Part shown: in pieces, positions 1-45,518 of the stretch
Position numbering within the stretch: position 1 is the first letter of the stretch
How the letters are laid out: each line of letters opens with the position of its first letter
Source: Phycisphaerales bacterium
GTDB lineage: Bacteria > Planctomycetota > Phycisphaerae > Phycisphaerales > UBA1924
Reading direction: 5' to 3'
Length of the DNA: 45,518 nt
Assembly (NCBI GenBank): GCA_029260315.1
Contig: JAJDDM010000004.1
Location: 1-45,518, forward strand
Program-made: the position numbers and the translations under genes
The notes under the pieces: model-generated
Database searches by the model: none
Told to the model about the DNA's origin: nothing
What the model saw: the letters and a program-made list of their open reading frames with translations, nothing else

Positions 1-238
1 GCGCGAGCGATCCCGCGGCTCGGGCTCGATCCCATCATCCGGGGCAACGCCCACAGACCTCGCCACTGGGTCATCGCCACTGGATCATCGCCCCCGAGGG
101 ACCGAGTTGAGCAACAATCCCGAACACAGCGTGAAGGCAGCGAATCGGAGAAGACTTGGTGACGTTGTACCAGTCGCGACGCGCCGTCCAGGCAGTTTCT
201 GAATCTCTGCGCCCTCTCGTGGTGAGTTCTTCCGTTCG
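1..238. other. Intergenic / no gene recognised
   Basis: No convincing coding region was found on either strand. A short imperfect direct repeat (CCACTGGGTCATCG / CCACTGGATCATCG) lies near 64-92. The stretch is downstream of ruvC and may contain its transcription end, but no clear stem-loop followed by a T-run is visible. Confidence 0.4.
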
Positions 239-781
239 TCATCGGGTCACCTTGTGCTTGGACTCCGTGGCCCTCCGGTGGCCCTCCGTGTTTCCCTCTG
301 CCCGGATGGAGGCGCACAGGGCGATCGCCAGGGCGTCGGCGACATCCGGCGGGCTGGGCGGCTCGGCGAGGCGGAACCGGGCCTGGATCGCCAGTTGCAT
401 CTGCTCCTTGGAGGCGTGCCCGTTGCCGGTGAGGGACTTTTTGACCATCGTGGGGCGGAGTTCGATGAGCGGGAGGCGGGCTTTGCGGATGTTGAGGAGG
501 ATCACGCCGCGGGCGTGGCCCATGACGATGGCGGTGGTCGGGTGCTTGTAGTGGCTGAAGAGTTCCTCGACGGCGATGGCGTCGGGGCTCAGCCGCTCCA
601 GCAACTCGCCGAAGTCCCGGTCGAGCTCCTCGAGTCGCTCTGCGACGGAGCGGGCGGTGCGGTCGGGGTTCCTGGCGAAGCGCAGGACGCCGGCTTCGTG
701 GAGGGTGGCCTTGTGGGCCTGGCCCTCGATGCAGCCGTAGCCGGTGATCTGGAGGCCGGGGTCGATGCCGAGGGTTCGCAT
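239..781 (-). CDS. ruvC: Crossover junction endodeoxyribonuclease RuvC
   Basis: This is the Holliday-junction resolvase that cuts four-way DNA junctions in recombinational repair, acting with RuvAB in the cytoplasm. The product is 180 residues, close to the family norm of about 170. It opens with MRTLGIDPGLQITGYG, the RuvC N-terminus carrying the first catalytic Asp (D7). A central AVEELF segment supplies the Glu, and PPDVADALAIALC near the C-terminus supplies the last two Asp. The open frame extends 36 codons upstream, but that stretch has no family resemblance, so the ATG at 779-781 was chosen. It lies 47 bases downstream of the methyltransferase on the same strand. ruvA and ruvB are not next to it. 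Confidence 0.95.
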   Translation of the reverse strand: MRTLGIDPGLQITGYGCIEGQAHKATLHEAGVLRFARNPDRTARSVAERLEELDRDFGELLERLSPDAIAVEELFSHYKHPTTAIVMGHARGVILLNIRKARLPLIELRPTMVKKSLTGNGHASKEQMQLAIQARFRLAEPPSPPDVADALAIALCASIRAEGNTEGHRRATESKHKVTR

Positions 782-828
782 GGGGGAGTTGTATCGGATT
801 CGACGCGGTTCGACCGTCAGCGCCAGCG

Positions 829-1524
829 TCAGTCGCGTTTGTGCCACACGCAGGCGAAGCTGAAGGGCCAGCCTCGGCGGTCGGACCACTTCGGCTTGGA
901 GGCGAGCAGTTCGTCGTCGATCAACCCCTCATGCAGTTCGCAGAGCGCCCATCCAGCGGCCATCGCCGCGGCGTGGTGATCGCTGAGCAAATGGATGTGG
1001 GACTCGATCGCGACCGGCTCGCCGTCGCCGCGATGGAAGTGCGTGACATGGCCCCGGAGGAGGCAATACGGGTGGTATCCGACGAGGACGAAGAGCCCCG
1101 TCGGAGTTATTAGTCGGGCGGCCTCCTGGTACAAAGGCGCGAGATTCGGCAGGTGCTCATCGGCGAGGGACTGGACGCACAGGTCGTACTGGGTCGGCGG
1201 CAGGCTGGTCTGACGGATGTCCGCGAGGGTGAGGTGGGCGTAGACGCCGCGTTTGCGGGCGTGGGCGAGCATGCCCTCGGAGACATCGACACCGTCGATC
1301 GGCGCATCGGTTCGGCGTCGGAGCCATGAGCCGATGCGGCCCGTGCCGCAGGCGAGGTCGAGGATCCGCCGGGCGTTGGCCCAATCCACGGTCTCGAGTC
1401 GCTCGAGCAGGCGCATGTCCATCGCGTCGAGCACCGACCCGTCGTACGACCGACTCCACTGGTCGTAACCCTCGGCGGGCGGGAGCGTCGCGTAGTTCCT
1501 GGAATCGAAGGGCTTGAAGTCCAT
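829..1524 (-). CDS. Class I SAM-dependent methyltransferase
   Basis: A predicted small-molecule or macromolecule methyltransferase of 231 residues; the substrate is unknown. The Rossmann-fold SAM-binding motif I is clear (ILDLACGTGRIG, about residues 46-57), followed by the acidic motif II (IDGVDVSEGML) and a motif III-like LTLADIRQTSLP. The N-terminal 'YDQWSRSYD' resembles the substrate-cap start of the Methyltransf_11/25 families. The ATG at 1522-1524 was preferred because the 38 upstream codons are low-complexity Arg/Pro with no family character. It is transcribed towards ruvC and may form a short operon with it. The family is reliable; a more specific function cannot be assigned. Confidence 0.85.
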   Translation of the reverse strand: MDFKPFDSRNYATLPPAEGYDQWSRSYDGSVLDAMDMRLLERLETVDWANARRILDLACGTGRIGSWLRRRTDAPIDGVDVSEGMLAHARKRGVYAHLTLADIRQTSLPPTQYDLCVQSLADEHLPNLAPLYQEAARLITPTGLFVLVGYHPYCLLRGHVTHFHRGDGEPVAIESHIHLLSDHHAAAMAAGWALCELHEGLIDDELLASKPKWSDRRGWPFSFACVWHKRD

Positions 1525-1544
1525 GGCCAAGGGTATGGAGGGCC

Positions 1545-1745
1545 TCACAGCCGGCGGGCGGGCGTCCTGGTGTTCCACCCGCACTCGGAGCAGCCGTCGT
1601 TGCGGCGGCCCTGGAGGTCGTAGCCGCACTTGGGGCATTGGTTGGGCGGGCGGACGCGCTCGTTCTTCCAGATGATCCAGGCGACGACGCCGACGAAGAG
1701 GGCGCTGGCGGCGAGGGGGATCAGGATGAACTCGCCGGGGGTCAT
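1545..1745 (-). CDS. Small membrane protein with C-terminal zinc ribbon
   Basis: A 66-residue protein with one N-terminal membrane helix (about residues 5-26, IPLAASALFVGVVAWIIW) followed by a CPKCGYDLQGR...CSECGW zinc ribbon (two CxxC knuckles). Proteins of this design are common in Planctomycetes and have no established function. The zinc-ribbon style matches three larger proteins encoded at 14487-17635. It ends 20 bases before the methyltransferase start and is co-directional with it, so co-transcription is plausible. Confidence 0.75.
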   Translation of the reverse strand: MTPGEFILIPLAASALFVGVVAWIIWKNERVRPPNQCPKCGYDLQGRRNDGCSECGWNTRTPARRL

Positions 1746-1958
1746 GGAGGAAGCCTATCGCATGACTCGGGTTCTGCGAGCCTGAAACGCGAGCGAGGGA
1801 TTGGTGGGATCGGACGCTCGGGCTCCGGTCGGGGAGTTCGAGCGCCCCGTCCGGGGCTCGGGCCTGCGCGTCGTTGCTACGAGGGGCTGTCGCTCCTCGC
1901 CAGTATCGAGCGCCGCTCCGCGGCTGAGGAGCGAGGGCGTCTTGCGTGAGCGGTTGCT
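1746..1958. other. GC-rich intergenic segment next to an IS remnant
   Basis: No gene is supported here. The segment is rich in CTCG/GAGC-type short inverted motifs that could form small hairpins. It separates the conserved minus-strand genes from the insertion-sequence remnant. The outer end of the IS probably lies near 1950-1975, but no terminal inverted repeat can be defined because the partner end is missing. Confidence 0.3.
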
Positions 1959-2285
1959 CTAGGTTCTGTTTGACGGATCCAGGATCCTAAGACATCGCTG
2001 GATCATGGCGAGTTTGAGCATTGCCAGGTAGTGGCTCGCGAGTTTCTCGTATCGTGTCGCCACGCGGCGGCTCCCTTTCAGCCAGCCGATGCATCGCTCG
2101 ACCACGTTGCGGCCCCGGTACTTCTTTCGATCCAGCTTCAACCGCGGCTGGTCGCTGCGGGTCGGGATCACCGCCTTGATGCCACGCTCGGCCAGCCAGC
2201 GACGCACCCGCACATAGCTGTATCCCTTGTCGCCGGCGACCGTCCCCGGCCTGCTGCGCCTGCCGATCCTTACCGTGTCCATCAA
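1959..2285 (-). pseudogene. IS5-family-type transposase, 3' fragment
   Basis: Only about the last 108 residues of a DDE transposase remain. Visible hallmarks are the VAGDKGYSY segment (Asp of the DDE triad), ERGIKAVIPTRSD, and the YRGRNVVERCIGWLKGSRR block that carries the catalytic Glu, followed by RYEKLASHYLAMLKLAMIQRCLRIL. This matches the IS5 family (IS427-like) C-terminus. A complete enzyme would be about 250-280 residues, so the N-terminal half and first catalytic Asp are missing. A stop codon sits directly before the first codon of the fragment. The break at about 2286 coincides exactly with the start of an unrelated gene remnant on the opposite strand, so a deletion or recombination joined two broken genes. 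Confidence 0.85.
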
Positions 2286-2286
2286 C

Positions 2287-2941
2287 TAGTCTCGCTTGCA
2301 ATCCTCTTCCGGACTGCTGAGGCTCTGTATGGTGAACTCGACTGCAAGGGTTATCGTGCGCAGGTAGTCACATATGCGATCGCGCTTCTCTCGCACCGGT
2401 CGCAGCGGAAACTTCCCTGGACGGACATCTGGGAGCTGCGGGGCGTTCCAGCGGATATGCTGCCTGCTCTGAAAATTCTGCTCGTTGCTGTCCGCGAAGC
2501 CATTACTCATCCGCCGGCCAACCGTAATATCACCGAGTGGTGCAAGCGCCCGGAGTGCTGGTCGCAGCTTCTCAATCTTGAAGTGGAGCTGACACTGCCG
2601 GCCTTGAAACATCGCCACGAAGCGGTGTGGTCCCAACAGACGCCCATTCGCCAGCTGAACGAGGGCTCGTGGATTCGGTAGCTGGTGTTCCTGCGGATGT
2701 CTGGTTCGCTGTTGCCAAGTGGGCGAAGGATACAGAAACGCTGCTTGGCTGGCAGAGAGGCTTGGCCTATTCGCTCGGCACGCTGCTTGTCCGCGGCAGA
2801 GTGCCATCCATCAAACAGGCGACTCAGGGTCGCAAGTTGCTCTTGGAGGCAAGGCGGCTGGGATTCGGGCATGACCTGCTTGTGCCAGATCTGCTGGCAC
2901 AACTCGCTCAGGTCACAGCGACAGGGGGTTCCATTGAGTGA
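2287..2941 (+). pseudogene. AIPR-family (abortive infection phage resistance) protein, frameshifted 3' remnant
   Basis: The translated fragment starts abruptly after the IS junction (LVSLAILFRTAEALYGELDC) and continues through GYRAQVVTYAIALLSH, HPPANRNITEWCKRPECW and VELTLP before a stop at 2679-2681. The C-terminal part continues in another frame from roughly 2630: VPADVWFAVAKWAKDT, LLGWQRGLAYSLGTLL, then GRVPSIKQATQGRKLLLEARRLGF. As I recall them, C-termini of AIPR proteins (Pfam PF10592 type) look like this, with 'NITEW.K...CW' followed by a helical tail. So this is the tail of an anti-phage gene with an internal frameshift and no N-terminus. The assignment is from memory of the family. 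An uncharacterised protein with the same tail cannot be excluded. Confidence 0.55.
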
Positions 2942-3028
2942 CCTTCTCCCTCGCACCAGCCGAATTAGTGGAAGCGTGAGATGCAACCCCCTATTCGCTC
3001 CACACATCAAATCTCCGCCAATATATTT

Positions 3029-3874
3029 TCAGAGAGCCACGTCCCGGAGTGTCAGAGAATATGTGTCTGGCGACCGTGCTGCCATCTGAGTGGCAACGGA
3101 AACGCCGAGTTGGTCGACAACTCGCCTTAGCGCCGTCCGGTACTCGTCATCCATCCGTTCCCCGACGATAATACTCTTGAGGGCGTTCACCGGGTATTTA
3201 TGACGGATCGGCGCCTTGTCATCCTGCCGAGTGTGGACGAGGAGGCGAAGCTCTCTCTCGTACTCCCACTCCCGCGGCTTGGACGCCAAAGCACCCCTCA
3301 TCATCGAGTTCAATCGTATCCTGAAGGCTTCGCCCTCATACTCCTGATATCCGTGATCAACAGCATAGTAGAATAGATCCTCCGTGACCGCGTAGACCAA
3401 GGTGTCGATGGCCGGTGGGCTTTCCACATACTCAACATCAGCGACAAACGTTGTCTCGCTTTCGGTGACCAAGCACTGACCGTCGTATTCGAGACAGCAG
3501 CCTCTCAGCCCGTCCGCGTAGTGCGACCACATCAGAAGGTTTACCGGATCGGACGAAAAGCAGGAGACGCGAGCTGGATTATAGATAATGTTCATGGGTG
3601 GCGCCCTGTCGGCGAGGTCGCCGAAGTACTGAAGGTACGTCTCTCTGCCTAGCGGCAAGTCTGTGATCTTCGAGCCTGGGAAGCCCCAAGCTGCGACCGC
3701 CGCTTGGAACCATTCGTCATCGTCGTCAAATGACGGCAGTCCATCCCGCACGATGGCCCAGAACTCGAATAGATCATTGAGTTCGTGGGGATGACGGCAG
3801 AAAATGCTCCGGGAGCGCAAGTTTTCCAAGGTGAAATGATTCGGAAGACAGCACTTGTAGATTAAGTCAGGCAT
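3029..3874 (-). CDS. DUF2971 domain-containing protein
   Basis: A 281-residue protein of unknown biochemical function. It has the DUF2971 pattern: an N-terminal 'YKCC...LENLRSRSIFCRHPHELND', a central 'RVSCFSSDPVNLLMWSHYAD' with following 'GCCLEYD', a 'VEYVESPP' segment, and a C-terminal 'KPREWEYERELRLLV' plus 'LKSIIVGERM'. DUF2971 genes are frequent in accessory and defence-rich islands, but no activity is firmly assigned. The ATG at 3872-3874 begins the conserved region; the open frame runs 39 codons further upstream, into the neighbouring gene. It is divergent from the HNH gene at 3902 with only about 27 bases between starts, so they share a promoter region. Its codon use is less GC-biased than the core genes, consistent with acquisition. 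Confidence 0.8.
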   Translation of the reverse strand: MPDLIYKCCLPNHFTLENLRSRSIFCRHPHELNDLFEFWAIVRDGLPSFDDDDEWFQAAVAAWGFPGSKITDLPLGRETYLQYFGDLADRAPPMNIIYNPARVSCFSSDPVNLLMWSHYADGLRGCCLEYDGQCLVTESETTFVADVEYVESPPAIDTLVYAVTEDLFYYAVDHGYQEYEGEAFRIRLNSMMRGALASKPREWEYERELRLLVHTRQDDKAPIRHKYPVNALKSIIVGERMDDEYRTALRRVVDQLGVSVATQMAARSPDTYSLTLRDVAL

Positions 3875-3901
3875 GTATATTCTCCCGCAGCGACAGAGGA
3901 T

Positions 3902-4473
3902 GTGTCCGTGAAGCAGATATTCGATTTCGGCGATGACCGCAACAAGGGCTGGTGCGTGTATTGCGGAGGTCCGGGAGAGACTCGTGATCATGTGCCGTCT
4001 CGCGTGCTGCTTGATGAGCCGTACCCCGCTGAACTTCCGGTACTTCCCGCGTGTGCAGCCTGCAACGGGTCCTTTTCAGCCGATGAAGCCTATCTGGCAT
4101 GCCTCATCGAATGCACCTTGACCGGCTCCGTCGATTCCGCCACGGCACGCCGCAAGGTTGGAAGGATACTGGACACCTCACCTGTACTTGCAGCTCGCTT
4201 GGACACGGCGCGGTATGAGCGGAATGGCGAGACCGGCTTCAATCCCGAGCTCGAACGCATTCGTCCGATCATCCTGAAGCTCGCACGCGGACATGCCGCG
4301 TTTGAGAACAACGAACCTCGCATCGGTTCGCCAGAATCAATGCGATTCATACCCTTCACGGCGATGAACGAGGAGGAACGGGAGCGGTTCGAGGCCGGCG
4401 TAGATGGACAGGAGGGTTCCGCGTTCAGCTGGTCATCCGGGAATATCTTGCCGCGGAGGTTGTCTGGGATTGA
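3902..4473 (+). pseudogene. HNH-type nuclease-like gene with a C-terminal frameshift
   Basis: The N-terminus has a compact metal-binding nuclease-like core: CVYCGG (C18, C21), then ETRDHVPSR (D29, H30), then CAACNGSFSADE (C51, C54, N55, E62). This is the arrangement of HNH/McrA-like proteins. Read straight through, the frame runs to 4780 and collides with the flagellin gene, which is implausible. At about 4410-4416 the plus-one alternative frame gives GFRVQLVIREYLAAEVVWD followed by TGA at 4471-4473, a sensible protein end. A single-base indel in the GGAGGG run therefore seems to have broken the C-terminus. The start is GTG at 3902, or GTG at 3908, which is better spaced from an AGAGGA at about 3894. 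Function is inferred only from the motif. Confidence 0.6.
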
Positions 4474-4646
4474 TTGCTCAGGCCGATGGTTCGCTCCGCC
4501 CGATCATCATCCCGTTGTGAGGGATGGACTTTCACGGTTTCACGGCAACCAGAAGCCGTATAGCGGGCTCCCAGGCCCGGATGGCCTGCACGAAGAGTTC
4601 AACTGGCGTTTCGCTGGCTCCACTTTTTCATTTTCTCGCGGATCGC

Positions 4647-5441
4647 TCAGGCCAGCAGGTCGAGCACGCGGGCGCGGCTGTCGTCGCTGGCGAGGATCGC
4701 GAAGATCGACGCCTGCGCGAGCACCTGGCCGCGGGCGAGGGCCGGGGTTTCCTTCGCGAAGTCCGCGTCGGCGAGCTTAGAGATCGCGCCGCTGAGCGAC
4801 TCAAACTCGGTCGTCAGCGAGCGGACGAGGCTGTCGTGCTCGCGGATCTGGAGGCCGATCTCGCCGCGGCGGGTGGAGACGGCGCGGATGGCGTTGCGGA
4901 TGGCGCCCTGGGCCGCCTTGATGTCGCCGTCGACGAGATTCAGCGATCCGCCCGAAGCGATGTCCGCGAGGCTTGCGTTTGAGGGTTCGGACTCGGCGCT
5001 GAGGCCTCCCGACGAGCCGAGCGAGGCGGACGTGTACGAGCTGTCCAGGCCGGTGATGTTCGCGACGTGGTCGATCCCCTGGACGATCGAGTCGGCCTCG
5101 ATCTGGAGCGCCTTGCGCTCGGCGTCGGACATCGCGCCGGTGTTCGCGGCGCGCACCGCGAGGCCTTCGAGATCGACGAGCATGTCGCTGACGGAGCCGG
5201 CGGCGCCCTCCTCGATCGCCATGCGCGAGCTCTCGCGTTCGAGCGCTTCGATCTGCTTGAGGTTGGCCGCGACGTCGGCTTGCATCCGGCTGACCGCGAT
5301 GACCGCGGCGGGGTCGACGCTCGCACGGGTCAGGCGCTGGCCGGTCGCCAGGCGTTCGAGGGACTGGTTGATCCCCTCCTGGGCCCGCGAGAGCGAGCGT
5401 TGTGCGAACAGTCCGAATGGCGCGGCGGGTGCAATATTCAT
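4647..5441 (-). CDS. Short flagellin-like protein
   Basis: A 264-residue protein built like a minimal flagellin. The N-terminal helix region NINQSLERLATG-type (here INQSLERLATGQRLTRASVDPAAVIAVSRMQAD) and 'IDHVANITGLDSS' match the D0/D1 domain. The C-terminal 'QGAIRNAIRAVSTRRGEIGLQIREHD' and 'FAKETPALARGQVLAQASIFAI' match the C-terminal D1/D0 helices. Almost no variable outer domain is present. Flagellin polymerises into the external filament, exported through the flagellar type III apparatus. The start at ATG 5439-5441 (MNIAPAAPF) is preferred; ATG at 5454-5456 is also possible. No other flagellar genes are in view, so whether it is the main filament protein or a minor variant cannot be told. 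Confidence 0.8.
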   Translation of the reverse strand: MNIAPAAPFGLFAQRSLSRAQEGINQSLERLATGQRLTRASVDPAAVIAVSRMQADVAANLKQIEALERESSRMAIEEGAAGSVSDMLVDLEGLAVRAANTGAMSDAERKALQIEADSIVQGIDHVANITGLDSSYTSASLGSSGGLSAESEPSNASLADIASGGSLNLVDGDIKAAQGAIRNAIRAVSTRRGEIGLQIREHDSLVRSLTTEFESLSGAISKLADADFAKETPALARGQVLAQASIFAILASDDSRARVLDLLA

Positions 5442-5585
5442 TGACACATCCCGCATCGGGCTTCTGGCTCTGGTTCTGAAACCAAGGCGTGTGATTGGTG
5501 GGCGCAGAATCCGCGCAGGCAAAGTGGCGAACGCGGGAGGTCCGCGTTCGCCACAGCTGGTTGGTTCTCGGACGCGCAGGCCAGG

Positions 5586-6932
5586 TTAGCAGCCGGCGGC
5601 GAAGAGGTCCAGATATCCGAAGAAGTCGTCGGCGTCGATGTCGCCGTCGCCGTCGATGTCCGCCGCGGGATCGTCGCTCGCGAACAGATCAAGATATGCA
5701 AAGAAGTCGTCTGCGTCTGCGTCGCTATCGCCGTCGAGATCGCCCTGGCAGACGGCGGTGCCGACGACGACGTTGTCGATGCCGAGAAAGACCGTGCCGA
5801 GGAGGCCGGGCCCGTTGTTGAAGAGGACGAGTTCGTCGAACTCGACGCCGGAGATGGTGAGGGTGCCAGCGCCGAAGGTGAACGAGCCGCCGTTGGATGT
5901 GCCGAGAACCTGGTCGGGGTGGATCGTGTCGCTGGCGACGGGGACGCCGTTGCGCGAGGCCATGAGCGTGATGTTCGCCTCGCGGTAATCGGTATCGTCG
6001 ATGATCTCGACGATGTAGTCGGCGTTGAGGGTGACGCCGTCGACGACCCCGCCGGGATCGATCTTGAGCGACTTGAGGATGGTGAAGGTGTAGCCGTCGG
6101 GTCCGTTGGAGAAGCCGCTGATCTGGAGGACATTGCCCTGGACGAACTCGAGCATGTCGGGGTTGGCGTCCCAGACGCCCGTGCCGTCGTCGATGGTGAG
6201 TGTCGCGTCGTTGGGGGGGAAGAAGCCGTCGCGCCCGGCGTGGAAGCGCACGCCGCTCTCAATCACTTCGGGGCCCTGGAATCCTTCGAGGCGATTCTCG
6301 AAGTCGATCACGTCGCCGCCGACGATGCCCCGCTTGACCTGTGGCGGGAGCTGGATCGCGTCGAGCTTCCACGCCGCGGCGTGGGAGAACCCGAGGTTCG
6401 GGTCGGCGGCGCTGGGCGTGGGCACGGGCCCGAAGTTGAGAAAGCTGAAAACGATGTCGTCGGTCGTGCCGGCGGAGGGCTCGCCGAAGAAGAGCTGGCC
6501 GACCTCGTCAGGGTTGGAGGCGATGACGCCGGCGAAGAGCAGGGCGTTGTCGGGTGCGAGCGGGTAGAACTCGCGGAGGTCGAAGGCGACTTCGGTGACG
6601 CCGCCGCGTTCGATGGCAACGCCGGGAATGATGACGTTGAAGAGGAACGAGTCGTCGCCATCGCCGGTGAGATCGGGGAAGCCATCGCCCCCGTCGGCCG
6701 CGAGGATGAGGTTGAGATCGGTGACGACCGGATCGCCCGCGCCGCCGGCGGTGAAGGAGAACCTCGCCTCCTGGAGCAGGCCGCCCTGGTTGAGGCGCAG
6801 GTCGTCAAGGATGGTGTCGCCGAGGAACGCGACGCTATCGGTTCCGGAATCGAGCGAGTTGTAAATCGTCTGGGCGGGTGCGCCGGCGGCGAGGCCGGCG
6901 AGCGTCACGGCGAGGGTGCGTCGAGTCCACAT
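5586..6932 (-). CDS. Secreted GC-type dockerin domain-anchored protein
   Basis: A 448-residue exported protein. It starts with a Sec signal peptide (MWTRRTLAVTLAGLAAGAPAQ, probable cleavage after APA). The central region is predicted beta-rich with no recognised enzyme motif. It ends with two calcium-loop repeats of the dockerin type (DLDGDSDADADDFFAYLDLF and DIDGDGDIDADDFFGYLDLF) and a terminal AAGC. This twin-repeat Gly-Cys tail is a Phycisphaerae surface-protein signature; the Cys may serve processing or anchoring, by inference. The ATG at 6930-6932 follows a GGGAGA ribosome-binding site. The neighbouring gene at 7098 has the same tail and orientation. Ligand and partner are unknown. Confidence 0.8.
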   Translation of the reverse strand: MWTRRTLAVTLAGLAAGAPAQTIYNSLDSGTDSVAFLGDTILDDLRLNQGGLLQEARFSFTAGGAGDPVVTDLNLILAADGGDGFPDLTGDGDDSFLFNVIIPGVAIERGGVTEVAFDLREFYPLAPDNALLFAGVIASNPDEVGQLFFGEPSAGTTDDIVFSFLNFGPVPTPSAADPNLGFSHAAAWKLDAIQLPPQVKRGIVGGDVIDFENRLEGFQGPEVIESGVRFHAGRDGFFPPNDATLTIDDGTGVWDANPDMLEFVQGNVLQISGFSNGPDGYTFTILKSLKIDPGGVVDGVTLNADYIVEIIDDTDYREANITLMASRNGVPVASDTIHPDQVLGTSNGGSFTFGAGTLTISGVEFDELVLFNNGPGLLGTVFLGIDNVVVGTAVCQGDLDGDSDADADDFFAYLDLFASDDPAADIDGDGDIDADDFFGYLDLFAAGC

Positions 6933-7097
6933 GATTGAGCGTCTCCCATTCTCCCCCCCGCGATTGTCCCTCTCGTTACCAGTCTCGTTACCAGTCGGGG
7001 GCGTCACGAGTTCCGTGTCTGCGGGTTTGTCTTCGCACCGCGCGGGATTCTTCCATATATCCGAGACGACGGAGTATTCGCGACGACGGGTGAGCGA

Positions 7098-8408
7098 TCA
7101 GGGGCAGCCCTGCCCGAACAGGTCGAGGTATCCGAAGAAGTCGTCGGCGTCGCGATCGCCGTCGCCGTCGATGTCCGCGCGAGGGTCACCCTGCGCAAAG
7201 AAGTCAAGGTAGGTGAAGAAGTCGTCGGCGTCGGTGTCTCCGTCGCCGTCGAGGTCCGCCGGGCATGTCGAGCCGATCTCGACGCGGTATCCGAACATGG
7301 TCGAGCGGTCGATGTTGAGCGCGTGTCCGACGATGACGTTGCCGTCGGGCGTCGCGTCCTTGGCGGTGCGCAGCTCCCACTCGGGGATCTCCAGGCCGTG
7401 CTCGACAAGGAGGAAGTCCCCGAGCGACTGGGCAATGCCGTCGCCGGCGGCCCAGATGAACGCCTCGCCCTCGGGGATGTCGAAGAACACCGATGTGTTC
7501 CATGTTCCTACCACGACCGAACCGTCGTCGGAGATGAACGACGGGACGGCGCCGAGGAAGCCGTCGGGCGTTGTGGCCACGACCTGCGCGGTGCCGTTCT
7601 GGCGGTCCCAGATGACCAGATCCTCACGGAAGTCCAGCGGGCCGTTGAACTCCTGGAGGCTGAAGCCCGCGACGAAGCGACCGTTGTCGCTGATCGCCAT
7701 CGCCAGGTCTGATCCGAGCGATCCGGGGGGCGTGGGCAGCTCGGTGACGAACGTGCCGTCGTCGAACTGCCAGATGGCCGCGACCCGCTCGCTGTCGGTT
7801 TCTTCGTACCCGGCGACGACCGCGCCGTCGGCGCTCACGCTGGTCGCTTCTGCGCGATCGAACCCGGGCAGGTGCGGCAGGATCTGCTCGTTGCCCTGGA
7901 TGTCCCACACGGCCGCGTCGGAGAACGACAGGCCGATCCCGAAATCGCGGAAGAAGTTGGTCATGCCGACGATCCTAGAACCGTCGTCGGAGGCGTCCCA
8001 CGCGACGGAGAAGTCGTTTGGAATCCGGGCGAAGAGGTCGAGGACGCCTCCGTCCTTGGTCCAGAACCAGCCGGTGAGATCGGCGTTGCCGGGATCGTCG
8101 GGGCGTTCGAGGAAGGCCATGCCGACGATCACGCCCCCGTCGCCGCTGGTCGCGAAGACATCGCGTGAGAAGATGTCTGTGAGGATCTCGGGCGTGCCGT
8201 TGGTGACGCGGAAGCCGTAGGTGCCGACCTGGCCATCGACCTCGGCGCTGGTCCATCCGATGACCTGCGAGCCGTCGCGGCTGACGCCCCAGGCCTGGCT
8301 CTGGTTGAACCCGCCTGGGGCGCTGCCGGTGACCTCGAAGGACGCGGTCTGGGCGAGTGCGGGCGAGGCGATGAGGGCCGCCGCGAGTGCCGATCGGGCG
8401 CTGTGCAT
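7098..8408 (-). CDS. Secreted beta-propeller-like (HAF-type repeat) protein with GC-type dockerin tail
   Basis: A 436-residue exported protein. Residues 1-19 form a signal peptide (MHSARSALAAALIASPALA). The body consists of repeated units with an aromatic-rich pattern such as AWGVSRDGSQVIGW, ATSVSADGAVVAGYEE, AMAISDNGRFVAGF and FISDDGSVVVGTW. Such 'S.DG..vvG' units occur in HAF-repeat proteins predicted to fold as propellers. The C-terminus has two dockerin-like calcium loops (DLDGDGDTDADDFFTYLDFF, DIDGDGDRDADDFFGYLDLF) ending GQGCP. The start codon is preceded by a strong AGGAGG. Like its neighbour at 5586 it is probably displayed at the cell surface; ligand and activity are unknown. Confidence 0.8.
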   Translation of the reverse strand: MHSARSALAAALIASPALAQTASFEVTGSAPGGFNQSQAWGVSRDGSQVIGWTSAEVDGQVGTYGFRVTNGTPEILTDIFSRDVFATSGDGGVIVGMAFLERPDDPGNADLTGWFWTKDGGVLDLFARIPNDFSVAWDASDDGSRIVGMTNFFRDFGIGLSFSDAAVWDIQGNEQILPHLPGFDRAEATSVSADGAVVAGYEETDSERVAAIWQFDDGTFVTELPTPPGSLGSDLAMAISDNGRFVAGFSLQEFNGPLDFREDLVIWDRQNGTAQVVATTPDGFLGAVPSFISDDGSVVVGTWNTSVFFDIPEGEAFIWAAGDGIAQSLGDFLLVEHGLEIPEWELRTAKDATPDGNVIVGHALNIDRSTMFGYRVEIGSTCPADLDGDGDTDADDFFTYLDFFAQGDPRADIDGDGDRDADDFFGYLDLFGQGCP

Positions 8409-8515
8409 GGAAAACCTCCTGCTTTCTCTGTTGCAAGGCGCAAACGGCCTTGCGTGGGTACCGCGTGAATAGCCCGGACGCGCGATTTCTCACACGCCGA
8501 GCCCTGGGGAATGAG

Positions 8516-9172
8516 TTAGTTGCGCCGGCGTCTGGTTGCCAGCGGCAGCCCGGTGAGCACGAGCAGGCTCGCCGGCGCGGGGACCACGGTCAGCACCGCG
8601 CCCAAGCCCTCGCCCTGCCCCTGCGGGAAGGACTGGAGGTTGTTGTTGGCGAAGTCGAAGATGTACACGAACTCGTCGCTGGAGCCGAGGGTGTAGTCGT
8701 TGTACAGGCCCTGGCCGATATTGACGAACGCCGGGTCGCTGGCGGTATAGCTGGTGGCGAACCAGATCGTGGCGTTGTCGGGTGCGATGATCCCGCCGGG
8801 GAGGTTGAGCGTGAACTCGTGGATGACGCCGAGTTCGGCGTCGAGCTTGATGAGTTCCTCGGCGTGCAGGGGGGCGTCTTCGCCTATCTCGAAGACGCCG
8901 TCGCCGTCGTCGAGGAGCAGGGCGATATCCAGGTCGAGGGTCTGCGACCCGGGCCCGCCGAAGCCGGCGGAGTAGCCGTAGGTAAAGGTGAGCGCGTCGA
9001 GCTCGCCCCCGCCGACGATCCGGAGATCGTCGATCATGGCGAGGTTCGGGTCGAAGTTGGTGATCGCCTGGAAGGCGCCGACGTTGTCGGTGATGTTATC
9101 GAACACGGTGTCCTGGGCGTGGGCGACACACGCGCCCGCGCCGAGTCCAACGATAAGCAGTCCACATCTCAT
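8516..9172 (-). CDS. PEP-CTERM sorting domain-containing exported protein
   Basis: A 218-residue protein with a signal peptide (MRCGLLIVGLGAGACVAHAQ) and a C-terminal sorting signal: VPAPAS, a hydrophobic stretch LLVLTGLPLA, then TRRRRN. This VPxPxS-hydrophobic-Arg layout is the PEP-CTERM signal recognised by an exosortase, which typically removes it as the protein is exported. The mature part is Gly/Asp-rich and probably beta-sandwich; no enzyme motif is seen. The ATG at 9170-9172 has a GGAGAAAG ribosome-binding site. The gene is divergent from 9285, and the shared upstream region contains repeated half-sites described separately. Confidence 0.8.
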   Translation of the reverse strand: MRCGLLIVGLGAGACVAHAQDTVFDNITDNVGAFQAITNFDPNLAMIDDLRIVGGGELDALTFTYGYSAGFGGPGSQTLDLDIALLLDDGDGVFEIGEDAPLHAEELIKLDAELGVIHEFTLNLPGGIIAPDNATIWFATSYTASDPAFVNIGQGLYNDYTLGSSDEFVYIFDFANNNLQSFPQGQGEGLGAVLTVVPAPASLLVLTGLPLATRRRRN

Positions 9173-9216
9173 GTCTTTCTCCTTTTCCCTGTTGTCCCCA
9201 AGCGGGTATACGCCGA

Positions 9217-9270
9217 TTCTCAGCACAGGTTCCAAAGAATCAAGTCAGTGCTGAGAAAAGTTCTGAGCAC
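9217..9270. promoter_or_regulatory. Possible operator: three TTCTNAGCAC half-sites
   Basis: The divergent intergenic region contains TTCTCAGCAC (9217-9226), its exact inverse GTGCTGAGAA (9248-9257), and TTCTGAGCAC (9261-9270). A perfect 10-base inverted repeat plus a third near-identical half-site between two diverging genes looks like a regulator-binding region. A transcribed hairpin is the alternative. The binding protein is unknown. Confidence 0.35.
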
Positions 9271-9284
9271 AACGCATCCGACAG

Positions 9285-10613
9285 ATGGATCTTTGCGGAT
9301 ACAGTGGCATCGTGGCGCAGAAGATCAAAGAACGTCCAAATAGTTTGGAATCTGATCGGGTTACGGGCACAGCGGTCGCCGAGGCCGATGTGGAGCGGGC
9401 CGATCGGGTTGCTCGCAGGTTGCACGCCGAGCTTCGCGGGCTGATCGCGCATCTGGCGCCCGAGGACCGCGGGGCCAGTGCGATGTCGCGGGCGTTGGGT
9501 GTGGAGCGGACGACGTGTCAGCGGGTCGGGTCGGCGGTCGCGGGCGCGTACCCCGGGTGCAAGCTGCTCGGGGCGTTGCCGGGCGTGCGCGGGCTCTCGC
9601 AGTTCGTCGAGGGGATGCGCGATGCGGGCGTCGAGGCGAGCGCGGCGGATTCGGCAGAGGCCGCCGTCGAGTCGTTTCAGAGGCTCATCCGCGATCTCGG
9701 TGGCAGCCAGACCCGACTGGTCAAACGCCTGGCGTCGGTCGGCGTCGTCCAGTCCAAGAACGAGACCATCGAGAGCGAGGAGGGAGAATCCGCTGTCCGA
9801 CGCCGGCTGTTCGAGAGCGGGCGTCAACTCTGCGGGCAGCACTCTGAGGTCAGCCTCGCGACGTTCGTCTTTCGTCCGACGCCGGGGCGTGAGGATCGGA
9901 TTGATATGGCTCAACTGCGGGGGTTTCTGGGCCATCGGATGTCGCCGCAGGCGATGCCGTTCAGCGTGCAGTGGTGGGTCGCGCCGGAGGAGGCGGCCCG
10001 CGAGCCGATGGATGAGCGGTATCACACGTTGGATCGCGATCCGATCCAGGGTCGGAGCCAGGGCGTGCTGCTGGAGGAGTTCAGCTCCAGCCCGCTGCCG
10101 ACGATCACCTCGCGCGGCCCGAGCGATCAGCGGGTCGTGCTGATCGACCCCAGCAGCAACGGCGACCCGTTCGATGTCGTCACCGCGAATCTGGTCGAGG
10201 GCGCCCAGACGCACCCGGCCCATGACAGCCCGCCGATGCATGAAGTCTGGGTGCTCGGGCGGTTCCCGGCCAAGGTGCTGCTGTTCGACGTGCTGCTGCA
10301 CCGCTCGATGGCTCGGGCGTGCATCCCCGGGGTGGGGCGGTATGTGATCTCGCCCTCGCTGAATGAGTCGATGGACCGGCGCTGGCTGGATCGGTTCCCC
10401 GGCGGGCCCCGCCTGCAACTCGTCGACGCGGGCCTCGAGCGGGCGGAGAACCCGTGCTATCCGCGCTATGAGGAGCTTCTTGCGCACCTTTTCGGCAGGC
10501 TCGGCTGGTCGGCGTCGGAGTTCGTCGGGTATCGCTGCGAGGTCGAGTACCCGCAGTGGGGGGCGGGGTACTGCATGTCGTTCGACTACGCCCGCGAGGG
10601 CGACGACGCCTGA
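9285..10613 (+). CDS. Conserved hypothetical protein, unknown function
   Basis: A 442-residue cytoplasmic-looking protein with no signal peptide or membrane segment. The first 150 residues are helical and include 'AMSRALGVERTTCQRVGSAVAG', which reads like a helix-turn-helix or DNA-binding helix pair. The remaining 290 residues contain motifs such as WWVAPEEAAREPMDERYHTL, HDSPPMHEVWVLGRFPAKVLLFDV and GRYVISPSLNESMD, which I do not recognise from any named family. The start is ATG 9285, or GTG 9312, which would remove nine residues; neither has a strong ribosome-binding site. The possible operator region lies directly upstream, consistent with a regulated or self-regulating gene. Function is not assigned. 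Confidence 0.6.
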   Translation: MDLCGYSGIVAQKIKERPNSLESDRVTGTAVAEADVERADRVARRLHAELRGLIAHLAPEDRGASAMSRALGVERTTCQRVGSAVAGAYPGCKLLGALPGVRGLSQFVEGMRDAGVEASAADSAEAAVESFQRLIRDLGGSQTRLVKRLASVGVVQSKNETIESEEGESAVRRRLFESGRQLCGQHSEVSLATFVFRPTPGREDRIDMAQLRGFLGHRMSPQAMPFSVQWWVAPEEAAREPMDERYHTLDRDPIQGRSQGVLLEEFSSSPLPTITSRGPSDQRVVLIDPSSNGDPFDVVTANLVEGAQTHPAHDSPPMHEVWVLGRFPAKVLLFDVLLHRSMARACIPGVGRYVISPSLNESMDRRWLDRFPGGPRLQLVDAGLERAENPCYPRYEELLAHLFGRLGWSASEFVGYRCEVEYPQWGAGYCMSFDYAREGDDA

Positions 10614-10906
10614 CTGACTTTCGCGACCACCAGTGATGGGGGCGAGCCGCGCGATCGGCACGACAGGTTGTCCACGCGCGCGGTGAAACGCGTCCAGCAG
10701 AAAAGCGGTGCATCGTCGAGCAGCTCGATCACGGGCGTGGCGCCGACGCGCGCGGATGCGAGAGCTGGTACACTGTCGGCATCTCGGCTGCGGCTCCAAC
10801 GGCGCAAGGATCGCGTCGGTTGTTGGAGCGATCCGAGATGGCGTGCCGATGGCACGCGCAGGCAGACGCCGCGCAGGACGCGCCGGCGAGCGGGTGCAGG
10901 GGACGC
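10614..10906. other. Intergenic region upstream of the amidase gene
   Basis: Open frames here are GC-driven and carry no recognisable protein. A TACACT hexamer at about 10766 could be a -10 element for the downstream amidase/kinase cluster, but no matching -35 element stands out. Nothing else is seen. Confidence 0.25.
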
Positions 10907-11587
10907 ATGGCCAATCGACGAGGATCTCGCGGCGCTCATTCTCGGCGCCAATCGCAGCGCGCCACGCGGCGCTCGCGGCGGGTCTGGCTCGTCCTCCTGG
11001 TCGCCATGAGCTTCGGAGCGGGCGTGCTGGTGCTGCTGGGACCGTCCGACGCCGGCACCCATCAGATCGGCATCCCGACGCTCCCGCTGGCGGACGTGGG
11101 TCCGATCGAATCGCTCGAGGGCCTGATGGCGGTCGAGACCGATCGGGATCGCTGGAAGGCGATCGTGATCCACCACAGCGCCAGCCCGTATGAGACCATC
11201 GAGACGCTGGGCCGCAAGCACCGCGAGATGGGCCTGGTCGGGATCGGGCACCACTTCGTGATCGGGCGGGGTGAGGGGCTGGGCGACGGCGAGATCCGCT
11301 CCACCTTCCGCTGGATCGACCAGTTGCCGGGGGCGCACGCGGGGGGCTCTGCCGGGGCGTGGTACGACCGGCACGCGCTGTCGATCTGCCTTGTTGGCAA
11401 CGGGGATCGGCGTGCGTTCACCGATCGCCAGATGGAGCGCCTGTGCCAGCTCGTGAACACGCTGATGAGTGAGTTGGATCTCGATCCCTCGAGTGTGGTG
11501 CTGCACTCGACGATCGCGGCGACCACGGATCCGGGGTGGAACTTTCCCGAGGCGTGGTTCCGCGAGCAGCTCGCGCCGGGCGGATAA
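10907..11587 (+). CDS. Membrane-anchored N-acetylmuramoyl-L-alanine amidase (Amidase_2 family)
   Basis: Predicted to cleave the bond between N-acetylmuramic acid and the stem peptide of peptidoglycan. The protein has 226 residues: an Arg-rich cytoplasmic start, one membrane anchor (about residues 26-46, VWLVLLVAMSFGAGVLVLLG), then an Amidase_2/PGRP-like domain. Zinc-ligand candidates are in place: the first His of AIVIHHSAS, the His of VVLHSTIA, and the Asp of TDPGWNFP. The DPG..FP ending is typical of AmiD/AmpD-type enzymes. ATG at 10907 was chosen because the Arg-rich plus transmembrane start is a sensible anchor. A cell-wall enzyme is notable in a phylum once thought to lack peptidoglycan, and agrees with murG and ftsW at 31089-33751. 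Confidence 0.85.
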   Translation: MANRRGSRGAHSRRQSQRATRRSRRVWLVLLVAMSFGAGVLVLLGPSDAGTHQIGIPTLPLADVGPIESLEGLMAVETDRDRWKAIVIHHSASPYETIETLGRKHREMGLVGIGHHFVIGRGEGLGDGEIRSTFRWIDQLPGAHAGGSAGAWYDRHALSICLVGNGDRRAFTDRQMERLCQLVNTLMSELDLDPSSVVLHSTIAATTDPGWNFPEAWFREQLAPGG

Positions 11588-11741
11588 TCGCGCCGAAGGC
11601 GATCCCACGGTTCATTTGCGGACGTTGCGAGCCGATCCTCGCTCGATGGAGCGACGAATCGGCGGTCGGATGGTGGTCGGGGTGTGTTCCCGGCTCGCTG
11701 GGGGACATACGCTTGGCCATCAGACTCTGAGCGAGGACCAT

Positions 11742-12626
11742 GTGGATCTGAAGAAGGGCGATACTGTCGACGGATTTCGGATCCTCGCCGAGCTCGGGCG
11801 TGGGGCGGCGTCCATCATCTACCTGGTCCAGGACCAGAAGTCCAAGGAAGTCTGGGCGCTCAAGCGGGTCCGCAAGCACCAGCCGAAGGACCAGCGATTC
11901 CTTGACCAGGCCGAGGCCGAGTACCGCGTCGCCCAGTCGCTGGACCACCCCTGCATCCGGCGGATCACGCGGATGATCAAAAAGGGGAGTTTTTTATCCA
12001 CAAAGGACCTGTTTCTGGTGATGGAACTGGTGGATGGGGTGAGCCTTGAGCGGATGCCGCCCAAGACGTTCGAGCACGCTTCGGTGATCTTCGAGAAAGT
12101 CGCGGGCGCCCTGGCGCACATGCACGATCGCGGGTGGGTGCACGCGGACATGAAGCCGAACAACATCATGTCCGACGCCGAGGGCGAGGATGTGAAGGTG
12201 ATTGATCTTGGGCAGAGCTGCAAGATCGGGACGATCAAGCCGCGGATCCAGGGGACGCCGGACTACATCGCGCCCGAGCAGGTGCATCGGCGGGAGATCA
12301 CGCCGCTGACCGACATTTACAACCTCGGCGCGAGCCTCTATTGGGTGACGACGCACCACCACATCCCGACGGCGCTGGCGGGCGACGACAAGCTGATGGG
12401 GTCGATCGACGATGCGCTCATCGAGAAGCCGACGCCGGCGATCGAGCTGAACCCGAAGATCCCGGCGAAGCTGAGCGAGCTGATCATGCAATGCGTGGAG
12501 GTGCGGCCGGAGGATCGCCCGCCGGACATGCGGTTCGTCGGCGAGCGTCTGAATCTCGTGCTCGGAATTCTGCGTGCGCAGCGGAGCGGGTCGGAGACGA
12601 CCAGCGACGAGACGATCGACGCCTGA
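11742..12626 (+). CDS. Hanks-type serine/threonine protein kinase
   Basis: A 294-residue kinase consisting of little more than the catalytic domain, with no membrane helix or extracellular sensor. Motifs in order: glycine loop LGRGAAS (about 19-24), Lys of WALKRV (K41), catalytic loop VHADMKPNN (D136), metal-binding VIDLGQS (D155), GTPDYIAPEQ, and DIYNLGASLY. The usual HRD is HAD and DFG is DLG, so it belongs to the non-RD class, generally not switched on through activation-loop phosphorylation. GTG at 11742 was chosen: it follows a GAGGA and the kinase fold begins immediately after, while upstream residues are not kinase-like. It is 35 bases from the phosphoesterase gene, so a kinase/phosphoesterase pair is possible. 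Substrates are unknown. Confidence 0.85.
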   Translation: MDLKKGDTVDGFRILAELGRGAASIIYLVQDQKSKEVWALKRVRKHQPKDQRFLDQAEAEYRVAQSLDHPCIRRITRMIKKGSFLSTKDLFLVMELVDGVSLERMPPKTFEHASVIFEKVAGALAHMHDRGWVHADMKPNNIMSDAEGEDVKVIDLGQSCKIGTIKPRIQGTPDYIAPEQVHRREITPLTDIYNLGASLYWVTTHHHIPTALAGDDKLMGSIDDALIEKPTPAIELNPKIPAKLSELIMQCVEVRPEDRPPDMRFVGERLNLVLGILRAQRSGSETTSDETIDA

Positions 12627-12661
12627 ATCGACGCCCCGGTGGCGCAGGATGCGGGGGCTCG

Positions 12662-13546
12662 GTGGGTTCCATTGATCTTCAGAGCTGCGACGCGGTGTGC
12701 GAGGCGCTGGCCATCGGGGCGCGGGCGAACCGCGAGGCGTCGTGCCGCCAGGGCTCGATCGATCTCATCGAGGCGCCCGGGCGGCTGATCGCGACGGGCG
12801 ATCTGCACGACAACCCGGACCATTTCCAGCGGGTCGTCGAGCTGGCGGGACTGGAAGAGGGCGCCAAGGGCGAGCCCGCGCACCTGACGCTGCACGAGTT
12901 GATCCACGCCGAGCGCTTGATCAATGATCTGGACTTCAGCTATCGCGTGCTCGTGCGGGTGGCGATGCTGAAGGCCAGTCATCCCGAGCATGTGCATGTG
13001 CTGCTGGCGAATCACGAGCTGGCGCAGGTGCTCGGGTCGGGGATCGTCAAGGACGGCGTGCTGGTGGTCGACGCGTTCAACGAGGGCGTGGATTATGTCT
13101 TCGGCGCCGACGCCGAGCGCGTGAACGAGGCGATCGGCGATTTCATCCGGTCGATGCCGCTGGCGCTGCGCTGCGAGACGCCGAAGGGCGACATTTTGTG
13201 CAGCCACTCGCTGCCCGGGCCTGCGATGATGCGCCGGTTCGACACGACGATTTTGGATCGTGATCTGGTCGGCGAGGATTACGAGCCGCGGAGCGGGTCG
13301 GCCCAGCTCATGGTCTGGGGTCGGGATTACGACGCCGAGCTTCTCGAGGACCTGGTCGAGGCCTGGGGCGTGAACACGTTCATTCTCGGGCACGAGCATG
13401 TGGAGAACGGGGCGATGCTGGTCGAGCCGAACGCGATCGTTTTGAATAGCGACCATGAGCGCGGGGTTTGCCTGCCGATCGACTTGGACGATCCGGGGAC
13501 GCCCAGGCAGATGCTCGGTCGGGTGGTTCGGCTGGCGGGGCCCTGA
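12662..13546 (+). CDS. Metallophosphoesterase, divergent PPP-like
   Basis: A 294-residue protein with most calcineurin-like phosphoesterase metal motifs: ATGDLHDN (usual GDxHG, about 45-51), LLANHELAQ (usual GNHE), CSHSLPG (single His) and LGHEHVENGA (GHxH). The usual second motif GDxVDRG cannot be found; the region between the first two motifs is instead a long helical insertion. Either the second metal site is built differently or catalysis is altered. No ATG is available near the start, and the GTG at 12662 directly precedes the conserved region. The preceding gene is a protein kinase ending 35 bases upstream. A protein-phosphatase role opposing that kinase is attractive but unproven. Confidence 0.75.
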   Translation: MGSIDLQSCDAVCEALAIGARANREASCRQGSIDLIEAPGRLIATGDLHDNPDHFQRVVELAGLEEGAKGEPAHLTLHELIHAERLINDLDFSYRVLVRVAMLKASHPEHVHVLLANHELAQVLGSGIVKDGVLVVDAFNEGVDYVFGADAERVNEAIGDFIRSMPLALRCETPKGDILCSHSLPGPAMMRRFDTTILDRDLVGEDYEPRSGSAQLMVWGRDYDAELLEDLVEAWGVNTFILGHEHVENGAMLVEPNAIVLNSDHERGVCLPIDLDDPGTPRQMLGRVVRLAGP

Positions 13547-13733
13547 GCGGGGCGGCGAGAGGGCGCGGGACCGGCTCGGGGGTCTGTGCGGATCGCGCGA
13601 TCTGGCGGCGGGCGGGCGCGAGAAACCCGAGCCCGCCGGCTGGTTCTCTCCAAGGCGGTTATCCACACTCGTTCACGACGCTGTCGGCGGTTGTCCGACG
13701 AACGGACTGTGGTATCCTGTAATGGAGGGTAAT

Positions 13734-14399
13734 ATGCGCAGAATGGGCGTGCTCGTGGTGGCGGGCCTGAGCGCTGCGGCGCTGGGCGATCCGGTCTCGA
13801 TCGACTTCTTCCACGTCGGAGGGGAGTGGGGCGTCTTTGCCGACGACGGCGTCGGTGGGCTCAATATCCCCGACCAGGGCGTGTTCGATCTCTCGCCCGG
13901 ACCGATCTTCGAGTCGTGGACCCAGGTCGACGGGATCGCCGCGGGCGAGTCTTCGATCTCCGGCGAGCTGGTCGTCGAATCGAACAGCGAAGGCGCAGTG
14001 TTCGCGGGCGAGCTTGACCTGCGGGTCAGTGCTTCGGTCGACGGGGATGGCCCGGGCGACAACGAGCTGGCCATCGCCAACCTCGGCCTCACCAGCGTCA
14101 TGCTCGGCACGCAGCTCAGCGATTCGATCATCCTCACCGTTGACCGACGCCCCGTGGTCGAGGTGCTTCAGGGGCTTGGCGTGCTTGGGATAGGCGAGCA
14201 CGAGCTTGCGCCGGGCGAGTATTGGTTCGAGGCCGCGGGGTCGGGGTTGTTCCTCGACGCGACCGCGGCGGCGGATCAGACCGTGACCGACTCGGGCGAG
14301 TTCGGGTGGTCGATGCGGTTCTCGACGGTGCCGAGCGCCCCGGCTTTGGCGGTGTTCGCGGTCGCGGGCGTCACCTGCGCGGGTCGGCGTCGGCGGTAG
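13734..14399 (+). CDS. Exported protein with PEP-CTERM-like tail
   Basis: A 221-residue protein: short signal peptide (MRRMGVLVVAGLSAAALG), then an Asp/Gly-rich, probably beta-sandwich body. The end is VPSAPALAVFAVAGVTCAGRRRR, a PEP-CTERM-like signal with a weak VPSAPA in place of VPEPS, a hydrophobic helix and a basic end. The start ATG 13734 is placed by the GGAGGG five bases upstream. Function is unknown; it has the same general architecture as the protein at 8516. Confidence 0.7.
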   Translation: MRRMGVLVVAGLSAAALGDPVSIDFFHVGGEWGVFADDGVGGLNIPDQGVFDLSPGPIFESWTQVDGIAAGESSISGELVVESNSEGAVFAGELDLRVSASVDGDGPGDNELAIANLGLTSVMLGTQLSDSIILTVDRRPVVEVLQGLGVLGIGEHELAPGEYWFEAAGSGLFLDATAAADQTVTDSGEFGWSMRFSTVPSAPALAVFAVAGVTCAGRRRR

Positions 14400-14486
14400 C
14401 CCTCCGATCGGAGACTTCGCAGGGTTCAGCGGGGGGGATAGGCGACTCGTCACATCCACACGGGCGCGACTCCGTACAGTCCGCCC

Positions 14487-15425
14487 ATGGAATCGCCCGC
14501 CTGCCCTCGTTGCGGATACGACCTCTCGGCGGGGATCGACAAATGGGTCGAGACCTGTCCCGTCGGGGGCGTCTGCCCCGAGTGCGGGCTGGATTATCGC
14601 TGGGGCGATCTGCTGGACCCGCAGCGGAGAGTGCCGGCTTGGTTCTACGAACACGCGCGCGACGCCCGGGTTTCCGCGGCGATCGTGACCGTTGTCCGGA
14701 TCGGGTTGCCCTGGCGATTCTTCGAGGATGTCCGGCTGCACCATCGCGTGCGCGTTGCGCGCCTGGTGTGGCTCATCTTGGCGGTGGCGGTCCTCTCACA
14801 GATCGCCCTGGGCGTCTCGGCGGGGGCGCTCAGCTACGGATCTGAACTCGCGTTTGCGAGGCTGCGGGCGCAGCTCCCGGCGGGCGTGCAGTATCAGCCC
14901 ACGCCGGAGAGCTTCTATCGGCCCGCGCTGACGCCCCAGACGCCGGAGATATGGATCGGGGAGCTCTCACTCGGCTTCGAGGGGGGGCCGTACGCGCCGC
15001 TGCTGGCGATCGCGTGGGCGGCACCGGTGCTGTTGTTCTTCGTGCTCACCGACACGATGCGCATGGCCAAGGTCCGGTTCGTTCATCTTGTGCGGGTCGG
15101 AGCGTACAGCCTCGTGCCGGCGCTGCTGCTGATGCAGATGGAGTTTCTGGTGATGTATGGCGAGGACTACAACGCTTCGGCTGGGTATCTGGCCCGCGGC
15201 GGCCAGAGTTCGGGAATGGCGCGGTTGCCGGTGGACGCGTTCCGGTTCGCGGTGCGAGCGTTCATCGTGGTCTACTTTGCTTGGCTATCGCTGTGGTGGT
15301 ACTTCTCGATCGCTCGGTACATGCGCCTGGCGCGGGCGTGGATGGTCTTTCTGGTCATGCACGGCACGGCGATGTTCGCCGTCGCGGTCGTGTACTTCGC
15401 GTTCACCATCTGGGTCCGCCACTGA
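14487..15425 (+). CDS. Zinc-ribbon multi-pass membrane protein (paralogue 1)
   Basis: A 312-residue planctomycete-type protein of unknown function. An N-terminal zinc ribbon (CPRCGYDLSAG ... CPECGL, residues 6-34) is followed by a WxxFE-type amphipathic segment. It then has about five or six membrane helices (for example LVWLILAVAVLSQIALGVSA, LLAIAWAAPVLLFFVL, FIVVYFAWLSLWWYF). The segment 'RFVHLVRVGAYSL' recurs in the two downstream paralogues as a 'HLvRxgvfsL' motif. First of three tandem paralogues in the same direction. The arrangement suggests gene duplication and perhaps a complex of all three; no biochemical role is known. Confidence 0.75.
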   Translation: MESPACPRCGYDLSAGIDKWVETCPVGGVCPECGLDYRWGDLLDPQRRVPAWFYEHARDARVSAAIVTVVRIGLPWRFFEDVRLHHRVRVARLVWLILAVAVLSQIALGVSAGALSYGSELAFARLRAQLPAGVQYQPTPESFYRPALTPQTPEIWIGELSLGFEGGPYAPLLAIAWAAPVLLFFVLTDTMRMAKVRFVHLVRVGAYSLVPALLLMQMEFLVMYGEDYNASAGYLARGGQSSGMARLPVDAFRFAVRAFIVVYFAWLSLWWYFSIARYMRLARAWMVFLVMHGTAMFAVAVVYFAFTIWVRH

Positions 15426-15440
15426 GGTACGCTTGGAGGC

Positions 15441-16409
15441 ATGAGCGGGCCCGAATCCATCTCGCCGCGATGTCCGCGCTGCGGCTATGACCTCTCGGGG
15501 CACACCGAGTCCTGGGCCTCGGCGTGCGAGATCGAGGGGCGCTGCAGCGAGTGCGGGCTGGCGTTCTGGTGGTCGGACGTGTTCGCGCCGCTGTGGGTCG
15601 GGCCGAGGTGGTCCTTCGAGCACCAGCGCGTCCGGACCTTGGATGAGCACACGGCCCGGCGGGTGCTGCTGCTCCGCCTCGTCCAGACCATGCTCATGGC
15701 GTTCCGCCCGCGCAAGCTCTGGCGCGAGATGATGGTGATCCACAAGTTCAACGCCCGGCGGCTGGGCGGGCTCGCGGCGGCGTCGCTGGCGGTCCTCCAC
15801 GCCCTCTGCGCCATTCTCGTGATCGGCTCCGAGCGGATTTTCGACGGGTGGGCCGAGCCGTCGCGCTGGGTGATCCTGTTTCCGTACGGCGAGATGGTCA
15901 CGATCGATTGCGGGGCCGCGGGAGGCACCGCGTTGCCCCTTTGGGCGCCGCTGTCCTTTGCGGGCGTGTCGCTGTCGATGCCGCTGTCGATGCTCGTCCT
16001 GCGCACGTCGTTCAAGCGGGCGAGGGTGCGACGGGCCCACCTCGTGCGCACGGGGGTGTTGAGCCGCCTATACGGCGATCCCTCCGGCGGAGCGCGCACG
16101 GCCCACCTCGTGCGCGCGGGGGTGTTGAGCCTGCCGCTCATCTCCGCGACCGTCCTCGCGATGCTGGGGCTCGTCGTGCTCGTGGGCTGCTCGAATCTGC
16201 TCGGCACGGGCGTGGTGCAATACATCCAGATGTGGGGCCCGCCGGCGGGATTCCTGGCGATTCTCGTCGGTTACGGGATCTGGTGGCGGGCGTTCCTCGG
16301 AGAGTATGTGCATATGCCCCAGCCCACGCCGACCACGATCGTGCTGATGGTGCTGAGTTGTGTGTTCGTGTTCGTCACGGTCTTCGTGATCTCGGTGTGG
16401 TCGCTGTGA
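15441..16409 (+). CDS. Zinc-ribbon multi-pass membrane protein (paralogue 2)
   Basis: A 322-residue paralogue of its neighbours: zinc ribbon CPRCGYDLSGH ... CSECGL, then several membrane helices (LGGLAAASLAVLHALCAILVIG, LWAPLSFAGVSLSMPLSMLVL, ATVLAMLGLVVLVG, IVLMVLSCVFVFVTVFVISV). The shared 'AHLVRxGVLS' motif occurs twice, 22 residues apart (DNA 16035-16065 and 16101-16131, nearly identical). Between the copies is an RLYGDPSGGA linker absent from the paralogues, a recent internal duplication. It begins 15 bases after paralogue 1. Its TGA overlaps the GTG start of paralogue 3, implying translational coupling. Confidence 0.75.
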   Translation: MSGPESISPRCPRCGYDLSGHTESWASACEIEGRCSECGLAFWWSDVFAPLWVGPRWSFEHQRVRTLDEHTARRVLLLRLVQTMLMAFRPRKLWREMMVIHKFNARRLGGLAAASLAVLHALCAILVIGSERIFDGWAEPSRWVILFPYGEMVTIDCGAAGGTALPLWAPLSFAGVSLSMPLSMLVLRTSFKRARVRRAHLVRTGVLSRLYGDPSGGARTAHLVRAGVLSLPLISATVLAMLGLVVLVGCSNLLGTGVVQYIQMWGPPAGFLAILVGYGIWWRAFLGEYVHMPQPTPTTIVLMVLSCVFVFVTVFVISVWSL

Positions 16410-17635
16410 GCGAATCGACGCCAACTTGCCCTCGTTGCGGCTACGACCTCTCGGGGCACACCGCGACATGGGAGACCTCGTGCCCGCTTGGGGGCCAGTG
16501 CAGCGAGTGCGGGCTTCGGTTCGCGTGGCGCGAGGTGCTGCGCGACGATGAGCGGGAGAATCCGCGGCACGTCGAGCACTGCTCCCGCCGCGCGATCCCC
16601 TTCGCAACGGTCCGGACGCTGCTGTGGTGCGCCCTGCCGTGGGTGTTCTGGAAGCGGGTGAAGCTCCACCATGAGCCGCGGGTGGGGCGTATGGCGGCGT
16701 GGCTGGTGATCGTCCTGCTCGGCGCGCAACTCCTCTCGGGCGCGGCGGTCGGGATCGCGCTCTGGCGCGTGGACGTGCGAGCCGTCGAGGAGGCCAACAG
16801 AGGGCTCACAACTACACTGAACTCGGGCAGGGCACTTGTGGCGCGACTGGAACGTCAGCAACAGGCGGGGGAGTTCGCGGCCATGGATGCCGCACGGTTG
16901 CGCCGGGTGCAACAGTTTCTGGCGAACCCGCCTCCGCCGCTGGCGATACCCGTGCCGCAGCTTCGCCACTTCGCCAAGGGCGTCAGTTATCCCTTCGCGT
17001 ACGTCGAGGACCACGGAGATCCGGCGGCGCAGATGACCCCGAACGCCCTCTTTCCGGGTCCGATCGGTCCGGCGGCGCCCGACTGGCAAGCAGAGCTTCT
17101 CCGGTTCTGGCGGAACCCGCCGTTTGTCGTGGGGGCGGCGATGTCGCTGGGGTTTCCGATCATGCTGCTGATCCTGCCCGCGACGCGCCGGCGTCTGCGC
17201 ATCCGCACGGGCCACCTGCTGCGGGCCTCAATCTTCGGACTCGCCTGGCTCGTGATTCCGGCGATGCACCACGCCATTGTGAGCGTTTCGTTCATCGTCG
17301 GGGACCTCACCGGCTCGGCAGGCGGCGGGGGCCAGCTCTTCCTGGTCAGCAGCGAGTTCGACTGGCCGCTGTGGGTGTGGATCATCGGCGTCTGGATCGG
17401 GCTCTGGTGGCTGTGCGCTCTGTGGCGCGGCCTGCGCTTCTCGCAGCCGCTGTTTCACTGGATCCTGCTGAGCGTGCCCGTCGCGATCGTTGCCGTCGCG
17501 GCCCTCGCGTTCGTGCTGGATCCCCTGGCGATCAGCGCCTTGTTCGATCTCGAACTGTTTCGCGACGCGCCCGGCTACGGCGTGGACTTCACGCCCAATC
17601 GCCTCGCTCGCGGCAGGGTGGATCGGATGCCGTAG
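16406..17635 (+). CDS. Zinc-ribbon multi-pass membrane protein (paralogue 3)
   Basis: A 409-residue protein: zinc ribbon CPRCGYDLSGH ... CSECGL (about residues 8-37), a membrane helix (AAWLVIVLLGAQLLSGAAVGIAL), and a roughly 110-residue soluble insert with a charged helix (GRALVARLERQQQAGEFAAM) and a Pro-rich part. Further membrane helices follow (FVVGAAMSLGFPIMLLILPA, WVWIIGVWIGLWWLCALW, WILLSVPVAIVAVAALAFVL). The conserved 'GHLLRASIFGL' motif is present once. The start is the GTG that overlaps the stop of paralogue 2 by three bases. It is longer than its siblings because of the soluble insert, which may give it a distinct partner. Function is unknown. Confidence 0.75.
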   Translation: MSESTPTCPRCGYDLSGHTATWETSCPLGGQCSECGLRFAWREVLRDDERENPRHVEHCSRRAIPFATVRTLLWCALPWVFWKRVKLHHEPRVGRMAAWLVIVLLGAQLLSGAAVGIALWRVDVRAVEEANRGLTTTLNSGRALVARLERQQQAGEFAAMDAARLRRVQQFLANPPPPLAIPVPQLRHFAKGVSYPFAYVEDHGDPAAQMTPNALFPGPIGPAAPDWQAELLRFWRNPPFVVGAAMSLGFPIMLLILPATRRRLRIRTGHLLRASIFGLAWLVIPAMHHAIVSVSFIVGDLTGSAGGGGQLFLVSSEFDWPLWVWIIGVWIGLWWLCALWRGLRFSQPLFHWILLSVPVAIVAVAALAFVLDPLAISALFDLELFRDAPGYGVDFTPNRLARGRVDRMP

Positions 17636-17656
17636 CTGCACACATATCATGCCCGC

Positions 17657-18946
17657 ATGAGCCACGACCCCATCGCCGAATCCGTCCAATCCCTCCTCTC
17701 CTCCCGCGACCCCGACGCGGCGTCCATCCTCGCCGCCGAGGCCAAGCGCCAGGAGACGACCCTCGAGCTCATCGCCAGCGAGAACCACGTCTCGGCCCCG
17801 GTCATGCACGCCATGGGGACGTGCCTGACCAACAAGTACGCCGAGGGGTATCCCGGGGCCCGCTACTACGGCGGGTGCGTGCATCACGACGACGCCGAGC
17901 GGCTGGCCCAGGACCGGGCAAAGAAGCTGTTCGGGTGCAAGTTCGCGAATGTGCAGCCGCACTCGGGGGCGAGCGCCAACGCCGCGGCGTTCCTGGCGCT
18001 GCTCAGCCCGGGCGACACCTTCGCGAGCCTCGTGCTCGCCGACGGGGGGCACCTGACCCACGGGCTGAAGGTCAACATGTCGGGCAAGTGGTTCAACCCC
18101 GTGCATTACCCGCTGCACTATGACGAGTCGCATCCGGAGTTCGAGCGGATCGACTACGACGAGGCCGAGCGGGTGTGCCTGGAGCATCGACCGAAGCTCA
18201 TCATGTGCGGGTACAGCGCGTACCCGCGGGTGATCGACTTCGAGCGGTTCCGGGCGATCGCGGACAAGTGCGATGCGCTGCTGATGGCTGACATCGCCCA
18301 TATCGCCGGGCTCGTCGCCACCGGCGAGCATCCGAGCCCGTTCCCCCACGCCCACGTCGTGACCACGACGACGCACAAGACCCTGCGCGGGCCTCGCGGC
18401 GGGCTCATCCTCACCAACGACGAGGACCTCTCCAAGAAGCTCAACCGCGCCCTGTTCCCGGGCCTCCAGGGCGGCCCGCTCATGCACGTCATCCTCTCCA
18501 AGGCCGTCGCCTTCGGCGAGGCGCTCAAGCCCGCGTTCAAGAGCTATCAGAAGCGGACCAAGGCCAACGCGAGGGCGCTGGCAAACGCGCTGATCGAGCG
18601 CGGCTACCGCATCACCAGCGGCGGGACCGACAACCACCTCATGCTCGTGGATCTGCGCACCCGCGACGCCGAGTTGACCGGCGCCGACGCCGAGACGTGG
18701 CTGGAGTCGGCGGGGATCATCACGAACAAGAACGGGATCCCGCAGGATCCAAGGCCGCCGCGGGTGACGAGCGGGCTGCGGCTGGGGACGCCTGCGCTGA
18801 CAACGCGCGGGCTCAAAGAGGCCGACATGGGCGTGGTCGCGGGGTTCTTCGATCGCGTTCTGGCGAGCAAGGGCGACGCGGCGGAGTGCGAGAAGGTGCG
18901 CGGCGAGGTGGCGGCGATGTGCGAGAAGTTCGCGATGCCTGGGTAG
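17657..18946 (+). CDS. glyA: Serine hydroxymethyltransferase
   Basis: This cytoplasmic PLP enzyme converts serine and tetrahydrofolate to glycine and 5,10-methylene-THF, feeding one-carbon metabolism. The 429-residue length fits the bacterial family. Diagnostic blocks are [34 protein letters not shown] N-terminal residues, [19 protein letters not shown], the [14 protein letters not shown] segment, and the PLP-lysine motif [22 protein letters not shown] and the C-terminal [13 protein letters not shown] complete the set. The ATG at 17657 fits the family start. It converges on clpP, and its stop codon lies inside a large inverted repeat that probably terminates both transcripts. Confidence 0.97.
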
Positions 18947-19020
18947 ATCGGCTCTCCGAGCCGATTCCGAGCACGCCGTTCGGGAGATCCGCATCGGCTC
19001 GGAGAGCCGATCTACCCAGG
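18938..19020. terminator. 28-bp perfect inverted repeat between convergent glyA and clpP
   Basis: The arms at 18938-18965 and 18993-19020 are perfect reverse complements over 28 bases, separated by 27 bases. Each arm is itself a small palindrome (ATCGGCTCTCCGAGCCGAT, and its inverse). The glyA stop codon is within the left arm and the clpP stop lies three bases beyond the right arm. No T-run follows, so this is either a bidirectional terminator or RNA-end stabiliser, or a copy of a dispersed palindromic element. Confidence 0.6.
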
Positions 19021-19022
19021 AT

Positions 19023-19646
19023 CTAGTCGTCGTTGCGATGCTTCGGCATATCACTCAGCACCGCATCCACAAGCCCGTACTCAAGCATCTCGTTCTCATC
19101 GAGCCACTTGTTGCGATCCAGGTCCCGCACGATCGTGTCGCGGTCCTTCCCGGTCGCCTCGACGTAGATGTCGTAGATCCGATCGCGGATCCGCAGCATC
19201 TCCTTGGCCTCGATCTCCAGATCCGTCGCCTGGCCCTCCATCACGCCGCTGAGCAGCGGCTGGTGCAGCAGATTCCGCGAGTTCTTCAGCGTGTACCTCT
19301 TGCCCTTGGTCCCGGCGCACGCCAGCACGCTGCCCATGCTCGCGGCCTGCCCGATGATGTACGTTCCCACGTCCGGCTGGATGTACCGCATCGTGTCCAG
19401 GATCGCAAGCCCGGCGCTCACGCTGCCACCGGGAGAGTTGATGTACATGTGCACGTCGGCCTTGGGGTCCTCGTTGGCCAGGAACAGCAGCTGGGCGACG
19501 ATCAGGTTGGCCATGTCGTCCATCACGGCTCCGCCCAGGAAGATGATCCGATCCTTGAGCAGGCGGCTGTAGATGTCGTAGCTGCGCTCGCCGCGGGCGG
19601 TCTGCTCGATCACGATCGGGACCAGGTGGCTCATGGGATTGCTCAT
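19023..19646 (-). CDS. clpP: ATP-dependent Clp protease proteolytic subunit (second of tandem pair)
   Basis: This subunit forms the serine-protease barrel that degrades unfolded or tagged proteins with a Clp ATPase. The 207 residues carry the standard motifs: [18 protein letters not shown], nucleophile in [16 protein letters not shown], His in [10 protein letters not shown], and Asp within the '[13 protein letters not shown]' region. The usual 'MHQP' is 'LHQP'. A 45-base gap separates it from the other clpP on the same strand, so they are probably co-transcribed and may form a mixed ClpP1P2 barrel as in other bacteria with two subunits. No Clp ATPase gene or trigger factor gene is adjacent. 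Confidence 0.95.
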
Positions 19647-19691
19647 GTCTGCGATTCCTCTTGCTCGAACGGGGGATCGGGTCGTCGGGGC

Positions 19692-20276
19692 TCAGGCGGG
19701 CTTCTTCTCGGGCTCGGCGAGCACCTCGTCCACCAGACCGTACTCCTTGGCCTCGATCGCGCTGAAGTACCGGTCGCGCTCGGCGTCCTCCTTCACCTGC
19801 TCGATCGACTTGCCCGTGTGGTCCGCGACGATCTCGTTCAACTGACGCTTGGCCTTGATGATCTGCTCGGCCTGGATCCGGATGTCCTCGGCCTGCCCGG
19901 TGATCCCGCCGTAGGGCTGGTGGATCATCACCTTGGCGTGCGGCAGCATGAACCGCTTGCCCTTGTGCCCGGCGGTCAGCAGCACCGCGGCGCCGCTGTA
20001 CGCTCTGCCGATGCAATACGTCGCGACCGAGCTGGAAAGAAACCGCATGGTGTCGTAGAGGGCGAGGGTATCGTCGACGGACCCGCCGGGGCTGTTGATG
20101 TAGAAGCTGATGTCCTGGGCCCGCTTCTGGTTCTCGAGGTAGAGCATCTGCATCATCACGCGTGCCGCCGACGCGTGGTTGATCTCACCTATCAGGAAGA
20201 CGATGCGGTTTTCGAGCAGGAGCTCGTCGATCGTCATCTCGCGTGTGCGCTGGTATGAGACGTTTGCCGCGGGCAT
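19692..20276 (-). CDS. clpP: ATP-dependent Clp protease proteolytic subunit (first of tandem pair)
   Basis: A 194-residue ClpP paralogue. [29 protein letters not shown] and DRYFSAIEAKEYGLVDEVL are standard. The nucleophile loop reads CIGRAYSGAAVLLTAG instead of the usual GQAASMGA: the Ser is kept, but the Ala and Met flanking it are Tyr and Gly. All three catalytic residues (Ser, His, Asp) appear present, so it should be active, but the oxyanion-hole neighbourhood differs. ATG at 20274-20276 (MPAANVSYQRTREMTIDELLLENR) begins the family-like N-terminus; the preceding 32 codons are not ClpP-like. The short gap to the second clpP argues for one operon and a two-component barrel. Confidence 0.92.
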   Translation of the reverse strand: MPAANVSYQRTREMTIDELLLENRIVFLIGEINHASAARVMMQMLYLENQKRAQDISFYINSPGGSVDDTLALYDTMRFLSSSVATYCIGRAYSGAAVLLTAGHKGKRFMLPHAKVMIHQPYGGITGQAEDIRIQAEQIIKAKRQLNEIVADHTGKSIEQVKEDAERDRYFSAIEAKEYGLVDEVLAEPEKKPA

Positions 20277-20490
20277 GTATTCTCTCCATCTTGCCGCCCC
20301 TGCGCCCATTCGCGCCGAGGCCCGAGAACGTTTGGGCACTATAGGCGGACGCGATATCGGCACTTCGCCCACGCGCCTTGGCCCAAACGCGGACGATTCG
20401 TGGCGTTGCCGCCACCGCCCTCACGCCCCTATCATCGCGATCCTTGCCGCCGATGGGCTCGCCCCGGGTGGAAGCACGAAGGGACGAACC
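20277..20490. promoter_or_regulatory. Divergent promoter region between clpP and a phosphoesterase gene
   Basis: This 214-base region must carry promoters in both directions. It contains a perfect 9-base inverted repeat, CGTTTGGGC (20329-20337) and GCCCAAACG (20381-20389), 43 bases apart, with a CACTATAGG between that could act as a -10 element. No known heat-shock operator was recognised. Confidence 0.3.
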
Positions 20491-21270
20491 TTGCCGACCG
20501 CCGTCATCAGCGACATCCATGGCAACGCCGAGGCGCTCCAGCGCGTCCTCGAGGACATCGACGCCCGCGGCGTCGAGCGGATCATCTGCCTGGGCGACAT
20601 CGTCGGCTACGGCCCCGACCCCCTCCAGTGCGTCGATCTCGTCCGCGACCGCTGCGAGTGGTCGCTCATGGGCAACCACGACTTCGGCGTGCTCTACGAG
20701 CCCACAAACTTCAATCCTCCCGCCGAATCCTCGGCGTTCTGGAGCCGAGAACAGCTCGACGCCGAGAGCGACGACGATCTGCGCGCCGGACGCTACGAGT
20801 TTCTGGGCAGGATGCGTGTCCGCGTGCTGGAGCGCATGCCCGGCATGGACCTGGACATCCTTGCGGTCCACGGCAGCCCCCGCCGACCCATCAACGAGTA
20901 CGTCTTCCCCCAAGACGTCGACCAGGCGCCCGAGAAGCTGGAGAACCTCTTCGAGCGGATCGATCGCGTGTGCATCTGCGGTCACACCCACCAGCCGGGC
21001 GTGTTCACCGACGAGCCGGATTTTTATCCGCCGAGCGAGCTGGGCGAGGACAAGACCTACCGCTTCAGCGAGGAGGAGAAGGCGATCATCAATGTCGGCT
21101 CGGTGGGCCAGCCGCGGGATGAGGATCCGCGGGCGTCGTATGTGGTGATCTACCCCGACCGGGCCGAGTTCTGCCGGGTCGAGTACGACATCGAGGTGAC
21201 CGCCAACCGTATCAAGGCGATCCCGCAGTTGCACGACTGGCTGGGCGAGCGGCTGTATCAGGGGCGCTGA
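20491..21270 (+). CDS. Metallophosphoesterase, YfcE/DevT-like family
   Basis: A 259-residue calcineurin-like phosphoesterase with all metal-binding motifs in order: ISDIHGNAEAL (about residues 6-16), CLGDIVGYGPDP, LMGNHDFGVLYEP, LAVHGSPRRP, ICGHTHQPGVF and INVGSVGQPRD. This set (GYGP plus NVGSVGQPRD) is typical of small bacterial phosphodiesterases whose natural substrate is usually unknown. TTG at 20491 was taken as the start: an AAGGGA lies 7-12 bases upstream and the fold begins at once (PTAVISDIHGN). No ATG is available there. It is divergent from the clpP operon, and yidC follows about 210 bases later. Confidence 0.85.
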   Translation: MPTAVISDIHGNAEALQRVLEDIDARGVERIICLGDIVGYGPDPLQCVDLVRDRCEWSLMGNHDFGVLYEPTNFNPPAESSAFWSREQLDAESDDDLRAGRYEFLGRMRVRVLERMPGMDLDILAVHGSPRRPINEYVFPQDVDQAPEKLENLFERIDRVCICGHTHQPGVFTDEPDFYPPSELGEDKTYRFSEEEKAIINVGSVGQPRDEDPRASYVVIYPDRAEFCRVEYDIEVTANRIKAIPQLHDWLGERLYQGR

Positions 21271-21481
21271 CAGAGCCGCGTGCGTGAGCACGCGGACCTT
21301 CGACGCCCATCCGCCCGAGCACGCTGATCCACCCCGGACGCTCCATTCGACGAAGCTGACCCCACCAACCCCCCACCAATTCCCATCGAAATCGCCCCGC
21401 CGACAACGGAGTGCCCCTTCTCGCGACGCCCGGAGCAAACCCCGCTATCGTCCCCCTCTTTACCTGGAGCAAGAACCGAAC

Positions 21482-23668
21482 ATGCCCCGCGCGCTCATCC
21501 TTCCGCTGATCCTCTCGTTTTTCCTCCTCGCGCCGTCCGCCCGAGCCCAGGGCGATGGGGCCCAGGATCAGCCGACGCAAGACCCCGCTCAGGACCAGCC
21601 CTCGCAGGACGAGCCAAGCGTCGGCCCGGGCGAGGGCCCGCCCGCCGAGGTTCCGCCCCCCGGGCTCCTCGACGGCCTGACCGCTCAGGCCATCGGCGAC
21701 TCGCTCCAGCACACGCCCCTCGGCTCGCTCGAGCCCGCCGACGGGCAGCCCATGGAGATCGAGTTCTCCCGCTACGGCACGGGCATCGAGAGCCTCAAAC
21801 TCACGAACTACTTCACCTCGGTCGCCGACAAGGAGCACGTCGAGCTCCAGCGGTTCGAGACCAACGGCCAGATCGCCCTGCCGCCGCTGGCGTTGGAGGC
21901 GGTGGTCATCAACGGCACGCGCGTGCCGCTGATGGGTGTCGGCGAGCAGCAGCCCGACGGCGGCTTCCTCGAGCGCAAGATGTGGCAGGAGCTCGAGCCC
22001 GGCAGGTTCCGGGCGAGGATCGTCAACCACGCCGATGCGCCCATTCTGGAGATCGAGCGTTCGTTTTCGATGGTCTCCGGCTCCCAGACGCTGAGCGTCT
22101 CGCAGACCGTCCGCAACCTGACCGACCAGCCGCTGCGCGTCTCGCTGGTGACCTACGGCCCGATCGACCTGGATCGGCTCTCCAACTACTCCGGCGACCG
22201 GCGGCGCGTGCGTTACGGCTACCTGCTCGATCCCGCGCTCGATCCCAACCAGACGGTACACGCCGATGAGTCGCTCATGGCGCGCAACGCCGGGGCTTTT
22301 CTGGGCAAGAAGGACAAGCAGACCAGGCGCTACGAGCAGGCCCGCCAGTTCTGGCCCAATAAGCGCGCGATCGATCAGAACTTGCGTCTGTCGTGGATCG
22401 CGTTCAGCAATCGCTACTTCGCCGCGGCGATCTATCCGCCGGAGGGCGTCAAGCAGCTCGAGGTCGCCCAGCGCGTCGATCGGGTCGTCGCCAACGAGAT
22501 GAGCAGTAGCGGGGCGCTGAGCAACTCGCCCATTGCGCTGCGGATGCACAGCCGCGAGGTCGCCCTCGCGCCCGCGGGCAGCGCCGGCGACAGCGCCTCG
22601 GTCGACTTCCGCGCCTACTTCGGGCCCCAGTCCAAGCGGGTTATCGCCGGCGAGTCCGGGGCGTCGGCCTTGGCGATGGAGGAACTGGTCGTCTACAACT
22701 TCGGCGGCCCCTGCGCCCTGTGTACCTTCCAGTGGCTCACCGCGCCGCTCACGGCGCTGCTCAACTTCCTGCACGAGTACGTCGTCTTCGACTGGGCGCT
22801 GGCGATCATGCTGCTAGTGGTCATCGTCCGCTCGATCCTGCACCCGATCACCAAGTGGTCGCAGATCCGGATGCAGCGCTTCGCCAAGCAGATGCAGGCG
22901 ATGGCGCCCAAGCAGAAGGCGCTCCAGGAGCGATACGCCGACGACCGCAAAAAGCTCCAGCAGGAGATGGCCCGCCTCTGGCGCGAGGAGGGCGTCAGCC
23001 CCACCGGCATGCTCGGCTGTCTGCCCATGCTCCTCCAGAGCCCGATCTGGATCGCCCTCTACGCCTCGCTGTTCTACAACTTCCATCTGCGCCACGAGCA
23101 CGCCTTCTTCGGCCTATTTCAGAGCTTCAACGGCTGGGCGTTCCTCTCGGATCTCTCCGAGCCCGACCGGTTCGTCTACCTGCCGAACATCATCAACTTC
23201 AACGTCCCGCTCATGGGCACGATCAACTCGCTGAACGTCCTGCCGCTGCTGCTCGGCGCTGTGTTCTACGTCCATCAGAAGTATCTCACCCCGCCGCCCA
23301 GCGCCAGCATGACGCCCGAGCAGGAGCAGCAGCAGAAGATCATCCGCGTGATGATGGTCGTGATGTTCCCGATCATCATGTACAACGCGCCCAGCGGCCT
23401 GGCGCTCTACTTCATCACCAACTCCACGCTCGGCATCATCGAGAGCCGCTGGATCCGCTCGCACGTCGAGAAGCACGACCTGCTCAACGTCGACAAGTAC
23501 AAGGCCGCCAAGCGCAAGCCCAGCCTCGGCAAGCGCATCCAGAAACGCATCGCGAACTACCAGCGCGCCAAGGCCATGGCCAAGTTCGAGGCCGACATGC
23601 CCAAACCCGGCATGCGCCAGCAATCCACCAAGAAGCAGCAACCCCAACGCCGCTACAAGAAACGCTGA
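21482..23668 (+). CDS. yidC: Membrane protein insertase YidC
   Basis: YidC inserts and folds inner-membrane proteins, alone or with Sec. The 728 residues comprise a hydrophobic N-terminus ending in PSARAQG, a Gln/Asp/Pro-rich linker, and the large periplasmic beta domain (about residues 80-410). The conserved Oxa1 core follows, with LHEYVVFDWALAIMLLVVIVRS, the positively charged Lys/Arg hairpin (RMQRFAKQMQAMAPKQKALQ), GCLPMLLQSPIWIALY and NAPSGLALYFITNSTLGIIE. The C-terminal tail is very basic (KKQQPQRRYKKR), as in insertases that touch the ribosome. The AxA before Q suggests the first segment might be a cleavable signal rather than an anchor. rnpA and rpmH, often near yidC, are absent. mnmE, another frequent neighbour, lies about 1 kb downstream. 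Confidence 0.95.
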   Translation: MPRALILPLILSFFLLAPSARAQGDGAQDQPTQDPAQDQPSQDEPSVGPGEGPPAEVPPPGLLDGLTAQAIGDSLQHTPLGSLEPADGQPMEIEFSRYGTGIESLKLTNYFTSVADKEHVELQRFETNGQIALPPLALEAVVINGTRVPLMGVGEQQPDGGFLERKMWQELEPGRFRARIVNHADAPILEIERSFSMVSGSQTLSVSQTVRNLTDQPLRVSLVTYGPIDLDRLSNYSGDRRRVRYGYLLDPALDPNQTVHADESLMARNAGAFLGKKDKQTRRYEQARQFWPNKRAIDQNLRLSWIAFSNRYFAAAIYPPEGVKQLEVAQRVDRVVANEMSSSGALSNSPIALRMHSREVALAPAGSAGDSASVDFRAYFGPQSKRVIAGESGASALAMEELVVYNFGGPCALCTFQWLTAPLTALLNFLHEYVVFDWALAIMLLVVIVRSILHPITKWSQIRMQRFAKQMQAMAPKQKALQERYADDRKKLQQEMARLWREEGVSPTGMLGCLPMLLQSPIWIALYASLFYNFHLRHEHAFFGLFQSFNGWAFLSDLSEPDRFVYLPNIINFNVPLMGTINSLNVLPLLLGAVFYVHQKYLTPPPSASMTPEQEQQQKIIRVMMVVMFPIIMYNAPSGLALYFITNSTLGIIESRWIRSHVEKHDLLNVDKYKAAKRKPSLGKRIQKRIANYQRAKAMAKFEADMPKPGMRQQSTKKQQPQRRYKKR

Positions 23669-23692
23669 GTTCCGGGGCGGAATGCTCATTCC

Positions 23693-23903
23693 ACCCGGAG
23701 GGCGCACGCCCGTTGCCAGGGGCTTCAGCCCCTGGAATCGGCCCAACTTCAAACTCCGCCCGGAGGGCGCACGCTCGTTGCCAGGGGCTTCAGCCCCTGG
23801 TATCCGGCCAACATCTACCCCCGCCCGGAGGGCGCACGCATGTTGCCAGGGGCTTCAGCCCCTGGTGTCGCTCCAAGATTCCTCCCGCCCGGAGGGCGGA
23901 CGC
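23693..23903 (+). repeat. REP hairpin cluster, left of the RAYT gene
   Basis: There are three full copies (23693-23735, 23757-23800, 23821-23865) plus a half copy (23884-23903) of a 43-45 base unit. Each unit has two hairpins: GCCCGGAGGGC and CCAGGGGCTTCAGCCCCTGG, joined by GCACGC..GTTG. Spacers of about 20 bases are unrelated. This is a repetitive extragenic palindrome (REP) cluster directly downstream of yidC, where it may also act as a transcript end. Confidence 0.85.
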
Positions 23904-23953
23904 ACCCAACGAGTTCCGAAGACCCAGTCATCATCGAGCGGGCCAAGTCCTCC

Positions 23954-24403
23954 TCACTTGAACAGCTCCGCCTCATCGAACTCCACCCCATGCCGCCGGA
24001 GCAACTCCAGGTACTCCGTCCTGAAATCCATCGACTTGTGATGCTCCTTCTGGTCAGCGATGTATGCCCTAACCCCATCCACGGCGGACTTGCTCACAGT
24101 AAACCCACCGTATCCCTCTTGCCACGCAAACCCGCGACCCGCAAACGTCTCGTTCACCCACTTCGACGACCGCCCCTTGATGTGCCGAAGCATGTCCGAG
24201 TGACAGAGATCGGCGCGGTAGCGCACCAGCAGATGCACATGATCCGGCATCCCCCCGATCTCGAACAGCGAGCACCGCAAGTCCCGCAAGATCCCGCCCA
24301 TGAACGGGTACAACCGTTCTTCCAAGTCCGGCGAGATCAGATCAATCCGGTGCTTCGTGCTGAACACCATATGATAGAAGTTCTGCGTGTACGCGCTGGG
24401 CAT
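23954..24403 (-). mobile_element. REP-associated tyrosine transposase (RAYT, IS200/IS605 TnpA-like)
   Basis: A 149-residue Y1-family HUH transposase. It begins YTQNFYHMVFSTKHR, the classic start; the HUH motif is in GGMPDHVHLLVRY, and FAWQEGYGGFTVSKS with VRAYIADQKEHHKSM supplies the catalytic Tyr region. Such domesticated transposases spread REP hairpins by single-strand cutting and joining at a REP, and do not move as ordinary IS elements. Here the gene has REP clusters on both sides, in both orientations, which is the standard RAYT-REP layout. The start is ATG at 24401-24403. The gene appears intact. Confidence 0.92.
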
Positions 24404-24453
24404 GAGAGTTCTCCTGTCGCGCGAAGTCTACCGGCGATCGATGGGTCTGCGAT

Positions 24454-24638
24454 CCGCACGCCCTCCGGGCGAGGACGCGCGTTTGTGTCCGGTCCAGGGA
24501 CTGAAGTCCCTGGCAACGTGTATGCGCCCTCCGGGCGAAAGCAGGCCATCCTCCTCCGCCGGGAGGGCGCACGCCCGTTGCCGGGGGCTTCAGCCCCTGG
24601 AACCAACCGCCTAGATCCTCCGCCCGGAGGGCGGACGC
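24454..24638 (-). repeat. REP hairpin cluster, right of the RAYT gene
   Basis: It contains an inverted half unit (about 24454-24471), a full inverted unit (24494-24537), a full direct unit (24556-24600) and a direct half unit (24620-24638) of the same two-hairpin REP seen at 23693-23903. The long hairpin varies slightly (CCAGGGACTGAAGTCCCTGG; GTTGCCGGGGGCTTC) with compensatory pairing kept in the first case. This shows that structure rather than sequence is conserved. Confidence 0.85.
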
Positions 24639-24672
24639 GACGCTCTGCACCATCGAACAACTACCCTCCCCC

Positions 24673-25992
24673 GTGCCCTTCACCGACACCATCATCGCCC
24701 GCTGCACCCCGCCCGGCCGATCTCCGCGCGCCATGATCCGCCTCTCCGGCCCCAACACCCTGGCAATCGGCACCCATCTCCTCACCCACATCCCGCCCCC
24801 GCGCCGCGTGATACCTACCCGCCTCCGCCTGACTCCCCACAAACTCCCCATCCTCGCCACCCGCTTCGAATCCCCCGCCTCCTACACCGGCGAGGACACC
24901 CTCGAGATCCAACTCCCCGCCAACCCATATCTCATCGAACGAGCCCTCGACGTTTTTCTCAGCGCCGGCGCCCGCCCCGCCCAACCCGGCGAGTTCTCTG
25001 CGCGCGCCTACCTCAACGCCAAGCTCTCACTCGCCGAAGCCGAGGGCGTCGGCGCGATGATCGCCGCCAGGACCACTTCGCAACTGCGCGCCGCCCACCT
25101 GCTGCTCGCCGGCGAGTCCGGGCGCGAGTTCGGCGCGTGGGCCGACGCCGCCGCCCATCTGCTCGCTCTGGTCGAAGCCGGCATCGACTTCACCGATCAG
25201 GAGGACGTCGTCGCCATCGCCCCGCGCGCCCTCGCGAGCGAACTCGACCAACTTCAGAGCGCGATGCACGCCCGCCTTGCGCGCTCCGCGACCCTCACTT
25301 CCCGCACGCAACCCCTCGTCGCCCTCGTCGGCCCGCCCAACGCCGGCAAGAGCTCGCTCTTCAATGCCCTGCTCGGCCGCACGCGCACCATCGCCTCGGA
25401 TGAGCCCGGTACCACCCGCGACGCCATCCTCGAGCCGCTGGATCTCGCCCTGCACGCCGGCCCCGAGATCCTCCTCGCCGACCTCCCGGGCCTGGACGCA
25501 CGAGCCGATACCCCCGCCGAGCGCGCCGCACAAGCCTCGGCCCTCGACACGATCCGCCGAGCCGACCTGCTCATCTCCTGCGACCCCACCGGACGCTTCG
25601 CCGACGCGCCCGAGACCGACCAGCCGATCCTCCGCGTCCGCACCAAGGGCGACCTGCCCGCTGCGTCGAACCACGACTCGCTGCTCAGCGTCTGCTCACT
25701 CGACGGCTGGAATCTCTCGGTCCTCGCCCAAGCCATCGTCGAAGCCGTCGAATCGACCGATCAGAGAGAATCGGACCTCATCCCCCGCCACGCGCGGGTT
25801 CTGGAATCCGCCCGCGCCCACCTCCTCCACGCCCGCGAACTCACCGATCCCGACGCCCGCGCGCTCGACGCGCCAGAGCTCATCGCCGGCGAGCTCCGCC
25901 TCGCCCTCGACGCCCTCGGCGAGCTCGCCGGGCGCGTCACCCCCGACGACGTGATCGGACGGGTGTTTTCCACCTTCTGCGTCGGCAAGTAG
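24673..25992 (+). CDS. mnmE: tRNA uridine-5-carboxymethylaminomethyl(34) synthesis GTPase MnmE
   Basis: With MnmG it modifies the wobble uridine of several tRNAs, using GTP hydrolysis and methylene-THF. The 439-residue length is normal. The N-terminal folate-binding domain ([62 protein letters not shown]) is followed by a G domain: G1 [17 protein letters not shown]2 [11 protein letters not shown]3 LADLPGLD, and G4 RTKGD. The C-terminus is [10 protein letters not shown] with the conserved CxGK. G3 is normally DTAGLR and G4 NKxD, so both nucleotide motifs are altered. The start is GTG 24673, directly before the conserved TDTIIA. Confidence 0.93.
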
Positions 25993-26146
25993 CCCGCACG
26001 ACCCGCAGGGCTCGCGCCCGATCCGCCATACCCGGCACGAGCCGCCGACGCGCGGCCCTTGCGCCCCCGCCCCCCTCACGCCCCGCCGATCGCCCGCCGA
26101 TGGGAGCAGTGCGGGCGGGTTCGCCGCTCGCAGGGAGGAAGAGATC
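25993..26146. other. Intergenic, mnmE to MshEN gene
   Basis: A GC-rich spacer with no gene. It ends with a very strong ribosome-binding site (AGGGAGGAAGAGATC) just before the ATG at 26147. Confidence 0.3.
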
Positions 26147-26614
26147 ATGCATGTCCGACTCGGCGACCTCCTGGTCGCGCGCGGTGTTATCAGCGAGGAC
26201 CAGCGTCAGCGCATCCTGAGCGTCCAGGCCCACTCGGCCCGCCCCTTCGGCGTCATCGCCGAGCGTCTGTTCGGTATCGACCCTCGCGGCATCGAGCAGG
26301 CCTGGGCCGCGCAGTTCGCGACTCTCGCCGAGCACATCGACCCGCGCCAGTGCTGGCCCACCCCCGAGGTTCTCCAGCTCATCGAGCGCCGCCAGGCCTG
26401 GCAGTTCCGCGTTCTCCCATTGCGCTACGAGGACAGCGAGCTGATTGTCTGCACCGCCGAGCCATTCCTGGCGCGCGCCCTACGATTCGTCGGCTGGCGG
26501 ATCGCCAGCCCCGTCTCGTTCGTGATCGCAGAACCCGAGGCCCTGGGCGAGTCGCTGAGCAAGTGGTACGCGATGGCCGGCCTCGACGCCGAGACCCTCG
26601 CCGCGCCAGGATGA
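26147..26614 (+). CDS. Stand-alone MshEN / GspE N-terminal-like domain protein
   Basis: A 155-residue soluble protein. Its first half, VRLGDLLVARGVISEDQRQRIL, and then PFGVIAERLFGIDPRGIEQAWAAQFAT match the paired-helix MshEN domain found at the N-terminus of type II secretion and type IV pilus ATPases, where it can bind c-di-GMP. The second half (LIERRQAWQFRVLPLRYEDSELIVCTAEP) matches the next GspE-II subdomain. No ATPase domain follows, so it is a domain-only protein, perhaps a c-di-GMP receiver or adaptor. A diguanylate cyclase is encoded at 34341. The ribosome-binding site is strong. Nucleotide binding is an inference. Confidence 0.65.
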   Translation: MHVRLGDLLVARGVISEDQRQRILSVQAHSARPFGVIAERLFGIDPRGIEQAWAAQFATLAEHIDPRQCWPTPEVLQLIERRQAWQFRVLPLRYEDSELIVCTAEPFLARALRFVGWRIASPVSFVIAEPEALGESLSKWYAMAGLDAETLAAPG

Positions 26615-26662
26615 GCAAGGCATCCACCCCGACCCATTGCCCTCGTGTGCCGATTCGGGGGC

Positions 26663-27886
26663 CTATTTCGAGTCCAGCGACTCGTTGTACTTGCGCTCGA
26701 AGTAATCGACCAGTTTCTGCCCGTTCTGTTTCGCCGGCGTGTCGAATCGCTCTGCTAACACCGAAGCCGCCCAGTATGCCAGCGAGTAATCCTTGACCCG
26801 TCTGGAGTTGTTCATCGTGAAGATGAGTGCGGTCTCCAGGCGCGACTTTGCCCTCTTCTGGTCCATCGCCGAGTTCGGCGCCGGCCAAGAACCATCCATC
26901 TGGAGTATAAGCCGGGCGACTTCCTCGCCCACCGCTGCCGCGTGGCTGAACCACTCCCGATCCCGATAGACCCTTGAAATCTCGATCCCGACCTCGGTGA
27001 TATCGGGAAACTCGCGGAACGCTTGTTCGTTCCAGGCGCTCCAAAGTGCTGCGAGGTATTGATCGTTGGATCGTGTTGGGTCGAGGGCCGCTGCGCGCAG
27101 CCGCAGATAGCCGATCCGCGATCCATCGTCCATCCCAAGCTGCGGATACTCGCTCAGCAGTTGGTCCCAGTGCGCGACCGCGGCGTCGGAGGAGCCCAGT
27201 TTCTTGAGAGCGTCGGCGGTGTCCCTCAGTGCCCGCTGGCGCGCCTCATCCCGGACGTTGCCCGCAAAGCGCGGGTCTAACAGAACGGCATTCGCATTGA
27301 ACACGCCCGTTGGATTCTTCTGCATCTGATAGATGTTGACCAGCCCGTTGACCGCAAACTCCAGCTCGCGCGATCCCGACGGAATAGCCACAGAGCCGGT
27401 CGTGAGCGTATCGACCACCAACTGGTAGTACTGGAGAGCCTTTGCTTGCCAATGGAAGGAAGGTTTCTCAGTGAACGCTCGATCTCTGTAGATGCCGCCC
27501 AGCACGCCCGCGCTCTCCGCAGTATCCAGCGGGTCTTTCGAGCGGTCCAGGATCCGCAGATAGATCTGTTCGACGCGATCGCTGTATCCCTCACGTTGGA
27601 ACCCGATCGCGGCCATCTTCAGCCGCAGTTGCCGCGGATCCTCGCCCCGTTGATAGGCTTGCTCGCCTTCCTGGGCGAGCTTCTCGAGGAAGGCCAGCCG
27701 CTCTGCCCCCTCCGCCGCGCTGGAGTACTCGCTTTGGAGCGCCTGGATCTCGTCCATTGTGATCGGCTGCGCCGTGCTCTGCTGCGCTGTGCCCTGTGAC
27801 TCCAGCGCGGCGACACCAACCAATGCCCCCACCACGCCCAGCCCGCACGCGCCCGCCAGAAAGATCTTGATTTGATTCATATTCAT
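26663..27886 (-). CDS. Exported helical-repeat protein, copy 1 of duplicated cassette
   Basis: A 407-residue protein. An N-terminal hydrophobic segment (FLAGACGLGVVGALVGVAAL, about residues 9-28) acts as signal or anchor. The rest is almost wholly alpha-helical and reads like TPR/SEL1-type repeats (LEKLAQEGEQAYQRGEDPRQ, ALQYYQLVVDTLTTG, ALKKLGSSDAAVAHWDQLLSEYPQLG). No catalytic motif is seen. It lies 46 bases downstream of a Cys-rich secreted protein on the same strand. Both genes, their spacing and the shared promoter are repeated at 28877-30881, so the two products probably act together. Compared with copy 2 it has about 17 extra residues just after the hydrophobic segment. The function is unknown. 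Confidence 0.7.
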   Translation of the reverse strand: MNMNQIKIFLAGACGLGVVGALVGVAALESQGTAQQSTAQPITMDEIQALQSEYSSAAEGAERLAFLEKLAQEGEQAYQRGEDPRQLRLKMAAIGFQREGYSDRVEQIYLRILDRSKDPLDTAESAGVLGGIYRDRAFTEKPSFHWQAKALQYYQLVVDTLTTGSVAIPSGSRELEFAVNGLVNIYQMQKNPTGVFNANAVLLDPRFAGNVRDEARQRALRDTADALKKLGSSDAAVAHWDQLLSEYPQLGMDDGSRIGYLRLRAAALDPTRSNDQYLAALWSAWNEQAFREFPDITEVGIEISRVYRDREWFSHAAAVGEEVARLILQMDGSWPAPNSAMDQKRAKSRLETALIFTMNNSRRVKDYSLAYWAASVLAERFDTPAKQNGQKLVDYFERKYNESLDSK

Positions 27887-27932
27887 GTCTCACCTTTGCC
27901 TAGAAGGAATCGCTTTCGGGTCTCTAGCTACG

Positions 27933-28703
27933 CTACGAACCCGCTCCGCACCCGCAGCACGGCGGGCCCTCTGGCGGATCCTCACAGCACGGCTCATCGT
28001 CGCGCTTAAAAGCGACCGATGCGACATTATTCGCGTCGCCGCTCGACACCGCAGTCGCATCGCACCAGACATCAAACTCCTGGGCGCCGTTTCCATCGCA
28101 GTCGCAACGGATCCGGATCCCGCCCGGGATTTCAGAGACTGTCCCCGTGACGCTTAGGATTCTAACCTCCTCCCAGAAGGTTGAGTCAATGCAGTTTGGA
28201 ATGTAACGCATGAGCTCATTACGTTCCCTCGTTGTGCGGCACCCGCTTATCTCGCCGTTGATCTGCACATTCGCGTTGACCGCGGCGAGCAGCTCTGCCG
28301 CCAATCCGGTCTTGGCCTCCACGCCCGCCGAACCCCCGACTGTCCAACATACCTCTACGGTGGTCTCCTCTACCTGGAGCCAGGAAGTCGGAGGGGGCCA
28401 GGACGAGCAATCTTCAAGATACGCGCAGAATCCATCGATCATGGTCCCACCGGTGTTCGTAATGGACTCCTGGACCGGTGTCAGGTCGTACACAGTCTTA
28501 GCCGGATGAACCTGCAGCAACTGAACACCGCCCCCGGTGCCGCACCACTCTCCCATATAGTCCAGGCACGCATCGGGGGAGTTTCCTTCGAGCTCGCTCG
28601 TGCTGCAACCCCAAGGCCAAGCTCCTCCACCCGGCTGCGCCGTGGCTTGGTTGGCAAGCACCGCCGAGAGTGTCACACATACGAGGATCGAGAATCGTGT
28701 CAC
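27933..28703 (-). CDS. Secreted cysteine-rich protein, copy 1 of duplicated cassette
   Basis: A 256-residue exported protein of unknown function. The signal peptide is VTRFSILVCVTLSAVLANQATAQ. The mature protein starts PGGGAWPWGCSTSELEGNSP and has many Cys in pairs, ending CCEDPPEGPPCCGCGAGS. A central CRTTRERNE and WCDATA are shared with copy 2. The GTG at 28703 is the start: it follows an AAAGGAG, and both copies use the same codon. A TTGACA / 17 bases / TACGGT promoter lies upstream. The many paired Cys predict disulfides or metal binding outside the cytoplasm. It is first in a two-gene transcript with the helical-repeat gene. Confidence 0.7.
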   Translation of the reverse strand: MTRFSILVCVTLSAVLANQATAQPGGGAWPWGCSTSELEGNSPDACLDYMGEWCGTGGGVQLLQVHPAKTVYDLTPVQESITNTGGTMIDGFCAYLEDCSSWPPPTSWLQVEETTVEVCWTVGGSAGVEAKTGLAAELLAAVNANVQINGEISGCRTTRERNELMRYIPNCIDSTFWEEVRILSVTGTVSEIPGGIRIRCDCDGNGAQEFDVWCDATAVSSGDANNVASVAFKRDDEPCCEDPPEGPPCCGCGAGS

Positions 28704-28725
28704 GGAAAACTCCTTTACGGACAAA

Positions 28726-28754
28726 ACCGTAATGCAGCCGTGCTCATTTGTCAA
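28726..28754 (-). promoter_or_regulatory. Promoter of cassette copy 1
   Basis: Reading the minus strand, a perfect TTGACA (28749-28754) is followed by 17 bases and TACGGT (28726-28731), 23 bases before the GTG start. The same boxes, spacing and surrounding bases occur before copy 2, which supports a real sigma-70-type promoter. Confidence 0.6.
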
Positions 28755-28876
28755 CATGTAAATCGAGCTTCACGCTCTTTTTGTTTGGCTCTTGGTCGGT
28801 ATTTTGAACAAGCGTTTGAACCGCGCTGTCCGCCTCCACAGACCCGCCCACGTCCCTCGCCGGCCGATTCACGGAC

Positions 28877-30049
28877 CTATTTCGAGCCAAGCGCCTCGTA
28901 GTGCTTGCGCTCGAAGTAATCAACCAGGTTCACCCCCTGCCGCCTCGCGCCCGAGCCGAGCCCCCGCTCCGCCGACACCGTCGCCGCCCAGTGCGCCAGG
29001 GCATAGTCCTTGTTCTTCTCCGCATTGTTCATGGTCCAGACCAGGGCGGTCCGGAGGCGCGCCTTGGCGTTCTTTATCTCTATTATGTTGCTCGGCACAG
29101 GCCAGGAATCCTCCATCTCGAGCACGAGCTGCGCGACACTCTCGCCCATCGCCGCGGCATGGCTGAACCACTCGCGATCCCGGTAGACCCGCGTCATCTC
29201 GAGCCCGACATCGGCGATCCCGGGAAACTGTCGGAACGCCGGCTCGGTCCAGACACTCCCCAGCGCCGCGATGTACGCGTCGTTGGAGCGCGTCGGGTCG
29301 AGCGCCGCCGCGCGCAGCCGCAGCCACCGGATCCGCGATCCATCGTCCATCCCGAGCTGCGGATACTCGCGCAGCAGCCGGTCCCAGTGCGCGACCGCGG
29401 CGTCGTAGGAGCCCAGTTTCTTGAGTGCGCCGGCGGTGCTCCTGAGTGCCCGCTGGCGCGCTTCCTCCGAGACGGTGTCCGCGAAACGCGGGTCAAACAG
29501 AACGGCATTCGCATCGACGATGCCCGATGGGTTCTTCTGCATTTGATAGATGTTGACCAGCCCGTTGACCGCAAACTCCAGCTCGCGGTCTCCCGAGGGG
29601 ATCTTGACCGAGCCGGTCGTGAGCGTATCGACCACCAGCTGGTAGTGCTGGAGGGCCTTCGCTTGCCAGTGGAACGAGGGCTTCTGCGTGAAGGCGCGAT
29701 CTCTGTACATGCTGCCCAGCACGCGCGCGTTGACCGCAATGTCCAGCGGATCCTCGGCGCGGTCCAGCATCCGAATGTAGATCCGCTCGGCGCGATCATC
29801 GTAATCTTCGCGCAGGAGGCCGATCGCGGCCATCTTCAGCCGCAGTTGCCGCGGATCCTCACCCCGTTGATAGGCTAACTCGCCTTCTTGGGCGAGTTTC
29901 TCGAGAAAGGCGAGCCGCTCCGGTTCCGCCGCGCTGGAGTACTCGCTTTGGAGCGACCGGATCTCGTCCATGGTGATCGGCTGCGCCGTGCCCAACATGC
30001 CCAGGCCGCATACACCCGCCAGAAAGATCTTGAGTTGATTCTTATTCAT
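28877..30049 (-). CDS. Exported helical-repeat protein, copy 2 of duplicated cassette
   Basis: A 390-residue paralogue of the protein at 26663, with highly similar residues along its whole length (for example ALQHYQLVVDTLTTGSVKIP, VNGLVNIYQMQKNPSG, YPQLGMDDGSRIRWLRLRA). The N-terminal hydrophobic segment is shorter (FLAGVCGLGMLG) and runs straight into TAQPITMDEI. The pair shows clear divergence in the C-terminal third, so the duplication is not brand new. It is second gene of its cassette, downstream of the Cys-rich gene. The function is unknown. Confidence 0.7.
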   Translation of the reverse strand: MNKNQLKIFLAGVCGLGMLGTAQPITMDEIRSLQSEYSSAAEPERLAFLEKLAQEGELAYQRGEDPRQLRLKMAAIGLLREDYDDRAERIYIRMLDRAEDPLDIAVNARVLGSMYRDRAFTQKPSFHWQAKALQHYQLVVDTLTTGSVKIPSGDRELEFAVNGLVNIYQMQKNPSGIVDANAVLFDPRFADTVSEEARQRALRSTAGALKKLGSYDAAVAHWDRLLREYPQLGMDDGSRIRWLRLRAAALDPTRSNDAYIAALGSVWTEPAFRQFPGIADVGLEMTRVYRDREWFSHAAAMGESVAQLVLEMEDSWPVPSNIIEIKNAKARLRTALVWTMNNAEKNKDYALAHWAATVSAERGLGSGARRQGVNLVDYFERKHYEALGSK

Positions 30050-30095
30050 GTCTCACCTTTGCCTAGAAGGAATCGCTTTCGGGGCTCTTGCTACG

Positions 30096-30881
30096 CTACG
30101 AACCCGCTCCGCACCCGCAGCACGGCGAGCCCTCCGGCGGGGGCTCGCAACACAGCTCGTCGTCACGCTTGAGAGTGATGAATGAGACGTTATCCGCGTT
30201 GCCGCTCGACTGCGCCGTCGCATCGCACCAGACGATGAACTCCTGGGCGTCGGCTCCATCGCAGTTGCAGCTGATGCGGATCCCGCCCGGGTATTCATAG
30301 ACCGTCCCCGTCACGCTCAGGGTCCCGTACTCCTCCCAGAAGCTCGTGTCGAAGCAGTTCGCCAGGCCGCGCTCGACGGCATGAAGCTCCCGCGTCGTCC
30401 GGCACCCGCTCATCTCTCCGTTGATCTGCACATTCGCGTTGACCTCCGCGAGCAGGCGTGTCGCCAATCCGGTCGTGGCCTCCACGCCCGCCGAGCCTCC
30501 GACGGTCCAACATGCCTGGACGGTGGTCTCCCACTCGTAGAGATAGGTGCCCGGATCGGGCATGAGCGAGCAGTCCTCGACGAACTCGCACCATCCCTCG
30601 ATCGTGATCCTCGCCGTGGTGTTGACGGACTCCTCGGCCTGGGTCAGCTCGTACACGGTCTCGGCCGGGAGAATCTCCAGCAGGACCACCCCGTCTGGGA
30701 CATCGGGGTCCACGCCGGCGCACCACGCACCGTTCGCGTCCAGGCAGGCGCCGGGGGAGTTTCCTTCGAGCTCGCTCGTGCTGCAACCCCAAGGCCAAGC
30801 TCCTCCACCCGGCTGCGCCGTGGCTTGGTTGGCAAGCACCGCCGAGAGTGTCACACATACGAGGATCGAGAATCGTGTCAC
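30096..30881 (-). CDS. Secreted cysteine-rich protein, copy 2 of duplicated cassette
   Basis: A 261-residue paralogue of the protein at 27933. The signal peptide and first mature residues (to about residue 43) are nearly identical to copy 1, while the middle differs more (CEFVEDCSLMPDPGTYLYEW against CAYLEDCSSWPPPTSWLQVE). The C-terminal CCEPPPEGSPCCGCGAGS is again conserved. This patchwork suggests gene conversion at both ends or selection on the ends. The GTG start at 30881 follows GAGGAGG. Function is unknown; secretion and disulfide-rich structure are inferred. Confidence 0.7.
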   Translation of the reverse strand: MTRFSILVCVTLSAVLANQATAQPGGGAWPWGCSTSELEGNSPGACLDANGAWCAGVDPDVPDGVVLLEILPAETVYELTQAEESVNTTARITIEGWCEFVEDCSLMPDPGTYLYEWETTVQACWTVGGSAGVEATTGLATRLLAEVNANVQINGEMSGCRTTRELHAVERGLANCFDTSFWEEYGTLSVTGTVYEYPGGIRISCNCDGADAQEFIVWCDATAQSSGNADNVSFITLKRDDELCCEPPPEGSPCCGCGAGS

Positions 30882-30913
30882 GGCAACCTCCTCAAAATAC
30901 GGTTACGGATAAG

Positions 30914-30942
30914 ACCGTAATGCAGCCGTGCTCATTTGTCAA
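30914..30942 (-). promoter_or_regulatory. Promoter of cassette copy 2
   Basis: Reading the minus strand: TTGACA (30937-30942), a 17-base spacer, then TACGGT (30914-30919), 33 bases before the GTG start. It matches the promoter before copy 1. The duplicated block extends upstream beyond it to about 31035. Confidence 0.6.
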
Positions 30943-31088
30943 CATGTAAGTCGAGTCTTACAGTCTTTTTGTTTGGTTTTTGATCCGTATTATGAACGAG
31001 CGTTTGAACCGGGCTGTCCGCCTCCACAGACCCGGCTACGCCCCCATACTTGCACCCCGACCTCGCCCCGCGTCGATACACACCCCGT

Positions 31089-32642
31089 ATGCGCGCTGCG
31101 CCCCAGATCATCGCCCTGGCGACCATCGCCCTGCTCACGCTCGGCATGGTCATGGTCACCAGCGCCGCCATGAGCCTCGACGCCCAGGCCTTCACCTTCC
31201 GCGATGTCCTCGAATCCAAGACAGGCGTGGCGTTCGGTCTGGCGGTCTTCGCGCTGCTGCTCGGTGCGATCACGCCCCTGCGGAGCCTCATGCGCGTCCT
31301 CGCGCGGGCCGCGGGCGATGAGCCGCAACGCTTCGGGCTCTTCCTGCTCATGCTCGCCGGCGGGCTGCTCTTCATCGTCGCCATCCTGCCGTACCTGCCG
31401 GGCTTCGGGCACGCCGTGAACAACTCCCGGCGCTGGATCCGCGTCCCCGGCATCGCGTCGCTTACCATCCAGCCCAGCGAGATCGTCAAGTGGGGCTTGG
31501 TGTTGGTGCTCGCCATCGCCCTCTGGCTGCGGCGCAACGCGACTACACAGGGCCTGCGACCCGTCCTGCCCCTGCTGCTCGTCGCCGGGCTCGTCATCGC
31601 CCCGGTCGTCATCGAGGATCTGGGCACGGGCGTGCTCCTGCTCGCCGTCGCGGGCGTGCTCATCGTCGCCGGCGGCGCCTGCTGGTGGAAGCTCGCCCCC
31701 CTCGGCCTCGTCCCCCTCGCCGGAGCCGTCGCTCTCGTCGCCATCGAGCCCTACCGCATGGCCCGCATCCGCACCTTCCTCGACCCCTTCGCGGACCCCC
31801 AGGGCGAGGGCTACCACGTCGTGCAGTCGATGGCCACCATCGCCGGCGGCGACACCCTCGGGCGCGGCCTGGGCATGGGCATCCAGAAGTTCGGCTATCT
31901 CCCCGAGGATCAGACCGACTTCGTCTTCGCCGTGGTCAACGAGGAACTCGGCCTCGCGGGTGCCGCCCTCGTCGTCTTTCTCTACCTCGCCATCCTCTGG
32001 GCGGGCTTCGCCATCATGCGCGCCGAGCGCCAGCTCGCATTGAAACTCATCGCCCTCGGCGTCGTCACCACCATCGGCGCACAAGCCGCCATCAACCTCC
32101 TCGTCGTCACCGGATGGGCCCCGGCCAAGGGCATCCCGCTGCCCCTGCTCAGCTCCGGCGGCACCGGCTGGATCATGACCGCCGGCTCGCTGGGCCTGCT
32201 GGTCTCCATCGACCGCTCCCGGCGCGACGAAACGATCGACGACATCGAGGACGAGTGGGAGGACGAAGACTTCGAGGAAGATGAAGACGGTCAGGACGAA
32301 GCGGACGAGGACGAGGCTGAAGAAGACGGGCTCGACGAGGATTGGGACGACGACGAGCCCGCCGCCGCGCAGGACGAGTGGGAAGGCGACGAGGCCGACG
32401 AGCAAGAGCAGTGGGAGGGTGACAACGAGCCGTCGGGCGCTGTCGAATTCGAGGCCGACGAAGAGGTCGAGGACGAACTCGAAGACGAGTATGAAGAGGA
32501 TGAGGACGACGCCGAGCCCGGGGCCAACGATGCCGCGGAGGACGCGACCGATGAACAACTCGACGAGGACGACTGGGAGCCCGAAGCCAGCCTCTGGGAC
32601 GGGCTCTACGACGACGACGAAGTCGACGACGAAGCCCGCTGA
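31089..32642 (+). CDS. ftsW: FtsW/RodA/SpoVE-family peptidoglycan glycosyltransferase with acidic tail
   Basis: A SEDS-family polymerase that builds glycan strands from lipid II. Residues 1-379 form the multi-helix membrane core with the family's marks: NNSRRWIRVPGIASLTIQPSE, VVIEDLGTGVLLLAVAGVLI, GEGYHVVQSMATIAGG, LGRGLGMGIQKFGYLPEDQT and FAVVNEELGLAG, then PLPLLSSGGTGWIM. Residues 380-517 are a tail made mainly of Glu and Asp, with Trp scattered in it, which is not part of the usual family. ATG 31089 is preferred over the TTG at 31050. Its stop overlaps the murG start by one base (TGATG), so the two are translationally coupled. That coupling supports an FtsW rather than RodA role. Confidence 0.9.
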   Translation: MRAAPQIIALATIALLTLGMVMVTSAAMSLDAQAFTFRDVLESKTGVAFGLAVFALLLGAITPLRSLMRVLARAAGDEPQRFGLFLLMLAGGLLFIVAILPYLPGFGHAVNNSRRWIRVPGIASLTIQPSEIVKWGLVLVLAIALWLRRNATTQGLRPVLPLLLVAGLVIAPVVIEDLGTGVLLLAVAGVLIVAGGACWWKLAPLGLVPLAGAVALVAIEPYRMARIRTFLDPFADPQGEGYHVVQSMATIAGGDTLGRGLGMGIQKFGYLPEDQTDFVFAVVNEELGLAGAALVVFLYLAILWAGFAIMRAERQLALKLIALGVVTTIGAQAAINLLVVTGWAPAKGIPLPLLSSGGTGWIMTAGSLGLLVSIDRSRRDETIDDIEDEWEDEDFEEDEDGQDEADEDEAEEDGLDEDWDDDEPAAAQDEWEGDEADEQEQWEGDNEPSGAVEFEADEEVEDELEDEYEEDEDDAEPGANDAAEDATDEQLDEDDWEPEASLWDGLYDDDEVDDEAR

Positions 32643-33751
32643 TGGCTGACCTCGCGGTCATCTTCGCCGGCGGCGGCACCGGCGGACACCTCTACCCCGC
32701 CCTCGCCATCGTCCAGGCCCTCGAACAACGCCTCCCATCGCCCCCGAATTCCCTGTTTATCTGCTCTAATCGCCCGCTCGATGCCGAGATCCTCGCCCGC
32801 GAGGGCGTCGAGTTCCTGTCCGTGCCCGCCGCGCCTTTCTCAACCAAACCCCTCGGCATCCTCCGCCTCATGCGATCATGGGCGCCCTCGGTTCGCGCCG
32901 CGCGTTCTGCCATCCGCGCATTTCGCACGGAGGGTTGCGGCGTCTGCGTCGTGGCCATGGGTGGCTTCGTCGCCCCGCCGATCGTTCAAGCCGCGCGCGT
33001 CGAGAAAGTCCCGCGCCTGCTCATCAATCTCGACGCCGTGCCCGGGCGTGCCAACCGATGGATCGCCAAGCGAGCCGATCGCGTGCTCAGCGTCAACGGC
33101 GCGGGCGGGCACGAGTCCATCCCGCCGATCGTTCGCCCCAGCGCGCTCTACTCGGGCACTCCCGAGCAAGCCCGCATCGCACTGGGACTCCAACCCGACC
33201 TCCCAACCCTACTCATCACCGGCGGCAGCCAAGGCGCGCAATCCCTCGATAGCCTGATGCTCGTCCTCGGCTCACAGCCAAACTCCCTCCCCTCGCTTGC
33301 CGGCTGGCAAATCCTCCACCAAGCCCGCCCCAAGGGCCTGGACAATGCCTGCGGCGTCTACGAAAAACACTCCATCCCCGCCGTCGTCACAACATTCATC
33401 GAAAACATGGGTGCAGCGTGGGCCGCGGCGGACATCGCCATCGCCCGCGCCGGTGCCGGGGCCGTCGCCGAGGTCTGGGCCAACCGCACGCCGACGATCT
33501 TCCTTCCGTATCCCGGCCACACCGACGACCATCAGCGCCGCAACGCGCGACCCTTGGTAGATGCGGGTGCGGCGATCATCGTCCGCGATGAGCAAGGCCC
33601 GATGCAGAACGCCTTTGCCGTCGCTGAGCACCTCTCGCCCCTGCTCATCGATCCCACGGCGCGTGATCGCATGCGCACCGCGCTGGCCGCCCTCGGCCCC
33701 GCCGACGGCGCCGACCACGCCGCCCAGGCCATCATCCAGCTCTCCGCCTGA
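32642..33751 (+). CDS. murG: UDP-N-acetylglucosamine--undecaprenyl-PP-MurNAc-pentapeptide transferase MurG
   Basis: MurG adds GlcNAc to lipid I to make lipid II at the inner face of the membrane. The 369-residue protein has the N-terminal GGGTGGHLYPALAI motif, a second glycine loop ITGGSQGAQSLDSL, AIARAGAGAVAEVW (donor-binding) and HTDDHQRRNARPLVDAGAA (usual DDHQ..NA). Its ATG overlaps the ftsW stop codon, giving a product-substrate pair: MurG makes lipid II and the SEDS protein polymerises it. Together with the amidase at 10907 this indicates that the organism makes peptidoglycan. Confidence 0.95.
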   Translation: MADLAVIFAGGGTGGHLYPALAIVQALEQRLPSPPNSLFICSNRPLDAEILAREGVEFLSVPAAPFSTKPLGILRLMRSWAPSVRAARSAIRAFRTEGCGVCVVAMGGFVAPPIVQAARVEKVPRLLINLDAVPGRANRWIAKRADRVLSVNGAGGHESIPPIVRPSALYSGTPEQARIALGLQPDLPTLLITGGSQGAQSLDSLMLVLGSQPNSLPSLAGWQILHQARPKGLDNACGVYEKHSIPAVVTTFIENMGAAWAAADIAIARAGAGAVAEVWANRTPTIFLPYPGHTDDHQRRNARPLVDAGAAIIVRDEQGPMQNAFAVAEHLSPLLIDPTARDRMRTALAALGPADGADHAAQAIIQLSA

Positions 33752-33787
33752 TGCCACCGGTTCCCGCCTGATACGATTCCGTCGCAG

Positions 33788-34348
33788 ATGGAACGGAATC
33801 CGATCCAGGGCTCTTGGTGCGTGCTGGTGCACCCTTCCGCTCGCCCGCCCCGGCGATCTGTCATCGACTCGCTCAGCGCCAACGGGCTCAAAGTCAGCCC
33901 CGTCACCAACGCCTACGCGGCCCTCGCCCGCCTGACGATCCTCGCCCGTCGCCACCACGCGCCGACAGGCTCGCTCGTGCTCTCTCGGCCCGACCGCCTG
34001 GACCTCGCCGGCGAACTCGTGCGTGCCGTCGCGTCGTACCTGCCCAAGGTGCGGTGCTGGCAGATCCAAGACGGTCCCGACTCGCTGCGTCCGGTAAGCG
34101 AGGCCGACCTGCGCCGCTGGAAATCCGTCGCTCGTCAGGCTGAAGAATCGCTCACGATGGGTGCGTCCCATACCGATGGCCGTTCCACGGGTCTCGCACG
34201 CGGTGCAGGCCCCGAGCGGACGGATCCGCCATCAAACCTGCTGACCGATGAAGAGCTGGACCTGCTCCTGGCCCACGATCCGGGCCCCCATCATCCGAGC
34301 GAAGGTGCCCGGATGAGCGAGCGGGAGGATGGACGGGCCGATGGCTGA
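33788..34348 (+). CDS. Receiver-like protein of unknown function
   Basis: A 186-residue protein. The first 100 residues alternate short strands and helices (WCVLVHPSARPPRRSVIDSL, LKVSPVTNAYAALARLTILA, GSLVLSRPDRLDLAGELVRA, VRCWQIQDG) in the order of a response-regulator receiver fold. The conserved phosphoacceptor Asp is not evident. The remainder is charged and disordered, ending near LLTDEELDLLLAHDPG. Its stop lies within the start of the diguanylate cyclase gene, whose own N-terminus has a similar degenerate receiver, so the pair probably works together. It also follows murG by 36 bases and may be in the same transcript. The fold assignment is by eye only. Confidence 0.5.
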   Translation: MERNPIQGSWCVLVHPSARPPRRSVIDSLSANGLKVSPVTNAYAALARLTILARRHHAPTGSLVLSRPDRLDLAGELVRAVASYLPKVRCWQIQDGPDSLRPVSEADLRRWKSVARQAEESLTMGASHTDGRSTGLARGAGPERTDPPSNLLTDEELDLLLAHDPGPHHPSEGARMSEREDGRADG

Positions 34349-35663
34349 TTCCGAGCAACTGCGCATCATCCTCGTCGGGCCCACGGGCCTCGACGATCGC
34401 CTGCGCTTCCGCCCCGGCGTCGAGCTCGTCCACGTCGCCAACGCGATCGACGCCGTCGGCGAACTCGCCGACCCGCTCGATGGCGACTCGCCCGCGCGAT
34501 CGGTCGTGATCGTCGCTCCCAGCCGATGCCCGAAGCAGGGCGCAGACGACTTCGTCCGCGCCCTCCGCGAGGTCGAGCCCGACGTCCGCGTCGTGCTCGC
34601 TTCCAGCAACGGCAAGGACGCCTCGGCGTTCGACGCCACGATCGACCCCGCCGCCGACGAGGACGATATTCGAAGCGCTCTCGACGAACCCGATACGCGA
34701 CCCGCGGATCCGAGCGAGCGTTCGTCGGACGCACCAACCCCAACTCGCTCGTCCGATCCCGGGGCGCTGCCCGAGTCGATCGAGCCCAGCCCACCCGAGA
34801 ACCAGTCCGACAACCTCGCCGACGCCGGCGACGCCTCGCTCGTCTCGGCGATGCTCCACGGGCACGACGTCCTCGCGTCGGCGCTCGAAGCCCTCGCCGA
34901 GCGCCTCGGCCCCGCCGTGACCTTCACCAGCCAGGCCGAGAGCGACGCCGACTCGGACGCAACCCCAATTGCAGTCGAGGTCCGCTGGCACGACCGCGTC
35001 TTCGGCTATCTCGACGCCCCGGGCGTCGAACCCCAGACCCTCGCCCGCGAGGCGATGTGGCTCGCCGGCTGGCTCCGTCTCAACGAGCAACAGAAGCAGC
35101 TCAGAGAGGCCGCGCTCACCGACCCGCTCACCGGTGCCTGGAACCGGCGCTACTTCGACCGCTTCCTCCCCGTCGCGATCGAGCGTGCCCGCAAGTCGCG
35201 TGCCTCGCTCACCGTTCTGGTCTTCGACATCGACGATTTCAAGCGGTTCAACACCGAGTTCGGGCACGCCGCCGGCGACGACATCCTCATCGAGACCGTC
35301 AAGCTCCTGCGCAGCACCATCCGCCCGACCGACCGCGTCTGCCGCATCGGCGGCGACGAGTTCTGCGTCATCTTCCACGAGCCCACCGGCCCGCGCGAGG
35401 CCGGCTCCAAGCCCCCCGAGAACGTCTACCAGATATCCAAGCGCTTCCAGGAGGCCATCTGCGCCCGCCGCTTCCCCAAGCTCGGCCTCGACGCCCCCGG
35501 CACCCTCTCGATCTCCGGCGGGCTGGCGACCTATCCCTGGGACGGACGCGACGCCCGCGAGCTGCTCGAGCACGCCGACCAGCTCTCCCTCCAGAGCAAA
35601 CAGCACGGCAAGAACGCGATTTTGCTGGGGCCGGGGGCGGCGAGGGTGTGCGGCACTGAATGA
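34341..35663 (+). CDS. Diguanylate cyclase (GGDEF domain) with receiver-like and GAF-like N-terminus
   Basis: A 440-residue predicted enzyme making cyclic di-GMP from two GTP. The C-terminal domain (about residues 260-440) has DPLTGAWNRRYFDRF, FDIDDFKRFNTEFGHAAGDDIL and an intact catalytic RIGGDEF. RPTD lies five residues before GGDEF, forming the RxxD product-inhibition site. The first 110 residues resemble a degenerate receiver (LRIILVGPTG, SVVIVAPSR, VRVVLASSNG), a disordered acidic/Ser-Pro linker follows, and residues about 165-250 are GAF-like. ATG 34341 was preferred over 34329, which abuts the GGGAGG. It overlaps the preceding gene. The last 26 codons recur in the chimeric pseudogene at 39431. 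Confidence 0.88.
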   Translation: MADSEQLRIILVGPTGLDDRLRFRPGVELVHVANAIDAVGELADPLDGDSPARSVVIVAPSRCPKQGADDFVRALREVEPDVRVVLASSNGKDASAFDATIDPAADEDDIRSALDEPDTRPADPSERSSDAPTPTRSSDPGALPESIEPSPPENQSDNLADAGDASLVSAMLHGHDVLASALEALAERLGPAVTFTSQAESDADSDATPIAVEVRWHDRVFGYLDAPGVEPQTLAREAMWLAGWLRLNEQQKQLREAALTDPLTGAWNRRYFDRFLPVAIERARKSRASLTVLVFDIDDFKRFNTEFGHAAGDDILIETVKLLRSTIRPTDRVCRIGGDEFCVIFHEPTGPREAGSKPPENVYQISKRFQEAICARRFPKLGLDAPGTLSISGGLATYPWDGRDARELLEHADQLSLQSKQHGKNAILLGPGAARVCGTE

Positions 35664-35739
35664 GACATGGCCAGAGCACCAGATGGCCAAAGAGGATTGA
35701 ACGCCGCACGCACTCGTCCTGATTTGGCCCTCTGGCCAA

Positions 35740-36303
35740 GTGCCTATCTGGCCCTCTGACATACCACCGCCCAAGCCCGCCAAGCTCTCCTACAAGTTCC
35801 AACTCGAATATGACGGCATGGAAGAGGCAATCCTCGAAGCCGAAGCCCAGGTGGAGCGGCTGGAGGCCGAGGCCGCCGACCCGGCACTCACCTCCGACCA
35901 CAAGCGAGCCGCAACGGTCTACTCTAAGCTCAAGGATGGGCAGGCGCGCGTGACCGAGCTCTACGCACGGTGGGCCGAAGCGCTCAACGTGGTCGAGCGC
36001 TGGAACGGAGCCAACGGCTTCATCTTCTTCGGCAAGGGCGGCGAGGTCGCGACGAACCGGCTCGACGACCAGGAGGTGTCCGTCCTGAGTCTCCACCTGC
36101 TTCAAGTTGCGCTCGCGTATGTGAACACGCACTTGCTTCAGTCCGTGCTCGCGGGGGAGGAGTGGATGGCGAGCATGGCGGACGAGGATTTCCGAACGCC
36201 GACTCCGCTCATCCACAGCCACGTCAACCCGTACGGCACCTTCGAGCTCGACATGAGAAGGCGGTTGCGGCTTGATGCGCCGGTGGAGCATCTGGTACGA
36301 TGA
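35740..36303 (+). pseudogene. Fusion of an ABC-F (Uup-type) C-terminal fragment to a Tn3-family transposase C-terminal fragment
   Basis: A 187-codon open frame that joins two unrelated remnants. Residues 10-85 ([20 protein letters not shown], then [13 protein letters not shown] and LYARWAEAL) match the charged coiled-coil C-terminal domain of ABC-F ATPases such as Uup. From about residue 87, [20 protein letters not shown], then [19 protein letters not shown] and [18 protein letters not shown] match the last roughly 100 residues of Tn3-family transposases. Neither part has its catalytic domain. The frame is open across the junction (near 35998), so a protein could be made, but a useful function is unlikely. 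The remnants mark the left edge of the accessory region. Confidence 0.75.
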
Positions 36304-36357
36304 TGACTCTTTACGAAACGTGCATCGTGAAAAGAGTTCTCATCCAGGAAGCGAACC

Positions 36358-37155
36358 ATGAGTGATGACTTTGTCCCACGCGTCGGCGGAATCATCAGCG
36401 CCGACATCGCCGTTCCCGAACACGAACGTGAAATGCGCTTCTACTCACACATGCTCAGCACGGGGGAGAATCCGCTTTGGCGCGAGGATTTGATGAACAA
36501 CCTGGGCATGCCGGTCATCGGCCTGGGCGCGCGCAGCGCGGAGTATGCACACATTCCGCTCCAATGGATGCCGCACATTCAGGTCGCCGATGTCGCCGCC
36601 AGTGTGGTGCGGGCGCTCGACCTGGATGGGAGTGAGCTTGTGCATGCCAAAGACGACGATGGAAAGAGCCAATGGGCGGTGCTGCTCGATCCGAATGGGG
36701 CGGCGTTCGGGATCATCCCGGTCGTCTCTGCGGAGGCGATCTCCCCAGCTGAGGGCGCCGCATCGCGCGACGCCGCGGCGCGTGCGGGTTGCATCTCCTG
36801 GCTCGACCTGACGGTCTCCGGCGCCTCGGCAACACGGGACTTTTATCGACAGGTCGTTGACTGGTCGGTGCAGGACGTCGAGATGGAGGACGCGGGTGAG
36901 CGCTACGCCGACTACAACATGCTCGGCGCCGATGGGAGCCCAGCGGCGGGAGTCTGTCATGCGCGCGGCGTCAACCTGGGTCTGCCACCTGTCTGGATGA
37001 TCTACCTCCCCGTCGGCGACCTCGCCGAAAGTCTCCGTCGCGTACGAGAGGGTGGGGGTGAGGTCATCAAGGAGACACGGGGGACCGATGGGAACTACGC
37101 GAGTGCGGTGATTCAGGATCCGGTGGGGGCGTGGCTGGCGCTGGTGCCGGGATGA
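36358..37155 (+). CDS. Two-domain VOC (glyoxalase-like) family protein
   Basis: A 265-residue protein with two vicinal-oxygen-chelate domains: residues about 10-125 (ISADIAVPEHEREMRFYSHML ... LLDPNGAAFGIIP) and about 140-263 (ISWLDLTVSGASATRDFYRQ ... VIQDPVGAWLALVP). The family includes glyoxalases, dioxygenases and antibiotic-binding proteins; metal ligands are not complete by eye, so a specific activity cannot be given. ATG 36358 follows AGGA. It is surrounded by remnants and repeats and is probably imported. A hairpin resembling an integron recombination site lies just after the stop. Confidence 0.8.
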   Translation: MSDDFVPRVGGIISADIAVPEHEREMRFYSHMLSTGENPLWREDLMNNLGMPVIGLGARSAEYAHIPLQWMPHIQVADVAASVVRALDLDGSELVHAKDDDGKSQWAVLLDPNGAAFGIIPVVSAEAISPAEGAASRDAAARAGCISWLDLTVSGASATRDFYRQVVDWSVQDVEMEDAGERYADYNMLGADGSPAAGVCHARGVNLGLPPVWMIYLPVGDLAESLRRVREGGGEVIKETRGTDGNYASAVIQDPVGAWLALVPG

Positions 37156-37168
37156 AGAGGGTGCAGCG

Positions 37169-37231
37169 GCTTGACAGGGCGTTGCACCTGACAGCGCGAT
37201 TCGTGCGCCGCGGGTGAACAAGTCGTTCTTT
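37169..37231. repeat. Hairpin element after the VOC gene, attC-like (tentative)
   Basis: The segment contains GGGCGTTGCACCTGACAG, then GCGC...GCGC and GCGGGTGAACAAGTCGTT. CACC (37185-37188) can pair with GGTG (37213-37216), and GCGC with GCGC inside. The length, the GCGTTGCACCTG start and the position straight after a promoterless-looking gene recall integron attC sites. The outer core sites (GCTTGAC and GTTCTTT) do not pair, so it is at best a relic. Confidence 0.25.
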
Positions 37232-37237
37232 AAAGTC

Positions 37238-37262
37238 GGGGTGACAGGACACCAGTTGAACT
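37238..37262 (+). repeat. Left direct repeat flanking the graspetide locus
   Basis: GGGGTGACAGGACACCAGTT and five more bases. It is about 22 of 25 bases identical to 39302-39325 in the same orientation. Extended two bases to the left, TCGGGGTGACAGGA (37236-37249) is identical to 39378-39391, part of a tRNA-Pro-like 3' end. The repeats enclose the ATP-grasp and precursor genes. Confidence 0.6.
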
Positions 37263-37411
37263 TTTTATGAGCCAAATCGGCCTCTGGAGCCTGGGCACAC
37301 GGCATCTGGTTTCGCCGTGAAACTCGCCAGCAGATGAGCCACCATAGATGCAAACGGTCGCTTCGTGGTTGTAGGCATTTGCCTCAGAGGTAGAGTGGCT
37401 TGCGCTTCGCG

Positions 37412-38398
37412 TCAATGATGAGGCTTTGCTGAAAGCCGTTGCCTCCACCGCCTTATCAGCAGTTCATCCGATAGCAGTTCATATAAGGCTGATGTGATCG
37501 GAAGATCTGGGGTCGAATCGCAAAAGAGAAACTGCCCTGAAGGGTTGATCTCGAAAAAGAAAACCCGGCCGTCCGGCGTTACCCGCAGGTCGATTGCTCC
37601 ATACGCTAGACCAAGCGTCCGTGTGAGCTCTATGCACATCGACGACAGCTCGTTTGACAACTTGGTTTCCTTCATCGGAATCCCCAAATCCAATCGCCAA
37701 TCGATCGGGCTGCTCTCTTCACCAGATTCGATGCGAGACGCGAACACACTGTCCCCAACAACCGTCGCTCGAATGTCATGGGCTGACGGTACAAACCACT
37801 GAAATTGCACCGGACAATATTTGATATTCTCTTCGCGCTCCAAGATTTGTTCGTCAACGATTCGGGTTTCACCCAAGTGGTACTTCGCGTCTGTCTGGGC
37901 CTTAAAGACAACCTTGCCAGAGTGAATATCAAAAAAGCTTCGAGCTGTGATTGGTGAATTTGTGATACAAGTCTCGGGAATCAAAAACCCAACCCTTCGA
38001 GCTGCTTGAAGCTGGAGGATCTTGTTGTTTGCACGCCTCTCGCGAAATGGATCGTTGACGGCGAAGCATCCGCAGGCGGCGATCAGTCCATCAAGGGTTG
38101 TTTCGCATTCTGAGACGACAAACTGTCGCATTCGCGGGTCACTAATCTCGAAGGACGGGACGAATGCTTGTGGTCTACGCCACCATATGGAGGTCTCAGC
38201 ATTGATCTCAATCTGGTCTGATCCACCAAAGACAATGCCGGGAGTATCGTGTTCCCAAGTGACAGTTATGCCTGCATCTGGGTATAGAGACGTATCCAGA
38301 ATCTTAACCAACGGGCCGTTTCGTGACTCTGCAATTCGTTTCAAAGCAAAGGCATGAATGTCATCTTGTCGGCTTACTATTACAACATAAGATGGCAT
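37412..38398 (-). CDS. Graspetide-forming ATP-grasp ligase (MvdD/PsnB type)
   Basis: A 328-residue ligase of the family that builds side-chain ester or amide links in microviridin/plesiocin-type peptides (graspetides). A pre-ATP-grasp domain includes the family mark IWWRRP (71-76). Then come NNKILQLQAARRVGFLIPET (124-142), the ATP-binding Lys of VVFK (166), CPVQFQWFVPSAHDIRATVV (195-214), and DWRLDLG. The metal-binding end is GAIDLRVTPDG (D270) and FFEINPSGQFLF (E283, N285). These match the graspetide branch of the ATP-grasp superfamily rather than general carboxylate ligases. ATG 38396-38398 starts three bases after the precursor's stop codon. The AT content is clearly higher than in core genes. 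No transporter or acetyltransferase is adjacent. Confidence 0.88.
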   Translation of the reverse strand: MPSYVVIVSRQDDIHAFALKRIAESRNGPLVKILDTSLYPDAGITVTWEHDTPGIVFGGSDQIEINAETSIWWRRPQAFVPSFEISDPRMRQFVVSECETTLDGLIAACGCFAVNDPFRERRANNKILQLQAARRVGFLIPETCITNSPITARSFFDIHSGKVVFKAQTDAKYHLGETRIVDEQILEREENIKYCPVQFQWFVPSAHDIRATVVGDSVFASRIESGEESSPIDWRLDLGIPMKETKLSNELSSMCIELTRTLGLAYGAIDLRVTPDGRVFFFEINPSGQFLFCDSTPDLPITSALYELLSDELLIRRWRQRLSAKPHH

Positions 38399-38401
38399 TC
38401 G

Positions 38402-39001
38402 TTAGTCCACGTCAGTTTCATAGTCCGTTGAATAATCTGTCTTTGTATCGCCCTTCTGGTCAGTGGTGGAATCTGCATTCTGCGTGGTCGTCCGATAGGG
38501 CGTCCAATACTGAGTCGGACGACCTGTTGGCATCGGGGTCAAGCGGAAAGTAGGTGCCGTCGAATGAGTGGGAAAATCCGACAAATTGGCCTGATCGAGA
38601 AACCTCTGATACTCCTCCTCGTACTGTTCTTCAGGAATTGCGAATTGGCTTGCTTGCGAAGGAACATCGTAAACCAATGGTTTCATTCCGATTCTCGACG
38701 CGAATTGTCGGGCTTCAACCATACGGAGCACTTTGACTTTTGATTCGGGGTTGAGTGTGACGGTAATCTCAACCTGATCTGGTGAAACAGCGGGCTGCGA
38801 TTCGCTCTCTGTCACGTTTTTGATATCCGCCAAATTGATGTAGAGAATACTCTTCCCGACCGCGACGAGGAGTTCACCGTCATTCTTGTTCATCAGAATG
38901 CCCGTGATGGACACAGTCCCCTCCAGTACAGCTTGTGACGTGATTTCTGAGGATGCTTGTGCCCTTTTCAGCAGCTCATTGATCTTGTCTTCGTTGTTCA
39001 T
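38402..39001 (-). CDS. Graspetide precursor with unusually long leader and Thr/Asp ladder core
   Basis: A 199-residue putative substrate of the ligase encoded directly downstream. Residues 1-140 form a folded-looking leader: a charged N-terminal helix, a beta-rich middle (LEGTVSITGILMNKNDGELL) and an acidic helix ending EEYQRFLDQANL, whose QRFL recalls the ligase-recognised motif of microviridin leaders. The core (151-199) has Thr at 151, 155, 159, 163, 167 and 171, a TTQNA turn, and Asp at 177, 181, 185, 189, 193 and 197. I re-derived these positions codon by codon. Extra Thr precede most Asp. Ester bonds between the two rows are predicted, not shown. ATG 38999-39001 follows AGGGA. Confidence 0.8.
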   Translation of the reverse strand: MNNEDKINELLKRAQASSEITSQAVLEGTVSITGILMNKNDGELLVAVGKSILYINLADIKNVTESESQPAVSPDQVEITVTLNPESKVKVLRMVEARQFASRIGMKPLVYDVPSQASQFAIPEEQYEEEYQRFLDQANLSDFPTHSTAPTFRLTPMPTGRPTQYWTPYRTTTQNADSTTDQKGDTKTDYSTDYETDVD

Positions 39002-39300
39002 GACTTCCCTTTTTGTTGTCGATTGCTTCTGTCGTGCGAATCCGTGGCCTAGCCGCAGTTTGAATGGAGTTCCGTGGACCATTCTATGCGGAGATCCGTA
39101 TAGCGGTAGATCACAGTGCTCAATGGACACCGCATAGACCGTGGCGGGCAGGTTCGCCGCGACCCACCGGAGCCGCTCAAGGACTACCCCCCCAACCGGA
39201 GCCATGTCTGTTGAACGACCACAGCGAGTCTTCCACCTTCACTGCGCATTGTGACGCGAGCCGCATGCCCCTTGCCAAGCCGACAACGCGGCACTCAACA
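39002..39300. other. Upstream region of the graspetide operon
   Basis: About 300 bases with no supported gene; the open frames on both strands are unrelated to known proteins. It must contain the promoter for the minus-strand precursor gene. TAGAAT, reading minus at about 39080-39085, is a possible -10 element, but no clear -35 element accompanies it. Confidence 0.3.
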
Positions 39301-39301
39301 T

Positions 39302-39325
39302 GGGGTGACAGAACACGATTGAACT
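39302..39325 (+). repeat. Right direct repeat flanking the graspetide locus
   Basis: GGGGTGACAGAACACGATTG plus AACT; the partner of 37238-37262 in the same orientation, with one base missing and few substitutions. Together they bracket about 2.0 kb holding the ligase and precursor genes. Confidence 0.55.
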
Positions 39326-39377
39326 CGCTCTAACTCGTTGTTCTGCAGCCAGTTGTCACAATCGAGTACGCGTGGAA

Positions 39378-39412
39378 TCGGGGTGACAGGATTTGAACCG
39401 GCGCCGACCCCC
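39378..39412 (-). tRNA. tRNA-Pro 3'-end fragment (T arm and acceptor strand)
   Basis: Reading the minus strand, GCCGGTTCAAATCCTGTC then ACCCCGA closely matches the T arm and 3' acceptor strand of bacterial tRNA-Pro. The T stem has one mismatch, CCA is not encoded, and no anticodon or D arm is present, so this is a fragment, not a working gene. tRNA 3' ends are favoured integration targets. The TCGGGGTGACAGGA part is repeated exactly at 37236-37249, as expected for left and right ends of an integrated island. Confidence 0.5.
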
Positions 39413-39430
39413 ACACCCCTACCCTCCCGC

Positions 39431-39595
39431 ATGCCCCCATACGACCTCCTCGCCATCGACCTCGACGGCACTCTCCTCAACTCCCAAGGCGAAATCTCCC
39501 CCGCAAACCGCCTCGCCCTCCAGAGCAAGCAGCAGGGCAAGAACGCGATCCTGCTGGGACCCGGCGCGGCGAGGGTGTGTGGGGAACCCGACTGA
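39431..39595 (+). pseudogene. Chimeric remnant: HAD phosphatase start joined to GGDEF protein end
   Basis: A 54-codon open frame. Its first 29 or so residues (MPPYDLLAIDLDGTLLNSQG, EISPANR) copy the start of the HAD protein at 42029 (MLPYDLLALDLDGTLLNSRG). The rest (LALQSKQQGKNAILLGPGAA, RVCG) copies the last 26 residues of the GGDEF protein at 34341. The junction is near 39513. Neither activity can survive. It looks like the scar of a deletion between a HAD gene and a following second GGDEF gene. Confidence 0.85.
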
Positions 39596-39759
39596 TCAAT
39601 CGAGTGCCGGATCAGTGCCGTCACACGGGCGTCTGGCCCCAGATCTAGAGCGGCGTCCAATCGGCGCTACGATATCTCGTGCTGGTTTGGCCCACTTGCC
39701 AAGATGTCCGCACGGTGATAAACTGCCCTGACAATACCCGATCATAGGAACCGCCACGC
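39596..39759. other. Intergenic region upstream of the methyltransferase gene
   Basis: No gene is seen. It holds the expected promoter and a ribosome-binding site (AGGAA at 39746-39750) for the DNA methyltransferase. Confidence 0.3.
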
Positions 39760-41217
39760 ATGGCAGTAGCATCGCGGCAAAAGTCCACCGGCGCATATTT
39801 CACGCCCGACGATACCGTTCGTTCGCTGGTGAGTTGGGCCGTGCGTTCCTCGTCCGATCGAATGCTCGATCCTTCGTGCGGTGATGGGCGATTCTTGGCC
39901 GCGCACTTGAACAGCACAGGCGTCGAACTCGATCCCGACTCGCATGCCACGGCCCGTCAGCGAGCCCCCCACTCGACGATCTACAACAGCGAGTTTTTCT
40001 CCTGGGCAATGAGCCACGGGAAACGCTTCGAGTGCGCCGTGGGGAATCCGCCGTTCATTCGGTATCAGCGATTCGCGGGACAGGTGCGGAAAGATGCGCT
40101 GTTGATTTGTCAACGACTCGGCGTCAAGTTCTCAGCTCTCGCTTCTTCTTGGGCGCCATTCCTTGTAGCAGCGTCTGCTCTTCTCAAGCCCGGCGGTCGC
40201 ATGGCCTTCGTCGTCCCGGCCGAGATCGGCCATGCACCATACGCGAGGCCGATGCTGGCATACTTTGCTGATAACTTTGACGCCGTGACGATTGTGCCTG
40301 TCCGTAACAAGATTTTCTCCGATCTCTCAGAGGATTGCTGGCTGCTCTTCGCCGACGGATACGGGGGATCAACTGATTCGTTCAGGCTGTCACCGATGGA
40401 CGGCTTTGGGTATATGCCGTCACCGCCAGCCCACGGAGTGGATGTTTCACTCGACGAATGGGCCAACTGGAACTATCGACTCAGACCTTTCCTGCTCTCG
40501 CCGAAGGCCTTGGCGATGTATCGGGCACTGGCGGATGGAGACGAGACAGTACGTCTGGGTGATGCCGCAAGAGTCGGCATCGGCTATGTCACGGGCGACA
40601 ACGAGTTCTTTCACCTCCGTCCATCCCAAGCTGCCGCGGCGGGCATCCCGTTCACGTTGCTCAAGGAAACGGTTCGAAACGGACGATCGTTGCCAGCCAA
40701 GGCGGTCACGAGAACCGTCGTAAACTCCTGGATTAGCCGTGACAAGCCCATCTATCTCTTGCACATACCCGCGGACGCCGGACTTCCGCGTGGAGTACAG
40801 CGATACCTCGATTCACCAGCCGGCGAGAAGGCTCAGCAAGCCTACAAGTGCCGAAATCGTTCGCCATGGTACACCGTGCCAGATGTTTCAGCTCCCGATG
40901 CCTTCATTTCCTATATGAGCGGCGATGGGCCGGCTTTGGTGGCAAATCACGCGAACTGCGTCTGCACAAACTCGCTCCACGCGGTGCGGCTGACAAATGG
41001 ACTGAGGGTAAGCGATTTGCAACGGGCATGGGGTGACCCATTCACACGGCTGAGTTGTGAGCTCGAGGGGCACCCGCTCGGAGGTGGGATGCTCAAGCTG
41101 GAACCACGCGAGGCATCCCGTGTGGCATTGTTGATCCATCGCCAGTCGTCGCAGCGTGAGAGAAGTCTTATTCGCGACGGCATCGCCACACTCCGCCGCT
41201 GGCGGCATATCGATTGA
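39760..41217 (+). CDS. N6-adenine DNA methyltransferase of a restriction-modification pair
   Basis: A 485-residue protein predicted to methylate adenine at a specific DNA site. The order of motifs is that of gamma-type amino-methyltransferases: STGAYFTPDDTV (motif X), MLDPSCGDGRFLAA (SAM-binding motif I), GVELDPDSHATARQ (II), and the catalytic AVGNPPFIRYQRFA (IV, NPPF). These are followed by LLKPGGRMAFVVPAEIGHA and a C-terminal target-recognition part. The ATG at 39760 follows AGGAA. A gene with endonuclease-like features begins nine bases after its stop, so the two form a likely type II system. Recognition sequence unknown. GC content is below that of core genes. Confidence 0.85.
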   Translation: MAVASRQKSTGAYFTPDDTVRSLVSWAVRSSSDRMLDPSCGDGRFLAAHLNSTGVELDPDSHATARQRAPHSTIYNSEFFSWAMSHGKRFECAVGNPPFIRYQRFAGQVRKDALLICQRLGVKFSALASSWAPFLVAASALLKPGGRMAFVVPAEIGHAPYARPMLAYFADNFDAVTIVPVRNKIFSDLSEDCWLLFADGYGGSTDSFRLSPMDGFGYMPSPPAHGVDVSLDEWANWNYRLRPFLLSPKALAMYRALADGDETVRLGDAARVGIGYVTGDNEFFHLRPSQAAAAGIPFTLLKETVRNGRSLPAKAVTRTVVNSWISRDKPIYLLHIPADAGLPRGVQRYLDSPAGEKAQQAYKCRNRSPWYTVPDVSAPDAFISYMSGDGPALVANHANCVCTNSLHAVRLTNGLRVSDLQRAWGDPFTRLSCELEGHPLGGGMLKLEPREASRVALLIHRQSSQRERSLIRDGIATLRRWRHID

Positions 41218-41226
41218 CGCACTGGC

Positions 41227-41967
41227 ATGGCCGAACCGAGCCCACTTCAGCAAGCACTTCGAGAGTTGGCGCGTGCGTTGCCGCCAAAGCCAGCGGACGA
41301 TGCGCTCCAGAAGCACAAGAAACGGTATTCGGAGCAGATGTCCGCCTTGCTTGCTCTTGTATTCGCAGATGAACTCCGCAGGCGCGGCCTGAGCGAGACG
41401 CTGCCTGCTCGCGATGCTTCCAGCGGAGTTCGTGGTGGCGAACGCCGAATGGCCGGCGGGATTGGAGCGAAGAAGGTCGATATCACAGGGTCGACCGAGG
41501 AATCCGGGCTCCTCCTCGCGGTTTCGATCAAGACAATCAACTTTCGCGATGGTCGATCGAAGAACTACCAAAAGAACTTGATCAACCGTCGGGGCGACAT
41601 GCTCATGGAAGCGGTGACCCTCCATCGTCGATTTCCGTACGCCGTGTTAGTCGGCATGATGTTCTTGGATGGAGGAGCCGCGAATGATCATACGGAAAAG
41701 AGAAAATCGACGTTCGAGAACGCGCATCCCCGGCTTCGCCTCTTCACGGGTCGCGATGATCCGGCTGATCGGGACGAGCAGTTTGAACGCCTGTATCTAT
41801 CCCTCATCAATCTTGGCGACACCGATCGTCCTTTTCGGTTCTATGAGGTCGGCGAAGCGAACGCAGAGACTGGCCCCGATGCGGCAATCGACGACATGCT
41901 CCAGCAGATTGCCGAGCGAAATCCTGACCTGTACGAGTTCGAGAGCGGCCGTTTGATCAAGACTTGA
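41227..41967 (+). CDS. Putative restriction endonuclease partner of the adenine methyltransferase
   Basis: A 246-residue protein encoded nine bases after the methyltransferase gene. The central block GGERRMAGGIGAKKVDITGS, then SGLLLAVSIKTINFRDGRSK, has the spacing of a PD-(D/E)xK nuclease core: the Asp of KKVDIT, then Ser-Ile-Lys in place of (D/E)xK. The first 70 residues are helical with a Lys-rich segment (ALQKHKKRYSEQMSALL). The downstream part includes MLMEAVTLHRRFPYAVLVGM. The role is inferred mainly from gene order and this motif; the acidic residue normally before xK is Ser, which needs explaining if the enzyme is active. It could instead be a non-nuclease accessory gene. Confidence 0.6.
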   Translation: MAEPSPLQQALRELARALPPKPADDALQKHKKRYSEQMSALLALVFADELRRRGLSETLPARDASSGVRGGERRMAGGIGAKKVDITGSTEESGLLLAVSIKTINFRDGRSKNYQKNLINRRGDMLMEAVTLHRRFPYAVLVGMMFLDGGAANDHTEKRKSTFENAHPRLRLFTGRDDPADRDEQFERLYLSLINLGDTDRPFRFYEVGEANAETGPDAAIDDMLQQIAERNPDLYEFESGRLIKT

Positions 41968-42028
41968 CTCGTTGTACTGTCTACAGCTCTCGCAGGCCTT
42001 CGATTGTTCGTCAAACCTATCCTCCTCC

Positions 42029-42919
42029 ATGCTCCCCTACGACCTCCTCGCCCTCGACCTCGACGGCACACTCCTCAACTCCCGCGGCGACATCTCCCAG
42101 GCAAACCGCAACGCCATCAACCGCGCCCGAACCGCCGGCATCACCGTCATCCCCTGCACCGGCCGCGGCATGATCGAGTCCGCCAAGGCCATCAGCGCCA
42201 TCGACCAGCAAGACCCCGTCATCGTCGCCGGCGGGGCGATCATCGCCTGCCCCGTCGATCAGCGCACCCTCCACCGCTTCCCGATCGATGAGACTCTCGT
42301 CGCCGGCGCGACCGCGACGCTCCTCGAACATGGCTACGCCGTCCTCGTCCTCAAGGACCGCCTCGCCGTCGGCTACGACTACCTCGTCGTCCAAGGAGAC
42401 AAGGGCCACGAAATAGACCCCGTGACATCCTGGTGGTTCAAGGAGATGAACGCTCTGGTCCGCTACGCCGCCTCCATCTTCGAGGACGAGCACCCCGAGC
42501 ACACCGTCCGCGTCGGCGCCTGCGGCATCAGCACCGGCTTCCGCCCCATCCAGGCCAAGTTGGCCAGCACCTACGCCGACAGCCTCTGCGTCCAGCACTT
42601 TCAGGCCGTGACCTCCAGGCAGCACGCCGAGGGCCTGAAGCCCGGCGAGACCCTCGACATCTTCGAGGTCTTCGACGCCCGCGCAAACAAGTGGTCCGCG
42701 CTCATGCACCTCGCCGGCGAGCGCGGCATCGAACCCACGCGCATCTGCGCCATCGGCGACGAGATCAACGACGAGCTCATGGTCGGCTCCGCGGCCCTCG
42801 GCATCGCCATGGGCAACGCCTGCGACAAGGTCAAGGCCGTGGCTCATCGCCATGCGCCGAGCCACGACGACGACGGCGTCGCCTTCGCCATCGACAAGAT
42901 CCTCGACGGAGCCTGGTAG
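42029..42919 (+). CDS. Cof-type HAD-IIB family phosphatase
   Basis: A 296-residue HAD-superfamily phosphatase, probably acting on sugar phosphates or similar small phosphate esters. Motif I is LDLDGTLLNS (Asp nucleophile, residues 9-13), motif II IPCTGRG, and motif IV GDEINDELMVGSAALGIAMGNA with the two metal-binding Asp. The cap domain between them fits the Cof/IIB group. ATG 42029 was chosen since the sequence starts directly with LPYDLLALDLDGT. The stop is one base before the rsmA start, so translational coupling is likely. A truncated duplicate of its first 29 codons occurs at 39431. Confidence 0.9.
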   Translation: MLPYDLLALDLDGTLLNSRGDISQANRNAINRARTAGITVIPCTGRGMIESAKAISAIDQQDPVIVAGGAIIACPVDQRTLHRFPIDETLVAGATATLLEHGYAVLVLKDRLAVGYDYLVVQGDKGHEIDPVTSWWFKEMNALVRYAASIFEDEHPEHTVRVGACGISTGFRPIQAKLASTYADSLCVQHFQAVTSRQHAEGLKPGETLDIFEVFDARANKWSALMHLAGERGIEPTRICAIGDEINDELMVGSAALGIAMGNACDKVKAVAHRHAPSHDDDGVAFAIDKILDGAW

Positions 42920-42920
42920 C

Positions 42921-43748
42921 GTGCAGTCCCTCGCGCAGATCCGCGAAATCCTCGACGCACGCGGGCTGAGCCCCCACAAACGCTTCGGCCAAAACTTCCT
43001 TATCGACCAGAATCTCGGCCGCAAGCTCGTCGACGCCGCCGAGCTCAACGCGGGCGACCTCGTCCTCGAAGTCGGCCCCGGCACCGGAACACTCAGCGAA
43101 GAGATCCTGTCGCGCGGCGCAACGCTCATCGCCTGCGAACTCGACCGCGGCCTCAGCGAACACTTGCGCGACCACTTCAAGGACAGCGCCGCGTTCAGTC
43201 TCATCGAAGGCGACTGCCTCGCGCGCAACCGCACCCTCGCGCCCGAACTGCAAGACGCAGTCGCAGGAAGGCCATTCCGCCTCGTCGCCAACCTCCCCTA
43301 CGGAGCCGCGTCCCCGCTCATTTCAACTCTTCTCACCCGCCATCCCAACTGCTCGGGTCTCTTCGTCACCATCCAGCGCGAGGTCGCCGACAAGCTCGTC
43401 GCGCGCCCCGCCTCGCGCCAGTACGGCCCGATGGCCCTGCTCGCGTGGGCCGCCGCCGACACCGAGTGGATCGCGACCGCCCCGCCCACCTGCTTCTGGC
43501 CGCGCCCGGAGGTCACCAGCGCGATGATCGCCCTGCGCCGCTTCCCCGAGCCGCGTGTGGAAAACCTGACCGCCTTCTCCGAGTTCCTCACCCGCGCGTT
43601 CACGAACCGGCGCAAGCAGCTCGCCTCTGTTCTCTCGCTCCAGTCCTGGCCCGAGAATGTCGATCCAAGGACGCGGGCCGAGGCCCTGGAGCCCGAACAA
43701 CTCGTCCGTCTGTGGCGTCACGCCGAACCGGGGAACCCCCCACGTTGA
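42921..43748 (+). CDS. rsmA: 16S rRNA (adenine(1518)/(1519)-N6)-dimethyltransferase RsmA
   Basis: Dimethylates two adjacent adenosines near the 3' end of 16S rRNA during small-subunit assembly. The 275-residue length is typical. The diagnostic motifs are KRFGQNFLIDQNLGRKLV, VLEVGPGTGTLSEEIL, ACELDRGLSEHL, EGDCL, VANLPYGAASPLI (NLPY catalytic motif) and a C-terminal FTNRRKQLASVL (family R-[KR]-K). The start is GTG 42921, one base after the HAD gene's stop. No ATG fits the family start. Confidence 0.95.
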   Translation: MQSLAQIREILDARGLSPHKRFGQNFLIDQNLGRKLVDAAELNAGDLVLEVGPGTGTLSEEILSRGATLIACELDRGLSEHLRDHFKDSAAFSLIEGDCLARNRTLAPELQDAVAGRPFRLVANLPYGAASPLISTLLTRHPNCSGLFVTIQREVADKLVARPASRQYGPMALLAWAAADTEWIATAPPTCFWPRPEVTSAMIALRRFPEPRVENLTAFSEFLTRAFTNRRKQLASVLSLQSWPENVDPRTRAEALEPEQLVRLWRHAEPGNPPR

Positions 43749-43839
43749 TTCACCGCATTCTGCCGATTTGCACCGCTTGTCGATGGCGTCCGCGGCCCCG
43801 CACTTCGTATACTCTGAGCGTCTGGAGGATCCTCCCCCG

Positions 43840-44892
43840 ATGCACGCCGGGGCACAGAAAGTGACGGGCGCAGACCCCGCCTCGCAGACCGGCCTCAGCG
43901 GGCCCGAAGGACAAGCTCTCGGCTCCTCGCTCGGCCCACTCCTCCAACAGATCTGTCAGGGCAGACTCGCCGACATCGACTGGTTCCGTTCCACCTGGCA
44001 ACGAGGCGGCGCGGCGACCGGCTTCAGCACCTGGACCTTCGACACAGGCGAATCCGTCGAGGTCATGGTCAAGCTACCCGTCGGCCCCATGGAACAGTCC
44101 TGGACCATGCGCCTCGGCGCAATCGAGCCGATCGCATGGAACGACGCAACCTCTGAGAGCATCCCGACGCCGCGCGTCGTCGCCACCGGCGAGGCCCTGG
44201 GCGGCTACGACCTCTCCTGGGTCGTCATGGAGCGATTCCGAGGCCACCCGCTGATCTCGCGTCTCGACCGCGATGCGGCGATCAAGATCATCCTCGCCGC
44301 CGCGGATTTCCAGGCCCGCGCCCTCGATACCTCCCCCGTGACGATCCCCACCTCCTGCTTGGATTATCGGTCCATCAGGACCCGCAGCCTCGAGGCCCTC
44401 GACCACGGCATGATCGAGCACGAGGACCGCTGGGCCGCGGCCCTGGATCGCGTCGGTCAACGACTCGACGACCTGATCGCCTGTTGGGAATCCCGCCCGA
44501 TCGACGCTTGGTGCCACGGCGACCTCCACCCCGGCAACGCCATGTGGCGACGCTGCCAGGACGCCATCAAACGCTGTGTCCTCATAGACTTAGCCCTCAT
44601 CCACCCCGGCCATTGGGTCGAGGACGCCCTCTATCTCGAACGCCAGTTCTGGGGGCACGAGGAGCTGCTGGGAGGGATCGAGCCGGTCGAGGCCCTCGCC
44701 CGGGCCCGCAGCGCCCTCGGCCTCGCCCTGGACGGGGATTATCGCGAACTGGCCCGTGCCCGCCGGGTCCTTCTGGCCTCGGCGGTGCCGTCGCTGCTCA
44801 CCCGGGAGGGCAACCGCAAGTACGTCGAGCGGGCCCTGGAGATTCTCGAGGGCGACGGCGTGGCGTCGGCGGACCATGCCAATCGCCCCTAA
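43840..44892 (+). CDS. Aminoglycoside phosphotransferase/choline kinase-family protein
   Basis: A 350-residue protein with the APH-type kinase core. The N-lobe includes VEVMVKLPVG (ATP-binding Lys), the hinge WVVMERFRGHPL, the catalytic loop WCHGDLHPGNAMW, and the metal-binding LIDLALIHPG (Asp, usual DxE/DxD replaced by DLA). Members phosphorylate small molecules such as choline, thiamine, homoserine or aminoglycosides. Nothing here identifies the substrate, and antibiotic resistance should not be assumed. ATG 43840 follows GGAGG; ATG 43783 is an alternative that adds 19 residues. It ends about 90 bases before the histone-like gene. Confidence 0.8.
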   Translation: MHAGAQKVTGADPASQTGLSGPEGQALGSSLGPLLQQICQGRLADIDWFRSTWQRGGAATGFSTWTFDTGESVEVMVKLPVGPMEQSWTMRLGAIEPIAWNDATSESIPTPRVVATGEALGGYDLSWVVMERFRGHPLISRLDRDAAIKIILAAADFQARALDTSPVTIPTSCLDYRSIRTRSLEALDHGMIEHEDRWAAALDRVGQRLDDLIACWESRPIDAWCHGDLHPGNAMWRRCQDAIKRCVLIDLALIHPGHWVEDALYLERQFWGHEELLGGIEPVEALARARSALGLALDGDYRELARARRVLLASAVPSLLTREGNRKYVERALEILEGDGVASADHANRP

Positions 44893-44978
44893 CGAGTCAG
44901 GATGGGCTATCCTGTGGAGCGATGCCCCGGGGGTCGGGGCAGGCGCAAGGATGACCTCGTTGACGGAAGGGGTGTGCG

Positions 44979-45155
44979 TTGGAAGCCTTCGAGACAATCA
45001 AGAAAGTGATCGCCGAGATCGAAGACGACATGCAGAAGGCCGCGGGCGGCAACAAGGCCGCGGGCACGCGCGTGCGCCAGGCCATGCAGGAAATCAAGAA
45101 CGCCGCCCAGGCGGTTCGTCAGGAAGTCCTCGATCGTCGCAAGACCGACGGGTGA
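44979..45155 (+). CDS. Histone H1-like (Hc1-type) small DNA-binding protein
   Basis: A 58-residue highly helical protein: EAFETIKKVIAEIEDDMQK, then AAGGNKAAGTRVRQAMQEIK, ending QEVLDRRKTDG. The 'GNKAAGTRVRKxxQEIKxxAQxxR' block is the core of bacterial histone H1-like proteins (Hc1 family, known from Chlamydia and Bacteroidetes). There it helps condense DNA, usually with a Lys-rich tail that is lacking here. The start is TTG 44979, supported by GGAAGGGG seven to fourteen bases upstream. The gene lies just before the FabZ-like gene, eight bases from its ATG. Confidence 0.75.
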   Translation: MEAFETIKKVIAEIEDDMQKAAGGNKAAGTRVRQAMQEIKNAAQAVRQEVLDRRKTDG

Positions 45156-45162
45156 ACAAGGC

Positions 45163-45518
45163 ATGTCGTCGTTGATTGATTCCAAGCCCGTCGGCGAGCA
45201 GGAGAGGCTCCTGTTCGATCTCTCCACGATCGATCTGAGCGCGCGGATCCGTTCGCGCGAGCAGATCGCACAGATCAATCCGCATCGCGGGGCGATGGCG
45301 CTGCTCGACGCGGTCGTGTGGATCTCCGACGACTTCACCCAGACCGTGGGCGTTAAGGAGGTCACGGGCGACGAGTTCTGGGTGCCGGGGCACTTCCCGG
45401 GACAGCCCATGTACCCCGGCGTGCTGCAGGTCGAGACCGCCGCCCAGCTCGCGTGCTATCAGTTCAACGTCCGCAAGGATCGCCCGACCCTTGCGGTTTT
45501 CCTGCGGATCGAGAACGC
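45163..45518 (+). CDS. FabZ-like 3-hydroxyacyl-ACP dehydratase (partial, runs off window)
   Basis: The first 118 residues of a hot-dog-fold dehydratase are visible. QINPHRGAMALLDAVVWI and FWVPGHFPGQPMYPGVLQVE followed by TAAQLA match FabZ, including the catalytic His of GHFPG and Glu of QVE. The FabZ enzyme dehydrates 3-hydroxyacyl-ACP in fatty-acid synthesis. About 30 residues precede the domain (MSSLIDSKPVGEQERLLFDL), longer than typical. ATG 45163 is eight bases after the histone-like gene's stop, so the two are probably co-transcribed. The C-terminus is outside the window. Confidence 0.88.
   Translation, partial: MSSLIDSKPVGEQERLLFDLSTIDLSARIRSREQIAQINPHRGAMALLDAVVWISDDFTQTVGVKEVTGDEFWVPGHFPGQPMYPGVLQVETAAQLACYQFNVRKDRPTLAVFLRIEN

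Follow-up and report, generated by a model that had tools for sequence, protein, structure and literature searches.

A gene pair from a Phycisphaerales bacterium predicted to encode a graspetide with six nested ester rungs

The 45,518-nucleotide stretch of a Phycisphaerales genome analyzed here (hereafter the window; contig JAJDDM010000004.1 of assembly GCA_029260315.1) raises the question of what an ATP-grasp ligase would make of a neighboring protein that carries six threonines and six aspartates in two evenly spaced rows. The precursor gene (38402..39001, minus strand) encodes 199 residues from an ATG at 39001 to a stop codon at 38402-38404, and the four homologues align from the first methionine. 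The ligase gene (37412..38398, minus strand; 328 residues, predicted to be ester-forming from NCBIfam models and PDB relatives) has its ATG three bases past the precursor stop, and the two genes are probably translationally coupled. It is likely that the pair encodes a graspetide-kind ATP-grasp ligase and its precursor, and that the predicted links T171-D177, T167-D181, T163-D185, T159-D189, T155-D193 and T151-D197 would give six nested ester rungs.

The core comprises a donor arm (residues 151-171; 38489..38551, minus strand) with Thr rungs at 151, 155, 159, 163, 167 and 171, a turn of sequence TTQNA (residues 172-176; 38474..38488, minus strand) that is invariant in four of four precursors, and an acceptor arm (residues 177-197; 38411..38473, minus strand) with Asp rungs at 177, 181, 185, 189, 193 and 197. 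Both rows and the five-residue turn, as described in the initial annotation (which gave no strand), match the minus-strand translation exactly. From residue 131 onward, further threonines occur at 145, 148, 172, 173, 179, 180, 186, 188, 192 and 196 and further aspartates at 136, 142 and 199. The six-rung Thr/Asp register is beyond chance. With a ladder score defined as the best Thr-then-Asp rows of equal spacing (2-6) around a turn of 2-14 residues, six rungs appeared in none of 20,000 shuffles of residues 145-199 (maximum four, reached by 16 shuffles) and in none of 20,000 shuffles within the halves of the core (maximum five, reached by eight). Among 601 stop-to-stop frames of at least 40 residues in the window, only the precursor itself scored six and all others scored two or fewer; the 2,805 such frames of 44 loci outside the window included a single one with three rungs, the others reaching at most two.

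Three homologous precursors were identified. P0002 (54% identity) and P0003 (47%) were retrieved by the first protein search with the window's precursor (P0001), and P0124 (50%) was added by a profile search that gave no further match at E 1; both searches rely on shared five-residue words, so more distant precursors may be missed. The rows number six and six in P0001, P0002 and P0124 and five and five in P0003, each arm of which is four residues shorter, with the Thr and Asp, five of each, still in register. Rows of unequal number or out of register, which the initial annotation had named as grounds for rejecting the ladder, are thus absent from the three homologues found, and the conservation that it proposed to look for is there: the rungs are kept and the residues between them mostly vary. 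All 12 ladder columns are invariant when the gaps of P0003 are set aside, compared with four of the 30 between-rung columns (152, 154, 166 and 191), a difference for which Fisher's p of 1.6e-7 is indicative only because the four precursors are related. The closing D197-V-D199 is also unchanged across the four. The threonines at 180, 188, 192 and 196, suggested earlier as alternative donors, are disfavored because each position varies, the residues in P0001, P0002, P0124 and P0003 being, in that order, TTMT, TILT, TATT and TSAS.

The same alignment bears on how the rows would be paired. The ladder could be shifted by one step to give five nested rungs, from T167-D177 around a nine-residue loop out to T151-D193, with T171 and D197 left free. 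Such a loop would be closer to the ten residues of fuscimiditide and amycolimiditide, and P0001 would again give six rungs if Ser were allowed, with S147 as the outermost donor. However, T171 and D197 are invariant in all four precursors, and position 147, one step outside T151, is S, P, I or V, hence this sixth donor is not conserved; we give the shifted pairing a small chance. As position 147 holds no conserved Thr or Ser in the four precursors, a seventh donor in the register of the six-rung ladder is likewise unsupported.

It could also be that only the inner rungs are formed, the outer repeats being modified partly or not at all. According to the available text of PMC12291112, several stem-extended constructs with changed interstitial residues were not fully modified by ThfB, the fuscimiditide ligase, which lends this reading some substance. 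Unused residues would be expected to drift, yet T151 and D197, at the outer end of the ladder, show no more variation than the innermost pair, and the chance that the outer repeats go partly or wholly unmodified therefore seems slim.

The shorter arms of P0003 provide evidence on pairing order. Each single between-rung segment was dropped in turn from either arm of P0003 and the result scored against the other three precursors. In the donor arm the drop of segment 2, counted from the turn, scored best (81, next 66), and in the acceptor arm the drop of segment 2 was again best (76, next 66). At residue level, the candidate missing donor-arm unit is residues 164-167 (38501..38512, minus strand), one of four near-equal placements from 163-166 to 166-169 with scores of 156-158; the candidate acceptor-arm unit is residues 182-185 (38447..38458, minus strand), which ties with 181-184 at 196, while 183-186 and 184-187 score 194. 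Residues 182-184 would oppose 164-166 in a nested ladder. The gaps favor nesting because segment 2 of both arms would together make up a single ring, one strand each, bounded by rungs 2 and 3. With five segments per arm, chance alone would bring the two arms into agreement in roughly one case out of five, and with P0124 alone as reference the acceptor-arm placement is ambiguous (12, 11 and 8 for segments 3, 1 and 2). The paired gap is therefore support rather than proof, since it is a single event with modest margins and near-tied residue placements, and P0124 slightly prefers segment 3.

A ladder that uses every Thr and Asp rung in crossed order, parallel or interlocking, would retain the equal rows, which alone leave the partners undefined. 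Interlocking macrolactone rings exist in rosaritide (available text of PMC13097080), so the connectivity is not fixed by sequence. Against a crossed order, acceptor segment 4, the parallel partner of donor segment 2, scores only 28 against 76 for acceptor segment 2; the tight five-residue turn suits a hairpin; and the characterized Thr-Asp stem-loop graspetides are nested. Crossed rings are, in our estimate, quite improbable. Six nested rungs are the best-supported prediction among the readings considered, and the homologues have strengthened it.

The ligase best matches the NCBIfam model TIGR04187 (GRASP_SAV_5884, tgmB; E 4e-54, 183.9 bits against a curated cut-off of 350), followed by TIGR04184 (MvdD; E 6e-51, also below its curated cut-off). 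Because it falls under the cut-off of each named NCBIfam family, it would be a divergent graspetide-type member. Its solved relatives in the PDB are 5ig9, 7mgv, 5ig8, 7m4s, 9bou and 7drm, the best of which are annotated as graspetide-type ligases; they presumably include microviridin-type and plesiocin-type enzymes. D270, E283, N285, R210, K126 and K166 are invariant across 19 aligned ligase sequences, the window's included, and the D, E, N and R also occur in the five solved relatives for which alignments were displayed. We take the metal and ATP roles of these six residues from RimK-type enzymes. From its sequence, the protein is a ligase of the MvdC/MvdD/TgmB kind with its putative metal-binding residues intact. 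That the precursor carries no cross-links, its acidic Thr/Asp-rich tail being free and the ATP-grasp enzyme performing another ligation such as RimK-type amino acid addition, is highly improbable: RimK-type models also match the ligase (TIGR00768 at E 9e-15, and PF08443 just over its cut-off), but the graspetide models score far better, the top PDB relatives carry graspetide-type annotations, and one would not expect the four-residue spacing of a free tail to persist through changes in the residues between the rungs.

In a tree of the 120 listed of 147 ligase matches, built by a quick method, the window's ligase forms one clade with P0005, P0006 and P0007 (SH-aLRT 100). The longest contigs listed for ligases P0006 and P0007 (2499 and 2439 bases) equal in length those listed for precursors P0002 and P0124, which suggests that the ligase-precursor pair occurs there as well. 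No ligase from the contig of P0003 (longest 2017 bases) was found among the 120 listed matches.

The leader was taken as residues 1-144 (38570..39001, minus strand; the boundary is assumed). In the AlphaFold2 model it consists of a short helix, seven predicted strands between residues 31 and 114, and a helix at 124-137, with block-mean pLDDT values of 52-78 over residues 31-120 of the window's protein. The prediction, at low to middling confidence, is thus of a small domain rich in beta strands and flanked by helices. By sequence the leader had no match in the PDB at E 1, and a Foldseek search with the low-confidence model returned 568 matches at E 10 and none at E 0.001. A kinship of the leader with the long precursors of loci L008-L011 and L016 was also considered and is unsupported (hhalign probability 4.7, E 0.0086). 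The alignment of the four precursors contains a conserved leader block around G105-M-K-P-L-V-Y-D112. Within it, the nearly conserved P108-L-V-Y-D-V113 resembles by eye the graspetide leader motif Phhx(1,2)h, yet it begins at residue 108, outside the first 30 residues in which that motif commonly lies (available text of PMC8939145). For the core, strands are drawn at 152-170 and 180-198 of the window's protein at block-mean pLDDT 44-52, and the P0003 core has only two-residue strands (163-164 and 182-183). The models are neutral on the hairpin, because pLDDT in the window's core is about 50 and there is hardly any strand in the P0003 core.

A plausible course of biosynthesis can be proposed for the nested six-rung ladder. 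The leader would be bound by the ligase, and its conserved G-M-K-P-L block may dock the enzyme. The ligase would phosphorylate the Asp side chain, which the hydroxyl of the facing Thr would then attack. Ring closure would begin at the TTQNA turn and proceed outward in four-residue steps, with one water lost per rung, or 108.06 Da for six; esters of amycolimiditide are likewise formed first at the loop and then along the stem (available text of PMC13003496 and PMC12291112). No C39 leader peptidase was found in the organism's own genome (92% complete by tool estimate). One may guess from other graspetides that the released product would be a stapled hairpin that resists proteolysis and acts on other cells or on proteases.

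Within the family, ladder length appears to change by the paired gain or loss of one four-residue unit per arm. On balance, we lean towards a more general account of length-variable ester ladders, in which one ligase would zip outward from a fixed TTTQNAD turn by one four-residue step per rung, for six rungs in the window's precursor and five in that of a relative, and in which matched four-plus-four modules would be inserted or deleted so that repeat number encodes length. A laboratory counterpart is ThfA32, in which a four-residue unit was duplicated on both arms of ThfA and which mainly undergoes three dehydrations (available text of PMC12291112); this duplication resembles the change that separates P0001 from P0003. 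If the prediction is true, the ladder would exceed in length every natural nested ester ladder in the open-licence literature searched, and its four-by-four step would be strictly regular. Such a ladder would raise the questions of how a single ligase counts rungs and whether zipping from the turn has any limit. The natural gain and loss of paired modules might be copied to set hairpin length, and two genes make a simple test.

The nested stem-loop itself is already represented among characterized graspetides, with two rungs in fuscimiditide, three in OEP6-1 and four in amycolimiditide (available text of PMC13001092 and PMC12291112). The "new topology" of the initial annotation was therefore too strong a term: a ladder of six nested rungs would extend a known topology to a new size, and the novelty lies in the number of rungs, their regular spacing, the brevity of the turn and the length of the leader. 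Fuscimiditide (ThfA/ThfB, Thermobifida fusca) shares with the window's pair an ATP-grasp ligase, nested Thr-Asp links and rows four residues apart (Thr3/Thr7 and Asp18/Asp22), but it has two rungs, a ten-residue loop and an aspartimide formed by a PIMT-type methyltransferase; its ligase achieved complete modification with loops of 4-12 residues (available text of PMC12291112). Amycolimiditide (AmdA/AmdB) is likewise a nested ester stem-loop built from the loop outward, as predicted here, but has four rungs, a ten-residue loop and an aspartimide, in contrast to the window's pair with its six predicted rungs, its turn of five residues and its lack of an adjoining PIMT-type gene.

Beyond four links, SsfA of Streptomyces sp. 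F-3 has five esters whose connectivity is not mapped, one of them thought to use the C-terminal carboxylate (available text of PMC10787088). Several esters per precursor also occur in plesiocin and thuringinin, as tandem two-ester units in four and three repeats instead of one long ladder (available text of PMC12291112). The branch-1 precursors of Makarova et al. 2022 have a predicted core, TxxxTx(6-10)Dx(1-4)D, with Thr four residues apart as here, but their two-donor signature, known by prediction, is unlike the window's core (available text of PMC8939145). The "six ester cross-links" mentioned in the available text of PMC13003496 belong to engineered ThfA repeats. No graspetide with six nested rungs was found in the available text of the open-licence literature, where the longest mapped nested ladder has four. 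A predicted relative may be among the 21,584 graspetides of PMC13097080; of the 43 numbered graspetide groups (RODEO), 27, 28 and 35 consist, according to the available text of that study, of ligase and precursor only, and 27 and 42 take in candidate phyla.

As in other graspetide loci, the ligase adjoins a precursor made up of a leader and a C-terminal core rich in Thr and Asp. The TTQNA turn contains no Asp in any of the four precursors, as opposed to what defines a graspimiditide (group 13), and even the one-step shift in pairing would make D177 a rung rather than a loop Asp. No PIMT-type gene occurs on C119, the contig of the window; both PCMT-family matches in the genome are on other contigs, C191 and C49. 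With no Asp in the turn and no PIMT-type gene on the contig, the pair would represent a new graspetide variant and not a graspimiditide.

GC content is 0.496 over the gene pair versus 0.648 for the window, and reaches about 0.66-0.71 in the genes that flank the wider stretch on its two sides, a GGDEF gene and an rRNA-methylase gene. The precursor was found only in its own genome among 392 genomes of a phylum sample and, by profile search, among 400 of an overlapping order sample; two same-genus genomes without it are 87% and 70% complete. The restriction to one genome among the sampled relatives would fit a recent horizontal gain. No relative of precursor or ligase was found in viral contigs, and the 20 listed of 82 plasmid records that match the ligase are all at most 35.5% identical. 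Promoter-like sites (two; shuffle mean 1.0) and terminator-like sites (two; shuffle mean 1.8) are about as frequent as in shuffles.

The neighborhood contains several other unusual frames. A 187-residue frame at 35740-36303 has matches to an ABC-transporter C-terminal domain (residues 15-80) and then to the C-terminal end of a Tn3 transposase domain (residues 77-168) and is perhaps a relic of transposition. At 39760-41967, an Eco57I-type methylase is followed by a 246-residue frame that has no Pfam match at E 0.001 and may be its restriction counterpart. This restriction-modification pair is separated from the graspetide pair by a hybrid fragment (39418-39582), in which 39418-39520 corresponds to the start of a HAD-type gene (42016-42118, 85%) and 39502-39582 to where the GGDEF gene ends (35573-35653, 84%). 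No other places were returned when the organism's own genome was searched, and the fragment looks like the trace left by two insertions or duplications.

Ligase profile matches occur in 45 of 397 genomes of the class, the organism's own included; at 14 such loci besides the window's (L019-L032) no ladder was seen upstream of the ligase. At 14 of 15 further loci with ligase relatives (L017 was left out), inspection by eye of nearby forward frames, in part only of their last 110 residues, revealed no ladder. In Candidatus Uabimicrobium amorphum (L004, 3776-3937), a 53-residue frame directly upstream of a related ATP-grasp gene is perhaps a short graspetide precursor, one stretch of which resembles, by eye only, the block conserved in the leader of the window's precursor. 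In a genome of the same family (L027, 1071-1499), a 142-residue frame adjoining an ATP-grasp gene has four REE-x-DQ(D/E) repeats and is likely a multi-repeat graspetide precursor.
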